Assembly (NCBI GenBank): GCA_024760545.1
Contig: CP060501.1
Coordinates: 3,550,036-3,614,035 of the forward strand
Direction of reading: 5' to 3'
DNA: 64,000 nucleotides
From: Nitrospira sp.
Lineage (GTDB): Bacteria; Nitrospirota; Nitrospiria; Nitrospirales; Nitrospiraceae
Position numbers and translations under genes: made by a program. Below, piece after piece: positions 1 to 64,000 of this stretch. Numbering within the stretch: position 1 is the first letter of the stretch; each line of letters starts with the position of its first letter. A model generated the notes under the pieces. It did no database searches. It had not been told where the DNA came from and worked only from the letters and a program-made list of their open reading frames with translations.

Positions 1-2
1 TG

Positions 3-713
3 GTCCAAAACCACGATGACCAGAACCGGCTTGTCAGTGAAGGGGTGGTTCCTGTCTCGCGCACGAGGATTGTTGCGGGCTCCGGTATCGACGTCGAATT
101 GTATTCTGTACAACCGGAACCGTCAGGTATCCCGATCGTTCTCCTTCCGGCCCGGATGTTATGGGACAAAGGAGTAGGAGAGTTTGTTGAGGCGGCTCGC
201 GACTTGAAACGCAAAGGCGTCATGGCGAGATATGTCCTTGTTGGGCGATGTGATGAACATAATCCTGCTGCGATTTCTCAGGCACGGCTTGCCGAATGGG
301 TACAGGAAGGAGTGGTGGAATGGTGGGGACACCGTGAGGATATGGTGTCTGTGTATGGGGCTGCCACTCTCGTTGTGCTGCCCTCCTATTATGGAGAAGG
401 TCTTCCCAAAGTGCTCTTAGAAGCGGCAGCTTGTGGCAGGGCGATTGTGGCAACGGATATGCCGGGTTGCCGAGACATCGTCAGAGACCGTGACAATGGT
501 CTTCTGGTTCCGCCGAGAAATTCTGGGGCGCTGGCGTTGGCGATTGAGGAACTCTTGGCCGATGGCCGGAGTCGCCAGGCAATGGGCCGTCGAGGCCGGG
601 AACTGGCCGTCGCCGAATGGTCGGTTCCGGAAATCGCAGGGCAGATGCTGAATTTGTACCGAGAGCAGTTGAAGGCCGTTTCAACGATGGACCAATTGAA
701 TGGGTATGCATGA
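3..713 (+). CDS. GT4-family glycosyltransferase, 5'-truncated by the window edge
   Basis: This is the C-terminal part of a GT-B glycosyltransferase of family 4, which moves a sugar from a nucleotide sugar to a glycan. The frame is open to the window edge, so the N-terminal acceptor domain is missing. The visible part begins with a QN.DD stretch followed by a GSGID motif, as in WbaZ/PglA-like enzymes. The donor-site region follows, with PSYYGEGLPKVLLEAAACG and then DMPGCRDIV. The gene ends in an ATGA overlap with the downstream epimerase, which places it in the same LPS/O-antigen operon. Acceptor and donor cannot be told from the sequence. Family assignment is firm; the specific role is unknown. 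Confidence 0.85.
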   Translation, partial: VQNHDDQNRLVSEGVVPVSRTRIVAGSGIDVELYSVQPEPSGIPIVLLPARMLWDKGVGEFVEAARDLKRKGVMARYVLVGRCDEHNPAAISQARLAEWVQEGVVEWWGHREDMVSVYGAATLVVLPSYYGEGLPKVLLEAAACGRAIVATDMPGCRDIVRDRDNGLLVPPRNSGALALAIEELLADGRSRQAMGRRGRELAVAEWSVPEIAGQMLNLYREQLKAVSTMDQLNGYA

Positions 714-1705
714 CCAAGGTGTTGGTGACAGGGGCATCAGGGTTTCTCGGATCGTCCGTCGTCAAAGAACTGTGCCGGTCTGGCTATCAAGTTCGGGCGC
801 TCCTTCACGACGCAACAAAATCCATCTCATTTTTGCCAGGAGTCGAAACCGTCGTGGCGGACGTCCGGGATTCTCAGCGAGTCAGAGAGATAACCGATGG
901 CTGTGGGGCCATTGTGCATCTGGCGGCCAAGGTTCATGCGCTCGATGATGCTGGGTTCGAACAAGACTATGAAGCCGTCAATATTAAAGGCACGAAGCAC
1001 ATCCTGGATGCGGCAGTCGAGGCCGGTGTCCGGAGGATCGTGTTTGCGAGTTCAGTCAAAGTCTTCGGCGAAGAGACAAGCGGATGTATTGATGAAACAC
1101 GGACTCCCGATCCACAGACAGCCTATGGCCGGTCAAAATGGCAAGCCGAACAACTTGTCTCTGACTATGACGCCCGACATGATCTCACCGCCGTATCGCT
1201 CCGTCTTCCCATGGTTTATGGACCGACGAACAAAGGCAACCTCTTTCAAATGATCCAAGCGATTGACCGTGGACGGTTTCCTGCTTTGCCTCGTCTCCCA
1301 GCGGTCCGAAGCCTCTTGCATGTCGGCAACTTCGTCCAGGCCGTATTGCTGTGCCTCCAAGCGCCGAGTATCGGGCGAGCGGCATACATCGTCGCCGACG
1401 CCGAGCCGTATTGTGTGACCGATCTGTACGACTGGCTGCGAACCGGATTGGGGAAGGCTCCCCCGCGATGGCGGGTTCCACTCTGGGTGCTCAAAGGAGG
1501 GGCGCGATGTGGCGACTTGCTCAAAGGGATCAGCGGACGGCATACTCCCCTGACAACCGAACGTCTGGCAAAACTCATCGGCTGTGCGTGGTTCAATTCC
1601 ACAGCCATCACACGTGAATTAGGGTACAAGGCGACGCACTCGTTCAAAGAGGCGGTTCCCGAACTGATTGCGTTCTACCGCGGGGCAACCGGCGCCGGAT
1701 CTTGA
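710..1705 (+). CDS. NAD-dependent sugar epimerase/dehydratase (extended SDR)
   Basis: Extended short-chain dehydrogenase of 331 residues, probably a UDP-sugar 4-epimerase or related enzyme that makes an O-antigen sugar donor. The Rossmann motif TGASGFLG is at residues 7-14, the catalytic pair Y139/K143 is in AYGRSK, and an ASSVKVFG strand precedes it. I chose the ATG at 710 because it makes an ATGA overlap with the preceding glycosyltransferase and starts exactly at the Rossmann strand; a longer open frame upstream looks non-coding. The next gene is a WecA/WbpL-type phosphosugar transferase. WbpV/Gne-like epimerases next to WbpL-like enzymes are a common O-antigen arrangement, but the substrate here is inferred. 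Confidence 0.88.
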   Translation: MTKVLVTGASGFLGSSVVKELCRSGYQVRALLHDATKSISFLPGVETVVADVRDSQRVREITDGCGAIVHLAAKVHALDDAGFEQDYEAVNIKGTKHILDAAVEAGVRRIVFASSVKVFGEETSGCIDETRTPDPQTAYGRSKWQAEQLVSDYDARHDLTAVSLRLPMVYGPTNKGNLFQMIQAIDRGRFPALPRLPAVRSLLHVGNFVQAVLLCLQAPSIGRAAYIVADAEPYCVTDLYDWLRTGLGKAPPRWRVPLWVLKGGARCGDLLKGISGRHTPLTTERLAKLIGCAWFNSTAITRELGYKATHSFKEAVPELIAFYRGATGAGS

Positions 1706-1750
1706 GAAAGTCGAGCATGGAGAGTAGTGTGACCCGATAAGACAAGAACC

Positions 1751-2908
1751 ATGCAAATCATAATGGTCATATTCCCAGCGGCTGTGGCTTTTCTCTCGGC
1801 GTGGTGGATCACGCGAAGCTTGTGTTCACCCAAATCGTTTCTTTCGATACTCGCCCACCCAAATGAGCGAACATTGCATTCCATGCCGACTCCGCAAACC
1901 GGAGGGTTGGCCATTGTTGCCAGTGTGGTGATCGGTCTTATTGCAGCCGCAAGCATGCTTGCCATTGCACAACCCACGAAAGCCGTGCTCCCGAAGGGAG
2001 TGGCCTCGGGAAGCGTCTGGATCGTGGCTTCGATGCTCCTGATCTTCATTGTGTCCTTCATCGACGATTGTGTCGGTCTCCCCGCAAGTCTCCGCCTGGG
2101 TGTACAAGCAGTCTCTGCTTCTATCATTATCGGCGGTGTCGGGCTGACGATGTCATCCATTCCCATACCTGAAGTGCTGGTGATCCATCTAGGACTGGCA
2201 GCGATTCCAGTGAGCGCCCTCGTGCTGATGTGGATGGCGAACCTCTATAACTTTATGGATGGTATGGATGGATTTGCGGGCGGGATGACGTTTTGGGGGT
2301 TCGGCTTTCTTGCCTATTTCGCGTGGGAGGCCAATTTCCCGATCATGCTCATCATCGCCTCGTTCGTCGCGATGAGTGCGCTGGGATTTCTCGCTCATAA
2401 TTTCCCGCCGGCGCGTATTTTCATGGGTGATGCCGGGAGTATCACGGTCGGTTTCTTGGCGGGAACATTGATGTTACTTGGAATGCAAGTCAAGATGTTC
2501 GATTTTTGGGTACCGATCATTGTCTTCTCGCCCTTCATCATTGATGCGACTGTGACCCTGATTCGGCGGGCAGTCCGTCGCCAAAAGATCTGGGAGGCTC
2601 ACCGAGAGCATTATTATCAACGGTTGGTGCTATGCGGATGGAGCCATCGCCGGACCGTGCTCGCAGAGTATGGAGTCATGCTCACCTGTGGAGGATTGGC
2701 AATTCTCTACCATCATTCAAACGGAAATTGGCGGTTGCTCATTCTTGGTGCATGGCTGGTCATGTTTTTCGTATTAGGGAAACTGGTGAATAGGTTGGAG
2801 CAGAAGCGAAACTACTCTCATCCTGCCCGAGATCCGCAAATCATAAGTGACAGCAATCCCGTCCCTGTGCCGGCACAGGATTCTGCCAAAGTAACCGTCG
2901 AAGTGTAG
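1751..2908 (+). CDS. WecA/WbpL-type undecaprenyl-phosphate sugar-1-phosphate transferase
   Basis: Integral membrane enzyme of the MraY/WecA family (385 residues) that starts O-antigen synthesis by placing an N-acetyl sugar-1-phosphate on undecaprenyl phosphate. Family motifs appear in order: HPNERTLHSMPTPQTGG near residue 36, the Mg-binding FIDD, NLYNFMDGMDGFAGG, GDAGS and HREHYYQRL near the C-terminus. Many hydrophobic segments agree with about ten or eleven membrane helices. The HREHYYQRL form is typical of WbpL-like members rather than MraY, and the neighbours are O-antigen genes, not murein genes. The substrate could be UDP-GlcNAc, UDP-FucNAc or UDP-QuiNAc; the sequence does not settle this. 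Confidence 0.9.
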   Translation: MQIIMVIFPAAVAFLSAWWITRSLCSPKSFLSILAHPNERTLHSMPTPQTGGLAIVASVVIGLIAAASMLAIAQPTKAVLPKGVASGSVWIVASMLLIFIVSFIDDCVGLPASLRLGVQAVSASIIIGGVGLTMSSIPIPEVLVIHLGLAAIPVSALVLMWMANLYNFMDGMDGFAGGMTFWGFGFLAYFAWEANFPIMLIIASFVAMSALGFLAHNFPPARIFMGDAGSITVGFLAGTLMLLGMQVKMFDFWVPIIVFSPFIIDATVTLIRRAVRRQKIWEAHREHYYQRLVLCGWSHRRTVLAEYGVMLTCGGLAILYHHSNGNWRLLILGAWLVMFFVLGKLVNRLEQKRNYSHPARDPQIISDSNPVPVPAQDSAKVTVEV

Positions 2909-2950
2909 CGTGATCGTGCTTCACATCGTGTTGTCCCGAACAAAGTAATT

Positions 2951-4225
2951 ATGTCCGTTTCAAAGAGGGTTTCGGGTATGGGGGAGGGCATGGAGTTATC
3001 CCCTTGGGGGATCAACCGTCTGCAGATGGAAGCGAGGCGGGTGGCAGGTTGGGCAACAACCGCACTCGGCTTCACCTTACCGATCTGGGTGTCGGCGGAC
3101 GGCGTTCTTGTCGCCCTGCTGGTTGTGTGTTGGGTCGCAAGTGGAGAGTGGCGGGAACGAATCCGTCGAATCACGGCGAATCCAGTGGCAGTGAGCGCAA
3201 TACTCTTGTTCGGGTGGTTGTTGGCCGGGTCTCTATGGGGAATGGGTTCTCTGGAAGAGCGAGTGCTGGCCGTAAAGAAGTACGCCGATCTGCTGCTGAT
3301 TCCTCTGTTGATTTCGATGGCGGTCGGCATCCACGAGCGAAATCGCGCGCTCCTTGCGCTCACGGCATCGTTGGTTGTGACGCTGCTGCTGTCCCTTGCC
3401 TTAAGTGTGGGGTTTCTTCCAGGCAGCCAGGCTCTCAATTGTGATCGGTTCAACCCGTGCGTATTCAAAAAGCACACAACGCATAACGTGCTGATGGCCT
3501 TCGGTGCGTTGTTGTTTGCCGTATTGGCTTGGAAATCTTCACAGAGGTGGGTGCGTTGGGGGTTGGGAGGCGCCGCAGTCTTGGCCGCAGGTAATGTGTT
3601 ATTGATGGTGCAGGGCCGAACCGGGTATGTGGTGTTGGCCGGGCTTGCCGTAATGGCCTTCCATATGTACTTCGGATGGCGAGGCATGCTCGCGGCGATC
3701 GTGGGCTTATGCCTGGCATTTTCGGCGGCGTACCAGGTGTCGTCCTCTTTCCATCAACGGGTGGAGCTCGTCGTCTCCGGTACCACACAGTGGAACCCCC
3801 AGGTGGCGGCTGCCGATCCGGTAGGCTGGCGATTGGAATTCTTCTATCATACGGCCGAGATTATTCGGGACCACCCCCTGATAGGCGTCGGGACCGGAGG
3901 GTTTGTTCAAGCGTACCGCTCGCGTGCGGTACAACCCGGCATGGCAGTACCCCCCCACCCCCACAATCAATACCTCTTCATCATGGCACAAGTAGGAATA
4001 GTCGGACTCGGCTTACTACTCTGGTTGTTTGTACAACAGTGGCGATCGGCACCACTGGCCGGTGATGCGGCGTACGGGCTGCTCGCCAGAGGACTGGTGG
4101 TCACTATTGCGGTCGGATGTTTTTTTAACCCTTTTCTTGTCGACCATACGGAGAAACTGTTTTACTGCTGGTTCTCCGGGCTGATGTATTCCGGGACTGA
4201 TCCGCAACTCGATACGAAGACATGA
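2951..4225 (+). CDS. O-antigen ligase/polymerase-like membrane protein (Wzy_C family)
   Basis: Polytopic membrane protein of 424 residues with the features of the O-antigen ligase (WaaL)/polymerase superfamily: many hydrophobic helices, a long periplasmic loop in the C-terminal half, and the motif GVGTGGFVQAY followed by HPHNQYL, which corresponds to the conserved Wzy_C loop histidine region. It would join O-antigen to lipid A-core or polymerise repeat units at the periplasmic face. The first ATG has a weak Shine-Dalgarno sequence, so the start could lie about ten codons further in. It ends in an overlap with the next glycosyltransferase gene. Ligase and polymerase cannot be separated by eye. 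Confidence 0.82.
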   Translation: MSVSKRVSGMGEGMELSPWGINRLQMEARRVAGWATTALGFTLPIWVSADGVLVALLVVCWVASGEWRERIRRITANPVAVSAILLFGWLLAGSLWGMGSLEERVLAVKKYADLLLIPLLISMAVGIHERNRALLALTASLVVTLLLSLALSVGFLPGSQALNCDRFNPCVFKKHTTHNVLMAFGALLFAVLAWKSSQRWVRWGLGGAAVLAAGNVLLMVQGRTGYVVLAGLAVMAFHMYFGWRGMLAAIVGLCLAFSAAYQVSSSFHQRVELVVSGTTQWNPQVAAADPVGWRLEFFYHTAEIIRDHPLIGVGTGGFVQAYRSRAVQPGMAVPPHPHNQYLFIMAQVGIVGLGLLLWLFVQQWRSAPLAGDAAYGLLARGLVVTIAVGCFFNPFLVDHTEKLFYCWFSGLMYSGTDPQLDTKT

Positions 4226-5022
4226 GTCTTTCGACATATATCATCGCCTACAACGAGGCGAAGAAGATTGCCGATGCCATTAATAGCGTGTTATGGGCGG
4301 ATGAAATCATCGTGGTCGATTCTGCCAGTACGGACGAGACGGCCCGGATTGCCCAGGACTTGGGAGCCCGGGTTGTCCAGATTCCGTTTCAGGGTTTCGG
4401 CCATCTGCGAAATCAAGCCATCGAGGCCTGCACGCACGAGTGGATCTTCAGCCTCGATACGGATGAACGCTGCACACCGGACGTTCGGGACGAGATTCTC
4501 GCGGTCCTTGCGGAGACTCCTGCACACGATGCCTATCTGGTGCCGCGACGGAATTACTTCATGGGACGTTGGATTACGCATTCCGGCTGGTATCCGAATT
4601 TCCGCCAGCCGCAGTTGTTCAGGAAAGGGGCTATGAAGTATGCGGAATCTCCGGTCCACGAAGGATACGAACTCTTGACCACCAAGCCGGTCGGACGGCT
4701 GACGCATGCGATTTGGCAGATCCCGTTCGGCGACTTCGAAGAGGTCGTCAAGAAGGCCAACCGCTACTCGTCGCTTGGAGCGTTGAAGCTTGCCGATCAA
4801 CGGGTGTCGATGGGGGCGGCTCTGTTTCACGGCCTCTGGTCATTTCTCAAACATTACGTGGTTAAACGTGGGTTTCTGGACGGCTGGCCCGGCTTCGTCA
4901 TCGCCTTCGGAAATTTTGAGGGAACATTTTATCGATATGCCAAGCGATTCGAGCAGCAGGAGATGTGGCCGCTTCCCAAACAGATGCCGCTTCGGCGCAC
5001 CGGTCACGCCCCTCCGAAATGA
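4222..5022 (+). CDS. GT2 glycosyltransferase, WaaE/KdtX-like (LPS core)
   Basis: Family 2 GT-A glycosyltransferase of 266 residues. It starts with the nucleotide-binding strand and motif STYIIAYNEAKKI, then DEIIVVDSASTDET and the metal-binding SLDTDER (DxD-like). The RRNYFMGRWITHSGWYPN segment is characteristic of the WaaE/LgtF group of LPS core glucosyltransferases. It is cytoplasmic and probably membrane-associated. The ATG overlaps the upstream stop in an ATGA, and the 3' end makes the same overlap with the following GT2, so translation of the three genes is likely coupled. The donor sugar is inferred only from family resemblance. Confidence 0.87.
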   Translation: MSLSTYIIAYNEAKKIADAINSVLWADEIIVVDSASTDETARIAQDLGARVVQIPFQGFGHLRNQAIEACTHEWIFSLDTDERCTPDVRDEILAVLAETPAHDAYLVPRRNYFMGRWITHSGWYPNFRQPQLFRKGAMKYAESPVHEGYELLTTKPVGRLTHAIWQIPFGDFEEVVKKANRYSSLGALKLADQRVSMGAALFHGLWSFLKHYVVKRGFLDGWPGFVIAFGNFEGTFYRYAKRFEQQEMWPLPKQMPLRRTGHAPPK

Positions 5023-5834
5023 AAACAGCGGTAATCGTTACGACGTACAATCGTCCTGATGCGCTGGCGGCTGTGTTGGAAGGGTATTGCGGCCAAAGCG
5101 ATCACGATTTTGGACTGGTCGTTGCGGATGACGGTTCGAAAGAAGAGACGGCGGAGGTCGTCCGGCAGTTTGCGCGGCGCGCACCGTTCTCGCTGACGCA
5201 TATCTGGCAGGAGGATCGAGGATTTCGCGCCGCAGCGATTCGCAACCGAGCCGTCGCATCGACGAGCGCCGACTACATTATTTTTACGGATGGAGACTGT
5301 GTTCCCTCCCGGCATTTCGTGTGTGCTCACAAGCGACTTGCCGAACCTGGTTACTTTCTCGGGTCGAATCGTGTGTTACTTGCCGCCGAGTTGACGAACC
5401 GTGTTGTGCATGAGCGGCTTCTAATTCACGCATGGGGCGGAATCGAGTGGGTCCTTTCCTGGTCACGAAGGGAAATCAATCGCGTACTTCCGTTGATGAC
5501 ATTACCTGATGGCGGGTTCCGAAAATGGTCGCCGGGTCGTTGGAAAGGCATCAAGACGTGCAATCTCTCCGTGTGGCGCGCAGACTTGATCCGTGTGAAT
5601 GGACTTGACGAGTCCTACGAGGGATGGGGGCTGGAAGATTCTGATCTGATCATTCGGCTTCTCCACGCCGGCGTGAAGCACAAGAACGCACGGTTTGCCG
5701 CGACAGTCTTCCATTTGTGGCACCCTGAGCAGGATCGCATGAGACTTCCGACCAATCAGAAGCGTTTGGATGAGCTGTTGCAATCGACGGCGGTGCGTGC
5801 CGCCATAGGACTTGATCGGCACGGTGGCCTCTGA
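5019..5834 (+). CDS. GT2 glycosyltransferase with galactosyltransferase-type C-terminal domain
   Basis: A second GT-A family 2 glycosyltransferase, 271 residues. The N-terminus reads KTAVIVTTYNRPDAL, followed by VVADDGS and a DGDCVPS metal-binding motif. The C-terminal NGLDESYEGWGLEDSDLIIRL matches the Glyco_transf_7C motif seen in chondroitin-synthase-like and galactosyltransferase enzymes. I chose the ATG at 5019 because it overlaps the upstream stop codon and begins directly at the first conserved strand; an 18-codon upstream extension lacks homology-like features. It probably adds a sugar to LPS core or O-antigen. Confidence 0.87.
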   Translation: MKTAVIVTTYNRPDALAAVLEGYCGQSDHDFGLVVADDGSKEETAEVVRQFARRAPFSLTHIWQEDRGFRAAAIRNRAVASTSADYIIFTDGDCVPSRHFVCAHKRLAEPGYFLGSNRVLLAAELTNRVVHERLLIHAWGGIEWVLSWSRREINRVLPLMTLPDGGFRKWSPGRWKGIKTCNLSVWRADLIRVNGLDESYEGWGLEDSDLIIRLLHAGVKHKNARFAATVFHLWHPEQDRMRLPTNQKRLDELLQSTAVRAAIGLDRHGGL

Positions 5835-5858
5835 TGCGATACGATACCTAGGTGCTCG

Positions 5859-6971
5859 ATGAATCGGGAAATGCGAAGCGCATTGGTCGTCTGTACGCGT
5901 CGAATCGGCGACGTGCTCTTAGCGACACCCGTCGTACGCTCCCTCAAGACCGCGTTGCCGCATCTGATGATCGATATGCTGGTGTTCGAAGGGACCGAAG
6001 ATATCGTGTCGGCAAATGAGGATATCCGGCGGATCTGGACGATTCCCGAGCGCCCGACGATTGCGAAACATCTGAAATTACTGCGCGCGATGTGGCGACG
6101 CTATGATGTCGCGCTTTCTGTTCTGGCGGGAGACCGTCCCACCTTTCACGCTTGGGTGGCCGGTCGATATCGTATTGGGACTCTCTTGCCGGACAACAAA
6201 TCACGGTGGAAACAACGCCTACTTCACGAATGGGTTCCCTTTGACAACCTGCAGACTCATACGATCGTCATGAATCTGCGGTTGCTCGAATCCTTGAAAA
6301 TCAAGCCGCTTGGAACTCCTATTGTGACGTGGACTCAAGACGATGAAAACTCAGTTCAGCGCATGTTTCCTCAGATGCGGGATGCCCGACGATATGCCGT
6401 GTTACATATATCGCCGAAGTTTGCCTACAAGACTTGGACGGTGGCTGGGTGGGTGGCGCTTGGGCAGTGGTTGATTGACCGTGGGATGGGGGTAGTTGTC
6501 ACAGGTATGGAGTCAGGCCAAGAGGCGTACTGCGAACAAGTCATCCAGGGCTTGCCGGGTGCCGTGAATCTGGTCGGCCGAGTGACGCTGCCGGCCCTTG
6601 GGTGTCTCTTAAGCCGCGCGGCTGTGTATATCGGAACTGATACGGCGGTGAGTCATATGGCGGCCGCTGTCGGGGTGCCTACCGTCGTGCTCTTTGGGCC
6701 GTCAAATCCGGTGAAGTGGGGTCCGTGGCCGAAGGACTTCTCTCCCACGACGCAAAGTCCGTGGGTCAGGCAAGGTTCGCAGCGGCAGGGAAATGTGTTT
6801 CTGCTCCAGGGAGAAGGGGAGTGTGTGCCTTGCTTTGCTGAAGGGTGCGACCGTCACATCAACAGTTTGAGTGATTGCCTCCAGCAGCTATCCGTGCAGC
6901 GTGCCATTCAGGCCATCGAATCCATCCTTGGAGAGCGGGCGCTCCTCGTTCCGACCACGGGGTACGCATGA
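5859..6971 (+). CDS. GT9-family heptosyltransferase-like protein
   Basis: Glycosyltransferase family 9 protein of 370 residues, related to ADP-heptose:LPS heptosyltransferases (WaaF/WaaC/WaaQ). Visible family features are the N-terminal VVCTRRIGDVLLATPVVRSLK, a central HISPKFAYKTW strand replacing the usual sugar-binding segment, and the C-terminal GTDTAVSHMAAAVGVPTVVLFGPSNPVKWGPW donor-binding loop. Two cysteines near the C-terminus (CVPCFAEGC) are common in this family. It overlaps the next gene by ATGA. Its place among core glycosyltransferases supports an inner-core role, but the transferred sugar is inferred. Confidence 0.9.
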   Translation: MNREMRSALVVCTRRIGDVLLATPVVRSLKTALPHLMIDMLVFEGTEDIVSANEDIRRIWTIPERPTIAKHLKLLRAMWRRYDVALSVLAGDRPTFHAWVAGRYRIGTLLPDNKSRWKQRLLHEWVPFDNLQTHTIVMNLRLLESLKIKPLGTPIVTWTQDDENSVQRMFPQMRDARRYAVLHISPKFAYKTWTVAGWVALGQWLIDRGMGVVVTGMESGQEAYCEQVIQGLPGAVNLVGRVTLPALGCLLSRAAVYIGTDTAVSHMAAAVGVPTVVLFGPSNPVKWGPWPKDFSPTTQSPWVRQGSQRQGNVFLLQGEGECVPCFAEGCDRHINSLSDCLQQLSVQRAIQAIESILGERALLVPTTGYA

Positions 6972-8863
6972 AACAGTCTGCTGCCAAGCTATATCACTCC
7001 ATTGCCGGACGATACGGGAACGTGGTCCTGCTTTATCGGTCATTTCTCCTCATCGGCGCACAGTTGGTTCTGATTTTCTTGGCAAACCTGACCGCGTTTG
7101 CACTGCGATTCGATGCCGACCTTCCTCCCGAGTATCAGCAGATGATGTGGGATCACGTTCCCGCCGTGCTGCTGATATTCGGTTCCGGCTTATGGATGTT
7201 TGGGATTCAGCGGGGACTTTGGAGATATGTCGGCATTTACGACTTAGGAAAAATCCTGCTGGCTTCCCTGACCGGCGCGGCGGCTTTTTACGGAGTCATC
7301 CATCTCATCGGCGGGATTACCCAGTATCCTCGCTCCGTCATCGTCCTGACCGGCCTGTTGAACGGACTATATTTGTCGGGCATACGATTGGCGGTGCGGG
7401 GATTCAGGGAATGGATCCGGATCGCCGATCCGACTGCCCGTCGAGTGCTGATCGTCGGCGCTGGAAATGCAGGCGAGTTGTTGGTTAGAGACATGCTTTC
7501 CGATGCCAACTATAACAGCCGGCCGGTTGGGTTTGTGGATGATGATCCCATCAAACGCAAGATGTCGATCCATGGAATACCGGTCGTGGGTACGATCGGC
7601 GATACTAGACATGCGGCGGATCGGCTGGAAGTTCAGGAGATCATCGTCGCCATCCCATCCGCGACAACCACGGTGAAGCAAAAAATTCTGGCGGCTTCAG
7701 AAGGGTGCACGGTCCCGATCAAGACCCTACCCAATCTCAAACAATTATTGGGTGATCCCGTCTCGTTGCAACAAGTACGGCCGATGAGTCTGGACGATTT
7801 GCTTCAACGTGAGCCGATCCAGACTGATTGCCAGGACTTGCACCCGCTCATCACCGGTAAGACATTGCTGGTCACCGGAGCGGGAGGTTCGATTGGGTCC
7901 GAGTTATGCCGGCAGATTTCGCAGTACAAGCCCAAAACCTTGGTGCTGTTTGAGCGGTATGAAAATGCCCTTCATGCGCTCTTGCTGGAATTGAGAGCGG
8001 CCTTTCCGGAAGCGCAGATACTCCCCCGCATAGGGGACGTGACGGTGCCCGACCGTGTGTCGGAAGTGTTCCGCCAGACCGGTCCCGATATTGTGTTCCA
8101 TGCAGCGGCACACAAACATGTTCCGCTCATGGAACTGAATCCGAAGGAAGCGATTCGCAACAATATCTTAGGAACCCGTGTGGTTGCCGAAGCCGCCATG
8201 AAATCAGGCGTCGAGCGCTTCGTTCTCATTTCCACCGACAAGGCGGTCAACCCATCGAGCATCATGGGAGTCACCAAGAGAATTGCTGAGCATTTGCTTC
8301 AGGATTTGAACCATACCGGCCTTACGAAGTTCACCGTCGTGCGGTTCGGCAATGTGCTAGGCAGCAATGGAAGCGTGGTACCTCTCTTCACCGAGCAGAT
8401 TCGTAAAGGTGGACCGGTGACGGTGACCCATCCGGAGATCAAGCGGTTTTTTATGACGATTCCAGAAGCGGTGCAATTGGTGCTGCAAGCGAGTGTGATG
8501 GGACGGGGAGGAGAGGTATTTGTCCTGGATATGGGTGAGCAAATCCGAGTTGCCGATCTCGCGAGAAACATGATTGTGTTGGCCGGCCTGGTTCCTGGCA
8601 AGGATATCGACATCATTTTTACCGGTCTCCGGCCTGGAGAAAAGTTGTACGAAGAACTCTTCGAGGAACGTGAACTGGTTGAGCCGACCTCCCATCCGAA
8701 GATCCATCGAGCCGCAGGAGCCCCTGTCCCAGTCGGCGAACTGAGCGAATGGTTGGAGTCACTGCAGGCCAATCTTCCGAAATACGAGGAAGAGGCGCTG
8801 CTCCGAGACCTCAAGCGGCTGGTTCCGAGTTTCCATCCGAGCCTCTCGCCAGGGGTCTGGTAG
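6968..8863 (+). CDS. WbpM/CapD-type membrane nucleotide-sugar 4,6-dehydratase
   Basis: Large (631 residues) polysaccharide biosynthesis protein. The N-terminal 150 residues hold about four membrane helices. A first Rossmann-like domain (GAGNAGELLVRDM near residue 161) is followed by the catalytic SDR domain (TGAGGSIGSELCRQI near 303, AAAHKHVPLME, STDKAVNPSSIMGVTKR near 425-435). As in WbpM, the usual catalytic Tyr is replaced by Met in the MxxxK motif, typical of inverting or non-inverting UDP-GlcNAc 4,6-dehydratases of this membrane class. It would make a UDP-keto-deoxy sugar precursor for O-antigen. The ATG at 6968 overlaps the upstream stop by ATGA; an earlier in-frame start is unlikely. 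Confidence 0.92.
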   Translation: MKQSAAKLYHSIAGRYGNVVLLYRSFLLIGAQLVLIFLANLTAFALRFDADLPPEYQQMMWDHVPAVLLIFGSGLWMFGIQRGLWRYVGIYDLGKILLASLTGAAAFYGVIHLIGGITQYPRSVIVLTGLLNGLYLSGIRLAVRGFREWIRIADPTARRVLIVGAGNAGELLVRDMLSDANYNSRPVGFVDDDPIKRKMSIHGIPVVGTIGDTRHAADRLEVQEIIVAIPSATTTVKQKILAASEGCTVPIKTLPNLKQLLGDPVSLQQVRPMSLDDLLQREPIQTDCQDLHPLITGKTLLVTGAGGSIGSELCRQISQYKPKTLVLFERYENALHALLLELRAAFPEAQILPRIGDVTVPDRVSEVFRQTGPDIVFHAAAHKHVPLMELNPKEAIRNNILGTRVVAEAAMKSGVERFVLISTDKAVNPSSIMGVTKRIAEHLLQDLNHTGLTKFTVVRFGNVLGSNGSVVPLFTEQIRKGGPVTVTHPEIKRFFMTIPEAVQLVLQASVMGRGGEVFVLDMGEQIRVADLARNMIVLAGLVPGKDIDIIFTGLRPGEKLYEELFEERELVEPTSHPKIHRAAGAPVPVGELSEWLESLQANLPKYEEEALLRDLKRLVPSFHPSLSPGVW

Positions 8864-8974
8864 TATTTTCGTGTCGGCACGATGCTTCCTTGGTGTCCAT
8901 CACACCCGCTACAGTTTTAACCGATGCCAACCGATAAGAACGGAAAGTGTTCGACCGAAATAGGGGGTGAGGCA

Positions 8975-9715
8975 GTGAAAGGTGTCGTGCTGGCGGGAGG
9001 ACTCGGCAGTAGATTATTGCCCCTCACGAAGGTCACGAACAAGCATCTGCTGCCGGTTTATAACCGGCCGATGATCTATTATCCGATTCAGACGCTGGTC
9101 AATGCGGGTGTGACGGAAATCATGTTGGTTACCGGCGGGAATAGCGCCGGCGATTTCCTAAAACTGCTCGGGGATGGCAGAGAGTTTGGCCTCAAACATC
9201 TCAATTATACGTATCAGGAAGGCGAGGGAGGCATTGCCGACGCCCTTCGGTTGGCGGAGCACTTTGCCGATGGTGAACCGATCTGCGTCGTGTTGGGGGA
9301 CAACATTATTCAAGGAAACATCGCCATGGCGGCGGACCGCTTTCGCAGTCAACGAAAGGGAGCGAAGATTCTTCTCAAAGAAGTGAAAGATCCGCAACGG
9401 TTCGGCGTGCCGGTTTTGGAGGGAGAACGTGTCGTAAGAATCGAGGAAAAGCCGCTCGAGCCACGGTCGCCCTATGCCGTAACCGGCATTTACTTTTATG
9501 ATCCGCACGTCTTCCAGTTCATCCGGGAGCTGAAGCCTTCCGCAAGAGGAGAGCTGGAAATTACCGACGTCAACAACGCGTATATCAAGGCCGGGACGCT
9601 GACATGGGATCTGCTTCAGGGATGGTGGACGGATGCTGGCACCATCGAGTCATTATACCTGGCCAATCAGCTCGTCGGCCAAACCGGCGCAAACAACCTT
9701 CAAGTGGAATCGTAG
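8975..9715 (+). CDS. rmlA: Sugar-1-phosphate thymidylyltransferase (RmlA-like, short form)
   Basis: Nucleotidyltransferase of 246 residues that would make dTDP-glucose from glucose-1-phosphate. The N-terminal signature KGVVLAGGLGSRLLPLTKVTNKHLLPV is clear, followed by VVLGDNI, KEVKDPQRFGV, EEKPLEP and WWTDAGT. It lacks the C-terminal extension of classical about 290-residue RmlA, so it is the shorter subfamily. I chose the GTG at 8975 because a GGGGTGAGG ribosome-binding site lies just upstream and the protein then begins at the conserved strand; an ATG at 8924 would add 17 unconserved residues. It directly abuts rmlB, which supports dTDP-rhamnose or a related dTDP-sugar as product. Confidence 0.88.
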   Translation: MKGVVLAGGLGSRLLPLTKVTNKHLLPVYNRPMIYYPIQTLVNAGVTEIMLVTGGNSAGDFLKLLGDGREFGLKHLNYTYQEGEGGIADALRLAEHFADGEPICVVLGDNIIQGNIAMAADRFRSQRKGAKILLKEVKDPQRFGVPVLEGERVVRIEEKPLEPRSPYAVTGIYFYDPHVFQFIRELKPSARGELEITDVNNAYIKAGTLTWDLLQGWWTDAGTIESLYLANQLVGQTGANNLQVES

Positions 9716-10732
9716 ATGCGCATCCTTGTTACCGGCGGCGCCGGGTTTATCGGCTCTCATCTGGTTCGACGTCTGCTGGTGTCGTCGCAGCATCAGATCG
9801 TCAATCTCGATGCCCTCCGCTATTCGGGGAACTTGACGAACCTGGACGCGGTCAGCCGGCATCCGGGGTATGTCTTTGTCCAGGGCGATATTTGCGATGC
9901 GCAACTGGTTTCATCCGTGATTCGCAAATATCGAATCGAAGGTATCATCAATTGCGCTGCGGAGACGCATGTCGATCGTTCAATTCTTGACCCGGGTAGC
10001 TTTGCGCGCACTGACGTGGTGGGTACGGGCGTGTTACTTGAAGAAGGGCGCCATGCCGGGGTTGCACGCTTTCTACAAGTGAGTACCGACGAGGTCTACG
10101 GCAACGTCGAATCCGGCCTGTCGACCGAAGCCGATCGGTTGGCGCCGCGTAGCCCCTATTCAGCCAGCAAAGCTGGGGGGGATCTTCTTACGCTGAGCTA
10201 TGGGACGACCTATGGATTTCCCGTGGTCGTGACAAGAGGCAGCAACACCTACGGTTCCAATCAGTATCCGGAAAAATTTATTCCTCTCTTCGTGACGAAC
10301 GCCATCGATGATCAGCTGTTGCCGTTGTACGGCGACGGAAGATATTGCCGAGATTGGCTTGCCGTCGAAGATCATTGTGCCGCGATCGAACGGGTCTTTT
10401 TTGATGGAGAACCGGGAGCCGTCTACAATATCGGTGGGGGGAACGAGCGTGAAAATATCGTGGTTGCCGAGGAGATTCTCTCCTGTCTGGGCAAGCCGAA
10501 GAGCTTGCTCCGCTTTGTGACGGACCGGCCCGGTCACGACCGCCGTTATGCCGTTGATTGCGGGAAACTGCGGCAGCTGGGATGGTGTCCTGCCGTACCG
10601 TTCGAAGAAGGGTTGCGCGCGACGGTTCGTTGGTATCAAGAGCATGAATCCTGGTGGCGTCCCATCAAATCCGGAGAGTTCCGGAAGTACTATGAGCAGA
10701 TGTACGGCAAACGGTTGCAACAAGTGAGTTAG
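9716..10732 (+). CDS. rmlB: dTDP-glucose 4,6-dehydratase
   Basis: Extended SDR of 338 residues that converts dTDP-glucose to dTDP-4-keto-6-deoxyglucose. It has the family motifs TGGAGFIGSHLVRRLL at the N-terminus, DALRYSGNLTNL, AAETHVDRSI, the catalytic STDEVYG, the YSASKAGGD Tyr/Lys pair, and RGSNTYGSNQYPEKFIPLF. The ATG follows the rmlA stop codon with no gap. Length and motif set match RmlB well. The C-terminal part (WYQEHESWWRPIKSGEF) is also typical. Confidence in the reaction is high; the final sugar depends on later enzymes. Confidence 0.94.
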   Translation: MRILVTGGAGFIGSHLVRRLLVSSQHQIVNLDALRYSGNLTNLDAVSRHPGYVFVQGDICDAQLVSSVIRKYRIEGIINCAAETHVDRSILDPGSFARTDVVGTGVLLEEGRHAGVARFLQVSTDEVYGNVESGLSTEADRLAPRSPYSASKAGGDLLTLSYGTTYGFPVVVTRGSNTYGSNQYPEKFIPLFVTNAIDDQLLPLYGDGRYCRDWLAVEDHCAAIERVFFDGEPGAVYNIGGGNERENIVVAEEILSCLGKPKSLLRFVTDRPGHDRRYAVDCGKLRQLGWCPAVPFEEGLRATVRWYQEHESWWRPIKSGEFRKYYEQMYGKRLQQVS

Positions 10733-10817
10733 AACGACGAGTCCTGTTGAAGAGCCGACGGTCACACCGGTCCGAGACTCCACCTGAATCGCAGTTTCAA
10801 GCCAGTCGATTGCCAAC

Positions 10818-11669
10818 ATGCGAATTCTCCTCACCGGGGCTAATGGGCAACTGGGTACCGTGCTCCGCAGGGCCCTCGGATCCGAAACAGTCATCTCCAA
10901 AGATTTGCCGGACTTCGATCTCACGCAGCTGACGGTTCATGACGAAATCGTTGAAGCCTCGCCGGATTTGATTATTCATGCGGGGGCGTACACAGATGTG
11001 GATGGGGCCGAGCGGGAACCCGACCTCGCGATGGCGGTGAACGCGAGGGGAACGGAACAGGTTGCGAAGGCCGCCGTTCGGCTTGGAGCCCGCCTGATCT
11101 ACATTTCCACCGACTATGTGTTCGACGGCGAGCAGCAAAGACCATATGGTGAGTACGATAGCCCTCGCCCGATCAATCAATATGGACTGTCAAAATGGAA
11201 GGGGGAACAAGTTGTTCTGACATCGGGAGCCGACGCGCTTATCATCCGGACGGCGTGGCTCTATGGGGCCGTCGGTAAGAATTTTGTGAGGTCGATCATG
11301 CGCGCCGCGCAAAGTGAGTCGGTCTTGAAGGTCGTGAATGATCAGTACGGATGTCCCACATATGCCGAAGACCTGGCCTCCGTCCTTGCGTCGCTTATCG
11401 GTCAGGATGTGCAGGGAGTCGTCCACGCGACCAATCGTGGACAGTGCACGTGGTATGAGTTTGCGCGGGCTATCGTCCGCCAAATGGAACTCCCCTGTTC
11501 TGTCCTGCCGATCACGACCCAGCAGGCAGGTCGCCTCGCAAAGCGGCCGCCCTATTCTGTGCTGAGTGCGGACCGGCTGGAGTCATTGGGTTTCGCGTTA
11601 CCCGAATGGCGCCAGGCATTGACCCGATTTGCCAAAGACACGCAGGTCCCTCTAACCGACCCTCAATAA
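10818..11669 (+). CDS. rmlD: dTDP-4-dehydrorhamnose reductase
   Basis: SDR of 283 residues that would reduce dTDP-4-dehydrorhamnose to dTDP-L-rhamnose. Motifs are MRILLTGANGQLG, HAGAYTDVDGAE, STDYVFDG, the YGLSKWKGE catalytic pair and the RTAWLYG strand. It lies 85 bp after rmlB in the same direction. The epimerase RmlC expected between them is not present anywhere in this window, so it is either encoded elsewhere or the dTDP sugar is a different one. Length and motifs are those of RmlD rather than of a generic epimerase. Confidence 0.92.
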   Translation: MRILLTGANGQLGTVLRRALGSETVISKDLPDFDLTQLTVHDEIVEASPDLIIHAGAYTDVDGAEREPDLAMAVNARGTEQVAKAAVRLGARLIYISTDYVFDGEQQRPYGEYDSPRPINQYGLSKWKGEQVVLTSGADALIIRTAWLYGAVGKNFVRSIMRAAQSESVLKVVNDQYGCPTYAEDLASVLASLIGQDVQGVVHATNRGQCTWYEFARAIVRQMELPCSVLPITTQQAGRLAKRPPYSVLSADRLESLGFALPEWRQALTRFAKDTQVPLTDPQ

Positions 11670-11696
11670 GCAAGAGTTCATCCCGGCCAAAATCCT

Positions 11697-11724
11697 TTGC
11701 AATGGCCGAGAGACTCGCTAAGAT
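11697..11724 (+). promoter_or_regulatory. Candidate sigma-70 promoter upstream of the KdsC-like gene
   Basis: A TTGCAA hexamer at 11697-11702 is separated by 16 bp from TAAGAT at 11719-11724, about 48 bp before the GTG start of the kdsC-like gene. It lies in the short gap after rmlD and could start a separate transcript for the KdsC/ManC/phosphomannomutase genes. Found by eye only. Confidence 0.35.
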
Positions 11725-11771
11725 AGCGATCGATTGCTGCCGGAGAGGCAACTTCTTCTTGTGAAACGCTC

Positions 11772-12308
11772 GTGAAACTCAAACCTCGGCACAAGCCCGC
11801 GAGAAGTCTCCTGCGGAATATCCGATTGCTGGCAACCGATGTGGACGGAGTGCTGACCGATGCCGGCATGTATTATTCTGAGTCGGGTGATGAATGGAAA
11901 AAGTTCAATACCCGTGACGGAATGGGGATCAAACTGCTGCAGAAGGCCGGACTCATTACAGCGATCGTCACGCAGGAACGAACCAGGTTGGTGGCCAGGC
12001 GTGCTGAAAAACTCGCCATCCCCGAGCTTCATCAGGGGGTGATGGACAAATTGTCGGTGATCCGAGACATGGCGACACGGCATGGCATTTCACTCCGGCA
12101 AGTCGCGTATATCGGCGATGACGTGAACGACATCGAGGCGTTGAAAGCCGTGGGGTTGTCAGCGGCTCCCGCGGATGGGCTTCCACAAGTGTTGGAGATC
12201 GTCCACTATATCTGCCGGAAGAAGGGCGGAGAGGGGGCGGTTCGAGAGCTTGCGGAAATGATTCTTCAATCTCGTAGCGAGACGAACATCACAAGACGGG
12301 ATCGTTGA
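11772..12308 (+). CDS. kdsC: KdsC-like HAD phosphatase (KDO-8-phosphate phosphatase)
   Basis: HAD superfamily phosphatase of 178 residues, C0-capped type. The nucleophile motif DVDGVLTDAGMYY, the RDGMG substrate loop, IVTQERT (motif II region), Lys in MDKLSVI and YIGDDVNDIEAL (motif IV) all match KdsC, which removes phosphate from 3-deoxy-D-manno-octulosonate 8-phosphate in the KDO branch of LPS synthesis. The start is a GTG at 11772; no better ATG exists upstream of the nucleophile. The stop overlaps a TTG just before the next gene. KdsC fits this LPS neighbourhood; a NeuNAc-9-phosphatase-like role is a weaker alternative. Confidence 0.88.
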   Translation: MKLKPRHKPARSLLRNIRLLATDVDGVLTDAGMYYSESGDEWKKFNTRDGMGIKLLQKAGLITAIVTQERTRLVARRAEKLAIPELHQGVMDKLSVIRDMATRHGISLRQVAYIGDDVNDIEALKAVGLSAAPADGLPQVLEIVHYICRKKGGEGAVRELAEMILQSRSETNITRRDR

Positions 12309-12316
12309 GGGAAGTT

Positions 12317-13768
12317 ATGGCGCGTACATCCAATCTGTATCCAGTGATCATGGCAGGGGGCAGTGGTACCAGGTTTTGGCCGTTGAGTCGCCATCTGTTC
12401 CCGAAACAGCTCTTGCGGATCGGCGGAGAGCATACGTTGATTCAACAAACGATGCGACGCGTCTCAGGCTGTGCGCCGGCAGCTCACGTGCTGATCTCGA
12501 CGAATGCGGCGCAGGCTGACCTCATCCGTGGCCAATTGGCCGACTGGAAGGACGAACTGACCGATGGATTCCTTCTGGAACCGGAAGGACGGAACACGGC
12601 GCCCGCAATTGCATTGGCGGCGCTTGAGGTGCTGGCCCGAGATCCTGATGGACTCATGTTGGTCGTTCCTGCCGATCATGTGGTAACAGGGCAGCGGGAT
12701 TTTGAGGCGGCGGTTCAATTGGCTTCCCAATTGGCAGCGGAAGGTTATCTGGTCACATTTGGGATCAAGCCGATTCGGCCGGAAACCGGGTACGGCTATA
12801 TCAAACCGAACGGCAAAGTACTGCTCGGCAAACAGGGAAAACTGAAGGGACATCCTGTTCAAAGGTTCGTGGAGAAGCCCAATGCGACCAAGGCAGCCCA
12901 ATACCTCAAGGCAGGTCACTATTTTTGGAACAGCGGTATGTTTGTCTGGCGTGCTGCAACGATCTTGGAGGAGATTGCCCTTCATCAGCCTGCGATTGCG
13001 GTCTCAATGGAGCGGATCCGGAGACTCAAGAAGGACGGCGTTCCTAAACAGTCGATAGACGACGTGTATCGTCAAATCACGCCCGTCTCTATCGACACGG
13101 GTGTGATGGAACGGTCGTCGAAGGCGGCCGTGGTGCCGGTGACCTTCAAGTGGTCGGATGTCGGGAGTTGGGGTAGTTTGGACGAAGTGGCGGAAAGGAA
13201 TAAGGCCGGCAACGTCCTGACCGGACGAGTGATCGACCTTGAGAGCACTCATTCGATTGTCTACGCGGACCGGCGTGTTGTCGCGACGATCGGATTACAA
13301 GACATGGTGGTGGTGGATACCCCTGATGCGACATTAGTGTGTCCAAAGTCAAGAGCGCAGGACGTGAAGAAGATCGTCGATGTGCTCAAGCAGCAGCAGG
13401 CACCCGAACATATGGAACACCTGACGGTTCAGCGGCCATGGGGTTCGTACACGATCCTGGAAGAAGGTCCGGGGTTCAAAGTGAAACGTGTGACGGTCAA
13501 CCCCGGTGGACGGCTCTCGCTTCAGTTGCATCACAAGCGTAGCGAACATTGGGTCGTGATCGCGGGCACCGCGCGCGTGACAAGAGACCAAGAAGTGTTC
13601 GATTTAAGGGTTGGAGAAAGTACGGCCATTCCGGTCAACACCAAACATCGTTTAGAGAATCCGGGACAGGAGACCGTCCACATTATCGAAGTGCAGAACG
13701 GACCCTACCTCGGTGAAGATGATATTGTGCGGTTCAAGGATGATTACGGCCGAGTAGCGACGAATTGA
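12317..13768 (+). CDS. manC: Mannose-1-phosphate guanylyltransferase / mannose-6-phosphate isomerase
   Basis: Bifunctional type II enzyme of 483 residues (ManC/AlgA/XanB). The N-terminal nucleotidyltransferase domain carries MAGGSGTRFWPLSRHLFPKQLL, then EPEGRNTAPAI, VPADHVV, FVEKPN and NSGMFVW. The C-terminal cupin domain carries RPWGSYTILEEGPGFKVK, LSLQLHHKRSEHWVV and HRLENPG, the metal-binding isomerase region. It supplies GDP-mannose. I prefer the ATG at 12317 because a GAGGGAAG sequence sits just before it; a TTG at 12305 overlapping the kdsC stop is the alternative. A phosphomannomutase follows, completing the route from fructose-6-phosphate. Confidence 0.93.
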   Translation: MARTSNLYPVIMAGGSGTRFWPLSRHLFPKQLLRIGGEHTLIQQTMRRVSGCAPAAHVLISTNAAQADLIRGQLADWKDELTDGFLLEPEGRNTAPAIALAALEVLARDPDGLMLVVPADHVVTGQRDFEAAVQLASQLAAEGYLVTFGIKPIRPETGYGYIKPNGKVLLGKQGKLKGHPVQRFVEKPNATKAAQYLKAGHYFWNSGMFVWRAATILEEIALHQPAIAVSMERIRRLKKDGVPKQSIDDVYRQITPVSIDTGVMERSSKAAVVPVTFKWSDVGSWGSLDEVAERNKAGNVLTGRVIDLESTHSIVYADRRVVATIGLQDMVVVDTPDATLVCPKSRAQDVKKIVDVLKQQQAPEHMEHLTVQRPWGSYTILEEGPGFKVKRVTVNPGGRLSLQLHHKRSEHWVVIAGTARVTRDQEVFDLRVGESTAIPVNTKHRLENPGQETVHIIEVQNGPYLGEDDIVRFKDDYGRVATN

Positions 13769-13842
13769 CGCAAGGAATAGACGGCGGGTCCCAGCAACGC
13801 GCCAAGTATGGGTTCGGCTGAGGAGTTTACTAAGGAGGGATC

Positions 13843-15243
13843 GTGGGGTTGTTTCGGGAATATGATCTCCGCGGAATTGTCGGCAGGGAACTGACCGAGG
13901 AGGTGGCCGAACGGTTCGGTCGAGCCTATTCCACATATGTCAGCGTGCGTGGAGTGAAGACGATCAGTCTTGGGCGTGACGGTCGATTAAGCTCTCCAGC
14001 CCTCCACAAGGCATTGCTCAAGGGTCTGCTTGCCGGAGGGCTCGACGTGATCGACATCGGAATTTGTACGTCTCCGCTGGTCTACTTTTCCTTGTTCACG
14101 CTGCCGGTCGGCGGCGGCATCATGATTACGGGGAGCCACAACGCAGCAGAATATAACGGGTTTAAGGTCTGTATCGGCAAGACAGCCATCCATGGAGAGG
14201 AAATTCAGGAACTTCGGCGAGTGATGGAACAAGGCACCTTCATATCGGGAGAAGGTCGTCTTTCCGAGCACCCGATTATTCCTGACTACCTGGCGCACCT
14301 CAAGAAGAGCTTTTCGCATGTCAGGGCACATCGCCTACATGTCGTGATCGATAGCGGGAACGGCGCGGCCTCGCTCGTGGCCAAGCAAGCCCTCGAGTTG
14401 TTGGGGTGTAAGGTGACAGGATTGTATTGTGATCTGGATGGATCTTTCCCCAATCACCACCCGGACCCTACGGTGCTGGAAAACCTCTCCGACTTGATGC
14501 AGGCAGTAAAGAATTACCAGGCTGATGTGGGAATCGGTTATGACGGGGATGCGGATCGCATCGGGGCCATTGACGAGCAGGGCAATGTTTTGTGGGGTGA
14601 TCGCCTCTTGGTCCTCTACTCCCGCGACATCTTGGCCGTGAAACCCGGCAGCACGGTCATCTCGGAAGTGAAGGCCTCTCAAAGTCTGTATGATGATATT
14701 GCCAAACAGGGCGGACGTCCGATCATGTGGAAGACGGGGCATTCGTTGATCAAAGCCAAGATGAAAGAGGAATCTGCGGTATTGGCCGGTGAAATGTCCG
14801 GGCATATGTTTTTTGCGGATCGGTATTTCGGGTATGACGATGCGGTGTATGCATCTTGCCGGCTGATTGAAATCTTGGCCAAAGCGCAACGGCCGCTTTC
14901 GACCCTCATCTCTGATCTTCCCCAGTCGGTGGTCACTCCTGAAATACGAGTAGATCTTCCCGATGCCGTCAAGTTCGATGTCGTTGAACAGATTCGCATG
15001 AAATTTGAGGAATACCTGAGGACCAAGCAAAGCCTCGGGCCCAACAAGCTTGTCCTTCAGGGCCTCATCACGATCGACGGCGTCCGTGCGAAATTCGACG
15101 ATGGATGGGGGCTCATCAGGGCTTCCAACACCCAACCGGCCTTAGTGCTGAGATTTGAAGCGATATCTTCCGCCCAGCTCGATGTCATTCGAGCGCTCAT
15201 CGAAGACGAACTCGCAGAAGCGAGACGAGCGCTCGGGTGCTAG
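13843..15243 (+). CDS. manB: Phosphomannomutase/phosphoglucomutase (AlgC/ManB type)
   Basis: Alpha-D-phosphohexomutase of 466 residues that interconverts mannose-6-P and mannose-1-P (or the glucose forms). The phosphoserine loop TGSHNAAEYNGFK places the active serine near residue 98. The metal-binding loop GYDGDADRIGAID, the sugar-binding GEMSGHMFF and the C-terminal RASNTQPALVLRFEA phosphate-binding motif follow in order. Translation starts at a GTG preceded by a GGAGGG ribosome-binding site. Placed directly after manC, it completes GDP-mannose supply. AlgC-type enzymes also serve glucose-1-P for the rml pathway upstream. Confidence 0.92.
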   Translation: MGLFREYDLRGIVGRELTEEVAERFGRAYSTYVSVRGVKTISLGRDGRLSSPALHKALLKGLLAGGLDVIDIGICTSPLVYFSLFTLPVGGGIMITGSHNAAEYNGFKVCIGKTAIHGEEIQELRRVMEQGTFISGEGRLSEHPIIPDYLAHLKKSFSHVRAHRLHVVIDSGNGAASLVAKQALELLGCKVTGLYCDLDGSFPNHHPDPTVLENLSDLMQAVKNYQADVGIGYDGDADRIGAIDEQGNVLWGDRLLVLYSRDILAVKPGSTVISEVKASQSLYDDIAKQGGRPIMWKTGHSLIKAKMKEESAVLAGEMSGHMFFADRYFGYDDAVYASCRLIEILAKAQRPLSTLISDLPQSVVTPEIRVDLPDAVKFDVVEQIRMKFEEYLRTKQSLGPNKLVLQGLITIDGVRAKFDDGWGLIRASNTQPALVLRFEAISSAQLDVIRALIEDELAEARRALGC

Positions 15244-16058
15244 CAGGTGCCCGAGGTCGGACGGTTTGGAATCGTGGTGTGACCCATCTCTGGCGTTCTG
15301 CCATGATCGCAGCTGCTGTGTCGGCCCTTTTATTCCCGGCCGGCTCCACAGAAGCTGAATCTCCGGGTAAAGCAAATCGCCCGTTTCAGGTCGGAGAACG
15401 GCTGACCTATCAGGTGTCCTGGCTCAACATTACTGCGGCGATCGCCGTGATGGAAGTAGCGCGGATGGAAGGAACGAAGGAGCAAACGGTCGCCAAGTTG
15501 GTGGGCACAGCGCAATCGACTCCGCTCCTCACGAAGTTTTTCCCCGTCGATAATCGTGTCGAGTCGGAACTGGACCTGGAGGCGCTCGTACCGGAACATA
15601 TGACGTTCCGCCGACGCGAAGGAAAAAAGAAAGAGGATATCGAGTACAGATTCCATCAAAAAGAAGGGATGGTCACGGCAGTCAGAGGAGGCACCACGGA
15701 GTCATTGCCTATTCCGGCCGGCACTCAAGATATCATTTCCTGCTTGTACTATACGCGTACGGTGTTGCCGCCGACGCCGGGGGCCTCACTGAAAATGAAC
15801 GTGTATCATGACAAGAAGAATCGACCGGTCGAGGTGCGCGTAGAAGGGCTTGAGACTATTGAAGGGTCGTGGGGCAAGGCGGAGACTGTGCGGGTGCTGG
15901 TCATCATGCCGTTCCATGGCCTCTTCATGAATCAGGGGAACATCCGTGTTTGGGTCACGACTGATGAGCACAGGACTCCGCTCCGCATGAAAGCGAAGGT
16001 CACACTGGGATCAATCGTGGCGGATCTGGTGGATGGGAAACCGGTTTCGCAAAGCTGA
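15237..16058 (+). CDS. DUF3108 family exported protein
   Basis: Predicted exported protein of up to 273 residues, resembling the DUF3108 family (periplasmic proteins of unknown function often found in diderm bacteria). A hydrophobic segment, AMIAAAVSALLFPAGSTEA, reads as a signal peptide. The mature part begins FQVGERLTYQVSWLNI, a characteristic start of this family, and contains TQDIISCLYYTRT. The start is uncertain: a GTG at 15237 overlaps the phosphomannomutase stop, a GTG at 15279 and an ATG at 15303 are also possible. Function unknown; the location next to LPS genes suggests a cell-envelope role. Confidence 0.78.
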   Translation: MLAGARGRTVWNRGVTHLWRSAMIAAAVSALLFPAGSTEAESPGKANRPFQVGERLTYQVSWLNITAAIAVMEVARMEGTKEQTVAKLVGTAQSTPLLTKFFPVDNRVESELDLEALVPEHMTFRRREGKKKEDIEYRFHQKEGMVTAVRGGTTESLPIPAGTQDIISCLYYTRTVLPPTPGASLKMNVYHDKKNRPVEVRVEGLETIEGSWGKAETVRVLVIMPFHGLFMNQGNIRVWVTTDEHRTPLRMKAKVTLGSIVADLVDGKPVSQS

Positions 16059-16067
16059 TATCGGTTG

Positions 16068-16096
16068 TTGTTCGCGCGGGTCAAACTCGCTATACT
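16068..16096 (+). promoter_or_regulatory. Candidate promoter just before fbp
   Basis: TTGTTC at 16068-16073 and TATACT at 16091-16096 are separated by 17 bp. The predicted transcription start (about 16103) lies only a few bases before the chosen ATG at 16107, so the mRNA would be almost leaderless. This also argues against the longer reading frame beginning at 16065. Confidence 0.35.
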
Positions 16097-16106
16097 GAGC
16101 GGCATC

Positions 16107-17111
16107 ATGAGAGAATTTCCCCTTACTTTAAGCCGGTTTATAATTCAAAATCAGGAGTCGCACCAAGGCGCGACGGAGGAATTCTCCAGCCTGTTGACCC
16201 GGATCGGTCTCGTCGGCAAGCTCATTGCGCAAGATCTCAGGCGAGCCGGCCTGATCAACATTCTTGGAACGACGGGCGACACGAACGTACAGGGAGAAGT
16301 GGTCAAGAAGCTGGACGCCATCGCCAATGACGACTTCGTCAAAGTCTTCCAGCATAGCGGATATGTTTGTGCTCTGGCTTCGGAGGAAATGGAAAAGCCG
16401 ATCTCGCTGCCGGGCAATTGGCCGCAGGGCAAATACATGCTGCTCTTCGATCCACTCGACGGCTCCTCCAATACGGACAACAATATGCCGCTCGGCGCTA
16501 TTTTTTCCGTGCTCAAGTACGGACGGTCAGATCATTTGCCCGCTGAAGAGGAATTGCTGCGCCGAGGGACCGAACAAGTCGCGGCCGGGTATCTGCTGTA
16601 CGGGTCGAGCACCATGTTGGTCTATACGGTCGGACAAGGTGTATACGGATTTACGCTTGAACCGGGGATTGGAGAGTATCTGTTGTCCCATGCGCGGATC
16701 AGTATTCCCAATAAAGGCAAGGTCTACGCTGCCAACGAGGGGAACTATAACAAGTGGTCGGAAGGAACGAAAAAGTATCTGGATTTCCTCAAGGTCAGCG
16801 ATAAGGCGACCGGTCGTCCCTACAGCGCCCGGTATTCGGGCTGCTTGGTGGCCGATGTACACCGCTTGTTGCTCGGAGGAGGAATCTATCTCTATCCGGG
16901 CGAAGTCGATAAACCGGAAGGGAAACTCCGGCTTCTGTATGAGGCGAATCCGTTGGCGTTTGTCGTCGAACAGGCCGGTGGAACAGCTTCGACGGGAACG
17001 TCGAGAATACTGGAAGTAGAACCCAAGAAGCTCCACCAACGCGTGCCGCTGATCATCGGCAGCCGTTACGATGTCGAGCAGGCGGAAGCGTACATTCAGG
17101 GGCGAGCCTAA
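16107..17111 (+). CDS. fbp: Class I fructose-1,6-bisphosphatase
   Basis: Class I FBPase of 334 residues, removing the 1-phosphate of fructose-1,6-bisphosphate in gluconeogenesis. The metal-site signature FDPLDGSSNTDNNMPLGAIF is present, together with GDTNVQGEVVKKLD, a CALASEEME segment, RYSGCLVADVHRLLLGGGIYLYP and the C-terminal LAFVVEQAGG. I chose the ATG at 16107 because the protein then begins LTLSRFI near the N-terminus as in the family. It is followed by an aldolase gene, so the two form a gluconeogenesis unit feeding hexose phosphates to the sugar-nucleotide genes upstream. Confidence 0.94.
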   Translation: MREFPLTLSRFIIQNQESHQGATEEFSSLLTRIGLVGKLIAQDLRRAGLINILGTTGDTNVQGEVVKKLDAIANDDFVKVFQHSGYVCALASEEMEKPISLPGNWPQGKYMLLFDPLDGSSNTDNNMPLGAIFSVLKYGRSDHLPAEEELLRRGTEQVAAGYLLYGSSTMLVYTVGQGVYGFTLEPGIGEYLLSHARISIPNKGKVYAANEGNYNKWSEGTKKYLDFLKVSDKATGRPYSARYSGCLVADVHRLLLGGGIYLYPGEVDKPEGKLRLLYEANPLAFVVEQAGGTASTGTSRILEVEPKKLHQRVPLIIGSRYDVEQAEAYIQGRA

Positions 17112-17153
17112 TTACTCATGTATGTGTTACTGTGATGTTGGCGGGAGGAAATC

Positions 17154-18077
17154 ATGGGAGATCGAGTTCAAGAAATTCTGAGTTGGTATGGCAGCGATAA
17201 CGTCGGCACAAAAACCAATATCGCCCGCTTGCTTCGATCCGGCAAATTAGCCGGAAGCGGCAAATTGGTGATCCTGCCGGTTGATCAAGGATTCGAGCAC
17301 GGTCCGGCGCGGAGCTTCGCGCCGAACCCGCCCGGCTATGATCCGCACTATCATTTTCAGCTGGCGATCGATGCGGGGTGTAATGCCTATGCCGCACCGT
17401 TAGGTTTTCTCGAGGCCGCAGCCAATCAATTCGCGGGGCAGATTCCCCTCATCCTCAAGTTGAACAATCACGATGTGCTGCATGACGAGAAGGATCCGTT
17501 GCCGTCGGTCACCGGCAGTGTAAAGGATGCGCTTCGTTTGGGGTGTTCTGCTGTGGGGTTTACGATCTATCCCGGGTCGGCTCACTGCAACGCCATGTAT
17601 GAGCAATTGCGGGCCATTGCCGAGGAAGCCAAGGAGAGCGGCCTGGCCGTTGTGGTCTGGTCGTATCCGCGCGGGTCCGCGTTGAGCAAAGAGGGTGAAA
17701 CAGCCATGGATGTGGTGGCCTACGCGGCGCAAATTGCGGCGCAACTCGGAGCGCACGTGATCAAGGTCAAGCTTCCGACCGCGCACCTCGAACAGTCTGC
17801 GGCTAAAAAGGTGTACGAGGCCGAACAGATTCCGATCAAGACGCTGGCGGAACGAGTCAAACATGTGGTGCAGAGTTCCTTCGATGGCCGGCGGATTGTA
17901 ATCTTTTCCGGCGGGGCGAAAAGCGAGGATAAAAACGTCTTTGATGAAGCGCGGGCGATTCGCGATGGAGGCGGATTCGGGAGCATCATCGGCCGGAATT
18001 CATTCCAACGCCCGAAGGCGGAAGCGATCAAGTTTCTCCAGACCATCATGGGAATCTATGCCGGCCAGATTCAATAA
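17154..18077 (+). CDS. fbaB: DhnA-type class I fructose-bisphosphate aldolase
   Basis: Aldolase of the DhnA/FbaB (archaeal-type class I) family, 307 residues, TIM-barrel, cleaving or forming fructose-1,6-bisphosphate through a Schiff base. Signature segments are ILPVDQGFEHGPARSF near residue 40, FTIYPGSAHCNAMY, VVVWSYPRG, HVIKVKLPT with the expected active-site lysine, and IFSGGAKSEDKNVFDEA. A GGGAGGAAATC ribosome-binding site precedes the ATG. It is 42 bp after fbp in the same direction, so co-transcription is likely. Confidence 0.93.
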   Translation: MGDRVQEILSWYGSDNVGTKTNIARLLRSGKLAGSGKLVILPVDQGFEHGPARSFAPNPPGYDPHYHFQLAIDAGCNAYAAPLGFLEAAANQFAGQIPLILKLNNHDVLHDEKDPLPSVTGSVKDALRLGCSAVGFTIYPGSAHCNAMYEQLRAIAEEAKESGLAVVVWSYPRGSALSKEGETAMDVVAYAAQIAAQLGAHVIKVKLPTAHLEQSAAKKVYEAEQIPIKTLAERVKHVVQSSFDGRRIVIFSGGAKSEDKNVFDEARAIRDGGGFGSIIGRNSFQRPKAEAIKFLQTIMGIYAGQIQ

Positions 18078-18114
18078 GCACTGATCCAGCCCAAAGAAGA
18101 GCAGATCAACCATC

Positions 18115-19665
18115 ATGAACCAGTTGGACCTCGGACAGAAGCCACCTCAGAAGACCAGAAGTTGGATCGTTGCAGCCACCTTGTTGACTGCCGGGATGAT
18201 CATCGGTTTCGTCGTGGCGTCGGACCTCGGTTGGCTACCGACAGGCCACGCCATACCGGATACACCGTCTCCGGCAGCGCCTCCGCCGGTCGCCAGACCG
18301 GTTTCGACCGCTCCTCAGCCTGCACTAGGTGGGAGTAGTCAAACCTTTGTGGACATTGCCAAGTCTGTGAAGCCCGCGGTGGTGAATATCTATGCCACCA
18401 AAAGCGGTCGTTCTGAGGGATCAGGGACAACGCCGTTCGACGACCCGTTGTTTCGAAAGTTTTTCGGCGATGAGTTTTTTCGGAAATTCGAACACCCGAA
18501 AGAACGAAAAGAGCGGGGGCTTGGGTCCGGCGTCATCGTAGAATCGAACGGGCTGATCATCACCAACAATCATGTCGTCGGCAAGGCGGATGAGATTCGA
18601 GTCACGCTGTCGGATAAACGCGAATTCAAGGCGAAACTGATCGGCACCGACCCGAAGACAGATGTGGCTGTCGTAAAGATCGATGCGACGGGGCTTCCTA
18701 CGGTGCCTTGGGCGGATTCAGATAAACTGGAGGTCGGGGAGTTCGTTCTCGCCGTGGGAAATCCGTTTGGCCTGACACAGACTGTGACCTTAGGAATTGT
18801 CAGTGCGTTGGGTCGAGCTGCAGGAATTGCCGAGTACGAAGATTTTATCCAGACAGATGCGGCCATCAATCCAGGCAACTCCGGCGGGCCATTGGTCAAT
18901 GTGAGAGGCGAGCTGGTGGGGATCAATACGGCGATCTTCAGCCAGAGCGGCGGCAACATGGGGATCGGGTTTGCTGTACCGAGCAATATGGCGCAAGGCA
19001 TCATGGGGCAGCTCGTGCAGAGCGGAAAAGTCGTCCGTGGCTGGCTTGGAGTGTCCATTCAAGAGTTGACGCCGGAATTGGCCTCCCAGTTCGGCGTTGG
19101 GGACACAAAAGGTGTGCTGGTCAGTGATGTCATGGACGACAGCCCGGCTAAAAAGGCTGGATTCGAGCGAGCCGATGTCATCATTGAATATGACGGCAAA
19201 CCGATGGATTCGCCGACACACCTGCGTAATGCCGTGGCGCAGACTCCGGTTGGGAAAAAGGTGGCCATCAAGTTCATCCGTGACAAGAAGCCGAAAACCG
19301 TCGATCTCACTATCGTCGAGCAGCCCAAGTCGATGTCGCAGAATGGCGATGACGACGGGGGAGAATCGGCCACGCCGACCGGGGTGCTCTCCAGTCTGGA
19401 CGTTCGCGACCTGACTGAAGAATTGGCGGGCCGGTATGGGTTGAAGTCGAGTGACCGAGGCGTCGTGATTGTTCGGGTCAAGCCCGGAAGTACGGCTGAA
19501 GAATTAGGGGTCCGAGAGGGCGATATCGTTCTCGAAGTGAATCGTCAAGCCGTAACATCGGTGAAGGTCTTTGAGCGGATCGCCGGCAAACTGCCGAAGG
19601 ATCAGGCCGTCTTGCTGTTACTGAAACGGCAGGGCAGAACGATCTATCTTACACTTCGTCCATGA
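18115..19665 (+). CDS. DegP/HtrA-type periplasmic serine protease
   Basis: Trypsin-like protease of the Do/HtrA family, 516 residues. Residues 16-36 form a membrane anchor or uncleaved signal, followed by a Pro-rich linker. The protease domain shows the triad H153 (NNHVVG), D183 (TDVAVVKID) and S256 (GNSGGPL). Two PDZ domains follow (about 295-385 and 415-510; GWLGVSIQELTPELA begins the first). It would degrade or refold damaged envelope proteins. The protein is close to the usual length for DegP-like enzymes with two PDZ domains. The MucD/DegP/DegQ subtype cannot be fixed by eye. Confidence 0.93.
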   Translation: MNQLDLGQKPPQKTRSWIVAATLLTAGMIIGFVVASDLGWLPTGHAIPDTPSPAAPPPVARPVSTAPQPALGGSSQTFVDIAKSVKPAVVNIYATKSGRSEGSGTTPFDDPLFRKFFGDEFFRKFEHPKERKERGLGSGVIVESNGLIITNNHVVGKADEIRVTLSDKREFKAKLIGTDPKTDVAVVKIDATGLPTVPWADSDKLEVGEFVLAVGNPFGLTQTVTLGIVSALGRAAGIAEYEDFIQTDAAINPGNSGGPLVNVRGELVGINTAIFSQSGGNMGIGFAVPSNMAQGIMGQLVQSGKVVRGWLGVSIQELTPELASQFGVGDTKGVLVSDVMDDSPAKKAGFERADVIIEYDGKPMDSPTHLRNAVAQTPVGKKVAIKFIRDKKPKTVDLTIVEQPKSMSQNGDDDGGESATPTGVLSSLDVRDLTEELAGRYGLKSSDRGVVIVRVKPGSTAEELGVREGDIVLEVNRQAVTSVKVFERIAGKLPKDQAVLLLLKRQGRTIYLTLRP

Positions 19666-19766
19666 GGCGCCCTGAAGTCAGCAAGATCAAAGAGGCCGGC
19701 GTCGAGGTTGCGCCGTTTCGTCCCATCGTGATGAGCAAGTCCAGCCCAGACTTCATCCGTGAGTAA
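19662..19766 (+). CDS. Possible 34-residue small ORF between degP and ispD
   Basis: A 34-codon frame starts with an ATG overlapping the degP stop (ATGA) and ends inside the first codons of ispD (GTGAGTAA overlap). It reads MRRPEVSKIKEAGVEVAPFR and then 14 more residues, with no recognisable domain. Overlaps at both ends are what a translated coupling ORF would show, but chance is equally possible. I do not recognise it. Confidence 0.25.
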   Translation: MRRPEVSKIKEAGVEVAPFRPIVMSKSSPDFIRE

Positions 19767-20478
19767 TCGCACCGTGGCTCTCGTTCCTGCCGCCGGACGG
19801 GGGCTTCGCATGGGCGGCCCTGTGCCGAAACAATTCCTATCGCTCGGCGGGGAGCCTCTTATCCTCCATTCTCTCCGTGTACTTCAAGTCTCTTCAGCCA
19901 TTGATGAAATCATCCTAGCTGTTCCCGCAACTGAGATGGACTATTGCCTCACGCAGATTGTGGCACAGCATCACTTCACCAAAGTGACAAAAGTGGTGCC
20001 TGGAGGAAAGGAGCGGCAGGATTCAGTTCGGCATGCGCTTGAGGAAGTGCACGACGATGTCGAGGTGGTGCTGGTTCATGATGCGGTACGCCCGTTTCTC
20101 ACTGAGCGGATGGTGGAAGAAGTGGTGAAGAAGGCGCGGGCTAAGGGAGCAGCGATCATTGCTCTGCCGATGAAAGATACGGTCAAGCAGGTGGGGGCGG
20201 ACCATGTGATCGAACGGACTCTCGATCGGGAGACGCTATGGCTGGCTCAGACCCCGCAAGCCTTCCGGCGAGATTGGTTGTTGGCAGCCCATCGGAAGGC
20301 TCATGGGGAGGGAGTTCGCGCGACGGATGACGCCTATTTGATGGAGTGGTGCGGATATCCTGTTTCTGTGGTGGAAGGGAGCGGAGAAAATATCAAAGTG
20401 ACGAGGCCGGAAGATATGGTGATCGGCGAAGCAATCTTGTCGTCACGTCGATCGGATGGCATGAAAGGAACGGTATGA
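19759..20478 (+). CDS. ispD: 2-C-methyl-D-erythritol 4-phosphate cytidylyltransferase
   Basis: Cytidylyltransferase of 239 residues in the MEP isoprenoid pathway, converting MEP plus CTP to CDP-ME. The N-terminal ALVPAAGRGLRMGGPVPKQFL is the CTP-binding signature. GGKERQDSVRHAL, VLVHDAVRPFL and AQTPQAFRRDWL are the other diagnostic segments, and TDDAYLMEWCGYPVSVVEGSGENIKVT closes the domain. Translation starts at GTG. The stop overlaps the ispF start by ATGA, so the two pathway enzymes are translationally coupled. Confidence 0.95.
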   Translation: MSNRTVALVPAAGRGLRMGGPVPKQFLSLGGEPLILHSLRVLQVSSAIDEIILAVPATEMDYCLTQIVAQHHFTKVTKVVPGGKERQDSVRHALEEVHDDVEVVLVHDAVRPFLTERMVEEVVKKARAKGAAIIALPMKDTVKQVGADHVIERTLDRETLWLAQTPQAFRRDWLLAAHRKAHGEGVRATDDAYLMEWCGYPVSVVEGSGENIKVTRPEDMVIGEAILSSRRSDGMKGTV

Positions 20479-20960
20479 AAAAGGGCTCTCGCATCGGCTA
20501 TGGCTACGACGTCCACCCGCTCGGACCGGGCCGCAAATTGATTCTTGGGGGAATTGAAATTCCACACACGAAAGGATTGCTCGGCCATTCCGATTCCGAT
20601 GTACTGGTGCATGCGGTTTGCGATGCGCTGTTGGGCGCGATGGGAGAAGGAGATCTCGGGCGGCACTACCCGAGTTCAGACTCCAAGTACAAGGGGATCT
20701 CGAGCTTGAAACTGCTGGAAGATGTCATGGCGAAGCTGAAAGCCAATGGGTATCGGATCGGAAACATCGACACCGTGATTGTGGCCCAGGCTCCCCGCCT
20801 CGGCCCACATCTGGCAGCGATGCAGAAGAAAATGGCGGAGACTGCGGATATCGATCCTGCCCTGATCAATGTAAAGGTCAAAAGCGGGGAAGGATTAGAT
20901 GCGGTCGGGCACGAAGAGGGAATGATCGCTCACGCTGTATGTTTGATCGAGCCGGTCTGA
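20475..20960 (+). CDS. ispF: 2-C-methyl-D-erythritol 2,4-cyclodiphosphate synthase
   Basis: IspF of 161 residues, forming MEcPP from CDP-ME 2-phosphate, the step two after IspD. Signature motifs are RIGYGYDVHPL with the metal-binding Asp/His, LLGHSDSDVLVHAVCDALLGA, GDLGRHYPSSDSKYKG and KVKSGEGLDAVGHEEG. I chose the ATG at 20475 because it overlaps the ispD stop and gives the normal family length; the frame is open further upstream but that part reads as the ispD antisense frame. Functions as a trimer in the cytoplasm. Confidence 0.95.
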   Translation: MKKGSRIGYGYDVHPLGPGRKLILGGIEIPHTKGLLGHSDSDVLVHAVCDALLGAMGEGDLGRHYPSSDSKYKGISSLKLLEDVMAKLKANGYRIGNIDTVIVAQAPRLGPHLAAMQKKMAETADIDPALINVKVKSGEGLDAVGHEEGMIAHAVCLIEPV

Positions 20961-20979
20961 CGTCGTACGATACTCAGTC

Positions 20980-21630
20980 GTGTTGACGAAGATCAAACAA
21001 GACCTCCAGGCGATTTTTGATCGGGACCCCGCGGCGACCAGCACACTGGAGGTGGTCCTGACCTATGCCGGGTTTCATGCGCTCTTGGCCTACCGCTTCT
21101 CTCACTGGCTGAAGTCACATGATGTTCCGATTCTGCCGCGTGTTATTTCGCAGTTAGCGCGCTGGATGACCGGTGTTGAGATCCATCCTTCCGCCAAGAT
21201 CGGGACCGGGTTTTTCATCGATCACGGCATGGGAGTCGTGATCGGGGAAACTGCTCAAATCGGTGATTACGTGACGCTCTTTCAAGGAGTGACATTGGGT
21301 GGCACGGGCAAAGAGCGAGGGAAACGCCATCCCACTCTCGGGAATCACATCATGGTCGGGGCTGGTGCGAAGATCCTTGGCGGCATTACGATCGGCGACA
21401 ATGTGAAGATCGGTGCGAATTCAGTCGTTCTGAAGAACATCGCGGCCAATTCGACCGTGATCGGAGTGCCTGCCCGCGTCATTAAGACCCAGGGGACGCG
21501 TTTACCAGATGCGACCATGGATCAAGTCGATCTGTCCGACCCGATTATTGACCGGCTGATCGCCCTTGAACGGGAATTGATCGAACTCCGCAAGAAGCTC
21601 GAAAACCAGGATACACCGCCCCGTCCTTAG
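20980..21630 (+). CDS. cysE: Serine O-acetyltransferase
   Basis: Left-handed beta-helix acetyltransferase of 216 residues (short bacterial CysE form) that makes O-acetylserine for cysteine synthesis. It has the hexapeptide repeats and motifs FSHWLKSHDVP, GVEIHPSAKIGTGFFIDHGMGVVIGETAQIGDYVTLFQGVTLGGTGKERGKRHPTLG, with the catalytic His in FIDHG and HPT. The start is a GTG 19 bp after ispF, so it may share that transcript. The C-terminal tail is charged and probably coiled. Confidence 0.93.
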   Translation: MLTKIKQDLQAIFDRDPAATSTLEVVLTYAGFHALLAYRFSHWLKSHDVPILPRVISQLARWMTGVEIHPSAKIGTGFFIDHGMGVVIGETAQIGDYVTLFQGVTLGGTGKERGKRHPTLGNHIMVGAGAKILGGITIGDNVKIGANSVVLKNIAANSTVIGVPARVIKTQGTRLPDATMDQVDLSDPIIDRLIALERELIELRKKLENQDTPPRP

Positions 21631-21902
21631 GCCCTTCCACTCGACTCGTCGTTTTCTGCTCGCCCGCCGCTGTATTGCACACCTTTGTCCGATTCTTTAG
21701 GCCAGCAGTGCTAGTCCCGCCGGCCGATCTTCCATAAGCCCCATCTTCTCGTCTGCACACTTCACCGCTCTAATTCATCACTGGTCTCAGGACTGAAGGG
21801 AGGAAGATTTCTCCCGGAGAAATAGGGTATTCTCTCCGGCGAGCCAATGCGCATCGCGGCAGCCGTATCGAACAGTTTCAGCAGGAACAAGGAAGGGAAC
21901 CT
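21631..21902 (+). other. 272-bp intergenic region upstream of the phosphonate genes
   Basis: Non-coding gap between cysE and the PEP mutase gene. It contains a small perfect inverted repeat, TTCTCCCGGAGAA, near 21810-21822 and an AAGGAAGGGAACC ribosome-binding site directly before the next ATG. A promoter for the phosphonate genes should lie here, but I see no convincing -35/-10 pair. No RNA gene recognised. Confidence 0.5.
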
Positions 21903-23537
21903 ATGAGTTCAACACCAGGCATCACACCGGCGCGCCAATTTAAGAAGCTCCTGATGTCCGAGCAGTTGGAATTCATCTGTGAAGCCCACAATGGTCTGAG
22001 CGCAAAAATAGTTCAAGAAACCGGCTTTCGAGGCATTTGGGCCAGCGGTCTTTCCATCTCGGCGCAATTCGGTGTCCGCGACAACAACGAAGCCAGTTGG
22101 ACCCAAGTCCTGGACAATCTGGAATTCATGTCCGATGCGACGACGATTCCGATTCTTCTCGACGGCGATACCGGATACGGCAACTTCAATAACATGCAGC
22201 GTCTCGTCCGAAAACTGGAGCAGCGCCGTATCGCCGCGGTCTGCATCGAGGACAAGCTTTTTCCCAAGACGAATAGCTTTATCAAAGGGGACGCCCAACC
22301 GATGGCGGACATGCAAGAGTTTTGCGGCAAGATCAAGGCGGGCAAAGATGCCCAGACCGATCCGGACTTTTCCATCATTGCCAGGGTGGAGGCCTTTATC
22401 TGCGGCTGGGGGCTGGCGGAAGCTCTGCGTCGAGCGGAGGCTTATCGGCAGGCGGGTGCCGACGGCATCCTCATTCATAGTGCGCTGTCGGTACCGGATG
22501 AGATCTTGTCGTTCAAACAGGAATGGGGAAACCGATGCCCGGTCGTGATCGTGCCCACTAAATATTACGCTACGCCCACCGATGTGTTTCGGCAGCATGG
22601 ATTTTCTATGGTGATTTGGGCCAATCACATGCTGCGGGCCGCGGTGGCCGCTATGCAGAAAACGGCGCGGATTTTAAAGGAACAAGAACATCTCCTCTCC
22701 ATTGAAGACAAGGTCGTGCCGGTTTCAGAAATCTTTCGCCTGCAAAATGCTGCGGAATTACAGGATGCTGAAGACCGGTACCTTCCCCGCGGCGCCGAAA
22801 ACACGTCCGCCATTGTGCTGGCCGCTTCCCGCGGGGAGGAACTCCGGGAGTTGACGGAACATCAGCCCAAGACGATGGTGAAAATTCAGGGCGCGTCGAT
22901 TCTGTCTCACATCGTGGACGCCTACAACGCCGTGGGGATCAAGGACATCACGGTCGTCCGTGGGTATAAGAAGGAGGCGGTGACCCTGCGGAATCTGACC
23001 TATCTCGATAACGATGACTTTGCTGAAACCGGTGAGTTGGATTCGCTCGACAAAGCTCTCCGCGCGCGGAAAGGCCTGGCTAAGGATCTGATCATTTCGT
23101 ACGGTGACGTGCTGTTCAATAAGTACATCCCTCAGGCTCTCTGCCAGGAAAAAGAAGACTTTGTGATCTTCGTGGACAGCGATTGGCAGAACCAAAGCAG
23201 TTATGCTCGCCTGGGCGGCTTTGCCGAATGCTCTCTGCCGAATTCAAAGAAGGCGTTTAACGCCAAGATCTACCTCAAGCAATTAGGAGATACGGTTTCG
23301 AGAGAACACACGCATGGAGTCTGGATGGGTTTTCTGAAAACGTCTGCTGCCGGAGCCGTCCAGTTACAGACAATTCTGACCGCAATGCTGGCCGACCCTG
23401 CCAATCGCAAAGCCGGCATCCCCAATCTGTTGCAAGAACTGCTGAAACGTCAGCATCCGATTCGCGTGCTGTATACGGTCGGACACTGGCTCGACATCAA
23501 CAGCCTCGATGACGTGGTTCAGGCAGGTAATTTTTGA
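21903..23537 (+). CDS. aepX: Phosphoenolpyruvate mutase fused to a nucleotidyltransferase-like domain
   Basis: A 544-residue two-domain protein. Residues 10-290 are a PEP mutase of the isocitrate lyase superfamily, which rearranges PEP to phosphonopyruvate and so makes the C-P bond. The diagnostic active-site motif [11 protein letters not shown] is at 116-126, and DGDTGYGN is at 88-94. Residues about 305-540 resemble a sugar-nucleotide/CTP transferase ([22 protein letters not shown]), as in fused PepM proteins of phosphonoglycan and phosphonolipid pathways, where this domain probably activates an aminoethyl- or hydroxyethyl-phosphonate with CTP. The first Gly-rich loop is altered compared with active transferases, so its activity is not certain. 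The decarboxylase gene follows. Confidence 0.9.
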
Positions 23538-23657
23538 CTTCTGTGCGCGGTTTACGCGCGTGCACTCATCTCGTCATGATGGTGGCGCTACCGGGTGATT
23601 CGGGTCGCCCCACTCGCAACATATTCCTACTCAATCGTGCTCTATGGAGAAGAGTCC

Positions 23658-24791
23658 ATGCTGAACCCACAGGAATTTATTGAATGTCTGAAAGAGAATG
23701 GCGTTGAGTTCTTCACGGGAGTGCCGGATTCCCTGCTTAAAGAGTTTTGTGCCTGCATCGCTCATACGAGTCGAACCGATCGGCATATCATCGCCGCGAA
23801 TGAAGGCGGAGCAGTCGCACTGGCACTGGGGTACCACTTGGCAACACGCAACGTTCCACTCGTCTATTTACAGAACTCCGGGTTAGGCAACGTCATCAAT
23901 CCACTTTTGTCACTGGTTGATGGAGAGGTGTATTCGATTCCTCTGCTGTTCGTCATCGGATGGCGTGGTGAACCGGGGTTCCACGATGAGCCTCAACACA
24001 AAAAGCAGGGACGAGTGATGCTTCCCATGCTCGAGGCCATGGAGATTCCCGTTTCGGTGTTGGGACCGGAGTTGGATCATGCGGGAACGATTGTGAAGGA
24101 CGCACTGACATATGTCCGAAAGACCAGCACCCCCTTTGCCCTTATCATCAAACAAGGAACCTTTGGATCGTTTGTTGCCCCGCGGATAGAGAGAACGGAA
24201 TTCCCCCTCACTCGGGAAGAAGCTATCCAGCAGGTGATCGATGCCCTGGAAGAGCGAGACGTGGTTATCTCTACCACCGGCATGCCTTCTCGAGAAGTGT
24301 ACGAATACAGGAGCAAAAGAGGTGACGGCCATCACCGCGATTTCTTGACGGTAGGCGGCATGGGACACGCTTCGCAAATTGCGCTCGGCATTGCGCTCCA
24401 AAGACCTGAGCGTTCCGTCTATTGTCTCGATGGAGACGGCGCTCTTCTTATGCACATGGGGGCTCTGGCGCTCAATGGAACGCTAAAGCCCAGAAATTTG
24501 AAGCATATTATTCTGAATAATGGCGCCCATGATTCGGTCGGTGGCCAGCCGACGGTGGCACGGGATGTTGATATTCTGGGCATTGCTCGTGCCGCTTCCT
24601 ATGAACAGGTTTTTAGGGCTCAAACGAAGCAGGAACTTCAGTCGTGTCTGGAAGAGCTGAAACGCTCAATTGGTCCGAGCCTGCTTGAGGTCTGCGTACG
24701 CCGCGGAGCAAGGAAGGACTTGGGCAGACCGGCCACCACTCCGGTTCAAAACAAGAAGGCCTTCATGGAGTTTATCGAGCACAACAGTTAG
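23658..24791 (+). CDS. aepY: Phosphonopyruvate decarboxylase
   Basis: Thiamine diphosphate-dependent enzyme of 377 residues that decarboxylates phosphonopyruvate to phosphonoacetaldehyde and drives the unfavourable PEP mutase step. The N-terminal half has FFTGVPDSLLKEFCA, AANEGGAVALALGYHLAT (with the TPP-activating Glu) and LQNSGLGNVINPL, and the C-terminal half has VGGMGHASQIALGIAL and the TPP/Mg motif GDGALLMHMG...NNGAHDSVGGQ. I chose the ATG at 23658, which has a GGAGAAGAG ribosome-binding site. No 2-aminoethylphosphonate transaminase follows; the next gene is truA on the opposite strand. Confidence 0.92.
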   Translation: MLNPQEFIECLKENGVEFFTGVPDSLLKEFCACIAHTSRTDRHIIAANEGGAVALALGYHLATRNVPLVYLQNSGLGNVINPLLSLVDGEVYSIPLLFVIGWRGEPGFHDEPQHKKQGRVMLPMLEAMEIPVSVLGPELDHAGTIVKDALTYVRKTSTPFALIIKQGTFGSFVAPRIERTEFPLTREEAIQQVIDALEERDVVISTTGMPSREVYEYRSKRGDGHHRDFLTVGGMGHASQIALGIALQRPERSVYCLDGDGALLMHMGALALNGTLKPRNLKHIILNNGAHDSVGGQPTVARDVDILGIARAASYEQVFRAQTKQELQSCLEELKRSIGPSLLEVCVRRGARKDLGRPATTPVQNKKAFMEFIEHNS

Positions 24792-24927
24792 CGAATACGC
24801 GAAACTGGATATAGGTTGAGTGCTAGGTGTGGCCTCGTGGAGGGCATGGTCTCCCATTGAGGCTGAATTCAACACGATCCAGCAAGTAGCGACCCACTTT
24901 CAGCGATTCTTCTGCATCTTTGAAGCA

Positions 24928-25665
24928 TCAATCATAGTCGACTCGCGCCAAAAACAGCCCCTGTGGGGGAGCGGTTTTGCCGGCTGCCGAGCGGTCGCGA
25001 GCTGCAAGAATGGTTTTGAGGCTGTCCGCCTGACGTTTGTGCGTGCCGACTTCCACAAGGGTTCCGACGAGCGATCGGACCATTTGCTTCAAGAACCGGT
25101 CGGCGTAAGCTTCGATCCGCAATCCTTCACCCTCTCGAAAGACGGTGAATCGTTGAAGATGACACACGGGATCATCGTTTTCTGTAGGCTGTGTCTGGAA
25201 CGAAGAAAAATCGTGTGAGCCGATCAGGTAGAGGCCGGCTTTATTCATCGCCGCGTCATCGAGAGGCCGATGGATGTGCCAACGATAGTCACGTTCAACC
25301 GCCGGACGCTCCGGGCGATTCACAATGCGGTACTCATAGAGTTTGCCCTTCGCCGAATGCCTCGCATGGAATGTGTCCGGCATGAGCGTGGCTGACCGCA
25401 CCACAATGCTCTCCGGCAGGTGAGCATTTAAGGCCCTGCTCCATTCACGAGGCGTCATGTCTCGGTCGGTACGGAAGCTTGCAGCCTGCCCCAGCGCATG
25501 AACTCCGGCGTCGGTACGTCCGGCGCCGATCACCGGTATTTTGGCTTGAGTGACGCCGAAGATGGCCGTTTCGACGGCTTCTTGAATCGTCGGCCGGCCG
25601 GGCTGGCGTTGCCACCCTGCATAGGCGGTGCCGTCATATTCGAGGATGAGTTTTATGGTGGGCAT
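24928..25665 (-). CDS. truA: tRNA pseudouridine(38-40) synthase
   Basis: TruA of 245 residues, which isomerises uridines 38-40 in the tRNA anticodon stem. The catalytic Asp is D52 in GRTDAGVHALGQ; LEYDGTAYAGWQRQP begins the protein and YRWHIHRPLD, FLKQMVRSLVGTLVEVG are the other family segments. It runs opposite to the phosphonate genes. amiC lies about 30 bp upstream in the same direction, so they may share a transcript. Confidence 0.95.
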   Translation of the reverse strand: MPTIKLILEYDGTAYAGWQRQPGRPTIQEAVETAIFGVTQAKIPVIGAGRTDAGVHALGQAASFRTDRDMTPREWSRALNAHLPESIVVRSATLMPDTFHARHSAKGKLYEYRIVNRPERPAVERDYRWHIHRPLDDAAMNKAGLYLIGSHDFSSFQTQPTENDDPVCHLQRFTVFREGEGLRIEAYADRFLKQMVRSLVGTLVEVGTHKRQADSLKTILAARDRSAAGKTAPPQGLFLARVDYD

Positions 25666-25695
25666 GAAACCCGGAGCTCGCGACCAAGGAAACGA

Positions 25696-26979
25696 TCATC
25701 GGATATCCGATCTATTGCTGGCGAGGAACGAGACAATGCCTTGATAGAGCGATTGAGCGACATCCCTGACGAATACCGGTTTCTGGAGGAGGTCTTCTTC
25801 AGTAGGGTTCGAGATATAGGCAATCTCGGCCAAGATACTGGGCATACTCGTAAATCGCAATACGTAAAAAGGGGCTGTCTTGACGCCATGGTCGTTGACG
25901 GCGTAGTGCCCGTTCATTTGAGCGACCATCGCCTCTTTCGCGTTCCAGGCGAGCTCCAACGATTCTTCGATCTTCTTGGTGGTCAGCAAATCCGCAACGA
26001 GATATTCCCATCCGACTCCGGTGTTGCTGATGGGCGTGCCGTTTTCTCGCGCCGCCACTTCCAAGGCCCGCTGATCCTTGGCCTCTCCGAAATGATAGAT
26101 TTCAATGCCTTTGACGGAACGCGAGGGATGCGAATTCACATGGATGGACACGAATAAATCGGCCTCGTGGCTATTGGCAAACTTGGCCCGGTCTCCCAGC
26201 TCGACAAAGACATCACGGTCCCGTGTCATCATCACGCGCATGCCCGGTTGCTTGCTCAAAAGCTCCCGTAGTTGAAGTCCGACTTTCAGTGTGATGTCTT
26301 TTTCTTCCGTTCGCCGAAGGCCACGTGCTCCGGGGTCCTTCCCCCCATGTCCAGGGTCTATCACAATCGTGGTGTAGTCTTTGGCAGGAGGCGCTATGGG
26401 CTGAGGGGACGGAGGGATTGAACGCGAAGGTATCTCACGTATTCCGTTTGGAGAAGCGGCACCCTGGTCTATGGAGGGGGTAACATCGACAACCAACCGG
26501 GGAGGATCGGAAAGCGCGAACTGCTTATACGTCCGAAATGATGTGGTCGGAAGGGACACGGCGACGATATGAGGAGTCAGTTGACTCACCATAAAGAGAG
26601 AAGGGACCGTACCATCAGCGGCCTTGGCCAGCGCCGGTTGACTTAACGAGGCATTGGAAAGCGCAATGACCACGCGACTCGGATTGTCTTCTCGTTGCTC
26701 GATGACCTTGGTGTGGCGATCTAAATCCATCACGAGTCGGGTTTTGCCCGGGCTGGTCATCACACGGAGGTTTCGGACAGTGACAGGAGCGAGGGATGCG
26801 GGCGTTGCCCCTACACGGGGCTTTTTCGACTTCGTCGCCGCCTGAGGACGGTGATGGTCAGGGGATTCACCCCAGGCCGGTTGAATCAGAACGGCGTGTG
26901 CGGAAATAAGGAAGATCCCGCAGAATAAAAGGTGGATAACGGGCTTGACTGAAAGCAGCCGTGGTTCTCGTGCTTGCAT
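25696..26979 (-). CDS. amiC: N-acetylmuramoyl-L-alanine amidase with AMIN domain
   Basis: Exported cell-wall amidase of 427 residues. A signal peptide (to about residue 37, ending QPAWGE) is followed by an AMIN domain (about 65-155; VTVRNLRVMTSPGKTRLVMDL), a Pro-rich linker, and a zinc-dependent Amidase_3 domain (about 205-420). The catalytic part shows IVIDPGHGGKDPGARG with the first Zn ligand His, LTLKVG-like helix, DLFVSIHVNSHPS with the second His, and AEIAYISNP with the catalytic Glu. It cleaves stem peptides from glycan for daughter-cell separation. Length and architecture match AmiC-type enzymes. Confidence 0.93.
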   Translation of the reverse strand: MQAREPRLLSVKPVIHLLFCGIFLISAHAVLIQPAWGESPDHHRPQAATKSKKPRVGATPASLAPVTVRNLRVMTSPGKTRLVMDLDRHTKVIEQREDNPSRVVIALSNASLSQPALAKAADGTVPSLFMVSQLTPHIVAVSLPTTSFRTYKQFALSDPPRLVVDVTPSIDQGAASPNGIREIPSRSIPPSPQPIAPPAKDYTTIVIDPGHGGKDPGARGLRRTEEKDITLKVGLQLRELLSKQPGMRVMMTRDRDVFVELGDRAKFANSHEADLFVSIHVNSHPSRSVKGIEIYHFGEAKDQRALEVAARENGTPISNTGVGWEYLVADLLTTKKIEESLELAWNAKEAMVAQMNGHYAVNDHGVKTAPFYVLRFTSMPSILAEIAYISNPTEEDLLQKPVFVRDVAQSLYQGIVSFLASNRSDIR

Positions 26980-27105
26980 ACGCCCTTTTCAGGCAATGAG
27001 GATGTGAAACTATTCTCAGATGTCCGTCGCCTTGTCAAGAAATACGCTAGTTAGTAATGCGGAACCCGCATTGACTGTTCCATCATCTCCGCGGTAGCGT
27101 GAAAG

Positions 27106-27627
27106 ATGCCCACTCATCTGATCGTCGACGGATATAATCTCCTGGGAGTTGGCGGAACGCGTTCCGGACACCTCGAATCGGCACGCGAATCGTTGTTGCG
27201 GGATCTCGCGGCTTATCGTCACCGCAAGAATCATCATATTACCGTCGTGTTCGATGGCTGGCAGCAGGGCCGATCGACAGAGAAGCGGGAACATCGCGCC
27301 GGTGTACAGGTGATCTATTCGAAACGGGGAGAGCGGGCGGATCAGGTGATCCAACGGTTGGCGCGGGAATATGGGGTCGACTGCGCGGTCGTCAGTTCCG
27401 ACCATGAGATCGTGAATGCGGCCAGAGCGCATGGGGCCTTCGTCATGGAAGCTCGGGAGTTTGCGGGGAAACTCCGAGGATTGACGGCTTCCGTCGGCAT
27501 CGTGCCATACAAGGAACTTGATGTCGGAGATGGCGAACCCTCAAGGCGCGGACCGGAAAAGAAGGGGAATCCCCGGAAGCTTCCAAAGTCCCAAAGGCAG
27601 CGCGACCGTCAGCTCAGGCGATTTTGA
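27106..27627 (+). CDS. NYN domain protein (YacP-like putative ribonuclease)
   Basis: Protein of 173 residues of the YacP-type NYN family, PIN-like nucleases of which Bacillus Rae1 is a ribosome-associated mRNA endonuclease. The fold begins with LIVDGYNLLGV, then VVFDGWQ and VSSDHEIVNAA, the acidic positions expected in the active site. The C-terminus is strongly basic (KKGNPRKLPKSQRQRDRQLRR), which would suit RNA binding. It is convergent with tatD and the two overlap by 14 bp at their 3' ends. The substrate is not known. Confidence 0.85.
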   Translation: MPTHLIVDGYNLLGVGGTRSGHLESARESLLRDLAAYRHRKNHHITVVFDGWQQGRSTEKREHRAGVQVIYSKRGERADQVIQRLAREYGVDCAVVSSDHEIVNAARAHGAFVMEAREFAGKLRGLTASVGIVPYKELDVGDGEPSRRGPEKKGNPRKLPKSQRQRDRQLRRF

Positions 27628-28387
27628 ATAGCTGTTTCGCATTGTCGCTGGTCTGCTTGGAAATTTGTTCCAACGACAGAGATGGGGTATGCAGGGACGC
27701 CAACTGTTGTGCGACCAGGGTCACGTAGGCGGGTTCGTTGCGCTTCCCTCGATGGGGGACGGGGGTGAGATACGGGCAGTCGGTTTCGATGAGTACGCGA
27801 TCCAGCGGCGTCTGCCGGGCGATTTCGCGGAGTGCCGTTGCGTTTTGAAACGTCAGGATTCCAGAAAACGAAAGGTAAAAACCAAGATCCAGCGCCTCTT
27901 TCGCCAGCCAGCCATCCCCGGAAAAGCAGTGAAACACCCCGCCGACCTCTGATGCCCGCTCTTCCTTCAATATCGCGATCGTATCCTCCTGCGCCTCTCT
28001 CGTGTGAATGATCACGGGCAGCTTGAGTTCGCGCGCAAGCTGAATCTGTTCGCGGAACCGTTCACGCTGTTCCTTGGGAGAAGAATGATTGTAGTGATAG
28101 TCGAGCCCGATCTCTCCATAGGCCACGACCTTGCCGCTCTGCGCCAAACGGCGGAATTCATCGTACCAATTGTCCTCGATATGTTTGACCTCATGGGGAT
28201 GAACCCCGACTGAGGCATACACGAAGGGAAAGCGATCGGCCAGTACGGCGGCAGATTGGCTGGTTGTGAGATCACAGCCGATGGTGATGAACATTGTGAC
28301 TCCGGCCTCGCGCGCGCGGGCAATCATGGCTTCACGGTCGTCGTTGTAGCGGGCGTCGTCGAGATGTGTATGTGTGTCGATCAACAT
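27614..28387 (-). CDS. tatD: TatD-family metal-dependent DNase/hydrolase
   Basis: Amidohydrolase-superfamily TIM-barrel protein of 257 residues. The metal-binding N-terminus is MLIDTHTHLDDARY, and the other ligands appear in VGVHPHEV, GEIGLDYHY, LPVIIHTREA, HCFSG and ETDCPYLTPVPHRGKRNEP. Members (TatD/YcfH/YjjV) are 3'-5' DNases or D-aminoacyl-tRNA-deacylase-like hydrolases. Here it is a single gene convergent with the NYN protein. The precise substrate is not shown by sequence. Confidence 0.92.
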   Translation of the reverse strand: MLIDTHTHLDDARYNDDREAMIARAREAGVTMFITIGCDLTTSQSAAVLADRFPFVYASVGVHPHEVKHIEDNWYDEFRRLAQSGKVVAYGEIGLDYHYNHSSPKEQRERFREQIQLARELKLPVIIHTREAQEDTIAILKEERASEVGGVFHCFSGDGWLAKEALDLGFYLSFSGILTFQNATALREIARQTPLDRVLIETDCPYLTPVPHRGKRNEPAYVTLVAQQLASLHTPSLSLEQISKQTSDNAKQLFKIA

Positions 28388-28572
28388 CGGCGCATCCTAC
28401 CATGGTGGTGAAATCCAGGATACTCAAGTGTTCTACAATCGGTTTGTCCAGAGTGTGTCGAAGAGACATGGTCGGTGCCCATGGTTCAGCATCCCTATGA
28501 TTGATCGATCACGGACTCGCACGGTCATCGTTGTCGAAGTGTAAGGGGTTCCGATGGTCGGAGAGGATGGGA

Positions 28573-29634
28573 TCAGGAGACCGGCTTAGGAATGATCGCG
28601 GTCGCGAGCTCGTGCAACAGATGTTCTGTTTCGCCCCAGCCAAGGCAGGCATCGGTAATGGAAACGCCGTGAAGGAGGGCGACCCCTTCTTTCCATGCCT
28701 GTCTACCGGGGTTCAAGTTGCTTTCGAGCATCAGCCCCATGATGCTTTGGCGGCCTTCCCGGAATTGCCGCAACACCTCATGGGCGACAAAGCCTTGACG
28801 GGTATGGTCCTTCTTGGAATTGTCGTGTGAGCAATCGATCATGATCGGGCGGGCGATGCCTTCTTCTGCGACGGCAGCTTCTGCCTTGGCGACATGCTCG
28901 GCTTCGTAATTGGTTCTTCCGCCTCCACCGCGCAACACGATGTGGCGGTCAGGGTTACCCATCGTCTTGATGATCGCGGTTTGGCCGTCGGCGTTGATAC
29001 CGACGAAATGATGTGGAATACGGGCGGAACTCATTGCGTTGATGGCAACCTGCATGCTGCCCTCGGTCCCATTCTTAAATCCGACCGGCATGGACACGCC
29101 GCTGGCCATTTCCCGATGGGTTTGGCTCTCTGTGGTGCGGGCGCCGATCGCCGCCCAACTGATCAAATCGGCGACGTATTGCGGGCTGATGGGATCCAGC
29201 AATTCCGTCCCGCAGGGGAGGCCCAACTGATTGATCCTGAGGAGAATCGCTCTCGCCAACTCCACCCCCGTCGCAATGTCACAAGTTCCATCGAGGTGAG
29301 GGTCATTGATAAGGCCTTTCCACCCGACGGTGGTCCGGGGCTTTTCAAAATAGGTTCGCATGACGATGAGGAAGCGATCACGCAGCGCATCGGCAACGGG
29401 CTTTAGTTTGGCGGCATATTCATAGGCGGCATCAGGGTCATGAATGGAACAGGGACCCACGATGACCAGCAGCCGATCACGATCTTGCCCATGGAGAATT
29501 CGGCGAATCGCTTCCCGGGTTTCGACGACCAGGGCTCCTGCTTGATCGGTAATGGGCAGTTTTGTCTTGACGGCACGGGGGGAGGGGAGTGCCTTGATTT
29601 CGATAACGTGCTGGTTGTCGATCGGTCTATTCAT
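28573..29634 (-). CDS. aroG: 3-deoxy-7-phosphoheptulonate (DAHP) synthase, class I
   Basis: Class I DAHP synthase of 353 residues, which condenses PEP and erythrose-4-phosphate to open the shikimate pathway. Characteristic segments are LLVIVGPCSIHDPDAAYEYA, RTYFEKPRTTVGWKGLINDPHLDG, MPVGFKNGTEG, HIVLRGGGGRTNY and IDCSHDNSKKDHTRQ. I prefer the ATG at 29634 over an in-frame GTG three codons upstream. The form resembles the allosteric AroF/G/H enzymes; which aromatic amino acid regulates it cannot be read by eye. Confidence 0.94.
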   Translation of the reverse strand: MNRPIDNQHVIEIKALPSPRAVKTKLPITDQAGALVVETREAIRRILHGQDRDRLLVIVGPCSIHDPDAAYEYAAKLKPVADALRDRFLIVMRTYFEKPRTTVGWKGLINDPHLDGTCDIATGVELARAILLRINQLGLPCGTELLDPISPQYVADLISWAAIGARTTESQTHREMASGVSMPVGFKNGTEGSMQVAINAMSSARIPHHFVGINADGQTAIIKTMGNPDRHIVLRGGGGRTNYEAEHVAKAEAAVAEEGIARPIMIDCSHDNSKKDHTRQGFVAHEVLRQFREGRQSIMGLMLESNLNPGRQAWKEGVALLHGVSITDACLGWGETEHLLHELATAIIPKPVS

Positions 29635-29786
29635 GAATTCCACGCACCCCGTGTTGGCCCTTGGTCGACTCTAGCCTGAAAGAGGACGAATCTAACGAAT
29701 AATAGCAGAAAAGTCCATACTGCCTAACTAGGCGGCCGATCAGAGAGAATTGGGGCCTGGAGCGAGGAGTTCTTGCAATTTCAAGC

Positions 29787-30143
29787 ATGGGTTCTTATTC
29801 TAGTGCCATGCGAGCGATGATGGCTGGATCCACGCGTTTCTCCCCGCTACTCCGTCTGGGAGTCGCGCTGGGGATGATCTGCATCATGCTGGGCATGGCG
29901 CCTTTTGCCATGGCCCAGGACGTTCATCATGAGCTGGCCGCAGCTGATTCGGATGGCCACGAACATTCGGACACCGACATTTGTCAGTGGGTTCAGCACC
30001 ATACAGCCGGCTCAGTCGATTGTGATGTTCCTCGGTTAGCTCTTTGCGAATCAGTCCAACAGCGGGAGCTTCCGTCCGAAACCATTCTGCTGTCGGCAGC
30101 CCCTTCGCTCGTCGGTCCTTCTCGCGCTCCTCCCCGTTTGTAA
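29787..30143 (+). CDS. Small exported His-rich protein upstream of a TonB receptor
   Basis: A predicted secreted protein of 118 residues. A hydrophobic signal segment (about residues 22-44, ending FAMAQD) is followed by a His/Asp-rich stretch (HHELAAADSDGHEHSDTD) and two Cys in the mature part. I do not recognise a firm family; it has the general look of short His-rich proteins that precede metal-related outer membrane receptors. Several ATGs lie near the start (29787, 29808, 29817) and none has a clear ribosome-binding site. It lies about 100 bp before a TonB-dependent receptor on the same strand, so a role in metal or metallophore handling is an inference from context. Confidence 0.5.
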   Translation: MGSYSSAMRAMMAGSTRFSPLLRLGVALGMICIMLGMAPFAMAQDVHHELAAADSDGHEHSDTDICQWVQHHTAGSVDCDVPRLALCESVQQRELPSETILLSAAPSLVGPSRAPPRL

Positions 30144-30249
30144 CCATCGCGTCAGTTTCAGGATAGGGAAACAGGCTGCTCGGCACGGGGTATGCCTGAT
30201 TCTGTCCCATGTTTCCACGATCGTCGCGTTGTGACTGAGGAGGGGCATG

Positions 30250-32658
30250 ATGTACCCAGTGGTGAGATGTGTACTGTGCGCAGGGTTTGCCATAGGAATG
30301 GCCTGGTGTAACTGTTCAGACATTTATGCGGCAGAGCATGATGAGCCCTTGGTCGTTAAGGGAGTGGTTCAGAATCAGGATCTTCGCCGAGTGCCACAGG
30401 CAGTGGTTGAGGTGAAGAATCAAGAGGGGGAAACGGTATCCTCCGGAGTCTCGAACGATGCCGGCGAATTCAAAGTCTCTGTCAAAGAGATCGGCACCTA
30501 TTCCGTCAGCGCCCTTCAGGAAACCTATCGAAGTGAATATGTCGTGCTGACGCTGGGTGACAAGCCACCAAAACCTGTGACGCTCACCCTCTCAAAAACC
30601 ACGGAAGTTGCGCTCGAGGTGGTGTCGCCGTTGCCGCCCATTCAGGCCAAAACGTCGAGTGAGACCTATTCGCTCAGCCGAAGAGAAATCGATGTTCTTC
30701 CGCGCGGGAACAACATCAATCTGGAGGATCTGTTAGTAACGATCCCAAGCGCAACCTATGGATCTTTGAAGCAGGTCCACATCCACCAGGACCATGCCAA
30801 TCTTCAGTTCCGTATCGATGGGGTTCCGATTCCAGACACGGTCTCTTCAACGTTTTCGGATGTGATTACGCCCAGAGCTTGGGAGCGGGCAGATATCGTA
30901 CTGGGTGGTATGGAGGCAAACGTGGGGAACAAGGCGACGGCGCTCCTCGACATCACAACCAAGAGCGGGACGAAGCCGGGGTTTGGGTCGCTTCAAATGT
31001 TCGGAGGGTCGAACAACACCATCAATCCGTCCATCGAGTACGGAGGAACCATCGGCCAGAAGTTCCGTTACTACTTCTTGAACAGCTATACGGCGACGAA
31101 TCGGGGAATCGAGCCACCGACCCTCGGTCATTCCATCTTTCACGGACAGAGCGAGCGGAACCAAACGATGTTTCGCGGTGATTATCAGCATGATAACAAC
31201 AATAACTTCACGTTCTTATTCTTGAACTCCGTCGCCAAGTATCAGATTCCCACGCTGCCGGGTCAGGCGCTGAATCCCACCATCGCCGGCCTGTTACCCG
31301 GAGGGTTGACCTCCGTGCCGTCGGAAATGGTGGATGAGAATCAAAAAGAGAACAATCAGTACGGCCACGTGGTCTGGAGACACGACATCAACACCCGTAA
31401 CTTTTTCAGTATGGCCGGGTATTTCCGCCGCACGAGGGCCACATTCAGGACCGATCCGTTCAATGTCCTGGCGTACGTGCCGGACGAAACCGAACCTTTC
31501 TCGGCCGGTAGTCAAGATCGCACCGGTTATTCCGGCGGTGCGCGCTTCGATTACACCTTTGTCCACAGCAAGGAGCATTTGATCAAGGCGGGATTCCAGA
31601 TCGATCGCACTCAGGCGATCAATAAGACGAGGCTGTTTACGTTTCTCGATGACGGGTTGGGCGGTCCAACCGGAAGTGTCATCAATGTCAATGCCGACAA
31701 CCGGCTGATCGGTTGGCGCCAGGAGTTCTGGATTCAGGATCAATGGACTCCGAACGAGCACTGGACCTTCAACGTGGGCGTCCGAGGGGATGCCGTGCAG
31801 TACCAGCGAAACGAAGGGCAGATCAGCCCGCGGATCGGCGTTACGTATCGATACAACCCAGCCCACGCGTTCCACGCCTTCTATGGCCGGCTCTTTACTC
31901 CTCCGAATCTTGAGGCGATTTCCTTCACCAAGCTGAATACGGCGGGAACGAAGGCGGCTCCGGAGGATACGACCAACAATCAGCCTCGCGCCGAACGCGC
32001 CCATTATTTTCAGATCGGCAGTTCCCATGCCTTGACGGATTGGGCGACGCTGCAACTCACCGGCTACTACAAGCTGGCCAACTTCCTTTCGGATGCCGGC
32101 CAGTTTGGCACGACGCCCTTGTTGAATTATTTTGCCTTTGAGCGAGGCTGGACCAGGGGCGCCGATGCGGCGCTCAAGGTGTGGTTCATGGAGAATCTGT
32201 CGGGCCGCGGGAACATCGCGTGGGGACAGTGTAAAGGGTATGGGCTGCAATCCGGCCATTTCTTATTGGAGGCGGCCGAGATTGCGGATATCAATACCTC
32301 CAGTGGAATCCATTGTGATCACCAACAGACGTTGACCGCTTCGGGCGTGCTGAGTTATCGATTGCTCGAGCGAACGACGATCACCGGGCAGGTGTTGTTC
32401 GCATCGGGACTTCGAACGGCGGAGGAAGGTGGAAAGACCAATTCGACTCATAGCCCGTCCTACACTGTCTATAACTTTTCGATCGCCCACGTCATTCCGT
32501 TGCCCTGGGATGGGCAGAAGCTACTGCTCGGGTTCGATATCGTGAATGCCCTGGATCAAAAGTATTTCATCAATCAAGGGGAAGGTAGTATCGGCCTCGG
32601 GGTCTCTCATGCCGGGATGCCTCGGTCCTTCTTCTTCCGAGGGCAATGGTTCTTCTGA
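30250..32658 (+). CDS. TonB-dependent outer membrane receptor with carboxypeptidase-like N-terminal domain
   Basis: Outer-membrane receptor of about 802 residues. A signal peptide (ending near YAAEHDE) is followed by a carboxypeptidase-regulatory-like (CarboxypepD_reg) domain (about 32-115), a plug domain (about 125-225, with FRIDGVPIPDT and ITTKSGT) and a long aromatic-rich beta-barrel ending in Phe (RGQWFF), the usual signal for BAM. It would import an iron, other metal or organic ligand in a TonB-dependent way. The ATGATG at 30247-30252 follows a GAGGAGGGG site; the second ATG has better spacing. The ligand is unknown; the next gene encodes a TonB C-terminal-like domain. Confidence 0.88.
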   Translation: MYPVVRCVLCAGFAIGMAWCNCSDIYAAEHDEPLVVKGVVQNQDLRRVPQAVVEVKNQEGETVSSGVSNDAGEFKVSVKEIGTYSVSALQETYRSEYVVLTLGDKPPKPVTLTLSKTTEVALEVVSPLPPIQAKTSSETYSLSRREIDVLPRGNNINLEDLLVTIPSATYGSLKQVHIHQDHANLQFRIDGVPIPDTVSSTFSDVITPRAWERADIVLGGMEANVGNKATALLDITTKSGTKPGFGSLQMFGGSNNTINPSIEYGGTIGQKFRYYFLNSYTATNRGIEPPTLGHSIFHGQSERNQTMFRGDYQHDNNNNFTFLFLNSVAKYQIPTLPGQALNPTIAGLLPGGLTSVPSEMVDENQKENNQYGHVVWRHDINTRNFFSMAGYFRRTRATFRTDPFNVLAYVPDETEPFSAGSQDRTGYSGGARFDYTFVHSKEHLIKAGFQIDRTQAINKTRLFTFLDDGLGGPTGSVINVNADNRLIGWRQEFWIQDQWTPNEHWTFNVGVRGDAVQYQRNEGQISPRIGVTYRYNPAHAFHAFYGRLFTPPNLEAISFTKLNTAGTKAAPEDTTNNQPRAERAHYFQIGSSHALTDWATLQLTGYYKLANFLSDAGQFGTTPLLNYFAFERGWTRGADAALKVWFMENLSGRGNIAWGQCKGYGLQSGHFLLEAAEIADINTSSGIHCDHQQTLTASGVLSYRLLERTTITGQVLFASGLRTAEEGGKTNSTHSPSYTVYNFSIAHVIPLPWDGQKLLLGFDIVNALDQKYFINQGEGSIGLGVSHAGMPRSFFFRGQWFF

Positions 32659-32672
32659 TATAAGAGGATGGT

Positions 32673-33134
32673 ATGGATGGAATCATGACGATGCTGTGCC
32701 GCGCTGGTACACGGCTCGTGTTCTCCGGTGTGCTGTGTGTGTTCCTGGGTCCGGCCGCTGCAAATGCAGCGGCGGGTGACGACGCGACCCATGAGAGCGA
32801 TCACGAGGAAGACGTCCTGGAGCTGCCGGAGGTACACGTTCATGGACTGCCTCTCAATAAAGATCAGCAAGTGGGTCCTGTCGCCAAGTCCACGCTATGG
32901 CCCGCCATTCCTGCATCACTCGCCGGCCAAGAACTCGATGATTGGATGAAGGCACGCTTGTTGGTTTCCAAGCAGGCGAAGGTGACGGTCGTGGTGTTGG
33001 AGCCGTGCAAACATCGGGAACTCACGACTGCCGGAGTCAATGCGCTCGGCAGATGGACCTTCGATCCCCAGATGCGTGGGGACGATCCGGTTGACGGTGA
33101 GCTGACCGTCCGAATCCATTTTCGGACGCGGTGA
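32673..33134 (+). CDS. Exported TonB C-terminal-domain-like protein
   Basis: Small exported protein of 153 residues immediately (14 bp) after the receptor. A signal sequence (to about residue 33) is followed by an acidic/His stretch (DDATHESDHEEDVLELPEVHVHG) and a C-terminal part resembling the TonB C-terminal domain: TVVVLEPCKHRELTTAGVNALGRWTFDP, then DGELTVRIHF. Unlike true TonB it lacks a Pro-rich spacer, and the hydrophobic segment looks cleavable, so it may be a free periplasmic domain. Its position suggests it acts with the preceding receptor. TonB-like identity is a by-eye call. Confidence 0.6.
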   Translation: MDGIMTMLCRAGTRLVFSGVLCVFLGPAAANAAAGDDATHESDHEEDVLELPEVHVHGLPLNKDQQVGPVAKSTLWPAIPASLAGQELDDWMKARLLVSKQAKVTVVVLEPCKHRELTTAGVNALGRWTFDPQMRGDDPVDGELTVRIHFRTR

Positions 33135-33225
33135 AGGGTGGCTCTCTGACAATCGTCATTTACTTTATGAGCAAGAGAATGGTTGCCGCTTGACGCCCAA
33201 CGGGTAACGCTTTATCGTCGCGTGC

Positions 33226-33810
33226 ATGAGCATAGACGAGACTCTTTTTCTGGCGATCAACGGCTTGGCGGGCCGATCACCGGCTGCCGATCACTTCTTT
33301 CTCCAACTGGGACACCGGAGCCTGCTCTATGTGCCCGGGGCCTGCGCTATCGCATATTGGATATGGAGCAACCGGCGAGAGGCATTGTTAGGCGGACCGG
33401 TTCTGGCCGGCGCGGTGGGACTCGCTGATTTTATCGGTGGACAGCTCAAATGGGTCTTTGAGCGTGTCAGGCCATGCCGGGCAGTTTCCGAGGCCGTCAA
33501 AATCGAGCCGAGCGGCTGCGGAGGATTATTCAGTTTTCCGTCGAACCATGCGATCAACACGGCGGCCGCCGCGGCGTTCCTGCAAACCCTCTATCCGAGA
33601 TCCGGTTGGGTCACCTGGCCGATCGTGGGACTCGTCGGATTCGCCCGCGTATATATCGGCGCGCATTATGTGACTGATGTGCTCGGCGGATGGGCGATCG
33701 GAGGACTTCTTGGTGCAGGAGCAGCATTCGTCCTGCTTCGCTGGCCACGATTCAGAAAGAAGTTAGGATCGGTGGCCGTGCCGGTAGGGGAAGCGCACGT
33801 AAGGCCGTAA
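33226..33810 (+). CDS. PAP2-family membrane phosphatase
   Basis: Membrane phosphatase of the PAP2 superfamily, 194 residues with about five or six hydrophobic segments. The three catalytic motifs are visible: KWVFERVRPC, GGLFSFPSNHA and ARVYIGAHYVTDVLGG, the last containing the nucleophile His and the following Asp. Such enzymes dephosphorylate undecaprenyl pyrophosphate or lipid phosphates in the inner membrane; UppP-type recycling of undecaprenyl carrier would fit an organism with this LPS gene set, but that is inference. Start at ATG 33226; its ribosome-binding site is weak. Confidence 0.87.
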   Translation: MSIDETLFLAINGLAGRSPAADHFFLQLGHRSLLYVPGACAIAYWIWSNRREALLGGPVLAGAVGLADFIGGQLKWVFERVRPCRAVSEAVKIEPSGCGGLFSFPSNHAINTAAAAAFLQTLYPRSGWVTWPIVGLVGFARVYIGAHYVTDVLGGWAIGGLLGAGAAFVLLRWPRFRKKLGSVAVPVGEAHVRP

Positions 33811-33823
33811 AGGATTCTGCGGA

Positions 33824-34783
33824 CTATGTCGGCTGCTCCACCGTCGCCAAAAGATCCGCTCGCAGACGATCGATATCATATCCTCGGCCGATCAATACCA
33901 GGGCCGGATCCGGTTCATCCAACAAGGTGAGCGGCGCAATTGTCGCCTGCCCAGGCGGCGCATACTGGAATTCCTGCAGCTCCGGTTCATTCGCAAATCG
34001 GAAGTAGCCTTTCGCCCGTTCCAGTTCCTTCGGAAGAGTTTTAATCCACGCCAAGAAGTGCCGGCGAATGAGCGGACCCGGTAGTGGAACTGTGGTCGCG
34101 ATCGGATGGTAAGCCGCCCGTTGAAGGGAACTCGCTCGTGACTTGCTGAAGAGTACATTGGTGGGCACCGCCTGTTTCGCCGATGGATGGGGCGTCAGAA
34201 GGGCTGCGGCATCGAGTCGCGCATGGGACGTTTCCCAGAGGCGGGCATAGGGATTTTGTTCGAGAATGGTGTCGCGGAACCTTTCCCAGTGGCCAGGAAC
34301 GTAGAGGTCCCGCTTGTTCAAGATCAGTTCGTCGGCACAACGGATCGCTTGGGTCGTCACATAGGCGCTGGAATGGCTTTCTTCCGTCGAGACAGGATGG
34401 AGGAGAGCAATCACCCGTTCAAGCGCAGCCAGCCGCGCCGTATAAGCATCAGTTACCGCGTCGATCACTTCGGCGGGATCGGCGAGCCCGGAACATTCCA
34501 GGATCAGAACATTCGATCCATGATCGCGCACCAGTTGCGCGATTCCCCAAGACAGGTCCTCTTTCGTGTCGCAACAGACGCAGCCTCCGGCCAGGTTCAT
34601 GACCTGCTCGGCCAGTGTGCCGGCGCGAGGGCCATCGATGCTCACCGCCCCTGCCTCGTTCATGAGGACACCGGTCCGCCGTCCTTGCGCTTTCCAATAT
34701 TCGAGCAAACGCATCAACAGCGTGGTCTTGCCCGCGCCAAGGGAACCGCAGAGAATATAAAACGGAACGGGAAGCGAGGCCAT
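33824..34783 (-). CDS. CobW/P47K-family G3E GTPase
   Basis: G3E-family GTPase of 319 residues. The P-loop GSLGAGKTT is at 13-21, the metal-binding GGCVCC motif holds C68, C70 and C71, and the GTP-specificity motif NKRD follows in ILNKRDLY. A CobW C-terminal domain (about 215-319) is present. These proteins act as metal chaperones or insertases (zinc, cobalt, nickel). I chose the ATG at 34783 because GAGGAGGGA lies right before it; a TTG four codons earlier is less likely. It is convergent with the PAP2 gene, separated by 13 bp. The metal cannot be read from sequence. Confidence 0.88.
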   Translation of the reverse strand: MASLPVPFYILCGSLGAGKTTLLMRLLEYWKAQGRRTGVLMNEAGAVSIDGPRAGTLAEQVMNLAGGCVCCDTKEDLSWGIAQLVRDHGSNVLILECSGLADPAEVIDAVTDAYTARLAALERVIALLHPVSTEESHSSAYVTTQAIRCADELILNKRDLYVPGHWERFRDTILEQNPYARLWETSHARLDAAALLTPHPSAKQAVPTNVLFSKSRASSLQRAAYHPIATTVPLPGPLIRRHFLAWIKTLPKELERAKGYFRFANEPELQEFQYAPPGQATIAPLTLLDEPDPALVLIGRGYDIDRLRADLLATVEQPT

Positions 34784-35056
34784 ATCCCTCCTCAATCCAA
34801 CTATACATTCTACCGGGATATGGCGAGAACCTGAAGAGGATCGACCATACCGCCATTGGGCGGAAAATTTAACGCCGTTCTGATCGGGCGATGACCATCA
34901 TGAAAAATTAGGTGATGCATCCTGCCGGCTGGAGAAATCCGGCCGGGCTAGTGTATTTTGGAGCCTGAAATGGTGTGACGCTTAGCTTCTTGGTCGTAAG
35001 ATAGAAAGAGACTGTCGAACCGGCATGCAGGGCTTCAGCCTAGCGAGGAGGTAGGT

Positions 35057-35584
35057 ATGATACCACTTCTTGTCCGATTGATGAGTGGAACTGTACTGGT
35101 AGGTATAGTGATCGCGATACTTTCACAGCCGGTTTTGTCCTCCGAAAGCGGCAAAGCTTGTAGTTTGGTCACGTCGTCGGATATTGAATCCGTTCTTGGG
35201 TCGACCGTCACGTTGAATGCCGGCCAATCAATGCCGGGAGGACGTGCCGAACTCTGCGCAGGAGAAGCGCCAAGCGCCAAAGTCCTGCTGCGGTTAGTGA
35301 ACGGCCTTGATCCTGGGAGAGACCGATCAGGCCGCAAGGAAAAGGCCGGTCTGGAAATGATGAAAAACATGGGGGTACAGATTGAAGTAAAAACCGCCGG
35401 ACCCATTGTTTGCTCCACGTTGGTTCCGCCAGCCGGAAAGGAGCAGATAGGCTATAACACCACCTGTACGGTGAACAAAGACAAAGCAATGGCGGCCATT
35501 GAAATCACGGTGAACAACAAGTCGGACATGGTTCCTATCGACAAATTATTTCCATTGGCCGAAAAGATGTCCGGCCGATTCTAG
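35057..35584 (+). CDS. Hypothetical exported protein
   Basis: Secreted protein of 175 residues with a clear signal peptide (about residues 1-27, ending PVLSSESG) and a strong GAGGAGGTAGGT ribosome-binding site. The mature part starts ACSLVTSSDIESVLGS, which resembles a widespread periplasmic or lipoprotein-type domain in Actinobacteria and others (a Cys, then a helix with ...L..SD.E..LG) but I cannot name a family. Four mature-part Cys could form disulphides. No operon partner on the same strand. Function unknown. Confidence 0.6.
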   Translation: MIPLLVRLMSGTVLVGIVIAILSQPVLSSESGKACSLVTSSDIESVLGSTVTLNAGQSMPGGRAELCAGEAPSAKVLLRLVNGLDPGRDRSGRKEKAGLEMMKNMGVQIEVKTAGPIVCSTLVPPAGKEQIGYNTTCTVNKDKAMAAIEITVNNKSDMVPIDKLFPLAEKMSGRF

Positions 35585-35706
35585 GGGGCCGGAAATGCAG
35601 TGGGAATTGGGATGGTCGCAGTGACGATGCCGTGGTTCGGTTATCGAGCAGACCAGTTGATGGACAGACAAAGGCGAAGAACGCCTGCGAAATGGTGAAG
35701 CGACGG

Positions 35707-36636
35707 TTAGTGCTGGTAGCAATTCCTAACCGGATCATCCGGCGGTGAATCGTGGGCGCAGTTCGGGCCCATGGGCCGTGGCGCCCGAACATAGCCTTCT
35801 ACCGTATGGTTTTTTTCTAAGATCTCAAAATGAGACTCGTGACACGATCCTGAACATCCGGTCGTGGTCGGCAATGGGTTGTTCAGGGCCACGGATTTCC
35901 CGCCGACCGGGATAAAGCGCGGATAGGATATTGTTGTTGCGCCGAACGTTAACCATCCCTGTTGCGGCGACTGCTCGACACGGGTGGTAAATGTCGGGCG
36001 TACGCGCTCAGGTCTCAACACCGTTGCCCAGGTGGGATCGTCAGGGGCGACCAAGAATGCGTTGTTCCCGCGATGACATTCGGTGCACGCCACAGTCCCG
36101 AGAGCGAATCCTTGGACGGGGTCTCGGAGCGAAGATAGCTGTACCTCGGTTGCCTCGGGTGTCCACTGTGTACGCGATGAACTCGGGTCGTTTCCCCAAA
36201 AACAGGCATGCCCTGTCGTGGCGCTTTGACAGATAATCTGGAATGATCCACCATTTCGTCCAAGCGCGATGCAGGCGCCTCTCACGTTTGGTGAGGCGTA
36301 CGACCAGACGCTTGCGAATGCAGTGTGATCGACCGGTGCCTGCTCCGGACTATTGGGCGTCAGCAGGATGGTCTTGAGATTGCCGTGGCTTTCCCATTCG
36401 GAGGAAGACTGCTTCCAATCAGGTGGAACCGGCACACCTCTCGCGCGGCACGATTCCATGTAATCGCCTTCGACCGTGACGCCCAAGATCGCTGTCTGAG
36501 TTGCACCAGGCGATCGGGAGTTCCCCGCTTCTTTCGGTGGCTCGACGAACAAGCAGCCTGCGAGGAGTAGGCAGACCGAGGCCATGACATATGATCTGAG
36601 AAAACTCCCTGTTGTTCCAGAATACCTGGCACTCAT
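35707..36636 (-). CDS. Putative haem-binding lipoprotein with CxxCH and CxxxCH motifs
   Basis: Predicted lipoprotein of 309 residues. The signal peptide ends in a lipobox LLAGC, so Cys28 would be lipidated. Within the mature protein, ACTECHR (CxxCH) is a canonical c-type haem motif and GCSGSCHESH (CxxxCH) a non-canonical one, together with further His residues; both fit a two-haem protein, but single motifs can arise by chance and the CxxxCH form needs a special lyase. I know no named family for it. It stands alone on the minus strand between a hypothetical and a radical SAM gene. An electron-transfer role would suit a nitrifier but is speculative. Confidence 0.6.
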   Translation of the reverse strand: MSARYSGTTGSFLRSYVMASVCLLLAGCLFVEPPKEAGNSRSPGATQTAILGVTVEGDYMESCRARGVPVPPDWKQSSSEWESHGNLKTILLTPNSPEQAPVDHTAFASVWSYASPNVRGACIALGRNGGSFQIICQSATTGHACFWGNDPSSSRTQWTPEATEVQLSSLRDPVQGFALGTVACTECHRGNNAFLVAPDDPTWATVLRPERVRPTFTTRVEQSPQQGWLTFGATTISYPRFIPVGGKSVALNNPLPTTTGCSGSCHESHFEILEKNHTVEGYVRAPRPMGPNCAHDSPPDDPVRNCYQH

Positions 36637-36846
36637 CTCCGCACGTGCTGTATGGCGTTATGTGAGTAGGGTGCCTGATTATACATCACGGGGGCTGATG
36701 TCAAGGGCTCCTTTGGCCGGTTGTATTCTGTAGCGGCTACGCGCCGCTCTTCGCTCGGGGTACTACTGCACACGTTCTTGCGATAGAGAAACTATACCGG
36801 AGGCTTTCTGATTTACCAGCGCGTCTGCGGAATAACCGTGTCAGTC

Positions 36847-38481
36847 CTACCTGGTTTGGACCATCGGAAGTTCACGTGAACTTTCTGCTGCTCGCTGAAT
36901 CCGCAGACGTTCGAGACGCGAGGCTTCGAACACGTTGTGGAGCATGTCATCCGCCACCTGGGTCAGCTGCGCCGCGGCATCTTTCATGTCGGCGTGCTCG
37001 ACCAAACGCGAGACCACTTCGGCTTTGGTAGCACCTTTCTTCTGACCCATGAAGGGCTTGAGGAGGAGATAGACCACGTCTCGCACCGGCATATAGCGAA
37101 AGAAGCGGCGGAGGAGCTGAAAGGTTTGGACGGGGTAATGGATGAGTTTATAGAGAAACAGTTTTTTGATTCCTGCTTGTCGCACGCGGTTGATGGTTTC
37201 ACCTGAGAGACAGGTTGGATCGATTTCTGAACATTTAAAATATTTGAACCAATCCGTGGATTCGTTGACCAGCCCGCGTTTGACGTATTCCTGCCACAAG
37301 GGTGTGCCCCGATAGACACAAAGCCGGTTGAACCCGAAGGTATCGAGGGGAAGGGCTGATGCGAAGTCGAAGGTGGCCTCCATATCCTCAATCGTCTCGT
37401 CCGGATTGCCCACCGTGAAAAATCCGTGCACGATCTCCACGCCGGCCTTTTTTGCATTCTTGACGGCGGTGGTGACCTGGTCCAGCGTCTGTTCCTTTTT
37501 CAAGCGATCGAGAATCTTCTGGCTGCCGCTCTCGATGCCGAACATCATGGCGCCGCAATTGGCCTTCGCCATGGCCGGAAACAGATGTTGGGCGACAGAA
37601 TCCACACGCCCCTCAATGCCCCATCGGATCGACAGCTTTGCTTCCATGATCCCGTTGCAAATCGCCTCGATTCGCTTGGGCTGGAGCAGGAAATGATCGT
37701 CGACAAAACCGACGGACTCATAGCCCAGTTTTTCCAGATACTTGAGTTCCGCGACCACATGCTGTGGGCTACGGGCTCGCCATTTCCCTTCGTTGAAGAT
37801 CGGAATGTCGCAAAAAATACAGGGCCAGGGGCACCCTCGAGAGGTTTGCATGGTCGTGAACCGTCTCATCGAGAGAACCACGGGTACATCTAATGGCATG
37901 GACTCGACATAGTCGAGTTTCAAACTCTCACGATCCGGGAAGGGCCACTGATCCAGTTGCCGCTCCATGGAGCGATTGGGATTGTGGACGACCTGCCCGT
38001 TCTTCATCCACGTCAGACCCGCGACATCTTGCGGGTTCTCGAAGTTCGCCAGCAGATCGAGCAGCAACTGTTCACCGTCCCCCCGACATACATAATCAAC
38101 TTCGGGACATTGCAATTTCACCAATGGCGCATTCAGGCTGGCGAACACACCGCCGAACGCGAGCTTCACAGCCCGATTGGTTGCACGAATCTCCCGTGCA
38201 AGCATCTTGGCGTAGGGATAGCTCGTGGTACTGAGAAAACTGAGGCCGACCAGCGCCGGTTGCTCTCGATTGATTTGATCGATAATGACTTGGTTCGGGG
38301 TGTCGGGGTTGGCCTGATCGAACATCACACATTCGTGTCCTGCCTGCTTGATGACGGACGACAACGACATGATGCCGATGGGAGGAAACCCCATGACGCG
38401 AATATTGCCGTTCGTGGCGCGTGTTTTAGCGGGTAGTGCGTAGAACTGTGGATCGCGAACGTGGATCAGGTAAACGAGCAT
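36847..38481 (-). CDS. B12-binding-type radical SAM protein
   Basis: Protein of 544 residues with an N-terminal cobalamin-binding-like domain (about 1-165, HVRDPQFYALPAK... GIMSLSSVIKQAGHECVMFDQ) and a radical SAM core carrying the cluster motif CPWPCIFC near residues 216-223, followed by FVDDHFLLQPKR and GIESGSQKILDRLKK. The usual DxHxxG cobalamin motif is not seen, so cobalamin binding is not certain. Relatives (BchE, HpnR, methyltransferases and others) act on lipids, tetrapyrroles or antibiotics. The C-terminal part has several hydrophobic helices and charged tail. Substrate unknown; no partner gene beside it. Confidence 0.75.
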   Translation of the reverse strand: MLVYLIHVRDPQFYALPAKTRATNGNIRVMGFPPIGIMSLSSVIKQAGHECVMFDQANPDTPNQVIIDQINREQPALVGLSFLSTTSYPYAKMLAREIRATNRAVKLAFGGVFASLNAPLVKLQCPEVDYVCRGDGEQLLLDLLANFENPQDVAGLTWMKNGQVVHNPNRSMERQLDQWPFPDRESLKLDYVESMPLDVPVVLSMRRFTTMQTSRGCPWPCIFCDIPIFNEGKWRARSPQHVVAELKYLEKLGYESVGFVDDHFLLQPKRIEAICNGIMEAKLSIRWGIEGRVDSVAQHLFPAMAKANCGAMMFGIESGSQKILDRLKKEQTLDQVTTAVKNAKKAGVEIVHGFFTVGNPDETIEDMEATFDFASALPLDTFGFNRLCVYRGTPLWQEYVKRGLVNESTDWFKYFKCSEIDPTCLSGETINRVRQAGIKKLFLYKLIHYPVQTFQLLRRFFRYMPVRDVVYLLLKPFMGQKKGATKAEVVSRLVEHADMKDAAAQLTQVADDMLHNVFEASRLERLRIQRAAESSRELPMVQTR

Positions 38482-38704
38482 ACCGGCCTCCCAACGTGGA
38501 ATGGTTCCTACGGGCTACACTGCGAAGTGTGTTTTGTCGTCGGGACAACGCCGGGTCACGTCACCCGCACCTCGGTTCCAGTCTCTTTTTAGAAAAACCA
38601 AAGAGAATTCAATCGAAGTATGCCTGGGCAGAATTTGGCAGACTGGTCAAAATTGCTCACTTTTAGGAGAGATGAAGGATCCAGGAAGCTCTGCTCCACG
38701 AGCC

Positions 38705-40069
38705 CTACAGAATCGAATCGTGTATGGAGCTGCGGGCTGACTCTGGATGGCCTGCAGCAAGTGCGCGAAGTACCTCATCCCCATACGCCAGCAAGCTCTC
38801 TGCGTCGGCTGCCTGGGCGATCTCACGCTTGGCTCCCTCCAACGCCAACCGGATGTGCCTGGCGGCGGCCGCGCGCCGATCCTGGCTTGCGGTGCTCGTA
38901 CACACGTTCTTGAGAAGCTGGATCAGGCTCCGCACGACGGTCGGCTCCTTCGCCCCGAACCGACGGATTTGTCCGGTGCTGAGCTGCAGGTAATCCGCAA
39001 AACCCGGGAACGGAATCGCCACACGCACCGTGCCCTGCTCGTCACGGTACAGCCGGTCGCCCAACCGTCGGCGAGCCAGAACGCAGAGGACTTCCGACAA
39101 GTGGTGCACGGCCTGGGTCGCTGTGTAGGGGTCGTTGATTGCCGAGGACAATGCTCTGTTACCGATATCGACCAAGCGGCGGATGCCGAAGGGAACATCT
39201 TGCAGCATCGTCCGCTCGAACCCGATCTGGACCGAGTCGCGGATTGCCTTTTCAAGTTCAGGATCAGGCGACGGATGATCGGCCGATGGGTGCCAAGCCC
39301 AAGCAATCGGCGTCCCGGCGATCACGTGATGCCCCACCGATTTGACAAGCCGAATAATCAGGTCCTTCTCCGTTGCAGTGTGGACGAGCGCTTGAGGGCT
39401 GACCTCTTGAATGTATCCGGAGCAGTGGGACGGTAGAGGAATGGCCCAGGCGGGTGGATCCGGGCAGCGCTCCTCAGATTCCGGACTGCCGATCTGGTCA
39501 GGGCAGAGGTCGTCAATAACTTGCAAGGTTTCGCGCACGATCATGCTCATGATCGTGTCGATCTGAATTGAGGAAGAAAGGTGGTGGATGAAGTAGATCA
39601 GTACGCCCAAGCTTGCCAATGCAAGCCCAAGCGATCCAGAGACGGCCAGCCGGGGCATGAACGCCGCCTCGTCGGGATTCTGGACTCCGACGGTATGTAG
39701 TCCTGCCGTGCTATATGCGAAGGCCCCCACGAAGACGCTCAGGACGAACTGCGTCCCCCGGTCTCGCATGAAATTGCGCAGCAACCGGGGGGAATACTGC
39801 CCCGAGGCGATCTGCAAGGCGATGATCGTCAGCGCAAACACCAGCCCGGTCACCGTGATCATCGTGGACGACACGACGATCAGCATTTGCCGAGCGTCTT
39901 CGGGCGTACCCTGGAAGACCAGCAATCGTAAAGGGGAGTTGTCGCCGATGGACACATGAGACAATACCGCACCCGCGACCAGGAAAATCACGACAGACAC
40001 GGTCGGCATGACCCAGAGTGCGCTACGAAGATGATCCCACAAGATCCGACGCCGAATACGCACGCTCAT
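38705..40069 (-). CDS. DUF2254 predicted membrane protein
   Basis: Membrane protein of 454 residues of the DUF2254 family. About four hydrophobic helices occupy residues 20-175 (WVMPTVSVVIFLVAGAVLS; MITVTGLVFALTIIALQIA; FVLSVFVGAFAYSTA; LGVLIYFIHHLSSSI), followed by a large soluble region with ALSSAINDPYTATQAVHHL, which is typical of the family. I chose the ATG at 40069, preceded by GGAGG, over a frame open about 120 codons further upstream which lacks these features. Function unknown. The gene is divergent from the histidine kinase gene; the 279-bp gap between them carries both promoters but I see no strong hexamers. Confidence 0.8.
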   Translation of the reverse strand: MSVRIRRRILWDHLRSALWVMPTVSVVIFLVAGAVLSHVSIGDNSPLRLLVFQGTPEDARQMLIVVSSTMITVTGLVFALTIIALQIASGQYSPRLLRNFMRDRGTQFVLSVFVGAFAYSTAGLHTVGVQNPDEAAFMPRLAVSGSLGLALASLGVLIYFIHHLSSSIQIDTIMSMIVRETLQVIDDLCPDQIGSPESEERCPDPPAWAIPLPSHCSGYIQEVSPQALVHTATEKDLIIRLVKSVGHHVIAGTPIAWAWHPSADHPSPDPELEKAIRDSVQIGFERTMLQDVPFGIRRLVDIGNRALSSAINDPYTATQAVHHLSEVLCVLARRRLGDRLYRDEQGTVRVAIPFPGFADYLQLSTGQIRRFGAKEPTVVRSLIQLLKNVCTSTASQDRRAAAARHIRLALEGAKREIAQAADAESLLAYGDEVLRALAAGHPESARSSIHDSIL

Positions 40070-40348
40070 ATCGCGGCCTCCGATTGAGAGCGCTTCTACG
40101 TCATGAACGAGCAGCACCTTCGAGGTTGATGCGGACGGCGATCTCGGTAGTCCATGAAGCCGAGGCTCCAAGGTATTGATGCTGGAAGACAAACTAGCGG
40201 TATGATGAGCAACTAGTATAGCGAGATTGATCCGCACAAAGCAAAGTTCATGATCCCACGGGGGGCGAAAAACTCTGTGTTTCCATGTCTGTCCTTCTTG
40301 ATTGGCCGGCCATGAAGGAGGATAATTCAGGAAAGGTAGGATGAGTCC

Positions 40349-41449
40349 ATGCCTGTCCCGCGCGTTAGAACGGGGGCGTTTGCCGCCGGTATCGCTGCAT
40401 TGATAGTTGGATTGCTTATCTTCCATCTTCCTACCGAAGTTGCGAAATCTTTTCTCTCGTTATTTCCTCAACCAATAGCGACAACGTTTGAGATGGAACA
40501 CCTCATGTCGGCGGCACGGGAAAATGCCACCGCCCTCTCACCTCAGGCTATCGATGAACCGTCGTGGAAGCCCTTGGTGACTCGGGTCTTTAGCATGGCG
40601 TTGATCGGACTGCCCATTTGGTACCTTTTACAACGTCGTGAACGCGAAGAGGAACTCCAGCGACGCGATGAAGGCTGGGCGGCGCGCCTGCACGCGCGCA
40701 GTGAAGAGCTTATGGCCGTCAACAACGCGCTCGTCAGCGAGGTGTCGAAGCGAATTGATACCGAGCAATCGCTCGAAGCCAACCGGCGGGACCTTCACGT
40801 GCTTGCCTCGCAGCTTCTTCGCCTACAGGAGGACGAGCGACGGCGAATTTCGCGCGATCTGCATGACGACATCAATCAACGGTTGGCCCTCTTATCGATC
40901 GACATCGAAATGTTGGAACAGCAGCTCTCGCACGCTTCCGACGGTACCGTCAGAACGGTGCACGCCATTCAGACCCGCATTGTCGAACTTTCTGAAGATG
41001 TTCGCCGTCTCGCGTACCAGTTTCACCCATCCATCCTTGATGACCTTGGTTTATCCATTGCGCTCCGCCGCCTCGTCGATGATTTTCAGGCCCGTACTGG
41101 TCTCAGTGCCCGGTTTGTCTGCAAAGACATACCGAAACATTTGGCGCAAGACGTCGTCACCTGTTTGTACCGCTTGGCGCAAGAAGGCTTGACGAACATT
41201 TCCCGCCATGCCAGGGCAAAGAATGTTCGGGTTGAGCTGTGTCGATTACGAGACGGTCTTCAGCTTCTAGTGAGTGATGATGGAGTGGGATTTGACGTGA
41301 ATCGTGACGACGGTCGGCGAGGAAGTCTCGGTCTATTGAGTATGAGGGAACGCGTTTCCTTGGTTGCCGGAACCTTCGATATCCAATCGGCTCCTGGAGA
41401 GGGAACACGTGTCTGTGCTTGGGTGCCGTTGAAACAGGAGCGTGCATGA
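40349..41449 (+). CDS. NarL/UhpB-type sensor histidine kinase
   Basis: Membrane-bound sensor kinase of 366 residues. Two hydrophobic segments (about 12-27 and 79-94) bracket a short periplasmic loop of about 50 residues, then a coiled coil leads to a HisKA_3 domain with the phosphoacceptor H172 in ERRRISRDLHDDINQRL. The HATPase domain shows the N box EGLTNISRHA, G1 DDGVGFD and G2 GSLGLLSMRERV. It would phosphorylate the response regulator next door, whose start overlaps its stop by ATGA. The small sensory loop gives no clue to the signal. Its place before amoC invites a role in nitrogen or redox sensing. Confidence 0.9.
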   Translation: MPVPRVRTGAFAAGIAALIVGLLIFHLPTEVAKSFLSLFPQPIATTFEMEHLMSAARENATALSPQAIDEPSWKPLVTRVFSMALIGLPIWYLLQRREREEELQRRDEGWAARLHARSEELMAVNNALVSEVSKRIDTEQSLEANRRDLHVLASQLLRLQEDERRRISRDLHDDINQRLALLSIDIEMLEQQLSHASDGTVRTVHAIQTRIVELSEDVRRLAYQFHPSILDDLGLSIALRRLVDDFQARTGLSARFVCKDIPKHLAQDVVTCLYRLAQEGLTNISRHARAKNVRVELCRLRDGLQLLVSDDGVGFDVNRDDGRRGSLGLLSMRERVSLVAGTFDIQSAPGEGTRVCAWVPLKQERA

Positions 41450-42093
41450 GCAAGCCTCGTGTCCTCTTGGCGGATGATCATGCATTGGTGCTGGAAGGAT
41501 TCAAAAAGCTGCTGGAAGAGCATTGTCAGGTCGTGGGCGCCGTAGAAGACGGCCGGTCTCTGCTGGATGCGGCGAAACGGTTGCGGCCGGATATCGTGGT
41601 GATGGATATTTCGATGCCGCAACTGAATGGTCTCGATGCGGCGCGCCGCTTGCGAAAAATAGTTCCCCAGGCTCGATTGATTTTTGTGACTGTCCATGCC
41701 GATCCGGACTACGTCAATCAAGCCTTCAAGGCCGGCGCATCAGCCTACCTGCTGAAACGGTCGGCCGGGTCCGAGCTGTCACAGGCGATAGATGCGGTGA
41801 AGAAGGGCAATTATTACGTCACTTCTTTGATTGCAAAGGATCTTGTTCAATCCGCAATCTCTGAAACGGAGCCGGATAGTGGCAGTCAGGATCGCTTGCC
41901 GGCGCGCCAGCGGGAAATCTTACAGCTAGTGGCCGAAGGGCTGACGCTGAAAGAAATCGCTTCAACGCTCGGTCTATCTCCAAAGACGGTCGAATATCAC
42001 AAGGCAAAGCTGATGGAGCAGCTTCGCCTCCATACGACGGCTGAACTGACAAAGTACGCGCTGGCCCACGGTCTCACCCCTTCATCCGAATAG
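41446..42093 (+). CDS. LuxR/NarL-family response regulator
   Basis: Response regulator of 215 residues: receiver domain (about 1-120) with acidic pocket D10/D11, phosphoacceptor D54 (MDISMP) and conserved Lys in LLKRSAG, then a LuxR-type HTH (about 146-205) with RQREILQLVAEGLTLKEIAS and GLSPKTVEYHKAKL. It overlaps the kinase gene by ATGA and ends 276 bp before amoC on the same strand. The partner kinase is certain by arrangement; its target genes are not, though the nearby amoC promoter region is the obvious one to test. Confidence 0.92.
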   Translation: MSKPRVLLADDHALVLEGFKKLLEEHCQVVGAVEDGRSLLDAAKRLRPDIVVMDISMPQLNGLDAARRLRKIVPQARLIFVTVHADPDYVNQAFKAGASAYLLKRSAGSELSQAIDAVKKGNYYVTSLIAKDLVQSAISETEPDSGSQDRLPARQREILQLVAEGLTLKEIASTLGLSPKTVEYHKAKLMEQLRLHTTAELTKYALAHGLTPSSE

Positions 42094-42146
42094 CTTGAAG
42101 CTCGTTTTGATTTTTCCCCAAATTCCTGCCCATGGAATTTCCTCTC

Positions 42147-42196
42147 GTACTTTAGGCAAGTACCTAATGGCACATGAAACGGTGCCCTGCTAAATA
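42147..42196 (+). promoter_or_regulatory. Candidate amoC promoter with adjacent dyad (possible operator)
   Basis: A perfect 6-bp dyad GTACTT-N5-AAGTAC occupies 42147-42163. Directly after it come TGGCAC at 42168-42173 and TAAATA at 42191-42196, spaced 17 bp apart, a fair sigma-70-like pair about 175 bp before amoC. The long 5' leader is unusual but known for amo operons in other nitrifiers. The dyad sits where an activator such as the neighbouring LuxR-type regulator could bind. By eye only. Confidence 0.35.
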
Positions 42197-42369
42197 TTAA
42201 ACGTACCCGCCGTTCTTTCAACGAAAGGAGCAGAGTTCGTGGCGGCTTATGGAGGCAGAGACCCGGGGCAGTGGATGGTGTCGATACCCAGAGTCGGGAT
42301 CTCTTCCTATCGGTATACCCATCTAAAAGTTCAAATTTGCACATTCGTACTAAACAAGGAGGTCTAGAC

Positions 42370-43194
42370 ATGGCATCACCTCAGGCGACTGCTGACAAAG
42401 GGTATGACATTTCACAGTGGTATGACTCGAAGCCGGTGAAGTTGGGCTGGCTGGCGATTCTGGGGATCGGGGTGTTTTGGGTGCTGTATCAACGGGCGTT
42501 CGGGTACTCGCACGGGTTAGACTCCATGACCCCCGAGTTCGATTCGGTGTGGATGGGGCTGTGGCGGTTTAACATCTTAGCGAACGCGGTGTTCTTTGCG
42601 ACGACGATCGGGTGGATCTGGGTGACGCGGGATCGGAACCTGGCGAACCTGGACCACAAGCTGGAGCTGAAGCGGTACTTTTACTGGATGGGCTGGCTCG
42701 TCTGCTACATCTGGGGGGTGTACTACGCGGGCAGCTACACGTTAGAGCAAGATGCGGCGTGGCACCAAGTGATCATCCGGGACACGAGCTTCACGGCGAG
42801 CCACATTGTGGCGTTCTACGGGACGTTCCCGTTGTACATCACGTGCGGCGTGGCGAGCTACCTGTATGCGCAGACGCGGTTACCGCTGTACGCCCAGGCG
42901 ACGTCGTTCCCGCTGGTGGCGGCGGTGGTGGGGCCGATGTTCATCCTGCCGAACGTGGGGTTGAACGAGTGGGGGCATGCGTTCTGGTTCGTCGATGAAT
43001 TGTTCTCGGCCCCGTTGCACTGGGGCTTTGTGACGTTGGGGTGGTGCGGGTTGTTCGGCGCGGCAGGCGGCGTGGCGGCGCAGATCGTGAGCCGGATGTC
43101 GAATCTGGCGGACGTGATCTGGAACAACGCGCCGAAGAGCATCCTGGATCCGTTCCCCAGCCAGGTGGGCCCCGGGCACAAGACCGTGTACTGA
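42370..43194 (+). CDS. amoC: Ammonia monooxygenase subunit C
   Basis: Membrane subunit of copper ammonia monooxygenase, 274 residues with about six helices. It keeps the conserved copper ligands of the AmoC/PmoC family, D128, H132 and H145, in the motif [18 protein letters not shown] (DxxxH then x12 H), so it looks catalytically competent. The enzyme oxidises ammonia to hydroxylamine at the inner (intracytoplasmic) membrane. An AAGGAGG ribosome-binding site precedes the ATG. The gene is followed by amoA and no amoB. Codon use inside amoC (many G-ending codons such as GTG, GCG, CGG) differs from neighbours, as expected for a highly expressed or transferred gene. Confidence 0.96.
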
Positions 43195-43320
43195 CAAGAC
43201 TGGTCCTGAGGAGTGACGGTCAATTAGATGGACGTCCAAAACGTAGCTTGTGCTGGAACGGCAGACCGGGTAGGCCGGATCCGCCGCTCCAGCCGGCTGG
43301 AATGACGGAGGATGTCAGTT

Positions 43321-44163
43321 ATGTTTAGAACCGATGAGATTATTAAGGCCTCGAAGTTGCCGCCGGAAGGCGTGGCGATGTCCAGGCACATCGATTACAT
43401 TTATTTCATTCCGATCTTGTTTGTGACCATCGTGGGCACGTTCCACATGCACTTCGACCTGCTGGCGGGCGACTGGGATTTCTGGATTGATTGGAAGGAT
43501 CGGCAGTGGTGGCCGATCGTGACGCCCGTCACGGCGATTACCTTTTGTGCGGCTCTCCAATATTACAATTGGGTGAACTATCGCCAGCCCTTTGGGGCGA
43601 CGATCACCATCCTGGCGCTGCTGGCCGGGAAGTGGGTGACGATCGTGGCCGCCTGGTGGTGGTGGTCGAACTATCCGTATAACTTCGTCATGCCGTCCAC
43701 TCTGCTGCCGAGCGCGCTGGTGCTGGACATCGTCTTGTTGTTGACCCGGAACTGGACGTTGACGGCGGTGATCGGCGCGTGGCTGTTTGCCGCGTTGTTC
43801 TATCCGACCAACTGGGCCATCTTCGCCTATAGCCATACGCCGCTCGTCATCGACGGCACCTTGCTGTCGTGGGCGGACTACATGGGCTTTGCGTATGTTC
43901 GGACCGGGACGCCGGAGTACATTCGGATGATCGAAGTGGGCTCGCTACGCACGTTCGGCGGGCACAGCACCATGATCTCCTCGTTCTTCGCGGCGTTCGC
44001 GTCGTCGTTGATGTACATCCTGTGGTGGCAGTTCGGGAAGTTCTTCTGCACATCCTACTTCTACCTGACGGATGACCGGCAGCGGACGACCAAAGTGTAC
44101 GATGTGTTCGCGTACGCCACGTTGGCGAACCAGGACAAGGCCAAAGTCGGAGGGAAAGCATGA
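43321..44163 (+). CDS. amoA: Ammonia monooxygenase subunit A
   Basis: AmoA of 280 residues, a polytopic membrane subunit of ammonia monooxygenase and the usual marker gene for ammonia oxidisers. The sequence begins [17 protein letters not shown] and runs through the conserved [24 protein letters not shown] and [33 protein letters not shown] regions. I chose the ATG at 43321, 9 bp after GGAGG, rather than the ATG at 43312 which is too close to it. Comammox-type (Nitrospira) rather than betaproteobacterial assignment rests on the chromosomal context, not on a phylogeny. There is no amoB; ftsH follows after 84 bp. Confidence 0.96.
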
Positions 44164-44247
44164 ACGCCAAACACGCCTTTAAACGGTGATAAGAGCTTCA
44201 CAGAGCTAGGCTATCTGCTCAGACAGATCTATTGTGAGAGGCTACTC

Positions 44248-46053
44248 GTGAAAAGCAAAGCACAAACTGTACTGTTTTGGATGGTGGTAGGCCTGTCCAT
44301 GGTATTTCTTCTCAACCTATGGAACATGCCGACGCGCGTGTCAGAGGAAGAGATTATTTTTAGCGATTTCATGGCGAAGCTCGACCAGGGCGACATCGAG
44401 AAGGTCATCATCAAGGGACATCATATCAGCGGCGTATTAAAAGATAGTTCCCGGCTCCGAACCTACGCGGCGGACTATCCCGATCTCGTCCAGGTGCTGC
44501 GAGAGAAGCACGTTCAGATCGAGGTCAAACCACTCGATGAAAGCCCGTGGTACGTCCAATTTCTGATGACCTGGGGACCGTTCGTGCTCTTTCTGGGCCT
44601 GTTGTTGTTCTTCATGCGCCGGATGCAGGTTGGGAAGGAAGCTCTGTCCCTCGGGAAAAGCAAAGCCCGCATGCAGACGGATGCGCGGAAAAAGGTGACG
44701 TTTTCCGATGTGGCGGGAATTGATGAAGCGAAAGAAGAAGTACAGGAAACGGTTGAATTTCTGAAAGATCCTCGAAGATTCCAGAAACTCGGCGGACGCA
44801 TTCCTAAGGGTGTGTTGGTCGTAGGCCCGCCGGGAACCGGGAAAACATTGTTGGCTAAAGCGATTGCCGGTGAGGCGGGAGTCCCCTTCTTCAGCATCAG
44901 CGGTTCGGATTTTGTGGAAATGTTCGTGGGGGTCGGGGCCTCTCGCGTTCGGGACATGTTCGAACAAGCGAAAAAGCATGCCCCCTGTATCATTTTTATC
45001 GACGAGATCGACGCCGTCGGGCGGTCACGGGGGGCAGGGCTTGGCGGCGGAAACGATGAACGTGAGCAGACGCTCAATCAGTTGCTGGTCGAAATGGACG
45101 GATTTGATACGACGGAGGGTGTCATCCTGGTCGCAGCCACCAATCGGCCGGATGTGCTCGACCCGGCCTTACTGAGGACGGGTCGGTTCGACAGGCAAGT
45201 AGTGGTGAATCAACCTGACCTCCGAGGCCGTGCGCAGATCCTGAACGTGCATACGAAGAAAGTGCCGGTTGCAGCTGATGTAGAACTGGAGAAGATCGCT
45301 CGAGGAACTCCCGGTTTCTCAGGCGCCGACTTGGAAAACTTGGTCAACGAGGCTGCGCTTTGGGCTGCTCGTCAGAACAAGAACGAAGTCGGGGCCGCAG
45401 ACTTCGAAATGGCGAAAGACAAGATCATGATGGGCGCAGAGCGTAAGAGCATGATACTTACGGACGAGGAAAAACGAGTCACCGCCTATCACGAGGCGGG
45501 CCATGCTTTGATGGCCAAACTTCTGCCGGGCACCGATCCAGTTCACAAAGTGTCCATCATTCCAAGAGGCCGCGCACTAGGTGTGACCATGCAGTTGCCA
45601 ACCGACGATCGCCACAATTACTCAAAAGAGTTTTTGCACAATAGGCTGGCGATTCTCATGGGTGGTCGAGTCGCGGAAGAACTGGTATTCAAGCACGTCA
45701 CAACCGGAGCCGGCAACGATCTGGAGCGTGCAACCGAGCTCGCGCGCAAGATGGTCTGCGAATGGGGCATGAGCGAAAAGCTGGGGCCGCTGACGTTCGG
45801 GCAGAAAGAGGAATCGATGTTTCTGGGACGCTCCTTTGGGGGCAGGCGTGATGTCAGCAGTGAAATGGCGCTGGAAATCGATCTGGAGATCAAGCGTCTT
45901 GTCACAGAAAGCTACGAGCGGGCCAAGCAAGTCCTCACCGAACAGATGGTGAGCTTGAAGGCGCTGGCGGCAGCACTCTTGGAAAAAGAGTCGCTGGATG
46001 GGCCGGAAATCGACCGGATTATTCTACAGTCTTCTCCAGTCGCTTCTGCCTAA
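44248..46053 (+). CDS. ftsH: ATP-dependent zinc metalloprotease FtsH
   Basis: AAA+ membrane protease of 601 residues. Two hydrophobic helices (about 8-25 and 104-123) bracket a small periplasmic loop; the ATPase has Walker A GPPGTGKT (193-200), Walker [12 protein letters not shown] (248-258), the [21 protein letters not shown], and the protease has the zinc motif HEAGH at 415-419. It degrades misfolded or unassembled membrane proteins. The start is a GTG. It is slightly shorter than the usual about 640 residues at the C-terminus. Next to amoCA it could control the quality or turnover of monooxygenase subunits, which is inference; extra ftsH paralogues are common. Confidence 0.95.
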
Positions 46054-46069
46054 TGCGGTTGTGATGCGC

Positions 46070-46104
46070 ATACCGGCTCGCTTTCCTGGAATGCGAGCCG
46101 GTAT
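46070..46104. terminator. Putative bidirectional hairpin between ftsH and the carboxylase gene
   Basis: A perfect 12-bp stem (46070-46081 ATACCGGCTCGC with 46093-46104) and an 11-nt loop lie between the convergent 3' ends of ftsH and the urea/guanidine carboxylase gene. There is no U-run on either strand, so it is not a canonical Rho-independent terminator, but its location and GC-rich stem suit transcript ends for both genes. Confidence 0.5.
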
Positions 46105-46111
46105 CGGCAGC

Positions 46112-49100
46112 TCACTCTTCCTGAATCACGAGTAACAGCTTTCCGGCGGAAACATGCTCTCGCTCCTGGCAATATAGCTGTTGCACAGTCCCATTCACCG
46201 GAGATTGGACCGTGAGCTCCATTTTCATCGATTCAAGAATAACTACCGGGCTTCCCGCAGTGACGCGCTGTCCGCTCGCCACGAGCAATTTCCACACAGT
46301 ACCCGTTACGTGCGCAGTGATGGCGTGGGCCCCTTCGGGAAGATCTATCTCAGCTGATGGTTCTGCCGGGCCGGATTCGGTGTCACTGATGTACTCCGCC
46401 TGACCACTGCTCCTCCAGCGCTCGCGCTCGGCTTCAAATGCAGCTTGCTGCTTGGTTTTGAACGCGCTGATCGAGGCGGCATTCTGTTGCAGGAACGTAT
46501 TGTACTGTTTCAGGCTGAAGGTCGTTTCTTCTACCTTCAACTTAAGTCGTCCAGCTGTGAAATCCTTGCGCAGTTCCAGCAGTTCGCTCCCGCTCACGGG
46601 ATAGAAGCGAATCTGATCGAAAAAGCGCAGCAGCCAAGGGTTGCCCTGCTTGAAGTCGCCGGTTTGACGATAGCGATTCCACATTTGTACGGTGCGTCCG
46701 ACGAACTGATATCCGCCGGGGCCTTCCATGCCGTAGATGCACAGGTACGCGCCACCTATTCCCACCGCGTTCTCCGGAGTCCAGGTGCGTGCCGGGTTAT
46801 ATTTCGTGGTCACAAGGCGGTGGCGGGGATCCAGCGGAGTCGCGACCGGCGCACCCAGATACACGTCCCCCAATCCCAATACCAGATAGCTCGCCTCAAA
46901 TACGATTCGATGCACCTCCTCAATGCTACCGAGACCATTGATGCGACGGATAAACTCGATATTACTTGGACACCACGGCGCATCGTTGCGCACGGACTGC
47001 ATATATTTATCGATGGCGACCTGTGTCGCCGCATCGTCCCATGAAAGCGGAAGATGCACGATGCGCGTCGGCACTTCCATTTCATCGATAGCGGGGAGGC
47101 TCTTCTCTGCATCCACCAGGATGTCGAGCAGCCTGGCACGCGGCAACACTTGGGGCTGAAAATGAATCTGCAGGGACCGGATACCGGGCGTCAGGTCCAC
47201 GATTCCTTTCAGATGATCCCGGTCGATTGTTTGCTGGAGCCATTCCATCAGGGCGTGCGCATGAAAGCGAAGATTGAGGTCGAGTATCGGCGGCCCATAC
47301 TCGATCAACAGATTTTCGTCGCCCGCCTGGCGATACACGACCTGCATGTGCCGAGGGCCTTCAGGAATGTGATGCAAAATAGACTGGTCCAGCAGGTCGG
47401 CTTTCGATGGCTCCGGCACGATTGTGGGAGGTCGAAGGTCTTGGATGATTAGGTCCTGTGCGTGCTCAAGCGCCAATGCGTGTTCTGCTGAAATCCGGCA
47501 GAAGCGTACGCGATCACCCGGTTTGAGCTGACCTATCTTCCAGAGATCGGCGCGGACGATCGAGGCGGGGCAGACAAAACCGCCGAGACTGGGACCATCA
47601 GGTCCCAATATCACCGGCATATCGCCGGTGAAAATCACTGCGCCAAGGGCATAGGCATTGTCGTGGATATTGGACGGGTGCAGACCTGCTTCGCCTCCGT
47701 CGTGGCGCGACCATTCAGGCTTTGGGCCGATCAGGCGTACGCCGGTACGGCTGGAGTTGTGGTGGATTGCCCACTCGGTCTCAAAAAACATGCGGATATC
47801 GTCATCAGAGAAAAACTCCGGCGCTCCGTGTGGGCCGTACAGCACGCGGATTTGCCAGTTATCGGTATAGTTCGGAATCAATTCCTGCGGCACAGTGTGG
47901 GGGATGTGGTCGTGCATTGCCGCAATGTGCAGTAGGTCGCCACTGCGCAGAACGCGTCCGGCATGTCCGCCGAACTGGCCGAGGGTGAAGGTGGCCTTAC
48001 TGCCAAGGTAGGCGGGTACTTGAAAGCCGCCTTGCACGGCCAGATAGGCCCGGCAGCCATGGCTGCCGATTCGCCCGAACTGCAGCAATGCCCCTGCCTT
48101 GACCACATGCGATTGCCATTGCGCCAATGGTTTGCCGTCCAGATGCATCTCGATCGATGCGCCGGTTGCGGCAATGACGCTGTCGCAGTTGAAACGAAGG
48201 GTCGGGCCGATAACAGTGATCTCGAGTCCGGCCTCATCCTGTCGGTTGTTGACCAGGCGATTGGCCAGACGGAATGCCAGATCATCCATCGGGCCTGACG
48301 GCGGCACGCCGACTTGCCAATACCCCAGACGTCCTGGATAGTCCTGCACCGTCGTCTGCATTCCAGGGGTGAGCACCTCGATGGTCTCTGCGTGGTATCC
48401 AAATCCTTTGAGCACACCCGTCGTGTACCGACCGCTACGGAACGCTGCACCGTGTAGGACTTGCTTGAGATAATTCAAATTCGTTTCAATGCCGTGCAGG
48501 GCGGTCTTATGGAGGGCTGCCGTCAGGCTTGCAATGGCTTGTTCACGCTCCGGCTCACGGATAATAATCTTGGCCAGCATCGGGTCATAGTATGGAGAGA
48601 CTTCGACACCACGCTCCACCCAGGTCTCGACACGTGCTTCCGATGGAAAGTCTGCGGCCGTGAGTGTGCCGCAGGACGGTTGAAAATCTTTCGCCGGACT
48701 CTCGGCGTACACCCGTGCTTGAATGGCGACTCCTCGCGGTTGGATGTTGAGTGAATGCAGCGGTGGGAGATTCCCGGCAGCCTGCCGTACCATCCATTCC
48801 ACCAGATCAATGCCGGTCACTTCTTCGGTCACACCGTGCTCGACCTGCAGACGCGTGTTGACCTCGAGGAAATAGAACTCGCCACTGGAGGCATCGACAA
48901 TGTATTCCACCGTGCCGGCCGACTGATAATTGACCGCTTTCCCCAAGCGCGCGGCCGCATCCAGCAGGGCCTGACGCACGGACGGAGTCAGATTAGGAGC
49001 GGGGGTCTCTTCTATGACCTTCTGGTTGCGCCGTTGGACTGAGCAGTCACGTTCGCCCAGCGCGATCACCCCGCCCTTCCCGTCGCCGAAAATCTGAACC

Positions 49101-49726
49101 TCAATGTGGCGGGCATTTTCGACGTATTTTTCGAGAAACAAGCCGGCATCCTTAAAGTTGTTCTGTGCCAGGTATTTCACCGACTCGTACGCCTCGTTCA
49201 GTTCCTCTTTGTTCCGGCACAGACGCATGCCGATCCCGCCGCCGCCGGCTGTGCTTTTCAGCATGACGGGATAACCGATCTTTGCCGCCTCGAATACGGC
49301 GTGGTCGATGCTATCCAGCAGACCGGTCCCCGGAAGCAGCGGAACTTGATTCTGCATAGCCAGGGCGCGCGCCGTGTGTTTGAGACCGAAGGCGCGCATC
49401 TGCTCCGGGCTGGGGCCGATGAAGGAAATGCCTTGGGCCGCGCACTGCTCGGCGAAATGTGCCTGCTCGCTGAGAAAGCCATAGCCGGGATGAATGGCCT
49501 GTGCGCCGGTTCGTCTGGCAACATCCAAAATCTTGTCGGCGCGGAGATAACTGTCCGCTGCGACTCCGCTGCCGATCCAATGGGCTTCATCAGCCTCTAC
49601 CACGTGCCGAGACAAGAGATCGGCGTCTGTATACACAGCCACGCTTTCCACCCCGATACGGCGCAGCGTACGGATGATACGGCAAGCAATGGTGCCGCGG
49701 TTGGCAATCAGTACCTTCTCAAACAT
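46112..49726 (-). CDS. Biotin-dependent urea/guanidine carboxylase
   Basis: Large (1204 residues) multidomain ATP-dependent carboxylase: biotin carboxylase (about 1-450; [50 protein letters not shown]), KipA/allophanate-hydrolase-subunit-2-like domain (about 460-780), KipI/subunit-1-like domain (about 800-1010) and a C-terminal biotinyl domain with the lysine in ESMKMEL. Its riboswitch-controlled operon and the UAAP partners indicate the physiological substrate is guanidine, giving carboxyguanidine, although urea carboxylase is the traditional label. I chose the ATG at 49726, which overlaps the upstream stop by 8 bp. No allophanate hydrolase is encoded here. Confidence 0.92.
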
Positions 49727-50405
49727 GCGCAATCCCTTTTTCTGCCGGCTCCCATACCAACAAGCGAATCGGCGTGGGATTGAAGGCATTACAGGGGTTG
49801 TTGAGCTGCGGGCAATTCGAGATCATCACGACGACGTCCATTTCAGCGCGCATTTCGACATACTTGCCGGGCGCCGATACCCCGTCGACAAATTCAAGCC
49901 CGCCGGCGTCCGTCACCGGAACGTTCATAAAAAAGTTGATATTGCTGGGGAGATCGCGTTTGGTTAGGCCGAGTTGTTCACAAAGCGGATCGTGCGCCAA
50001 GGAATGGAGAAAACTATCTCGGCAGCTATGCATCGCATACTTGTCCAGTGCATAGCGAACTCTGTTGCTTTCCGACGCGCAGGCCCCGCCCAGCGTATCA
50101 TGACGCCCGCACGTGTCGGCGACGATCGTGAGCATGACGTTGCCGAAATTGGAATAGAGGTTGGTGCCAGTAGTCAAATACAGGCTTCTTTGCCGGCTGA
50201 TCGTGTCGGTGGCGCTATAGCGTTCCGGTGTATGAGCCGGGTTGAAGAACAGGGTATCGACCGCCTGGTTTCCTTCCAGATCGACAATGCGAAACGTCGC
50301 TCCTTTTTTTACCAGCTTGACCCACGGTTCGCCTGCGGGGCAGATCTCATCGACGACGGCATGCTCTGGATCAAGCCGGCTTTCGATCAGGTTGTGCACG
50401 CTCAT
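49719..50405 (-). CDS. Carboxyguanidine deiminase subunit, UAAP2-type (DUF1989)
   Basis: DUF1989-family protein of 228 residues, the urea amidolyase-associated protein 2 type. It shows the family segments [55 protein letters not shown], and [20 protein letters not shown], with conserved Cys/His that can bind zinc. UAAP1 and UAAP2 have been shown to act together as a carboxyguanidine deiminase (CgdAB), turning carboxyguanidine into allophanate plus ammonia. The ATG overlaps the UAAP1 stop in ATGA and follows a GGAGGTG site; its own 3' end overlaps the carboxylase start. Which of the two is named CgdA or CgdB I leave open. Confidence 0.9.
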
Positions 50406-51133
50406 TCGACACCTCCCTTACAGGCATACAATCGTTGAGTGTGTTGGAGACCTCGCATATTCTCAGCCAAACCCATACATTCTGCGGTGGATCCAGCCGG
50501 TGTAGGGAACAGGGCTAAGCGGACTGCACCTGGACGGTAGACTTTGGATGGGTCGAGCGGGTGCGGGGCGGCGGACAGCACAACCAGCGTATCCATTTCG
50601 AAGCTCAGATCGACGGAGTCGCCGGGTCTTTTGTTGTCGGCCTGAAAGGACAATTCGCCGGATGCGTTGGCCGTGATCTTACTGAAAAAATTAATGTTAG
50701 AGACGACATCCCGCATCCCTAAACCCCATTTGCCTAGCTCGATGAGCATCCCGTCCAGCCCGCTCCGATACATCTGATTCCGATGCTCCTGATATCGGGC
50801 GACACCGTATTGCTTCTCTATCAGCTCGGCATCACTCAATCCGCATGTAGTGTCATGCCAACCGGTCGTGTCTGCGGTAATGAAACAGAAAATGCGCCCC
50901 ATATCGGAATAGCAGGCATGTCCTTGGGTCAATCGGAAGGTATGTTGACACTTCAACGTATCCGCCATGTTGTACCGTTCCAATTTCTCTTCGTGGTTGA
51001 ACAGCAGCACTGCGGCGTTGGCTCTGCCTTCGACATCTTCCAGCCGCAGGGTCGTGCCACGGCGCACAATGCCGGACCAATGACAACCTCCGGGGACGTT
51101 TTCTTCCCAGAGCAAGGAATGAGCGTAATTCAT
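50402..51133 (-). CDS. Carboxyguanidine deiminase subunit, UAAP1-type (DUF1989)
   Basis: DUF1989-family protein of 243 residues, the urea amidolyase-associated protein 1 type. Typical segments are [54 protein letters not shown] and [11 protein letters not shown], then [10 protein letters not shown]. It forms the carboxyguanidine deiminase with the UAAP2-type protein downstream. I chose the ATG at 51133 because GGAGGAG lies 6 bp before it; an ATG at 51148 would start inside that site. It is the second gene after the permease in a transcript that begins at the riboswitch. Confidence 0.9.
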
Positions 51134-51164
51134 GTGTAACTCCTCCATAACGTAAGGCGATTGA

Positions 51165-52601
51165 TTAATTCTTGCGGAGACTGTTGGTCAGCACGTACAG
51201 CGTCGTCACTCCCAAGATGCCGCCGAGGACCAGCGGGACGGCCCAGAGTTGCCACCAAGGCGCATCGGGCGAGGTTGCATAGGGGCGGGGCCAGGCGATA
51301 TTGATGAATTCGAATACTGACCAGAGGAAGGCGATCGTATTGATGAGCAATCCCCAGGCGCCTAGCTTCAGCTGCCCTAACGAGGGGTCCCAACGGCCTG
51401 TAAGACGGGTGAAGAGTCCAACGCCCGTGGTCATTGCGAACATCGCGTACAACCCGCCCGTGCCGAACGCCAGTACCGTGGCGACCGCTTCGTCGTTGAG
51501 TCCGAAGAGCAATCCGAGCGTGGCGAGGAGAACCGTGAACATCACCGCGTTATGCGGGGCTCCGGCAGCGGTGACCCGACTCAGGACGGCCGGCATACTC
51601 CCCTCGCGTGCCATGGAAAACACAATACGGGATGTGTATTGCACCATAGATGACCCGCAAGCCAGAAACGCGATCATGACAATTGTCAGGAAAGGGGTTT
51701 CTGCCCAGGCTCCGAAGTTGTCGACGATCACGGGGGTGACGGGGTCTGACGCGGCGCTCGTGTGGACCAACGTGTCACGGTTGAAGCTGAGGGTGAGCGC
51801 GGCAGAGTTGAAGAGCACCACGCTTCCCACCATACAAAGGGACAAGAAGATCGCGCGCGGTACCATCCGCTTGGGATCATGAGTTTCTTCGGCAATGGTT
51901 GAGCAGGCATCGAAGCCGATGAACGCCCATCCGGAAATGGCGAGCGCCGCCAGAAACGCAGCCGTCTGGCTGGGGGCGGTTCCCGTCCCGAGATGCGCGA
52001 ACAGTTCGGAGAATTCATGTTGCCGGAAAAAGAGAAACAGCAGCAGCGCGACACCGAACGAGCCGACGATTTCCGCATAGACACCCAAGGAAATAAGGAA
52101 CTTAAATATTGAGACGTGGACCATGTTGAGGATGGTGCAAACCAGCATGAACACCGCGCCCCATATCACGAGGCTGACTCCCGTTCCACCTCCTGATCCG
52201 AAAAAAATCGCCAGCCAGACGCCGCCGGTGTAGGCGGTGGTGGTGAGCATCGCGATTGTGGAGCTGACATAGATGGCTCCGGCATATGTCCCCGTCGTGG
52301 AGCCTCCGAGCTGCCTCGCCCATTTGTACGCTCCACCCGCGATCGGAATCTGAGAGGACAGCTCCGCATACACGGTCGCCACCAGCAGCTGCATCACTAG
52401 ACAGAGCGCCAGCGCTGAAAACCAACCACCTCCGGTCACCACCGTCTGCACGCCGATGATGGCGTACAATCCTGCAACCGGCGAAACGGTTGCGAATCCG
52501 ATGGTGAGGCTGTTCCAGAGGCTGAGGCTGCGGTTGAGTGTCTCGGGAGCACTCGGAGCGGTAGCGGGAAACAGCATATCCGGATTGTCTTTAATCGACA
52601 T
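51165..52601 (-). CDS. APC-superfamily permease, probable guanidine importer
   Basis: Amino acid/polyamine/organocation permease of 478 residues with about twelve hydrophobic helices. It begins with a hydrophilic N-terminus and the first helix LWNSLTIGFATVSPVAGLYAIIG; the APC signature region SSQIPIAGGAYKWARQLGGSTTGTY and FIGFDACSTIAEETHDPKRM are present. As the first gene of a guanidine-I riboswitch operon with guanidine-degrading enzymes, it most likely imports guanidine or guanidinium. It has its own ribosome-binding site (GAGAGG 6 bp before ATG). A short upstream ORF overlaps its start. The substrate is inferred from the regulation and neighbours. Confidence 0.85.
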   Translation of the reverse strand: MSIKDNPDMLFPATAPSAPETLNRSLSLWNSLTIGFATVSPVAGLYAIIGVQTVVTGGGWFSALALCLVMQLLVATVYAELSSQIPIAGGAYKWARQLGGSTTGTYAGAIYVSSTIAMLTTTAYTGGVWLAIFFGSGGGTGVSLVIWGAVFMLVCTILNMVHVSIFKFLISLGVYAEIVGSFGVALLLFLFFRQHEFSELFAHLGTGTAPSQTAAFLAALAISGWAFIGFDACSTIAEETHDPKRMVPRAIFLSLCMVGSVVLFNSAALTLSFNRDTLVHTSAASDPVTPVIVDNFGAWAETPFLTIVMIAFLACGSSMVQYTSRIVFSMAREGSMPAVLSRVTAAGAPHNAVMFTVLLATLGLLFGLNDEAVATVLAFGTGGLYAMFAMTTGVGLFTRLTGRWDPSLGQLKLGAWGLLINTIAFLWSVFEFINIAWPRPYATSPDAPWWQLWAVPLVLGGILGVTTLYVLTNSLRKN

Positions 52602-52671
52602 GACAGACCTCTCTGCTTGGCAGCAGGCCTGCGTGATCCGGTACGGAAAGAACTATGGAGTGGAGATGCAT
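52591..52671 (-). CDS. Possible 26-residue leader ORF between riboswitch and permease
   Basis: A 27-codon frame starts at ATG 52671 with an excellent AAGGAGG site 7 bp upstream (52679-52685) and ends in a TAA that overlaps the permease ATG by several bases. It encodes MHLHSIVLSVPDHAGLLPSR and six more residues. The strong ribosome-binding site and overlap point to a translated uORF that may couple or tune permease synthesis, but I know of no such leader for guanidine operons. Confidence 0.45.
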   Translation of the reverse strand: MHLHSIVLSVPDHAGLLPSREVCHVD

Positions 52672-52712
52672 AACGAAGCCTCCTTGCCGAGCGGGTTAAG
52701 ATCCGAGAAGGC

Positions 52713-52730
52713 CATGTACCGCAGTACATG
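52713..52730 (-). promoter_or_regulatory. Hairpin directly 3' of the guanidine riboswitch aptamer
   Basis: A perfect palindromic hairpin, CATGTAC-TGCG-GTACATG (7-bp stem, 4-nt loop), lies directly next to the 3' end of the aptamer. No U-run follows, so it is not a standard intrinsic terminator. It may be part of the expression platform. Confidence 0.5.
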
Positions 52731-52837
52731 ATCTCCCGGGCTTTTATCCCTCCGTGGAGCCTCGTTATGCGAGACCGGAAACTCTCGGACCAGACGCTCC
52801 CAGTAAAGGCAGCCGGAACCCTAGTTTCCCCTTCGAT
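52731..52837 (-). promoter_or_regulatory. Guanidine-I (ykkC) riboswitch
   Basis: Reading the minus strand, all the most conserved blocks of the ykkC/guanidine-I aptamer appear in the right order: ACTAGGGTTCCGGC near 52824-52811, CTGGTCCGAGAG followed by a stem, CACGGAGGGATAAAAGCCCG and the closing GGGAGAT at 52731. Guanidine-I riboswitches turn on genes for guanidine export or degradation when guanidine binds. Here it precedes the permease, UAAP1, UAAP2 and carboxylase genes. No U-tract terminator is seen before the permease, so control may act through translation, or by another mechanism. Confidence 0.93.
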
Positions 52838-52843
52838 ATGTTT

Positions 52844-52872
52844 CTTTTACGGTCTTACAGCAGTAAAGTCAA
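52844..52872 (-). promoter_or_regulatory. Promoter of the guanidine operon
   Basis: On the minus strand, TTGACT (52872-52867) and TAAAAG (52849-52844) are separated by exactly 17 bp. The predicted start, near 52837, coincides with the first base of the riboswitch, and tadA ends 20 bp upstream. This makes it the best-supported promoter in the window. Confidence 0.6.
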
Positions 52873-52891
52873 GACAATGTATACACAGCCG

Positions 52892-53401
52892 TCAACAGTC
52901 CTTCTGTCGAGGTGTATGACCGGTGTTGTTGCCCGGTGCCCTGGACCGTAGACTTTGAAAAAATTCCTGCAAGAGTGCCTGGCTTTTCTCCTCGAGCAAG
53001 CCACCCTCGACGTCGACTTGATGGTTGAACCGGTGTTCGCCGGGGATGTCAATAATCGATCCGCACGCGCCCGCCTTGGGATCTCGGGCGCCAAATACAA
53101 GGCGTGCAATGCGGGATTGTACGATGGCTCCGGCACACATCGGGCAGGGCTCCAACGTCACATAGAGTGTTGTGTCAATGAGCCGCCAGCTCCGCAACTT
53201 CTCCGCGGCCTTTCGGATCACGAGCATCTCCGCATGAGCCGTGGGGTCCTGCGAAACCTCTCGGTAGTTGTGGGCAACGGCGAGCACGCCGTCTTTGTAG
53301 ACGAGGACGGCGCCGATTGGCACTTCTCCGATCAGCGGGGCAAGTCTAGCCTGCTGAAGGGCCAGTTCCATGTAGGAGGAATCAAGATCGTCTTGCTGCA
53401 T
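52892..53401 (-). CDS. tadA: tRNA-specific adenosine deaminase
   Basis: TadA of 169 residues, which converts A34 to inosine in tRNA-Arg(ACG). The zinc-dependent cytidine/deoxycytidylate deaminase motifs are HAEMLVIRKAA (with the catalytic Glu) and PCPMCAGAIVQSRI (two Cys ligands), with VPIGAVLVYKDG before and FGARDPKAGACGSI after. I chose the ATG at 53401, giving the usual N-terminus SSYMELALQQA; an earlier ATG adds a 15-residue extension without support. Its 3' end is followed closely by the guanidine operon promoter. Confidence 0.92.
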   Translation of the reverse strand: MQQDDLDSSYMELALQQARLAPLIGEVPIGAVLVYKDGVLAVAHNYREVSQDPTAHAEMLVIRKAAEKLRSWRLIDTTLYVTLEPCPMCAGAIVQSRIARLVFGARDPKAGACGSIIDIPGEHRFNHQVDVEGGLLEEKSQALLQEFFQSLRSRAPGNNTGHTPRQKDC

Positions 53402-53523
53402 CGAAGACAATGCCGCTAAGCCTAAGGTTGCGACGCATGCTAGCATGGGAACCGGAGACAGGGAAGATCAGGTGTGTTGCGCTCTGAATGGCAGGCGCGT
53501 CATGGGCGAGTTGCCGGTTTGTC

Positions 53524-54177
53524 CTAGGGCACTCGTACCGATCGGCCGCCTCGTTGAGCAAGTTGCGCTTTCAGATCATCTACTTCGGCTTCTCGCTGAA
53601 TCAATTGATCTCTTACCTCTGCCAGCTCCGCCATGCGGCGTTGCAGCTCCTCTCGGGTCTGTGTGAGTGATTCTTCACGCTCGCTGAGCTGTTTCTGGAG
53701 GGTTGTCAGCTTCGTGCCGGCAGTCTCCGCTTGAGCCTGCAGCTCAGCCAGCTTCTCGGTGTCTCCATTCCCTTGCGTGGAGGCATTCCAACTCAGAGCT
53801 GCCAAAATGATCAAGACGGCGAGAAAGACCATTCCCAACACCCAGTCGAACGATATCGCAGAGGGGGAAGAGGGAGGGAAGAGGTGCTTCATCCATTCGC
53901 CTGGTTCGAGGCTCGGTTTGGCAGGCGATTGGGCTGTCGGTTCTATGGCGGAGACCGGCATACGGGCTGCTAGGATCTTTCCCTTCAAGGCTCGTGGAGG
54001 AGGCGTAATGACAAGACCGAACGGTAACGCGACTGCAACCGATTGATATTCCTTGAATGCCGTGTGGCAGGGGGCACATCCAGAAAGAAGATGGGCTTCG
54101 AGAGTCTGCCGCTCAGCTCGCTCCAGCGCTCCCACCACGTACAAAGGAACGGCTTTTTCTAATGCTTCATGCGTCAT
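53524..54177 (-). CDS. Membrane anti-sigma factor (RskA-like) with long coiled coil
   Basis: Anti-sigma factor of 217 residues. The N-terminal domain has the ZAS-like zinc signature H29...C34-x-x-C37 (EAHLLSGCAPCHTAF). One membrane helix lies at about 112-130. The last 80 residues are a strong coiled coil (LAELQAQAETAGTKLTTLQKQLSEREESLTQ...) on the periplasmic side, a longer and more regular extension than in standard RskA. It overlaps the sigma gene by ATGA and would hold that sigma factor inactive until an envelope signal arrives. The coiled coil may be the sensor or partner-binding region. Confidence 0.87.
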   Translation of the reverse strand: MTHEALEKAVPLYVVGALERAERQTLEAHLLSGCAPCHTAFKEYQSVAVALPFGLVITPPPRALKGKILAARMPVSAIEPTAQSPAKPSLEPGEWMKHLFPPSSPSAISFDWVLGMVFLAVLIILAALSWNASTQGNGDTEKLAELQAQAETAGTKLTTLQKQLSEREESLTQTREELQRRMAELAEVRDQLIQREAEVDDLKAQLAQRGGRSVRVP

Positions 54178-54776
54178 GCCGATTCATCTTGTTGCCAATA
54201 CAGTTGCAACGAATCCCGCAGTTTCAACATGCCGCGCCCGATGTGGGTCTTGACCGCATCGACCTGTTGATCGAGCCTCGTCGCAATCTCCAGGGGAGAT
54301 AATCCTTCATAATATGACAACTCGATCACCTGCTGTTGCGGCTGCGGCAAGGTTGCGAATGCCTCTCGCATCAGATTCTGCAGCGCTTGGTCGGCGGGTG
54401 ACTCGAACTGTCCGGCATTCCGCTCCACACTCTGTGCAGTCTGTGCCTCATCGATCGGAGCATTCTGACGGCGAACACGAGGGCCACGTGTCCGCAATCG
54501 GTCGATGGCTCGACCGCGGGTTAACATGATGAGCCAGGCAATCGGTGTCCCGCGGCCGACATCGTAGCGAACCGCCTTTTTCCAGATGTCAAGGTAGACC
54601 CCTTGAAGTACTTCCTCCGCCTCCTCACGGCTGCTAAGAATTCGTAGAGCCATGCTGTATAGGATAGGACTCGATTGATCGTAAAGCTGATGGAAGGCAA
54701 GCTGTTCGCCTTTGACGACACGAGTGATGAGTTTTGGGTCGATGGTCGATGCCGCGTGCGGAGAAGAGATGTCCAT
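54174..54776 (-). CDS. ECF RNA polymerase sigma factor (SigK-like)
   Basis: Extracytoplasmic-function sigma factor of 200 residues. Region 2 covers about 25-95 (LYDQSSPILYSMALRILSSREEAEEVLQGVYLDIWKKA), and region 4 about 130-190 (ATLPQPQQQVIELSYYEGLSPLEIATRLDQQVDAVKTHIGRG). It is followed by the overlapping anti-sigma gene. I chose the ATG at 54776, which begins just before region 2; there is no good ribosome-binding site, so the start is uncertain. The pair lies downstream of the RiPP genes on the same strand (121 bp gap), so it may control them or the envelope response. Confidence 0.88.
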   Translation of the reverse strand: MDISSPHAASTIDPKLITRVVKGEQLAFHQLYDQSSPILYSMALRILSSREEAEEVLQGVYLDIWKKAVRYDVGRGTPIAWLIMLTRGRAIDRLRTRGPRVRRQNAPIDEAQTAQSVERNAGQFESPADQALQNLMREAFATLPQPQQQVIELSYYEGLSPLEIATRLDQQVDAVKTHIGRGMLKLRDSLQLYWQQDESA

Positions 54777-54897
54777 AGTAAATATGTGGCGCTCAAACTG
54801 ATTCGGCAACAGGTCACAACTATAGCACCCTCCACGCACTCCACGAAGAAATCGCGCAAAGGATGCGTACTGCCTCGCTCGGTGGAAAAGGGAAATG

Positions 54898-55743
54898 TTA
54901 TTGCTTTCCGCAGCTGGGTATAGAATTCAGTACGGAGAGCGACGAAGCATGAGGTGCTAAGAAAGGACTGATTGATTCGAATACAACTGCAGTAGTCAGA
55001 TCTTGAAGAAGCGGCCTCAAGTATAAACCCCAAGGGTCGAGCGTACAGGTTCCGAAATAGATAGGACCCACACGAATGATGAGCATGATGTCACCATCTA
55101 ACGTCGACAGATGCCGCTGAAGATCATCGGACTGATCGAGATGGGCATGGTGTCGAGCGATATATCCTTGGAGTGAATGCAACGACCCTCGCGTCAGAAT
55201 ATCGATGGTCATGAGTCTTTTCAGAATAAGTCGAAGAATGTTCCGCATAACCGGCCGATCCGCGACCCAATTCACGAATCGTAAGGCGTGGACTCTTCCC
55301 AGATGTAAGCTCCACGTCGCAGTTCGAACCCATGTGGAATCTCTCTGTGTACGCGAGATCTTGGGGAGATGATGAGGAACTGCGATTCGTGTCCCATGAC
55401 GGAGCAGCGTCTTTACTCGACCGACGACCTGTCGGAGATCGATTTCCTCGAAGGGACCGGTATTCGCGTCTCCCCGCAGAAACAGCCTATGGCCTTGGAT
55501 TTGGTGAATGCGATGACAGACGAACCACCGGCCATGCCGGTATACGACGACGTCGCCGACCTGAAGATCATCGGCATCCTGCAATCTGAGCTCGTCACCT
55601 TTCCGGAGCGTAGGAGTCATGCTCTCGGAATTCACGATAGGCGTCAGGATTTTCTGAAGGACCAGTCCATGCGTAGTGTCCGGTAATCCGTCGGTCGAGA
55701 AGAGAGCCGATTCGGCAGATGGGTTGAGAAGTCGAACGATCAT
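54898..55743 (-). CDS. S24/S26-family signal-peptidase-like protein (Ser-His type)
   Basis: Protein of 281 residues. The N-terminal 130 residues match the S24/S26 peptidase fold: PIVNSESMTPTLRKGDELRL puts the nucleophile at Ser41, and GDVVVYRH...VCHRIHQI puts a His at 77, as in the Ser-His type of signal peptidase (SipW-like), with FLRGDAN closing the fold. No membrane helix is apparent, unlike true signal peptidases. The C-terminal 150 residues have no family I know. It overlaps the upstream gene by ATGA and belongs to the RiPP operon, where it may cut the leader peptide; that role is inferred. Confidence 0.75.
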   Translation of the reverse strand: MIVRLLNPSAESALFSTDGLPDTTHGLVLQKILTPIVNSESMTPTLRKGDELRLQDADDLQVGDVVVYRHGRWFVCHRIHQIQGHRLFLRGDANTGPFEEIDLRQVVGRVKTLLRHGTRIAVPHHLPKISRTQRDSTWVRTATWSLHLGRVHALRFVNWVADRPVMRNILRLILKRLMTIDILTRGSLHSLQGYIARHHAHLDQSDDLQRHLSTLDGDIMLIIRVGPIYFGTCTLDPWGLYLRPLLQDLTTAVVFESISPFLAPHASSLSVLNSIPSCGKQ

Positions 55744-56702
55744 AGTCGGGGCTCCGCCGATGCTGCGGTGAGTCGCTGAAGCACCCGTCCACTGAGGAGG
55801 AGTCCGGCTTCAGTCAAGTGATACACGCGCAACACTCTTGCCTTCCACGGCATGCGTAGTCCATCCGAACCGTACCGGTAGGAAAGAAATGCAGTTGAAG
55901 GATAGAGGCGTTGCATGAGCCAGCCCAATTTGTTTCTGCCGGGCTGCGTGAGGAACAAAAGAAGATGGCCGACTTCCGGAAGCGGCTCGGTGGTCACCAG
56001 CTTTCGGAGCAACCAAGCCAGCCTCTGTTGCTTTCTATTCTCCGGGGATAGTGCCAGGAGCACGCTATCAGGAATTACGATCGAGGAAAAGAGCTTTCGC
56101 ACATAGGAGAGGCCGTGCAAGAGGGGCATCTCCAGTCTGGCGTGCTTGGTTCGTGCAATCACCGCAGACCAATTAGGCGATTCCTTCACGATGAGCAGTT
56201 TCATGTCCTGAGCAAAGGCTGCAGACAAGTGTCCCCGGTGGATGACGGCGTAGGCTGTCAAATAGATCAACAGGTCCGCGGTATCGAGGCAGGAGATGGT
56301 TGTGTGACCGAATGTTCGTACGCGTGCTCGTGTCCATAGATCACCCAGCTCTCGATCGTCGAGGTACCAGAAGGAGGTGATCAGATCCAGCGAAAGACCT
56401 TGTTCAGAAGACGCGTACGAAGGATTGCCGTCGATCTGTTGCGTGAAGCCGAGATTGCCGAGCAGGCGGTCGATGGCCGGCAAATCCGATTCATGGACCA
56501 ACAGATCTACATCCGCAATAGGCCGCGAACCTCGCACTCCGTAAAGCCGGGAGATGACATCCGCGCCCTTTAGGGCGATAAACGCGATCCCTTGCTGTCG
56601 AAATTGCTGTGCGATCAATGCGAACGCATTCAGCATCAGCCGGTTTTGGCTGCTCACCCGAGCGTAGGCATCAACCAGGTCGTCGAGGGTCGAGGAGGGC
56701 AT
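55740..56702 (-). CDS. Nucleotidyltransferase-family protein of the RiPP operon (NTP_transf_5-like)
   Basis: Protein of 320 residues resembling the NTP_transf_5 family of putative nucleotidyltransferases: FIALKGADVISRLYGVRGSRPIADVDLLV near residues 40-68 holds the Gly/Asp pocket, with a family-like helical C-terminal half. Members are common in bacterial RiPP and polysaccharide gene clusters, beside HPr-kinase-like proteins, but their reaction is unknown. The start overlaps the end of the first radical SAM gene by 32 bp and its stop overlaps the peptidase start, so the operon is tightly packed. Confidence 0.75.
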   Translation of the reverse strand: MPSSTLDDLVDAYARVSSQNRLMLNAFALIAQQFRQQGIAFIALKGADVISRLYGVRGSRPIADVDLLVHESDLPAIDRLLGNLGFTQQIDGNPSYASSEQGLSLDLITSFWYLDDRELGDLWTRARVRTFGHTTISCLDTADLLIYLTAYAVIHRGHLSAAFAQDMKLLIVKESPNWSAVIARTKHARLEMPLLHGLSYVRKLFSSIVIPDSVLLALSPENRKQQRLAWLLRKLVTTEPLPEVGHLLLFLTQPGRNKLGWLMQRLYPSTAFLSYRYGSDGLRMPWKARVLRVYHLTEAGLLLSGRVLQRLTAASAEPRL

Positions 56703-57729
56703 GGGTGCGGTGCTCCAGTTCAGCCCATTCTTTGAAGTGCGGAAGACAGGTACTCATATCGCCGGTTTCGAGCCACGCATCACTGCGTCCCTGACGGCAG
56801 TATGAACGGACTTCACAGGTCGGACATTCATATCGCGCGGTTGGGCGGGCTTCATCAACGGTGCGTTTGAGTGTTTCCCAGCCTTCCTGCACCGTGCCGG
56901 TTCTAAGATCGTACCGGGGAATGGGAAACGCCGTGCACAGGTTCATCTCCCCGTAGGGTGTGATCGCAAAGCGCGTCTGGCCGCAGGCGCATTCGATGAA
57001 CCGGGATGTACAGCACGCGCCGTCTTCCAGCGGCGCGGATCCCCAGCCTGCAAGCATCCGCTGATCGATGGCCATTTTCCTAGAGGGTGGTAACCGGTAT
57101 TCCAATGGACTCAGGCCGCCGGTCACCGTGGAGGTTATGTCGAGGGAATACTGAAACTTTCGGCCAAGATTTTCCACCAGGCGGCGACATGCTTCCACTT
57201 CGTGATCATTGAGGCTAGTCACGGGCATGCGGACGACGACCGGGAGATCCGCCTTGGCCAGCATCGTCAGCCCGTGAAGAAATGCGGTGTAGGAACCCGA
57301 GATGCCGGTCATTCGCTCGTATGTCGCTGCCGTGGCGCCGTAGATGGAGACACAAACTTGTTCAACGCCGCATTCTTGCAGGACAGAAACCAAGGCGGCG
57401 TTGACTCGTGTGGCATTCGTGAGCAGGCGTATCAACAGCCCCTTGCTGCGAGCATGTAGCAGGATCGTATGGATATCCGGTCGAACGACCGGCTCCCCCC
57501 CGGTGAACGTCACGGTTAGGACGCCAAACGCGGCCAGTTCGTCGAGGAGGCGTAGGACTTCCGAAGTGACGAGTTCTCGAGGCAACGCGCGGTGGGTCGG
57601 ATTGAAACAATGGACACAGCGGAGATTGCAGCCATACGTGAGCTCGAACGTCACTCCGTCGGGATGCCGCGTGTGGCGTGCTTGAAGCGAGACGGTCGAG
57701 AGAAACGTGTCTGCGTTGAGCTGCTTCAT
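56671..57729 (-). CDS. Radical SAM/SPASM peptide maturase 1
   Basis: Radical SAM enzyme of 352 residues with the [4Fe-4S] motif C34-x3-C38-x2-C41 in LTYGCNLRCVHCFN, a GGEPVVRPD core strand, and a SPASM-type C-terminal Cys-rich part (CCTSRFIECACGQTRF, GEMNLCTAFPIPRYDLR, YECPTCEVRSYC, STC) binding auxiliary clusters. Such enzymes install thioether, C-C or other crosslinks, or epimerise, in RiPPs. The ATG overlaps the HPr-kinase-like gene by ATGA. It is one of three such enzymes here, so each may act on a different part of the precursor or in order. Confidence 0.88.
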   Translation of the reverse strand: MKQLNADTFLSTVSLQARHTRHPDGVTFELTYGCNLRCVHCFNPTHRALPRELVTSEVLRLLDELAAFGVLTVTFTGGEPVVRPDIHTILLHARSKGLLIRLLTNATRVNAALVSVLQECGVEQVCVSIYGATAATYERMTGISGSYTAFLHGLTMLAKADLPVVVRMPVTSLNDHEVEACRRLVENLGRKFQYSLDITSTVTGGLSPLEYRLPPSRKMAIDQRMLAGWGSAPLEDGACCTSRFIECACGQTRFAITPYGEMNLCTAFPIPRYDLRTGTVQEGWETLKRTVDEARPTARYECPTCEVRSYCRQGRSDAWLETGDMSTCLPHFKEWAELEHRTHALLDPRRPG

Positions 57730-58631
57730 AGCGGTACTGTCGCGCTTACAGGGGGTTGCTGTTGAACGAGGTCAACCAGATCGGATTGTTTAAGAAAGGC
57801 CAGGCTTCGACATGGCACTGATGAGACGACTGAAATCAGAAAGTCTAGAGATCTCTCAATACGATCGCGATCCCAGTGAGGCAGAAAGGATTGTTGCAGC
57901 AGCCGAGAGACGGCGATTGAGGCAGGCATCCGGGCGATACGGTGGCGGTCCTGCGCATGGCTGATGACGTACAGAGCGGTCAGAGGGGCCGATGAGTTGG
58001 CCGCATACTCACCGGAGCCGACCCAAGGGGAGCCGTAGATGCTGACGCTGCCTTTTTCAAATCGGAGGACGACGCGTTCGTCGCTGAGCACGTGGGCTTG
58101 GCGATCTGCAAACATTCGGGCAATGGTGGATTTACCGGTTCCTGAAGATCCGGTAAAGATAAACCCTTCCTGCTGAGAAACCAGGCCGGCTGCATGGAGG
58201 AGGATTCCGCCTTCCCGCGCAAGGCGTGCGAGAAAGCACACCTCGATGACCGGATTGAACAGGTACATTGGGCACCACCCGACCTGTCCTCCTAAATATT
58301 CCGGGAGTATCCACGCATGAATCCGCCGATAGTCGTCCAGGATCACGGCACGGACTCGTGGCTGACGTGTGGAGGTATGCAGGCTTTCGATGGCTAATCC
58401 GGCATCGGTATCGAACAATTTCCAGAGTCCTGATCCGGCGTCATACCGAAGTCGTGGAGAGTCAAAGTCGGGTAAGGGGGAGACGACCGAGACGTCGACA
58501 TGGATATCCGCAGGAGCGCCGGGCGGAGCGACAAATGATTCGAAAGGGCGCAGTGGCCAGGCCAAAGTCGGATAGTCCCCGGCCTCGCTCATCCTGATGA
58601 TGAAACCGCCGATAGAGATCGAAATATCCAT
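57726..58631 (-). CDS. HPr-kinase-like P-loop protein of the RiPP operon
   Basis: Protein of 301 residues with HAAGL at 146-150 and a P-loop GSSGTGKST at 161-169, the arrangement of HprK/P-type (C-terminal) kinases. The DUF/HprK-like relatives are regular members of RiPP clusters with PqqD-type proteins (lasso peptide and radical SAM systems), where they are thought to phosphorylate something, in lasso systems the peptide tail. Six bases separate it from the precursor stop, and the stop overlaps the next radical SAM gene. The substrate is unknown; kinase action on this precursor is speculation. Confidence 0.75.
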   Translation of the reverse strand: MDISISIGGFIIRMSEAGDYPTLAWPLRPFESFVAPPGAPADIHVDVSVVSPLPDFDSPRLRYDAGSGLWKLFDTDAGLAIESLHTSTRQPRVRAVILDDYRRIHAWILPEYLGGQVGWCPMYLFNPVIEVCFLARLAREGGILLHAAGLVSQQEGFIFTGSSGTGKSTIARMFADRQAHVLSDERVVLRFEKGSVSIYGSPWVGSGEYAANSSAPLTALYVISHAQDRHRIARMPASIAVSRLLQQSFLPHWDRDRIERSLDFLISVVSSVPCRSLAFLKQSDLVDLVQQQPPVSATVPL

Positions 58632-58637
58632 CGCCGG

Positions 58638-58883
58638 CTATGAGGCTCGGACACCGGAATCGTGGCAGGTCTGACCCATATAGACCACCGGGATGGTCGA
58701 TCGTTTGCATCCTGTGGCGCTTGCATTTGGGTAATTCATGCAGCCGGCCGGTGGTCGGCAGCCGTTCGTTCCTCCGGCGCTGACCGAAGAGGTTAGAATG
58801 CTGCATGACGACAAGATTGCCTGTTCATGATCGAGTGCCACTTCGAATAGCTGTGGAGGTTCGTAAGGTTTCTTGTTGCTCAT
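58638..58883 (-). CDS. Putative RiPP precursor peptide (81 residues, five Cys)
   Basis: Small protein of 81 residues in the middle of the operon with an AAAGGGAT ribosome-binding site. Residues 1-26 form a typical leader: MSNKKPYEPPQLFEVALDHE then QAILSS, the KxYxxPxxxxVxLxxxQAIL type seen before many radical SAM-modified cores. Residues 27-81 look like a core rich in Ser, Thr, Gly, Asn and Pro with Cys at 27, 42, 48, 59 and 73, fit for thioether or other crosslinks. I do not recognise a named family. Its position between the HPr-kinase-like gene and two radical SAM genes supports the call. Confidence 0.75.
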   Translation of the reverse strand: MSNKKPYEPPQLFEVALDHEQAILSSCSILTSSVSAGGTNGCRPPAGCMNYPNASATGCKRSTIPVVYMGQTCHDSGVRAS

Positions 58884-58936
58884 ACCGATCCCTTTCTTGC
58901 AGGAGCCTCACGGATTGGAATTCCCGTTCCCGCGTC

Positions 58937-60100
58937 CTAAGTATTGACTGAACTGGGCGGCGACGCCGGCCTCCGTTCGCCACTGCCGCGCTCTGTCTGC
59001 CCACTGCGTAACGGATGCAGCAAGGCATGGTGTCCGGCCGTCTGTGCTCTTGCATAGGCAATATCGCATGCATAAGGGATCGGCGCATCCGGGCTGCCAG
59101 TTTCCCATCGGGCATGTGTCGGCTGCTTGTCGCAAAAGTGATGTACCGCACAGGACCTGCACGGCGTATCACGCTGATAGCGCAGTCCTCGTACTTCGGA
59201 AAAGACTCGGTCAACGGCTTCTCGCAGGGAAAACTGTCTGAGCGAAAGGCGAGTTTCGTACTGGAACGTGCAGGTACTGAGCTCGCCCCAGGCATTGATA
59301 TGGACGGTATTGGTGCCGCAGCCGCAACGAAAAAGCCGGTCGTGATCTGGCCCGCCGAGTGGAGCCCAATCACAAGGCTGGCTATCTTCGGCGCCGAGTT
59401 CGCTTCGACCGATCGCTCGCAGGTCTTCGGGCGAGATTCTGTAAGCGAGCGAAGAGCAATCGCCATTAAGCCTCGGAGAAAGCGAGGTGGTGTATCCGAA
59501 CGGCTGGCCGAGTGACTCCGTGAACGTCTGAAGATTGTGCAGCTCATCCTTGTTCCAGTTCATCAGCTTGGTCTTGAGCGTGAAGGGCAGATTGCTCTCC
59601 CGGAGCAACGCGACGCCGCGCATGAATGCTTGATAGGAGCCCGGGACCTGCGTAAACCAGTCGAAGCGTGCCTCATTCAGCGTATGACAAGAGACATCGA
59701 TGGTGAAGGGGGGCATGGCTTCCAAACGCTGGATCATTGCACGAGTAAACAGAGTCCCGTTGGTGTAAAGCTGGAGCAGGAATCCTTTCCTGTGCGCGTG
59801 CTCATAGATCTCAAAAAACCGCGGATGCATAAAGATGTCGCCACCGGAGAGGTTCAGCCAGATGACGCCGAGGTCTCGCAAATCTTCCACGAGACGGTAG
59901 AGTTCGTCGAGAGTCAGTTCTCGCGAAAAAAACTGAGGGTCATTGTAGGGATCGGTATAGCAGTGACGGCAACGAAGATTGCAACGATAGGTGAGTTCGA
60001 GCTGGGCTTTCACCACCTGATGGTGTTGTGTAGACCAGTCGTGGACTTTCCGGCTGAAGGTGCCATACGGGACCGTCGGTATGGCTCGTGCCTTACCCAC
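58937..60100 (-). CDS. Radical SAM/SPASM peptide maturase 2
   Basis: Radical SAM enzyme of 387 residues. The cluster motif is C40-x3-C44-x2-C47 in LTYRCNLRCRHCYTD, with NLSGGDIFMHPRFFEI in the core and a full SPASM-like tail (RLFRCGCGTNTVHINAWGELSTC, PCRSCAVHHFC, YACDIAYAR). It starts with GTG and overlaps the third radical SAM gene's stop by 8 bp; its stop is 53 bp before the precursor gene. The GGD-xF variant of the usual GGEP strand is noted. It likely acts on the precursor next to it. Confidence 0.86.
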   Translation of the reverse strand: MGKARAIPTVPYGTFSRKVHDWSTQHHQVVKAQLELTYRCNLRCRHCYTDPYNDPQFFSRELTLDELYRLVEDLRDLGVIWLNLSGGDIFMHPRFFEIYEHAHRKGFLLQLYTNGTLFTRAMIQRLEAMPPFTIDVSCHTLNEARFDWFTQVPGSYQAFMRGVALLRESNLPFTLKTKLMNWNKDELHNLQTFTESLGQPFGYTTSLSPRLNGDCSSLAYRISPEDLRAIGRSELGAEDSQPCDWAPLGGPDHDRLFRCGCGTNTVHINAWGELSTCTFQYETRLSLRQFSLREAVDRVFSEVRGLRYQRDTPCRSCAVHHFCDKQPTHARWETGSPDAPIPYACDIAYARAQTAGHHALLHPLRSGQTERGSGERRPASPPSSVNT

Positions 60101-61004
60101 GGTGCGTCATCAGTTGGAGCAATGTCGAGAATTCCGGCTTCTTGTGTTCACAAGCGAACGTCGGCAAGGCCTCAAAAAAACCTTCTCTGAATGATCCGTT
60201 CCGCAGGTCGTAGCTTTGGCGACGATTGCCTGAGCAGAGTTGCATGCCACCATATGCATCGATGTGAAATCTCTGCATTCCGCTTGTGCAGGGGGGAAGG
60301 TCGGCTTGGGATCGCCGGCAGGCTTCTTCCCACAACAGAGGATCCTTCCGGGTCAGCTCCTGCAACTCTTTTTCGGACAGTGCATACTGGAAAGGACCGG
60401 CCCCTCCGTCCAGTTCGGACCGCAGATCCTGACCGAGCTTGAATTGGACGGAGCCTAGCGAACCCGCATACTGCTTGATCGATAGGATTTCATGTTGGTT
60501 CAGCGACAGTGCGGTGGTCTTGAGCGTCAACGGGATGTGGCGGTCGAGCAGTAAGCGGATGGCCCTGAGGCAGCGGTGATACGAACCTTGGTGTTGAGTA
60601 ACCCGTTCAAAGGTCTGGGGAGTAGACCCATGAAGGCTGACCTCAATACGGTGAGGCGGCAGGGCTGCAAATTGATCGGCTTCAGAGTCCGTGATCAGTG
60701 TCCCGTTTGTAAAGACCGTGACTAGGAATCCACGCCGAACGGCCTGTTCGTAGATCAAGAAGAAATCAGGTCTGCTGAGGGGTTCGCCGCCGGTCAGACA
60801 CAATTCCAATGTGCCGGCTTCGGCCATTTCGTCCAGAATGCGCAACATCTCGGCTGTCGAGAGCTCTCGGCGGATAAACTCCGGATGATTGAGGCAATCC
60901 GTATAGCACATGGTGCAACGGAGGTTGCAGCGACAGGTAATCTCCCATTGGCAGGAAAGCGGGAATCGTTCGGGCAAGGACCGAATCTTATCCAGTGGGA
61001 CCAT
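60093..61004 (-). CDS. Radical SAM maturase 3 (partial SPASM tail)
   Basis: Radical SAM protein of 303 residues with motif C26-x3-C30-x2-C33 in ITCRCNLRCTMCYTD, CLTGGEPLSRPDF and VSLHGSTPQTFERV core segments. The C-terminal region has fewer Cys than the other two (CTSGMQRFHIDAYGGMQLCSG, FACEHKK), so it may carry one or no auxiliary cluster. Its start overlaps the PqqD-like gene by 17 bp. Whether it is a peptide-modifying enzyme or a partner (the other two having full SPASM domains) is open. Three such enzymes for one precursor are unusual. Confidence 0.84.
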   Translation of the reverse strand: MVPLDKIRSLPERFPLSCQWEITCRCNLRCTMCYTDCLNHPEFIRRELSTAEMLRILDEMAEAGTLELCLTGGEPLSRPDFFLIYEQAVRRGFLVTVFTNGTLITDSEADQFAALPPHRIEVSLHGSTPQTFERVTQHQGSYHRCLRAIRLLLDRHIPLTLKTTALSLNQHEILSIKQYAGSLGSVQFKLGQDLRSELDGGAGPFQYALSEKELQELTRKDPLLWEEACRRSQADLPPCTSGMQRFHIDAYGGMQLCSGNRRQSYDLRNGSFREGFFEALPTFACEHKKPEFSTLLQLMTHRG

Positions 61005-61299
61005 CGGTGACAGTCACCTCGTGAATGGCATGAATCGAAAGCAGGTCGGTCAGCAAAGTCTGCAAATCCTGATGCAGCTGTTCCGCGGTGACGTCATATT
61101 CCTCAACAAACTCGTCGGCGATCGTTTGAAGGGATCGGGTTCCGTCGATCCGCCTCCAAAGGGCGGCTCCCGTTTCGTTCAGGACGTAGATGCTGTTCGA
61201 TTCGGTGAGGTTCCTGCGTATGGGAACGAGAATGCATTCGCCGGCAACATCTCGCTGCACATAGTCGGAATTGTGTGTGTAGATGGCGGCGGGGTTCAT
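60988..61299 (-). CDS. PqqD-like peptide chaperone (RRE)
   Basis: Small protein of 103 residues that matches the PqqD fold/RRE pattern: IYVLNETGAALWRRIDGTRSLQTIADEFVEEYDVTAEQLHQDLQTLLTDL. PqqD-type proteins bind the leader peptide and present it to radical SAM or other maturases. I chose the ATG at 61299; a TTG at 61317 would add six residues. It overlaps the radical SAM gene downstream, as in many RiPP operons. This RRE-like protein is the strongest single sign that the region makes a modified peptide. Confidence 0.85.
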   Translation of the reverse strand: MNPAAIYTHNSDYVQRDVAGECILVPIRRNLTESNSIYVLNETGAALWRRIDGTRSLQTIADEFVEEYDVTAEQLHQDLQTLLTDLLSIHAIHEVTVTDGPTG

Positions 61300-61367
61300 A
61301 GGCCCGGAGAATAGCAAATCCCATGTGCCCTCGCCAGGGATATTTCGCCGTCCGCCTCCCGTAGTCG

Positions 61368-62168
61368 TTAGGCGATCACGGCGAATCCTTCCTTCCAGTT
61401 GAGTTCAAGTATCGTTGCACCGGCTTCGGCAAGCTCGGACCGGAGTTCTGTCTCGTCCAGAAACGCGTGCATGAAGTGACTATGCGAGCAGAAATCGCCC
61501 AGCTGATAATCCTGATTCGATCCGGGCAGTTTCAGCAGCCATCGGTTGACGGCTTCGATCAGGCGGTGCGACTTCGTCTGCCATTCGTGGGACAGCAGGA
61601 AGCTCAATACGATTTTCCCCTCCTGTCTCAACGCAGAGCGGAATACACGAATGCATTCCTGGCGTTGCCGCCTGGCCGGGATGGCGCTGTACATGACGCT
61701 GGATAGAAGCAGATAGTCTGCCTGTCCTTTGCCGATCGGGAGTCGCCGAAAGTCTCCCTGGAGAAAAACAACGGGAAGACGTATTTCGGATGCGCGCGCG
61801 GCAGCAATATGCAACCCGTCATAATTATTGTCCAGTCCGATCACCCGATGGCCCCTCTCGGCTAAGGCGATGGATTCACGACCCAGGCCGGCTCCCAATA
61901 CGACGACGGTCCCGTTTGAAGCCATATGTTTCGCGGCCACGGTTTCTTCCCAGTTGTCGAGAGTCCATTTGTATCGGTCCGCGTGAAAGTTTTGTTCAAG
62001 CCCTTCATAACTCCTGCGGTAATAGGTGCGAGTCAGCGCAATGAGCTCGTCGGGAGGAAGGAGGACGGGAAGCACTCCATAGAGGAAAAACTGGATCTGA
62101 GAGAGTAGAGAGCCTGTTCGTTCAACGAAGCGAGTCAGCAATATGATGGCGGTGACGCGCAGGCGCAC
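61368..62168 (-). CDS. Class I SAM-dependent methyltransferase
   Basis: Methyltransferase of 266 residues with Rossmann SAM-binding motif VVVLGAGLGRESIALAERGHRVIGLD (motif I, then acidic end of strand 2), LQGDFRRLPIGKGQADYLLL (motif IV), and a typical C-terminal beta region. The N-terminal 50 residues are hydrophobic and may bind membrane or protein. The start is a GTG just 3 bp from the glycosyltransferase stop. In the RiPP operon it could methylate the peptide or a sugar; the substrate is unknown. Confidence 0.82.
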   Translation of the reverse strand: MRLRVTAIILLTRFVERTGSLLSQIQFFLYGVLPVLLPPDELIALTRTYYRRSYEGLEQNFHADRYKWTLDNWEETVAAKHMASNGTVVVLGAGLGRESIALAERGHRVIGLDNNYDGLHIAAARASEIRLPVVFLQGDFRRLPIGKGQADYLLLSSVMYSAIPARRQRQECIRVFRSALRQEGKIVLSFLLSHEWQTKSHRLIEAVNRWLLKLPGSNQDYQLGDFCSHSHFMHAFLDETELRSELAEAGATILELNWKEGFAVIA

Positions 62169-62171
62169 GGG

Positions 62172-63266
62172 TTATGGTCCCGTTCTCGAAAGGTATGAGG
62201 CGAGGATAGCTGCGGCTTCATTCGCCCCGGTCGAAGGCGGAGGTGTGACGGGGACTGGGAGACCAAGGACCTTTTGGAGCGCCGGAAGCCACCGGCCCTG
62301 CAGAAAATCGCTCACTGAGAGTTCTACACCCTTCCCATATCGGTGCAGATAGTCGACCAGTGGCTGTTCGTCGGCAAAGTTGTACCGCCGCACGTAGACC
62401 AGTGGAGTTTGCAATGCTACAGCTTCCACTAAGGTTCCGTAGCCCGGTTTGGTCAGGATGATATCAACCGAGGCCATCAGCGTTTTGAACGAAAGCGGGA
62501 GGGTTTTGATCGACAGGAATCGCATGCTTTCCGATGGCACCGGTCCGTCGAAGAGGAATCGGTAGCCTGTCAGTGGCTCCAATGTCCGAAAAGGGAGCGA
62601 ACTGAGCGGAATGCCCCCGAATCCGATGAGCACGGTACGCTCCCCTGGGACCAGTGCCAGAAGCTTGGCGAGTTGTTCACGATCAGCCGCAGCCGGTTCG
62701 ATGATCGGCTGGATATCGATCGTTCGCCGGAACAACTCCATTTTAGGCGAAGGGGCAAGTCGGAGCGCAAGATCGGCGTGGACATAGGCCTGTTGAATCG
62801 ACTGGATGAGTGCCCGGCCATCGATCGATGGGGGGGCCTGATACTCGGACAGGATCAGATCCCAGGTAAAGCTGACGAGCGCGATGGAAGGAATGGCCGC
62901 CGCTTTTGCCGCTGCCAGTGCCAGGTATGGAGTGTCGGCCAGGACAATATCCGGATCGGCAGCCTGCATGGCGGCGACCTCAGCCTGAAGGCGCTCGTTC
63001 CAGGTACTGTGGAATCGGTGATGTTCACGCCAGGTTGCTTCGACGTCGATCGTCATGGGGCCGTTTTGAATGCAGCCGATATCCTGCTGGACGGCACTGG
63101 TCTCCCATGGAATCGTGAGTCGATCCTTGAAAAACAACGAGGGGACGGTGGTGCGGAGGAACACTCGGAGATTGGGAACGAGACGGCCCAATGCATTGAG
63201 GACCGGCACAACTTGGGCGGCGTGGCCGAACCCATGACCTGAAATAGCGGCCCAGATTAGCGGCAT
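62172..63266 (-). CDS. GT-B glycosyltransferase (MurG/UGT-like)
   Basis: Protein of 364 residues with a two-Rossmann GT-B look: N-terminal GHGFGHAAQVVPVLNALGR loop, DIVLADTPYLALAAAKAA, and a C-terminal donor domain with VLIGFGGIPLSS, DIILTKPGYGTLVEAVALQTPLVYVRR and YGKGVELSV. The KPGYGTxVEA signature is that of MurG/UGT-type enzymes. It lies in the RiPP operon, so a glycosylated peptide is possible, but polysaccharide or lipid acceptors cannot be excluded. Adjacent methyltransferase gene follows almost without gap. Confidence 0.8.
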   Translation of the reverse strand: MPLIWAAISGHGFGHAAQVVPVLNALGRLVPNLRVFLRTTVPSLFFKDRLTIPWETSAVQQDIGCIQNGPMTIDVEATWREHHRFHSTWNERLQAEVAAMQAADPDIVLADTPYLALAAAKAAAIPSIALVSFTWDLILSEYQAPPSIDGRALIQSIQQAYVHADLALRLAPSPKMELFRRTIDIQPIIEPAAADREQLAKLLALVPGERTVLIGFGGIPLSSLPFRTLEPLTGYRFLFDGPVPSESMRFLSIKTLPLSFKTLMASVDIILTKPGYGTLVEAVALQTPLVYVRRYNFADEQPLVDYLHRYGKGVELSVSDFLQGRWLPALQKVLGLPVPVTPPPSTGANEAAAILASYLSRTGP

Positions 63267-63318
63267 AGGCAGGAATGCGTGACAACCCCGGGTGACAAAC
63301 GCTACAGGGAATAGCTAC

Positions 63319-63519
63319 TCAACTACTGGAGTGGTCTGATTCCATCGGGGCGATGTTGTACAGCAACTCAAGATCGAACTCTTCGATCAAGTCGTTGAAT
63401 GCGCCGGCTCCCATATCGGAGCGAACCTCGGCCATGACGAGGTCGATCGCCGGAGCGGCATGTTGTCCGTATTGGGTCACGGCCGATTCAATTCGCTTTC
63501 TGGCATCGTCGAGGTTCAT
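63319..63519 (-). CDS. Hypothetical 66-residue acidic protein
   Basis: Small protein starting at ATG 63519 with a GGAG site 6 bp upstream; the longer open frame beyond it looks non-coding. It reads MNLDDARKRIESAVTQYGQH then a helical, acidic body and ends in a Ser run. No Cys, so it is not an obvious crosslinked precursor, but it lies at the head of the same operon and could be a partner or a second, unusual peptide substrate. I do not recognise it. Confidence 0.55.
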   Translation of the reverse strand: MNLDDARKRIESAVTQYGQHAAPAIDLVMAEVRSDMGAGAFNDLIEEFDLELLYNIAPMESDHSSS

Positions 63520-63547
63520 GAGTGACTCCTGTGTCGCGTAAGCGGGT

Positions 63548-63865
63548 TCATGCAAGGGTCTGCAGCAAATGTTGCATTTCCGGCACCAGATCCTTGCCGC
63601 CGTTGGATCGTCCCGAGAGGGCGGCCTCGATGCCGGCGGCGAGGATCGGCTTGGCATCAGCGTTCCTGCCCAATCCGATCAATGCACGGCCCAGCGCCAG
63701 ATGGGAGGCGACATGGGTCGGGTCCAGTTGCGTGGCAACCGTAAGATGCTCCACAGCTTCCTCGACACTGCCGCCTTCCTGGAGGATCTTGTTCCCCAGT
63801 CCGTAACGACCGAGAAATCCTTTGGGATTCTTGGCGACCATGAGGCGAAAAGCGTCAATGTCCAT
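63548..63865 (-). CDS. TPR-repeat protein
   Basis: Protein of 105 residues with tetratricopeptide-like helices (FLGRYGLGNKILQEGGSVEEAVEHLTVATQLDPTHVASHLALGRALIGLGRNADAKPILAAGIEAAL), about two TPR units. TPR proteins mediate protein-protein contacts. It is the first gene of the RiPP-containing minus-strand run and lies 28 bp before the 66-residue gene, so it probably shares the transcript. No enzymatic role can be assigned. Confidence 0.72.
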   Translation of the reverse strand: MDIDAFRLMVAKNPKGFLGRYGLGNKILQEGGSVEEAVEHLTVATQLDPTHVASHLALGRALIGLGRNADAKPILAAGIEAALSGRSNGGKDLVPEMQHLLQTLA

Positions 63866-63895
63866 GAAGCGTCTCTCCGTTGGTAGAGGAGAGGC

Positions 63896-63901
63896 ACTAT
63901 A
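63896..63901 (-). promoter_or_regulatory. Possible -10 element of the RiPP operon
   Basis: On the minus strand, TATAGT lies about 30 bp before the TPR-protein ATG, a good -10 hexamer. No clear -35 is visible 16-18 bp further upstream (the nearest candidate is TGGCCC). The rest of the sequence to the window end holds no gene I can support. Confidence 0.3.
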
Positions 63902-64000
63902 GCATTGAAGGAGCCGGATGGGCCAGATGGAGGTTTGACTTAGACCCGATGAGCCTTGCTCACGGGGCCGGTACTGCGGTGACCGGGACGATGGAACGAG

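Follow-up and report, generated by a model that had tools for sequence, protein, structure and literature searches.

Does a guanidine-I riboswitch at the head of a carboxylase operon imply that a nitrifying Nitrospira draws ammonia from guanidine by way of that carboxylase? The question is raised by a locus in the 64,000-nucleotide stretch of contig CP060501.1 analyzed here (the window), for which a preliminary description proposed that guanidine supplies the ammonia monooxygenase pathway through a route different from the guanidinase already reported in comammox bacteria, where guanidinase-based use is indeed known from N. inopinata (PMC11410670). The reading we favor, with moderate confidence, is that a guanidine-I riboswitch acts here as a translational switch on an uptake operon, that the imported guanidine feeds mainly a guanidinase and urease, and that the carboxylase is of doubtful or changed activity.

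The identification of a guanidine-I (ykkC) aptamer was borne out by a covariance-model search, in which the locus matched the full Rfam model RF00442 (Guanidine-I; model positions 1-107, E 1.7e-15) with 92.9 bits, the gathering score being 63; no other copy was found in the genome (4.81 Mb, two contigs). The promoter described ahead of it, with a 17-bp spacing, could likewise be located: of 48 Nitrospira-family leaders, 47 have TTGAC[AT] ahead of the aptamer, and in 44 of these a hexamer starting with TA comes 17 nt later. A generic promoter scan returned no sites at the leader, missing the TTGACT-17-TAAAAG pair because its second hexamer is poor. Family matches over their cut-offs place the downstream genes in the order previously given (permease, UAAP1, UAAP2, carboxylase), with ftsH as the next gene past the carboxylase on the opposite strand (Table 1). 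Judged by these matches, the riboswitch and its operon are real.

The host was also correctly recognized. The window carries amoC and amoA, and a second amoC-amoA-amoB set and hao lie elsewhere in the genome, which is by gene content that of an ammonia oxidizer, assigned to comammox by amo and hao. The copy in the window (42271-46053) reads amoC-amoA and then ftsH, without amoB; the second copy (locus L069, 7734-10769), complete with amoB, shares 96.9% with it over 1.79 kb. Hereafter G000 denotes the window's genome and G117 another genome of the same species, whose contig stops shortly beyond ftsH.

Table 1. Features of the guanidine-I locus in window coordinates
Feature	Positions	Strand	Basis and remarks
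Promoter	52844..52872	-	TTGACT 52872-52867, 17 nt, TAAAAG 52849-52844; read from sequence
Guanidine-I riboswitch aptamer (RF00442)	52731..52835	-	92.9 bits, gathering 63
3' arm and loop of aptamer P3, GCAUAACGAGGCUCC	52756..52770	-	Alternative partner 52683-52668; MFE, consensus fold, pair counts
Anti-P3 segment, GGAGGCUUCGUUAUGC	52668..52683	-	Overlaps Shine-Dalgarno AAGGAGG 52685-52679, contains AUG 52671-52669; sequence, MFE, consensus fold, pair counts
Upstream ORF (uORF), candidate	52591..52671	-	26 codons and stop; layout conserved across leaders
APC superfamily permease, predicted guanidine importer	51165..52601	-	PF13520 126.4 bits; tree
UAAP1 / carboxyguanidine deiminase subunit CgdA	50402..51148	-	TIGR03425 318.5 bits, cut-off 205.95
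UAAP2 / carboxyguanidine deiminase subunit CgdB	49719..50405	-	TIGR03424 334.6 bits, cut-off 284.7
Biotin-dependent urea/guanidine carboxylase family enzyme	46112..49789	-	1225 aa; TIGR02712 1921.8 bits, cut-off 1303.85
Carboxylase codon 719 (ATT, Ile)	47633..47635	-	K. lactis Asn1330 position, Asp in guanidine carboxylases; alignment

In the minimum free energy fold of the leader (-95.6 kcal/mol; z -2.49, matched or bettered by one of 200 shuffles), the P3 arm (52770-52756) is paired with the anti-P3 segment (52683-52668). The consensus fold computed for 53 leaders arrived at this pairing without being directed to it, together with a second pairing over the Shine-Dalgarno sequence. These 53 leaders, out of 55, comprise 46 from the Nitrospira family, so named rather than comammox because, of the 49 genomes in which the riboswitch was matched, 10 carry no AMO match, and 7 from ammonia-oxidizing bacteria (AOB); G058, whose leader has no Shine-Dalgarno-AUG segment, and G098 were left out under our Shine-Dalgarno-AUG rule, and the leader of G077 was not located. 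Over 50 distinct rows, 92.6% of cells in the anti-P3 pairing are paired, as against 31-53% in slid versions. Two-sided changes occupy nine cells (shuffled mean 1.9, none of 500 as high; up to seven cells in slid versions) and four pairs (6 of 500 shuffles as high; up to five in slid versions), and further pair types show no excess over shuffles (243 of 500 as high). Since the leaders are related, the covariation in this pairing is modest.

The reading frame opened by the hidden AUG ends 8 nt past the first base of the permease start codon, so that the two overlap. In the 48 of 55 leaders amenable to this analysis (42 Nitrospira-family, 6 AOB), the hidden AUG lies in the permease frame in 10 (8 Nitrospira-family, 2 AOB), and in 36 of the other 38 the uORF stop lies no more than 12 nt from a permease-frame start. 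In the 34 Nitrospira-family uORFs this distance never exceeds 8 nt, with four different geometries, and the exceptions without overlap are both from AOB (L106, 57 nt; L122, 14 nt). For a single sequence, a stop within 14 nt of the permease-frame start arises by chance in 13-19% (0.13-0.19) of Nitrospira resamplings and 4-7% of AOB resamplings; the kinship of the leaders rules out multiplying these chances.

We predict on this basis that the leader is a translational ON switch, with control exerted either by uORF coupling or straight at the permease start. In the absence of guanidine, the P3 arm would pair with the downstream GGAGGCUUCGUUAUGC and hide the Shine-Dalgarno sequence and the AUG; guanidine would stabilize P3 and free both, whereupon ribosomes would translate the 26-codon uORF and restart at the overlapping permease start. 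Expression would be switched mainly at translation, with Rho termination of untranslated RNA perhaps added. The guanidine-I class is described in PMC12186494, PMC12508155 and PMC11410670, as far as their passages on the subject go, as usually or presumably transcriptional, and the leader could be supposed to act likewise by transcription termination, the Shine-Dalgarno pairing being incidental. However, a scan of 52500-53000 found no terminator-like site and the pairing over the Shine-Dalgarno and AUG is conserved, and we regard termination as distinctly unlikely. No translational platform or uORF for guanidine-I was found in the open-licence literature, which does not prove that none has been described.

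The adjacent UAAP1 and UAAP2 genes both score over cut-off as carboxyguanidine deiminase subunits (the CgdA and CgdB labels follow published usage), and the carboxylase matches the urea/guanidine carboxylase family (TIGR02712) over its full length and above the curated cut-off. Two Nitrosomonadaceae MAGs (L101, L110) have the carboxylase directly after the permease, with no CgdA/CgdB match within the locus.

The two halves of the operon have different affinities. At the DNA level, riboswitch and permease share 86% identity with the guanidinase locus of G116, whereas the operon taken as a whole shares 76% with the carboxylase operon of G147. A permease tree of 67 rows puts the window inside a 33-row clade (support 100/100) in which 28 of the 31 rows from other species carry a PF00491 match in the guanidinase score band within 3 kb downstream of the riboswitch, the exceptions being G058, G085 and G105. 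The carboxylase, in a quick tree of 50 rows (LG+G4, SH-aLRT only), belongs to a different, 8-row clade (SH-aLRT 100) made up of the window, G117, G147, G155, palsa_1310 (the same contig as G136) and three Nitrosomonadaceae MAGs; a single Nitrospira carboxylase clade is compatible with the data (p-AU 0.643). Clades A and B are presumably the genera g1 and g17, respectively. At the level of sequence, these comparisons establish the operon as a hybrid of a native leader and permease with a foreign CgdA-CgdB-carboxylase cassette. The simplest reading is that the cassette replaced a guanidinase behind the native leader and permease, and the tree fixes neither the direction nor the donor.

Whether the acquired enzyme is a guanidine carboxylase can be judged from two residues, numbered after K. 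lactis urea amidolyase. According to PMC11410670, guanidine carboxylase needs Asp at 1584 and, to set it apart from urea carboxylase, Asp at 1330; PMC12186494 similarly gives Asp in guanidine carboxylases and Asn in urea carboxylases. We aligned 85 rows, consisting of 80 loci, the window, G117, G136, G147 and G155; true urea carboxylases lie outside this sample because the 80 loci are the closest of 572. The first residue is D975 in the window and Asp in 85/85 rows. At the second, position 719, Asp occupies 83 of 85 rows (82 distinct, as G136 and L099 are one contig), and Ile occurs only in the window and G117; two rows are partial, yet cover the site. Because Ile719 replaces Asp, the window enzyme falls outside the published definition of guanidine carboxylase (PMC11410670), and it does not carry the Asn of urea carboxylases either. 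All three proteins score over their family cut-offs, but the claim that these genes make guanidine carboxylase is weakened by this residue, as it is by the allophanate hydrolase that was not found.

Two trivial accounts of Ile719 were rejected: sequencing error, as ATT is present in two separate assemblies of the species that differ elsewhere, and a pseudogene, as the 1225-codon frame is intact and dN/dS is about 0.12. More precisely, dN/dS is 0.10-0.13 against relatives, dS being close to 1 or higher wherever the window is one of the pair, and 0.10-0.14 among the relatives themselves. When 83 long rows are compared, D658E, A694S and D719I are the window's only changes at otherwise invariant sites, all in the carboxyltransferase domain and within 62 residues; G117 additionally has G699S at such a site. 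Other rows show 0 to 6 such changes, making the window's number ordinary and its location unusual. CgdA (65 rows) and CgdB (74 rows) show no departure at sites invariant in the other rows, and this conservation, with the purifying selection on the carboxylase, argues against plain decay. The clustering of the three changes under persisting selection could mean that Ile719 reshapes the pocket to fit a different substrate, for instance a substituted guanidine or another urea-like compound. We give this little credence, as the neighboring genes indicate no such substrate and the riboswitch and permease are still of guanidine type; we give less still to the compound proposal of an Asp-to-Ile carboxylase with a new substrate in an operon joining a native leader, with its translational guanidine-I switch and coupled uORF, to a foreign cassette.

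The last step of the carboxylase pathway is also in question. No allophanate hydrolase match (TIGR02713) over cut-off was found in G000, G117, G136, G147 or G155, and only one of 175 family genomes (G071) has one. G000, G117 and G147 each encode one amidase-family (PF01425) protein, which is GatA-like. A split allophanate hydrolase was considered and dismissed: the TIGR02713 match at G000:C1:3646324 is GatA-like, and the other match consists of a C-terminal domain alone, with no amidase domain. This lone domain (L070, 8811-9392), for which the genome offers no amidase domain, adjoins two BiuH-like genes (biuret amidohydrolase; one over cut-off) and an ABC nucleoside-type transporter, and the published 'atzF' of Nitrospira_D, going by what PMC12625717 gives of it, might be the same kind of gene.

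Urease genes are present in the window's genome. In one of them (L071, 8695-8990, minus strand) an RF02514 (5' ureB sRNA) match of 95 bits lies antisense to the coding sequence and probably reflects conserved coding DNA. Because urease is present and allophanate is said, in a passage of PMC3944691, to decarboxylate spontaneously to urea, a carboxylase route could end in urease, and any allophanate formed would take this course. It may be argued from this that the operon is an ordinary guanidine carboxylase operon in which Ile719 is tolerated and CgdAB make allophanate that yields urea for urease: the frame is intact, selection is as strong as among relatives, D975 is retained, and CgdA and CgdB are fully conserved. 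We nevertheless consider this unlikely, since 83 of the 85 rows have Asp at 719, D658E and A694S both lie near it, and a hydrophobic Ile would be unable to provide the charged contact that guanidinium should require. The sequence does not secure a working carboxylase route.

An alternative is encoded elsewhere in the genome. A putative guanidinase (G000:C1:1149981-1150808; PF00491, 258.9 bits) scores within the band of riboswitch-linked guanidinases, its assignment being based on this band and on 89-96% identity to relatives' guanidinases, many of them at riboswitch loci. It adjoins an ammonium-transporter-like gene (named by eye) and is 95-96% identical to the guanidinases of G077, G087, G111 and G115, the last three of which gave no riboswitch match. 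The locus (L068, 9434-10615) represents a guanidinase lineage away from guanidine-I riboswitches, common to G087, G111, G115 and a second G077 copy, with partly shared neighbors. Control by a second guanidine riboswitch was discarded, no match at Rfam thresholds being found in the 19.5 kb around the gene (L068). Compared with 25 other rows, the sister strain's copy and the badly broken L096 being excluded, the species' guanidinase has three mild changes at otherwise invariant sites (G61A, A90S and A181S).

The distribution of guanidinases bears on a further possibility, that the carboxylase, made redundant by the unlinked guanidinase, is losing its function while its carboxyltransferase site drifts. 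Consistent with this, Asp719 goes with the lack of any guanidinase-band PF00491 match in G136 and G147 (99% complete) and in G155 (81%), both Ile719 genomes have such a match, and G117 has added G699S. However, the missing guanidinase of G155 counts for little in a genome 81% complete; the frame is intact, purifying selection spans the whole branch and CgdAB are conserved; three unusual changes are not many, the same species' guanidinase also having three; and the carboxylases of G000 and G117 differ too little for a test of recent selection. We hold loss of function to be possible, if rather doubtful. In the reading we favor, imported guanidine would be broken down chiefly by the unlinked guanidinase together with urease, yielding ammonia for Amo, and the carboxylase would have reduced or altered activity. 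Of the two routes, that through guanidinase and urease is the likelier. The earlier proposal thus stands in that guanidine may feed nitrification in this organism, but its different route is unproven because of Ile719, the allophanate hydrolase that was not found, and the presence of a guanidinase-type ureohydrolase and urease.

Genome-based claims of guanidine use by nitrifiers accordingly need qualifying: a riboswitch and a 'urea carboxylase' are insufficient, because in the window's genome neither the diagnostic residue nor the final enzyme is present. The Ile719 enzyme offers a natural test of the role of Asp in guanidine carboxylase, and the leaders yield a prediction for nitrifiers, namely that the guanidine-I switch controls translation, either by way of a uORF or at the permease start itself.

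Comparison with known systems places these features in context. Almost all comammox genomes are reported to hold guanidine degradation genes (PMC12342949), and PMC11410670 records that 56 of 83 comammox genomes carry guanidine-I riboswitches, in every case ahead of an APC permease and mostly with a guanidinase next, and that only two encode the carboxylase pathway, one of them behind riboswitch and permease. The riboswitch-carboxylase arrangement in comammox is therefore not new, being already in PMC11410670; what is added here, from sequence analysis, is the hybrid operon, Ile719, the lack of an allophanate hydrolase match alongside urease and an unlinked guanidinase, and the predicted translational switch. 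The locus resembles the N. inopinata-type riboswitch-APC permease-guanidinase locus (PMC11410670) in aptamer family, leader layout and permease clade, but has CgdA-CgdB-carboxylase downstream and its guanidinase elsewhere in the genome. With the AOB operon of Nitrosospira and Nitrosomonas, as outlined in PMC11410670, it shares the riboswitch-permease-CgdA-CgdB-carboxylase order and enzymes 68-83% identical at most loci, whereas the permease is only 67-78% identical, the AOB enzymes retain Asp719, and the published AOB strains have an allophanate hydrolase. The closest carboxylases are those of G147, G136 and G155 (other Nitrospiraceae, genus g17), together with three Nitrosomonadaceae MAGs; unlike the window, these three Nitrospiraceae keep Asp719, have permease clades of their own and lack a guanidinase-band protein. 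About 1.4 kb upstream of the permease in the G136 operon (L073, 1-1396) holds no RF00442 match at gathering score. As a riboswitch predicted to act on translation of a small uORF, the leader is comparable to the M. tuberculosis Mbox with its translational platform, from which, by the account in PMC12810186, it differs in that the Mbox is an OFF switch with another ligand and aptamer and unrelated genes.
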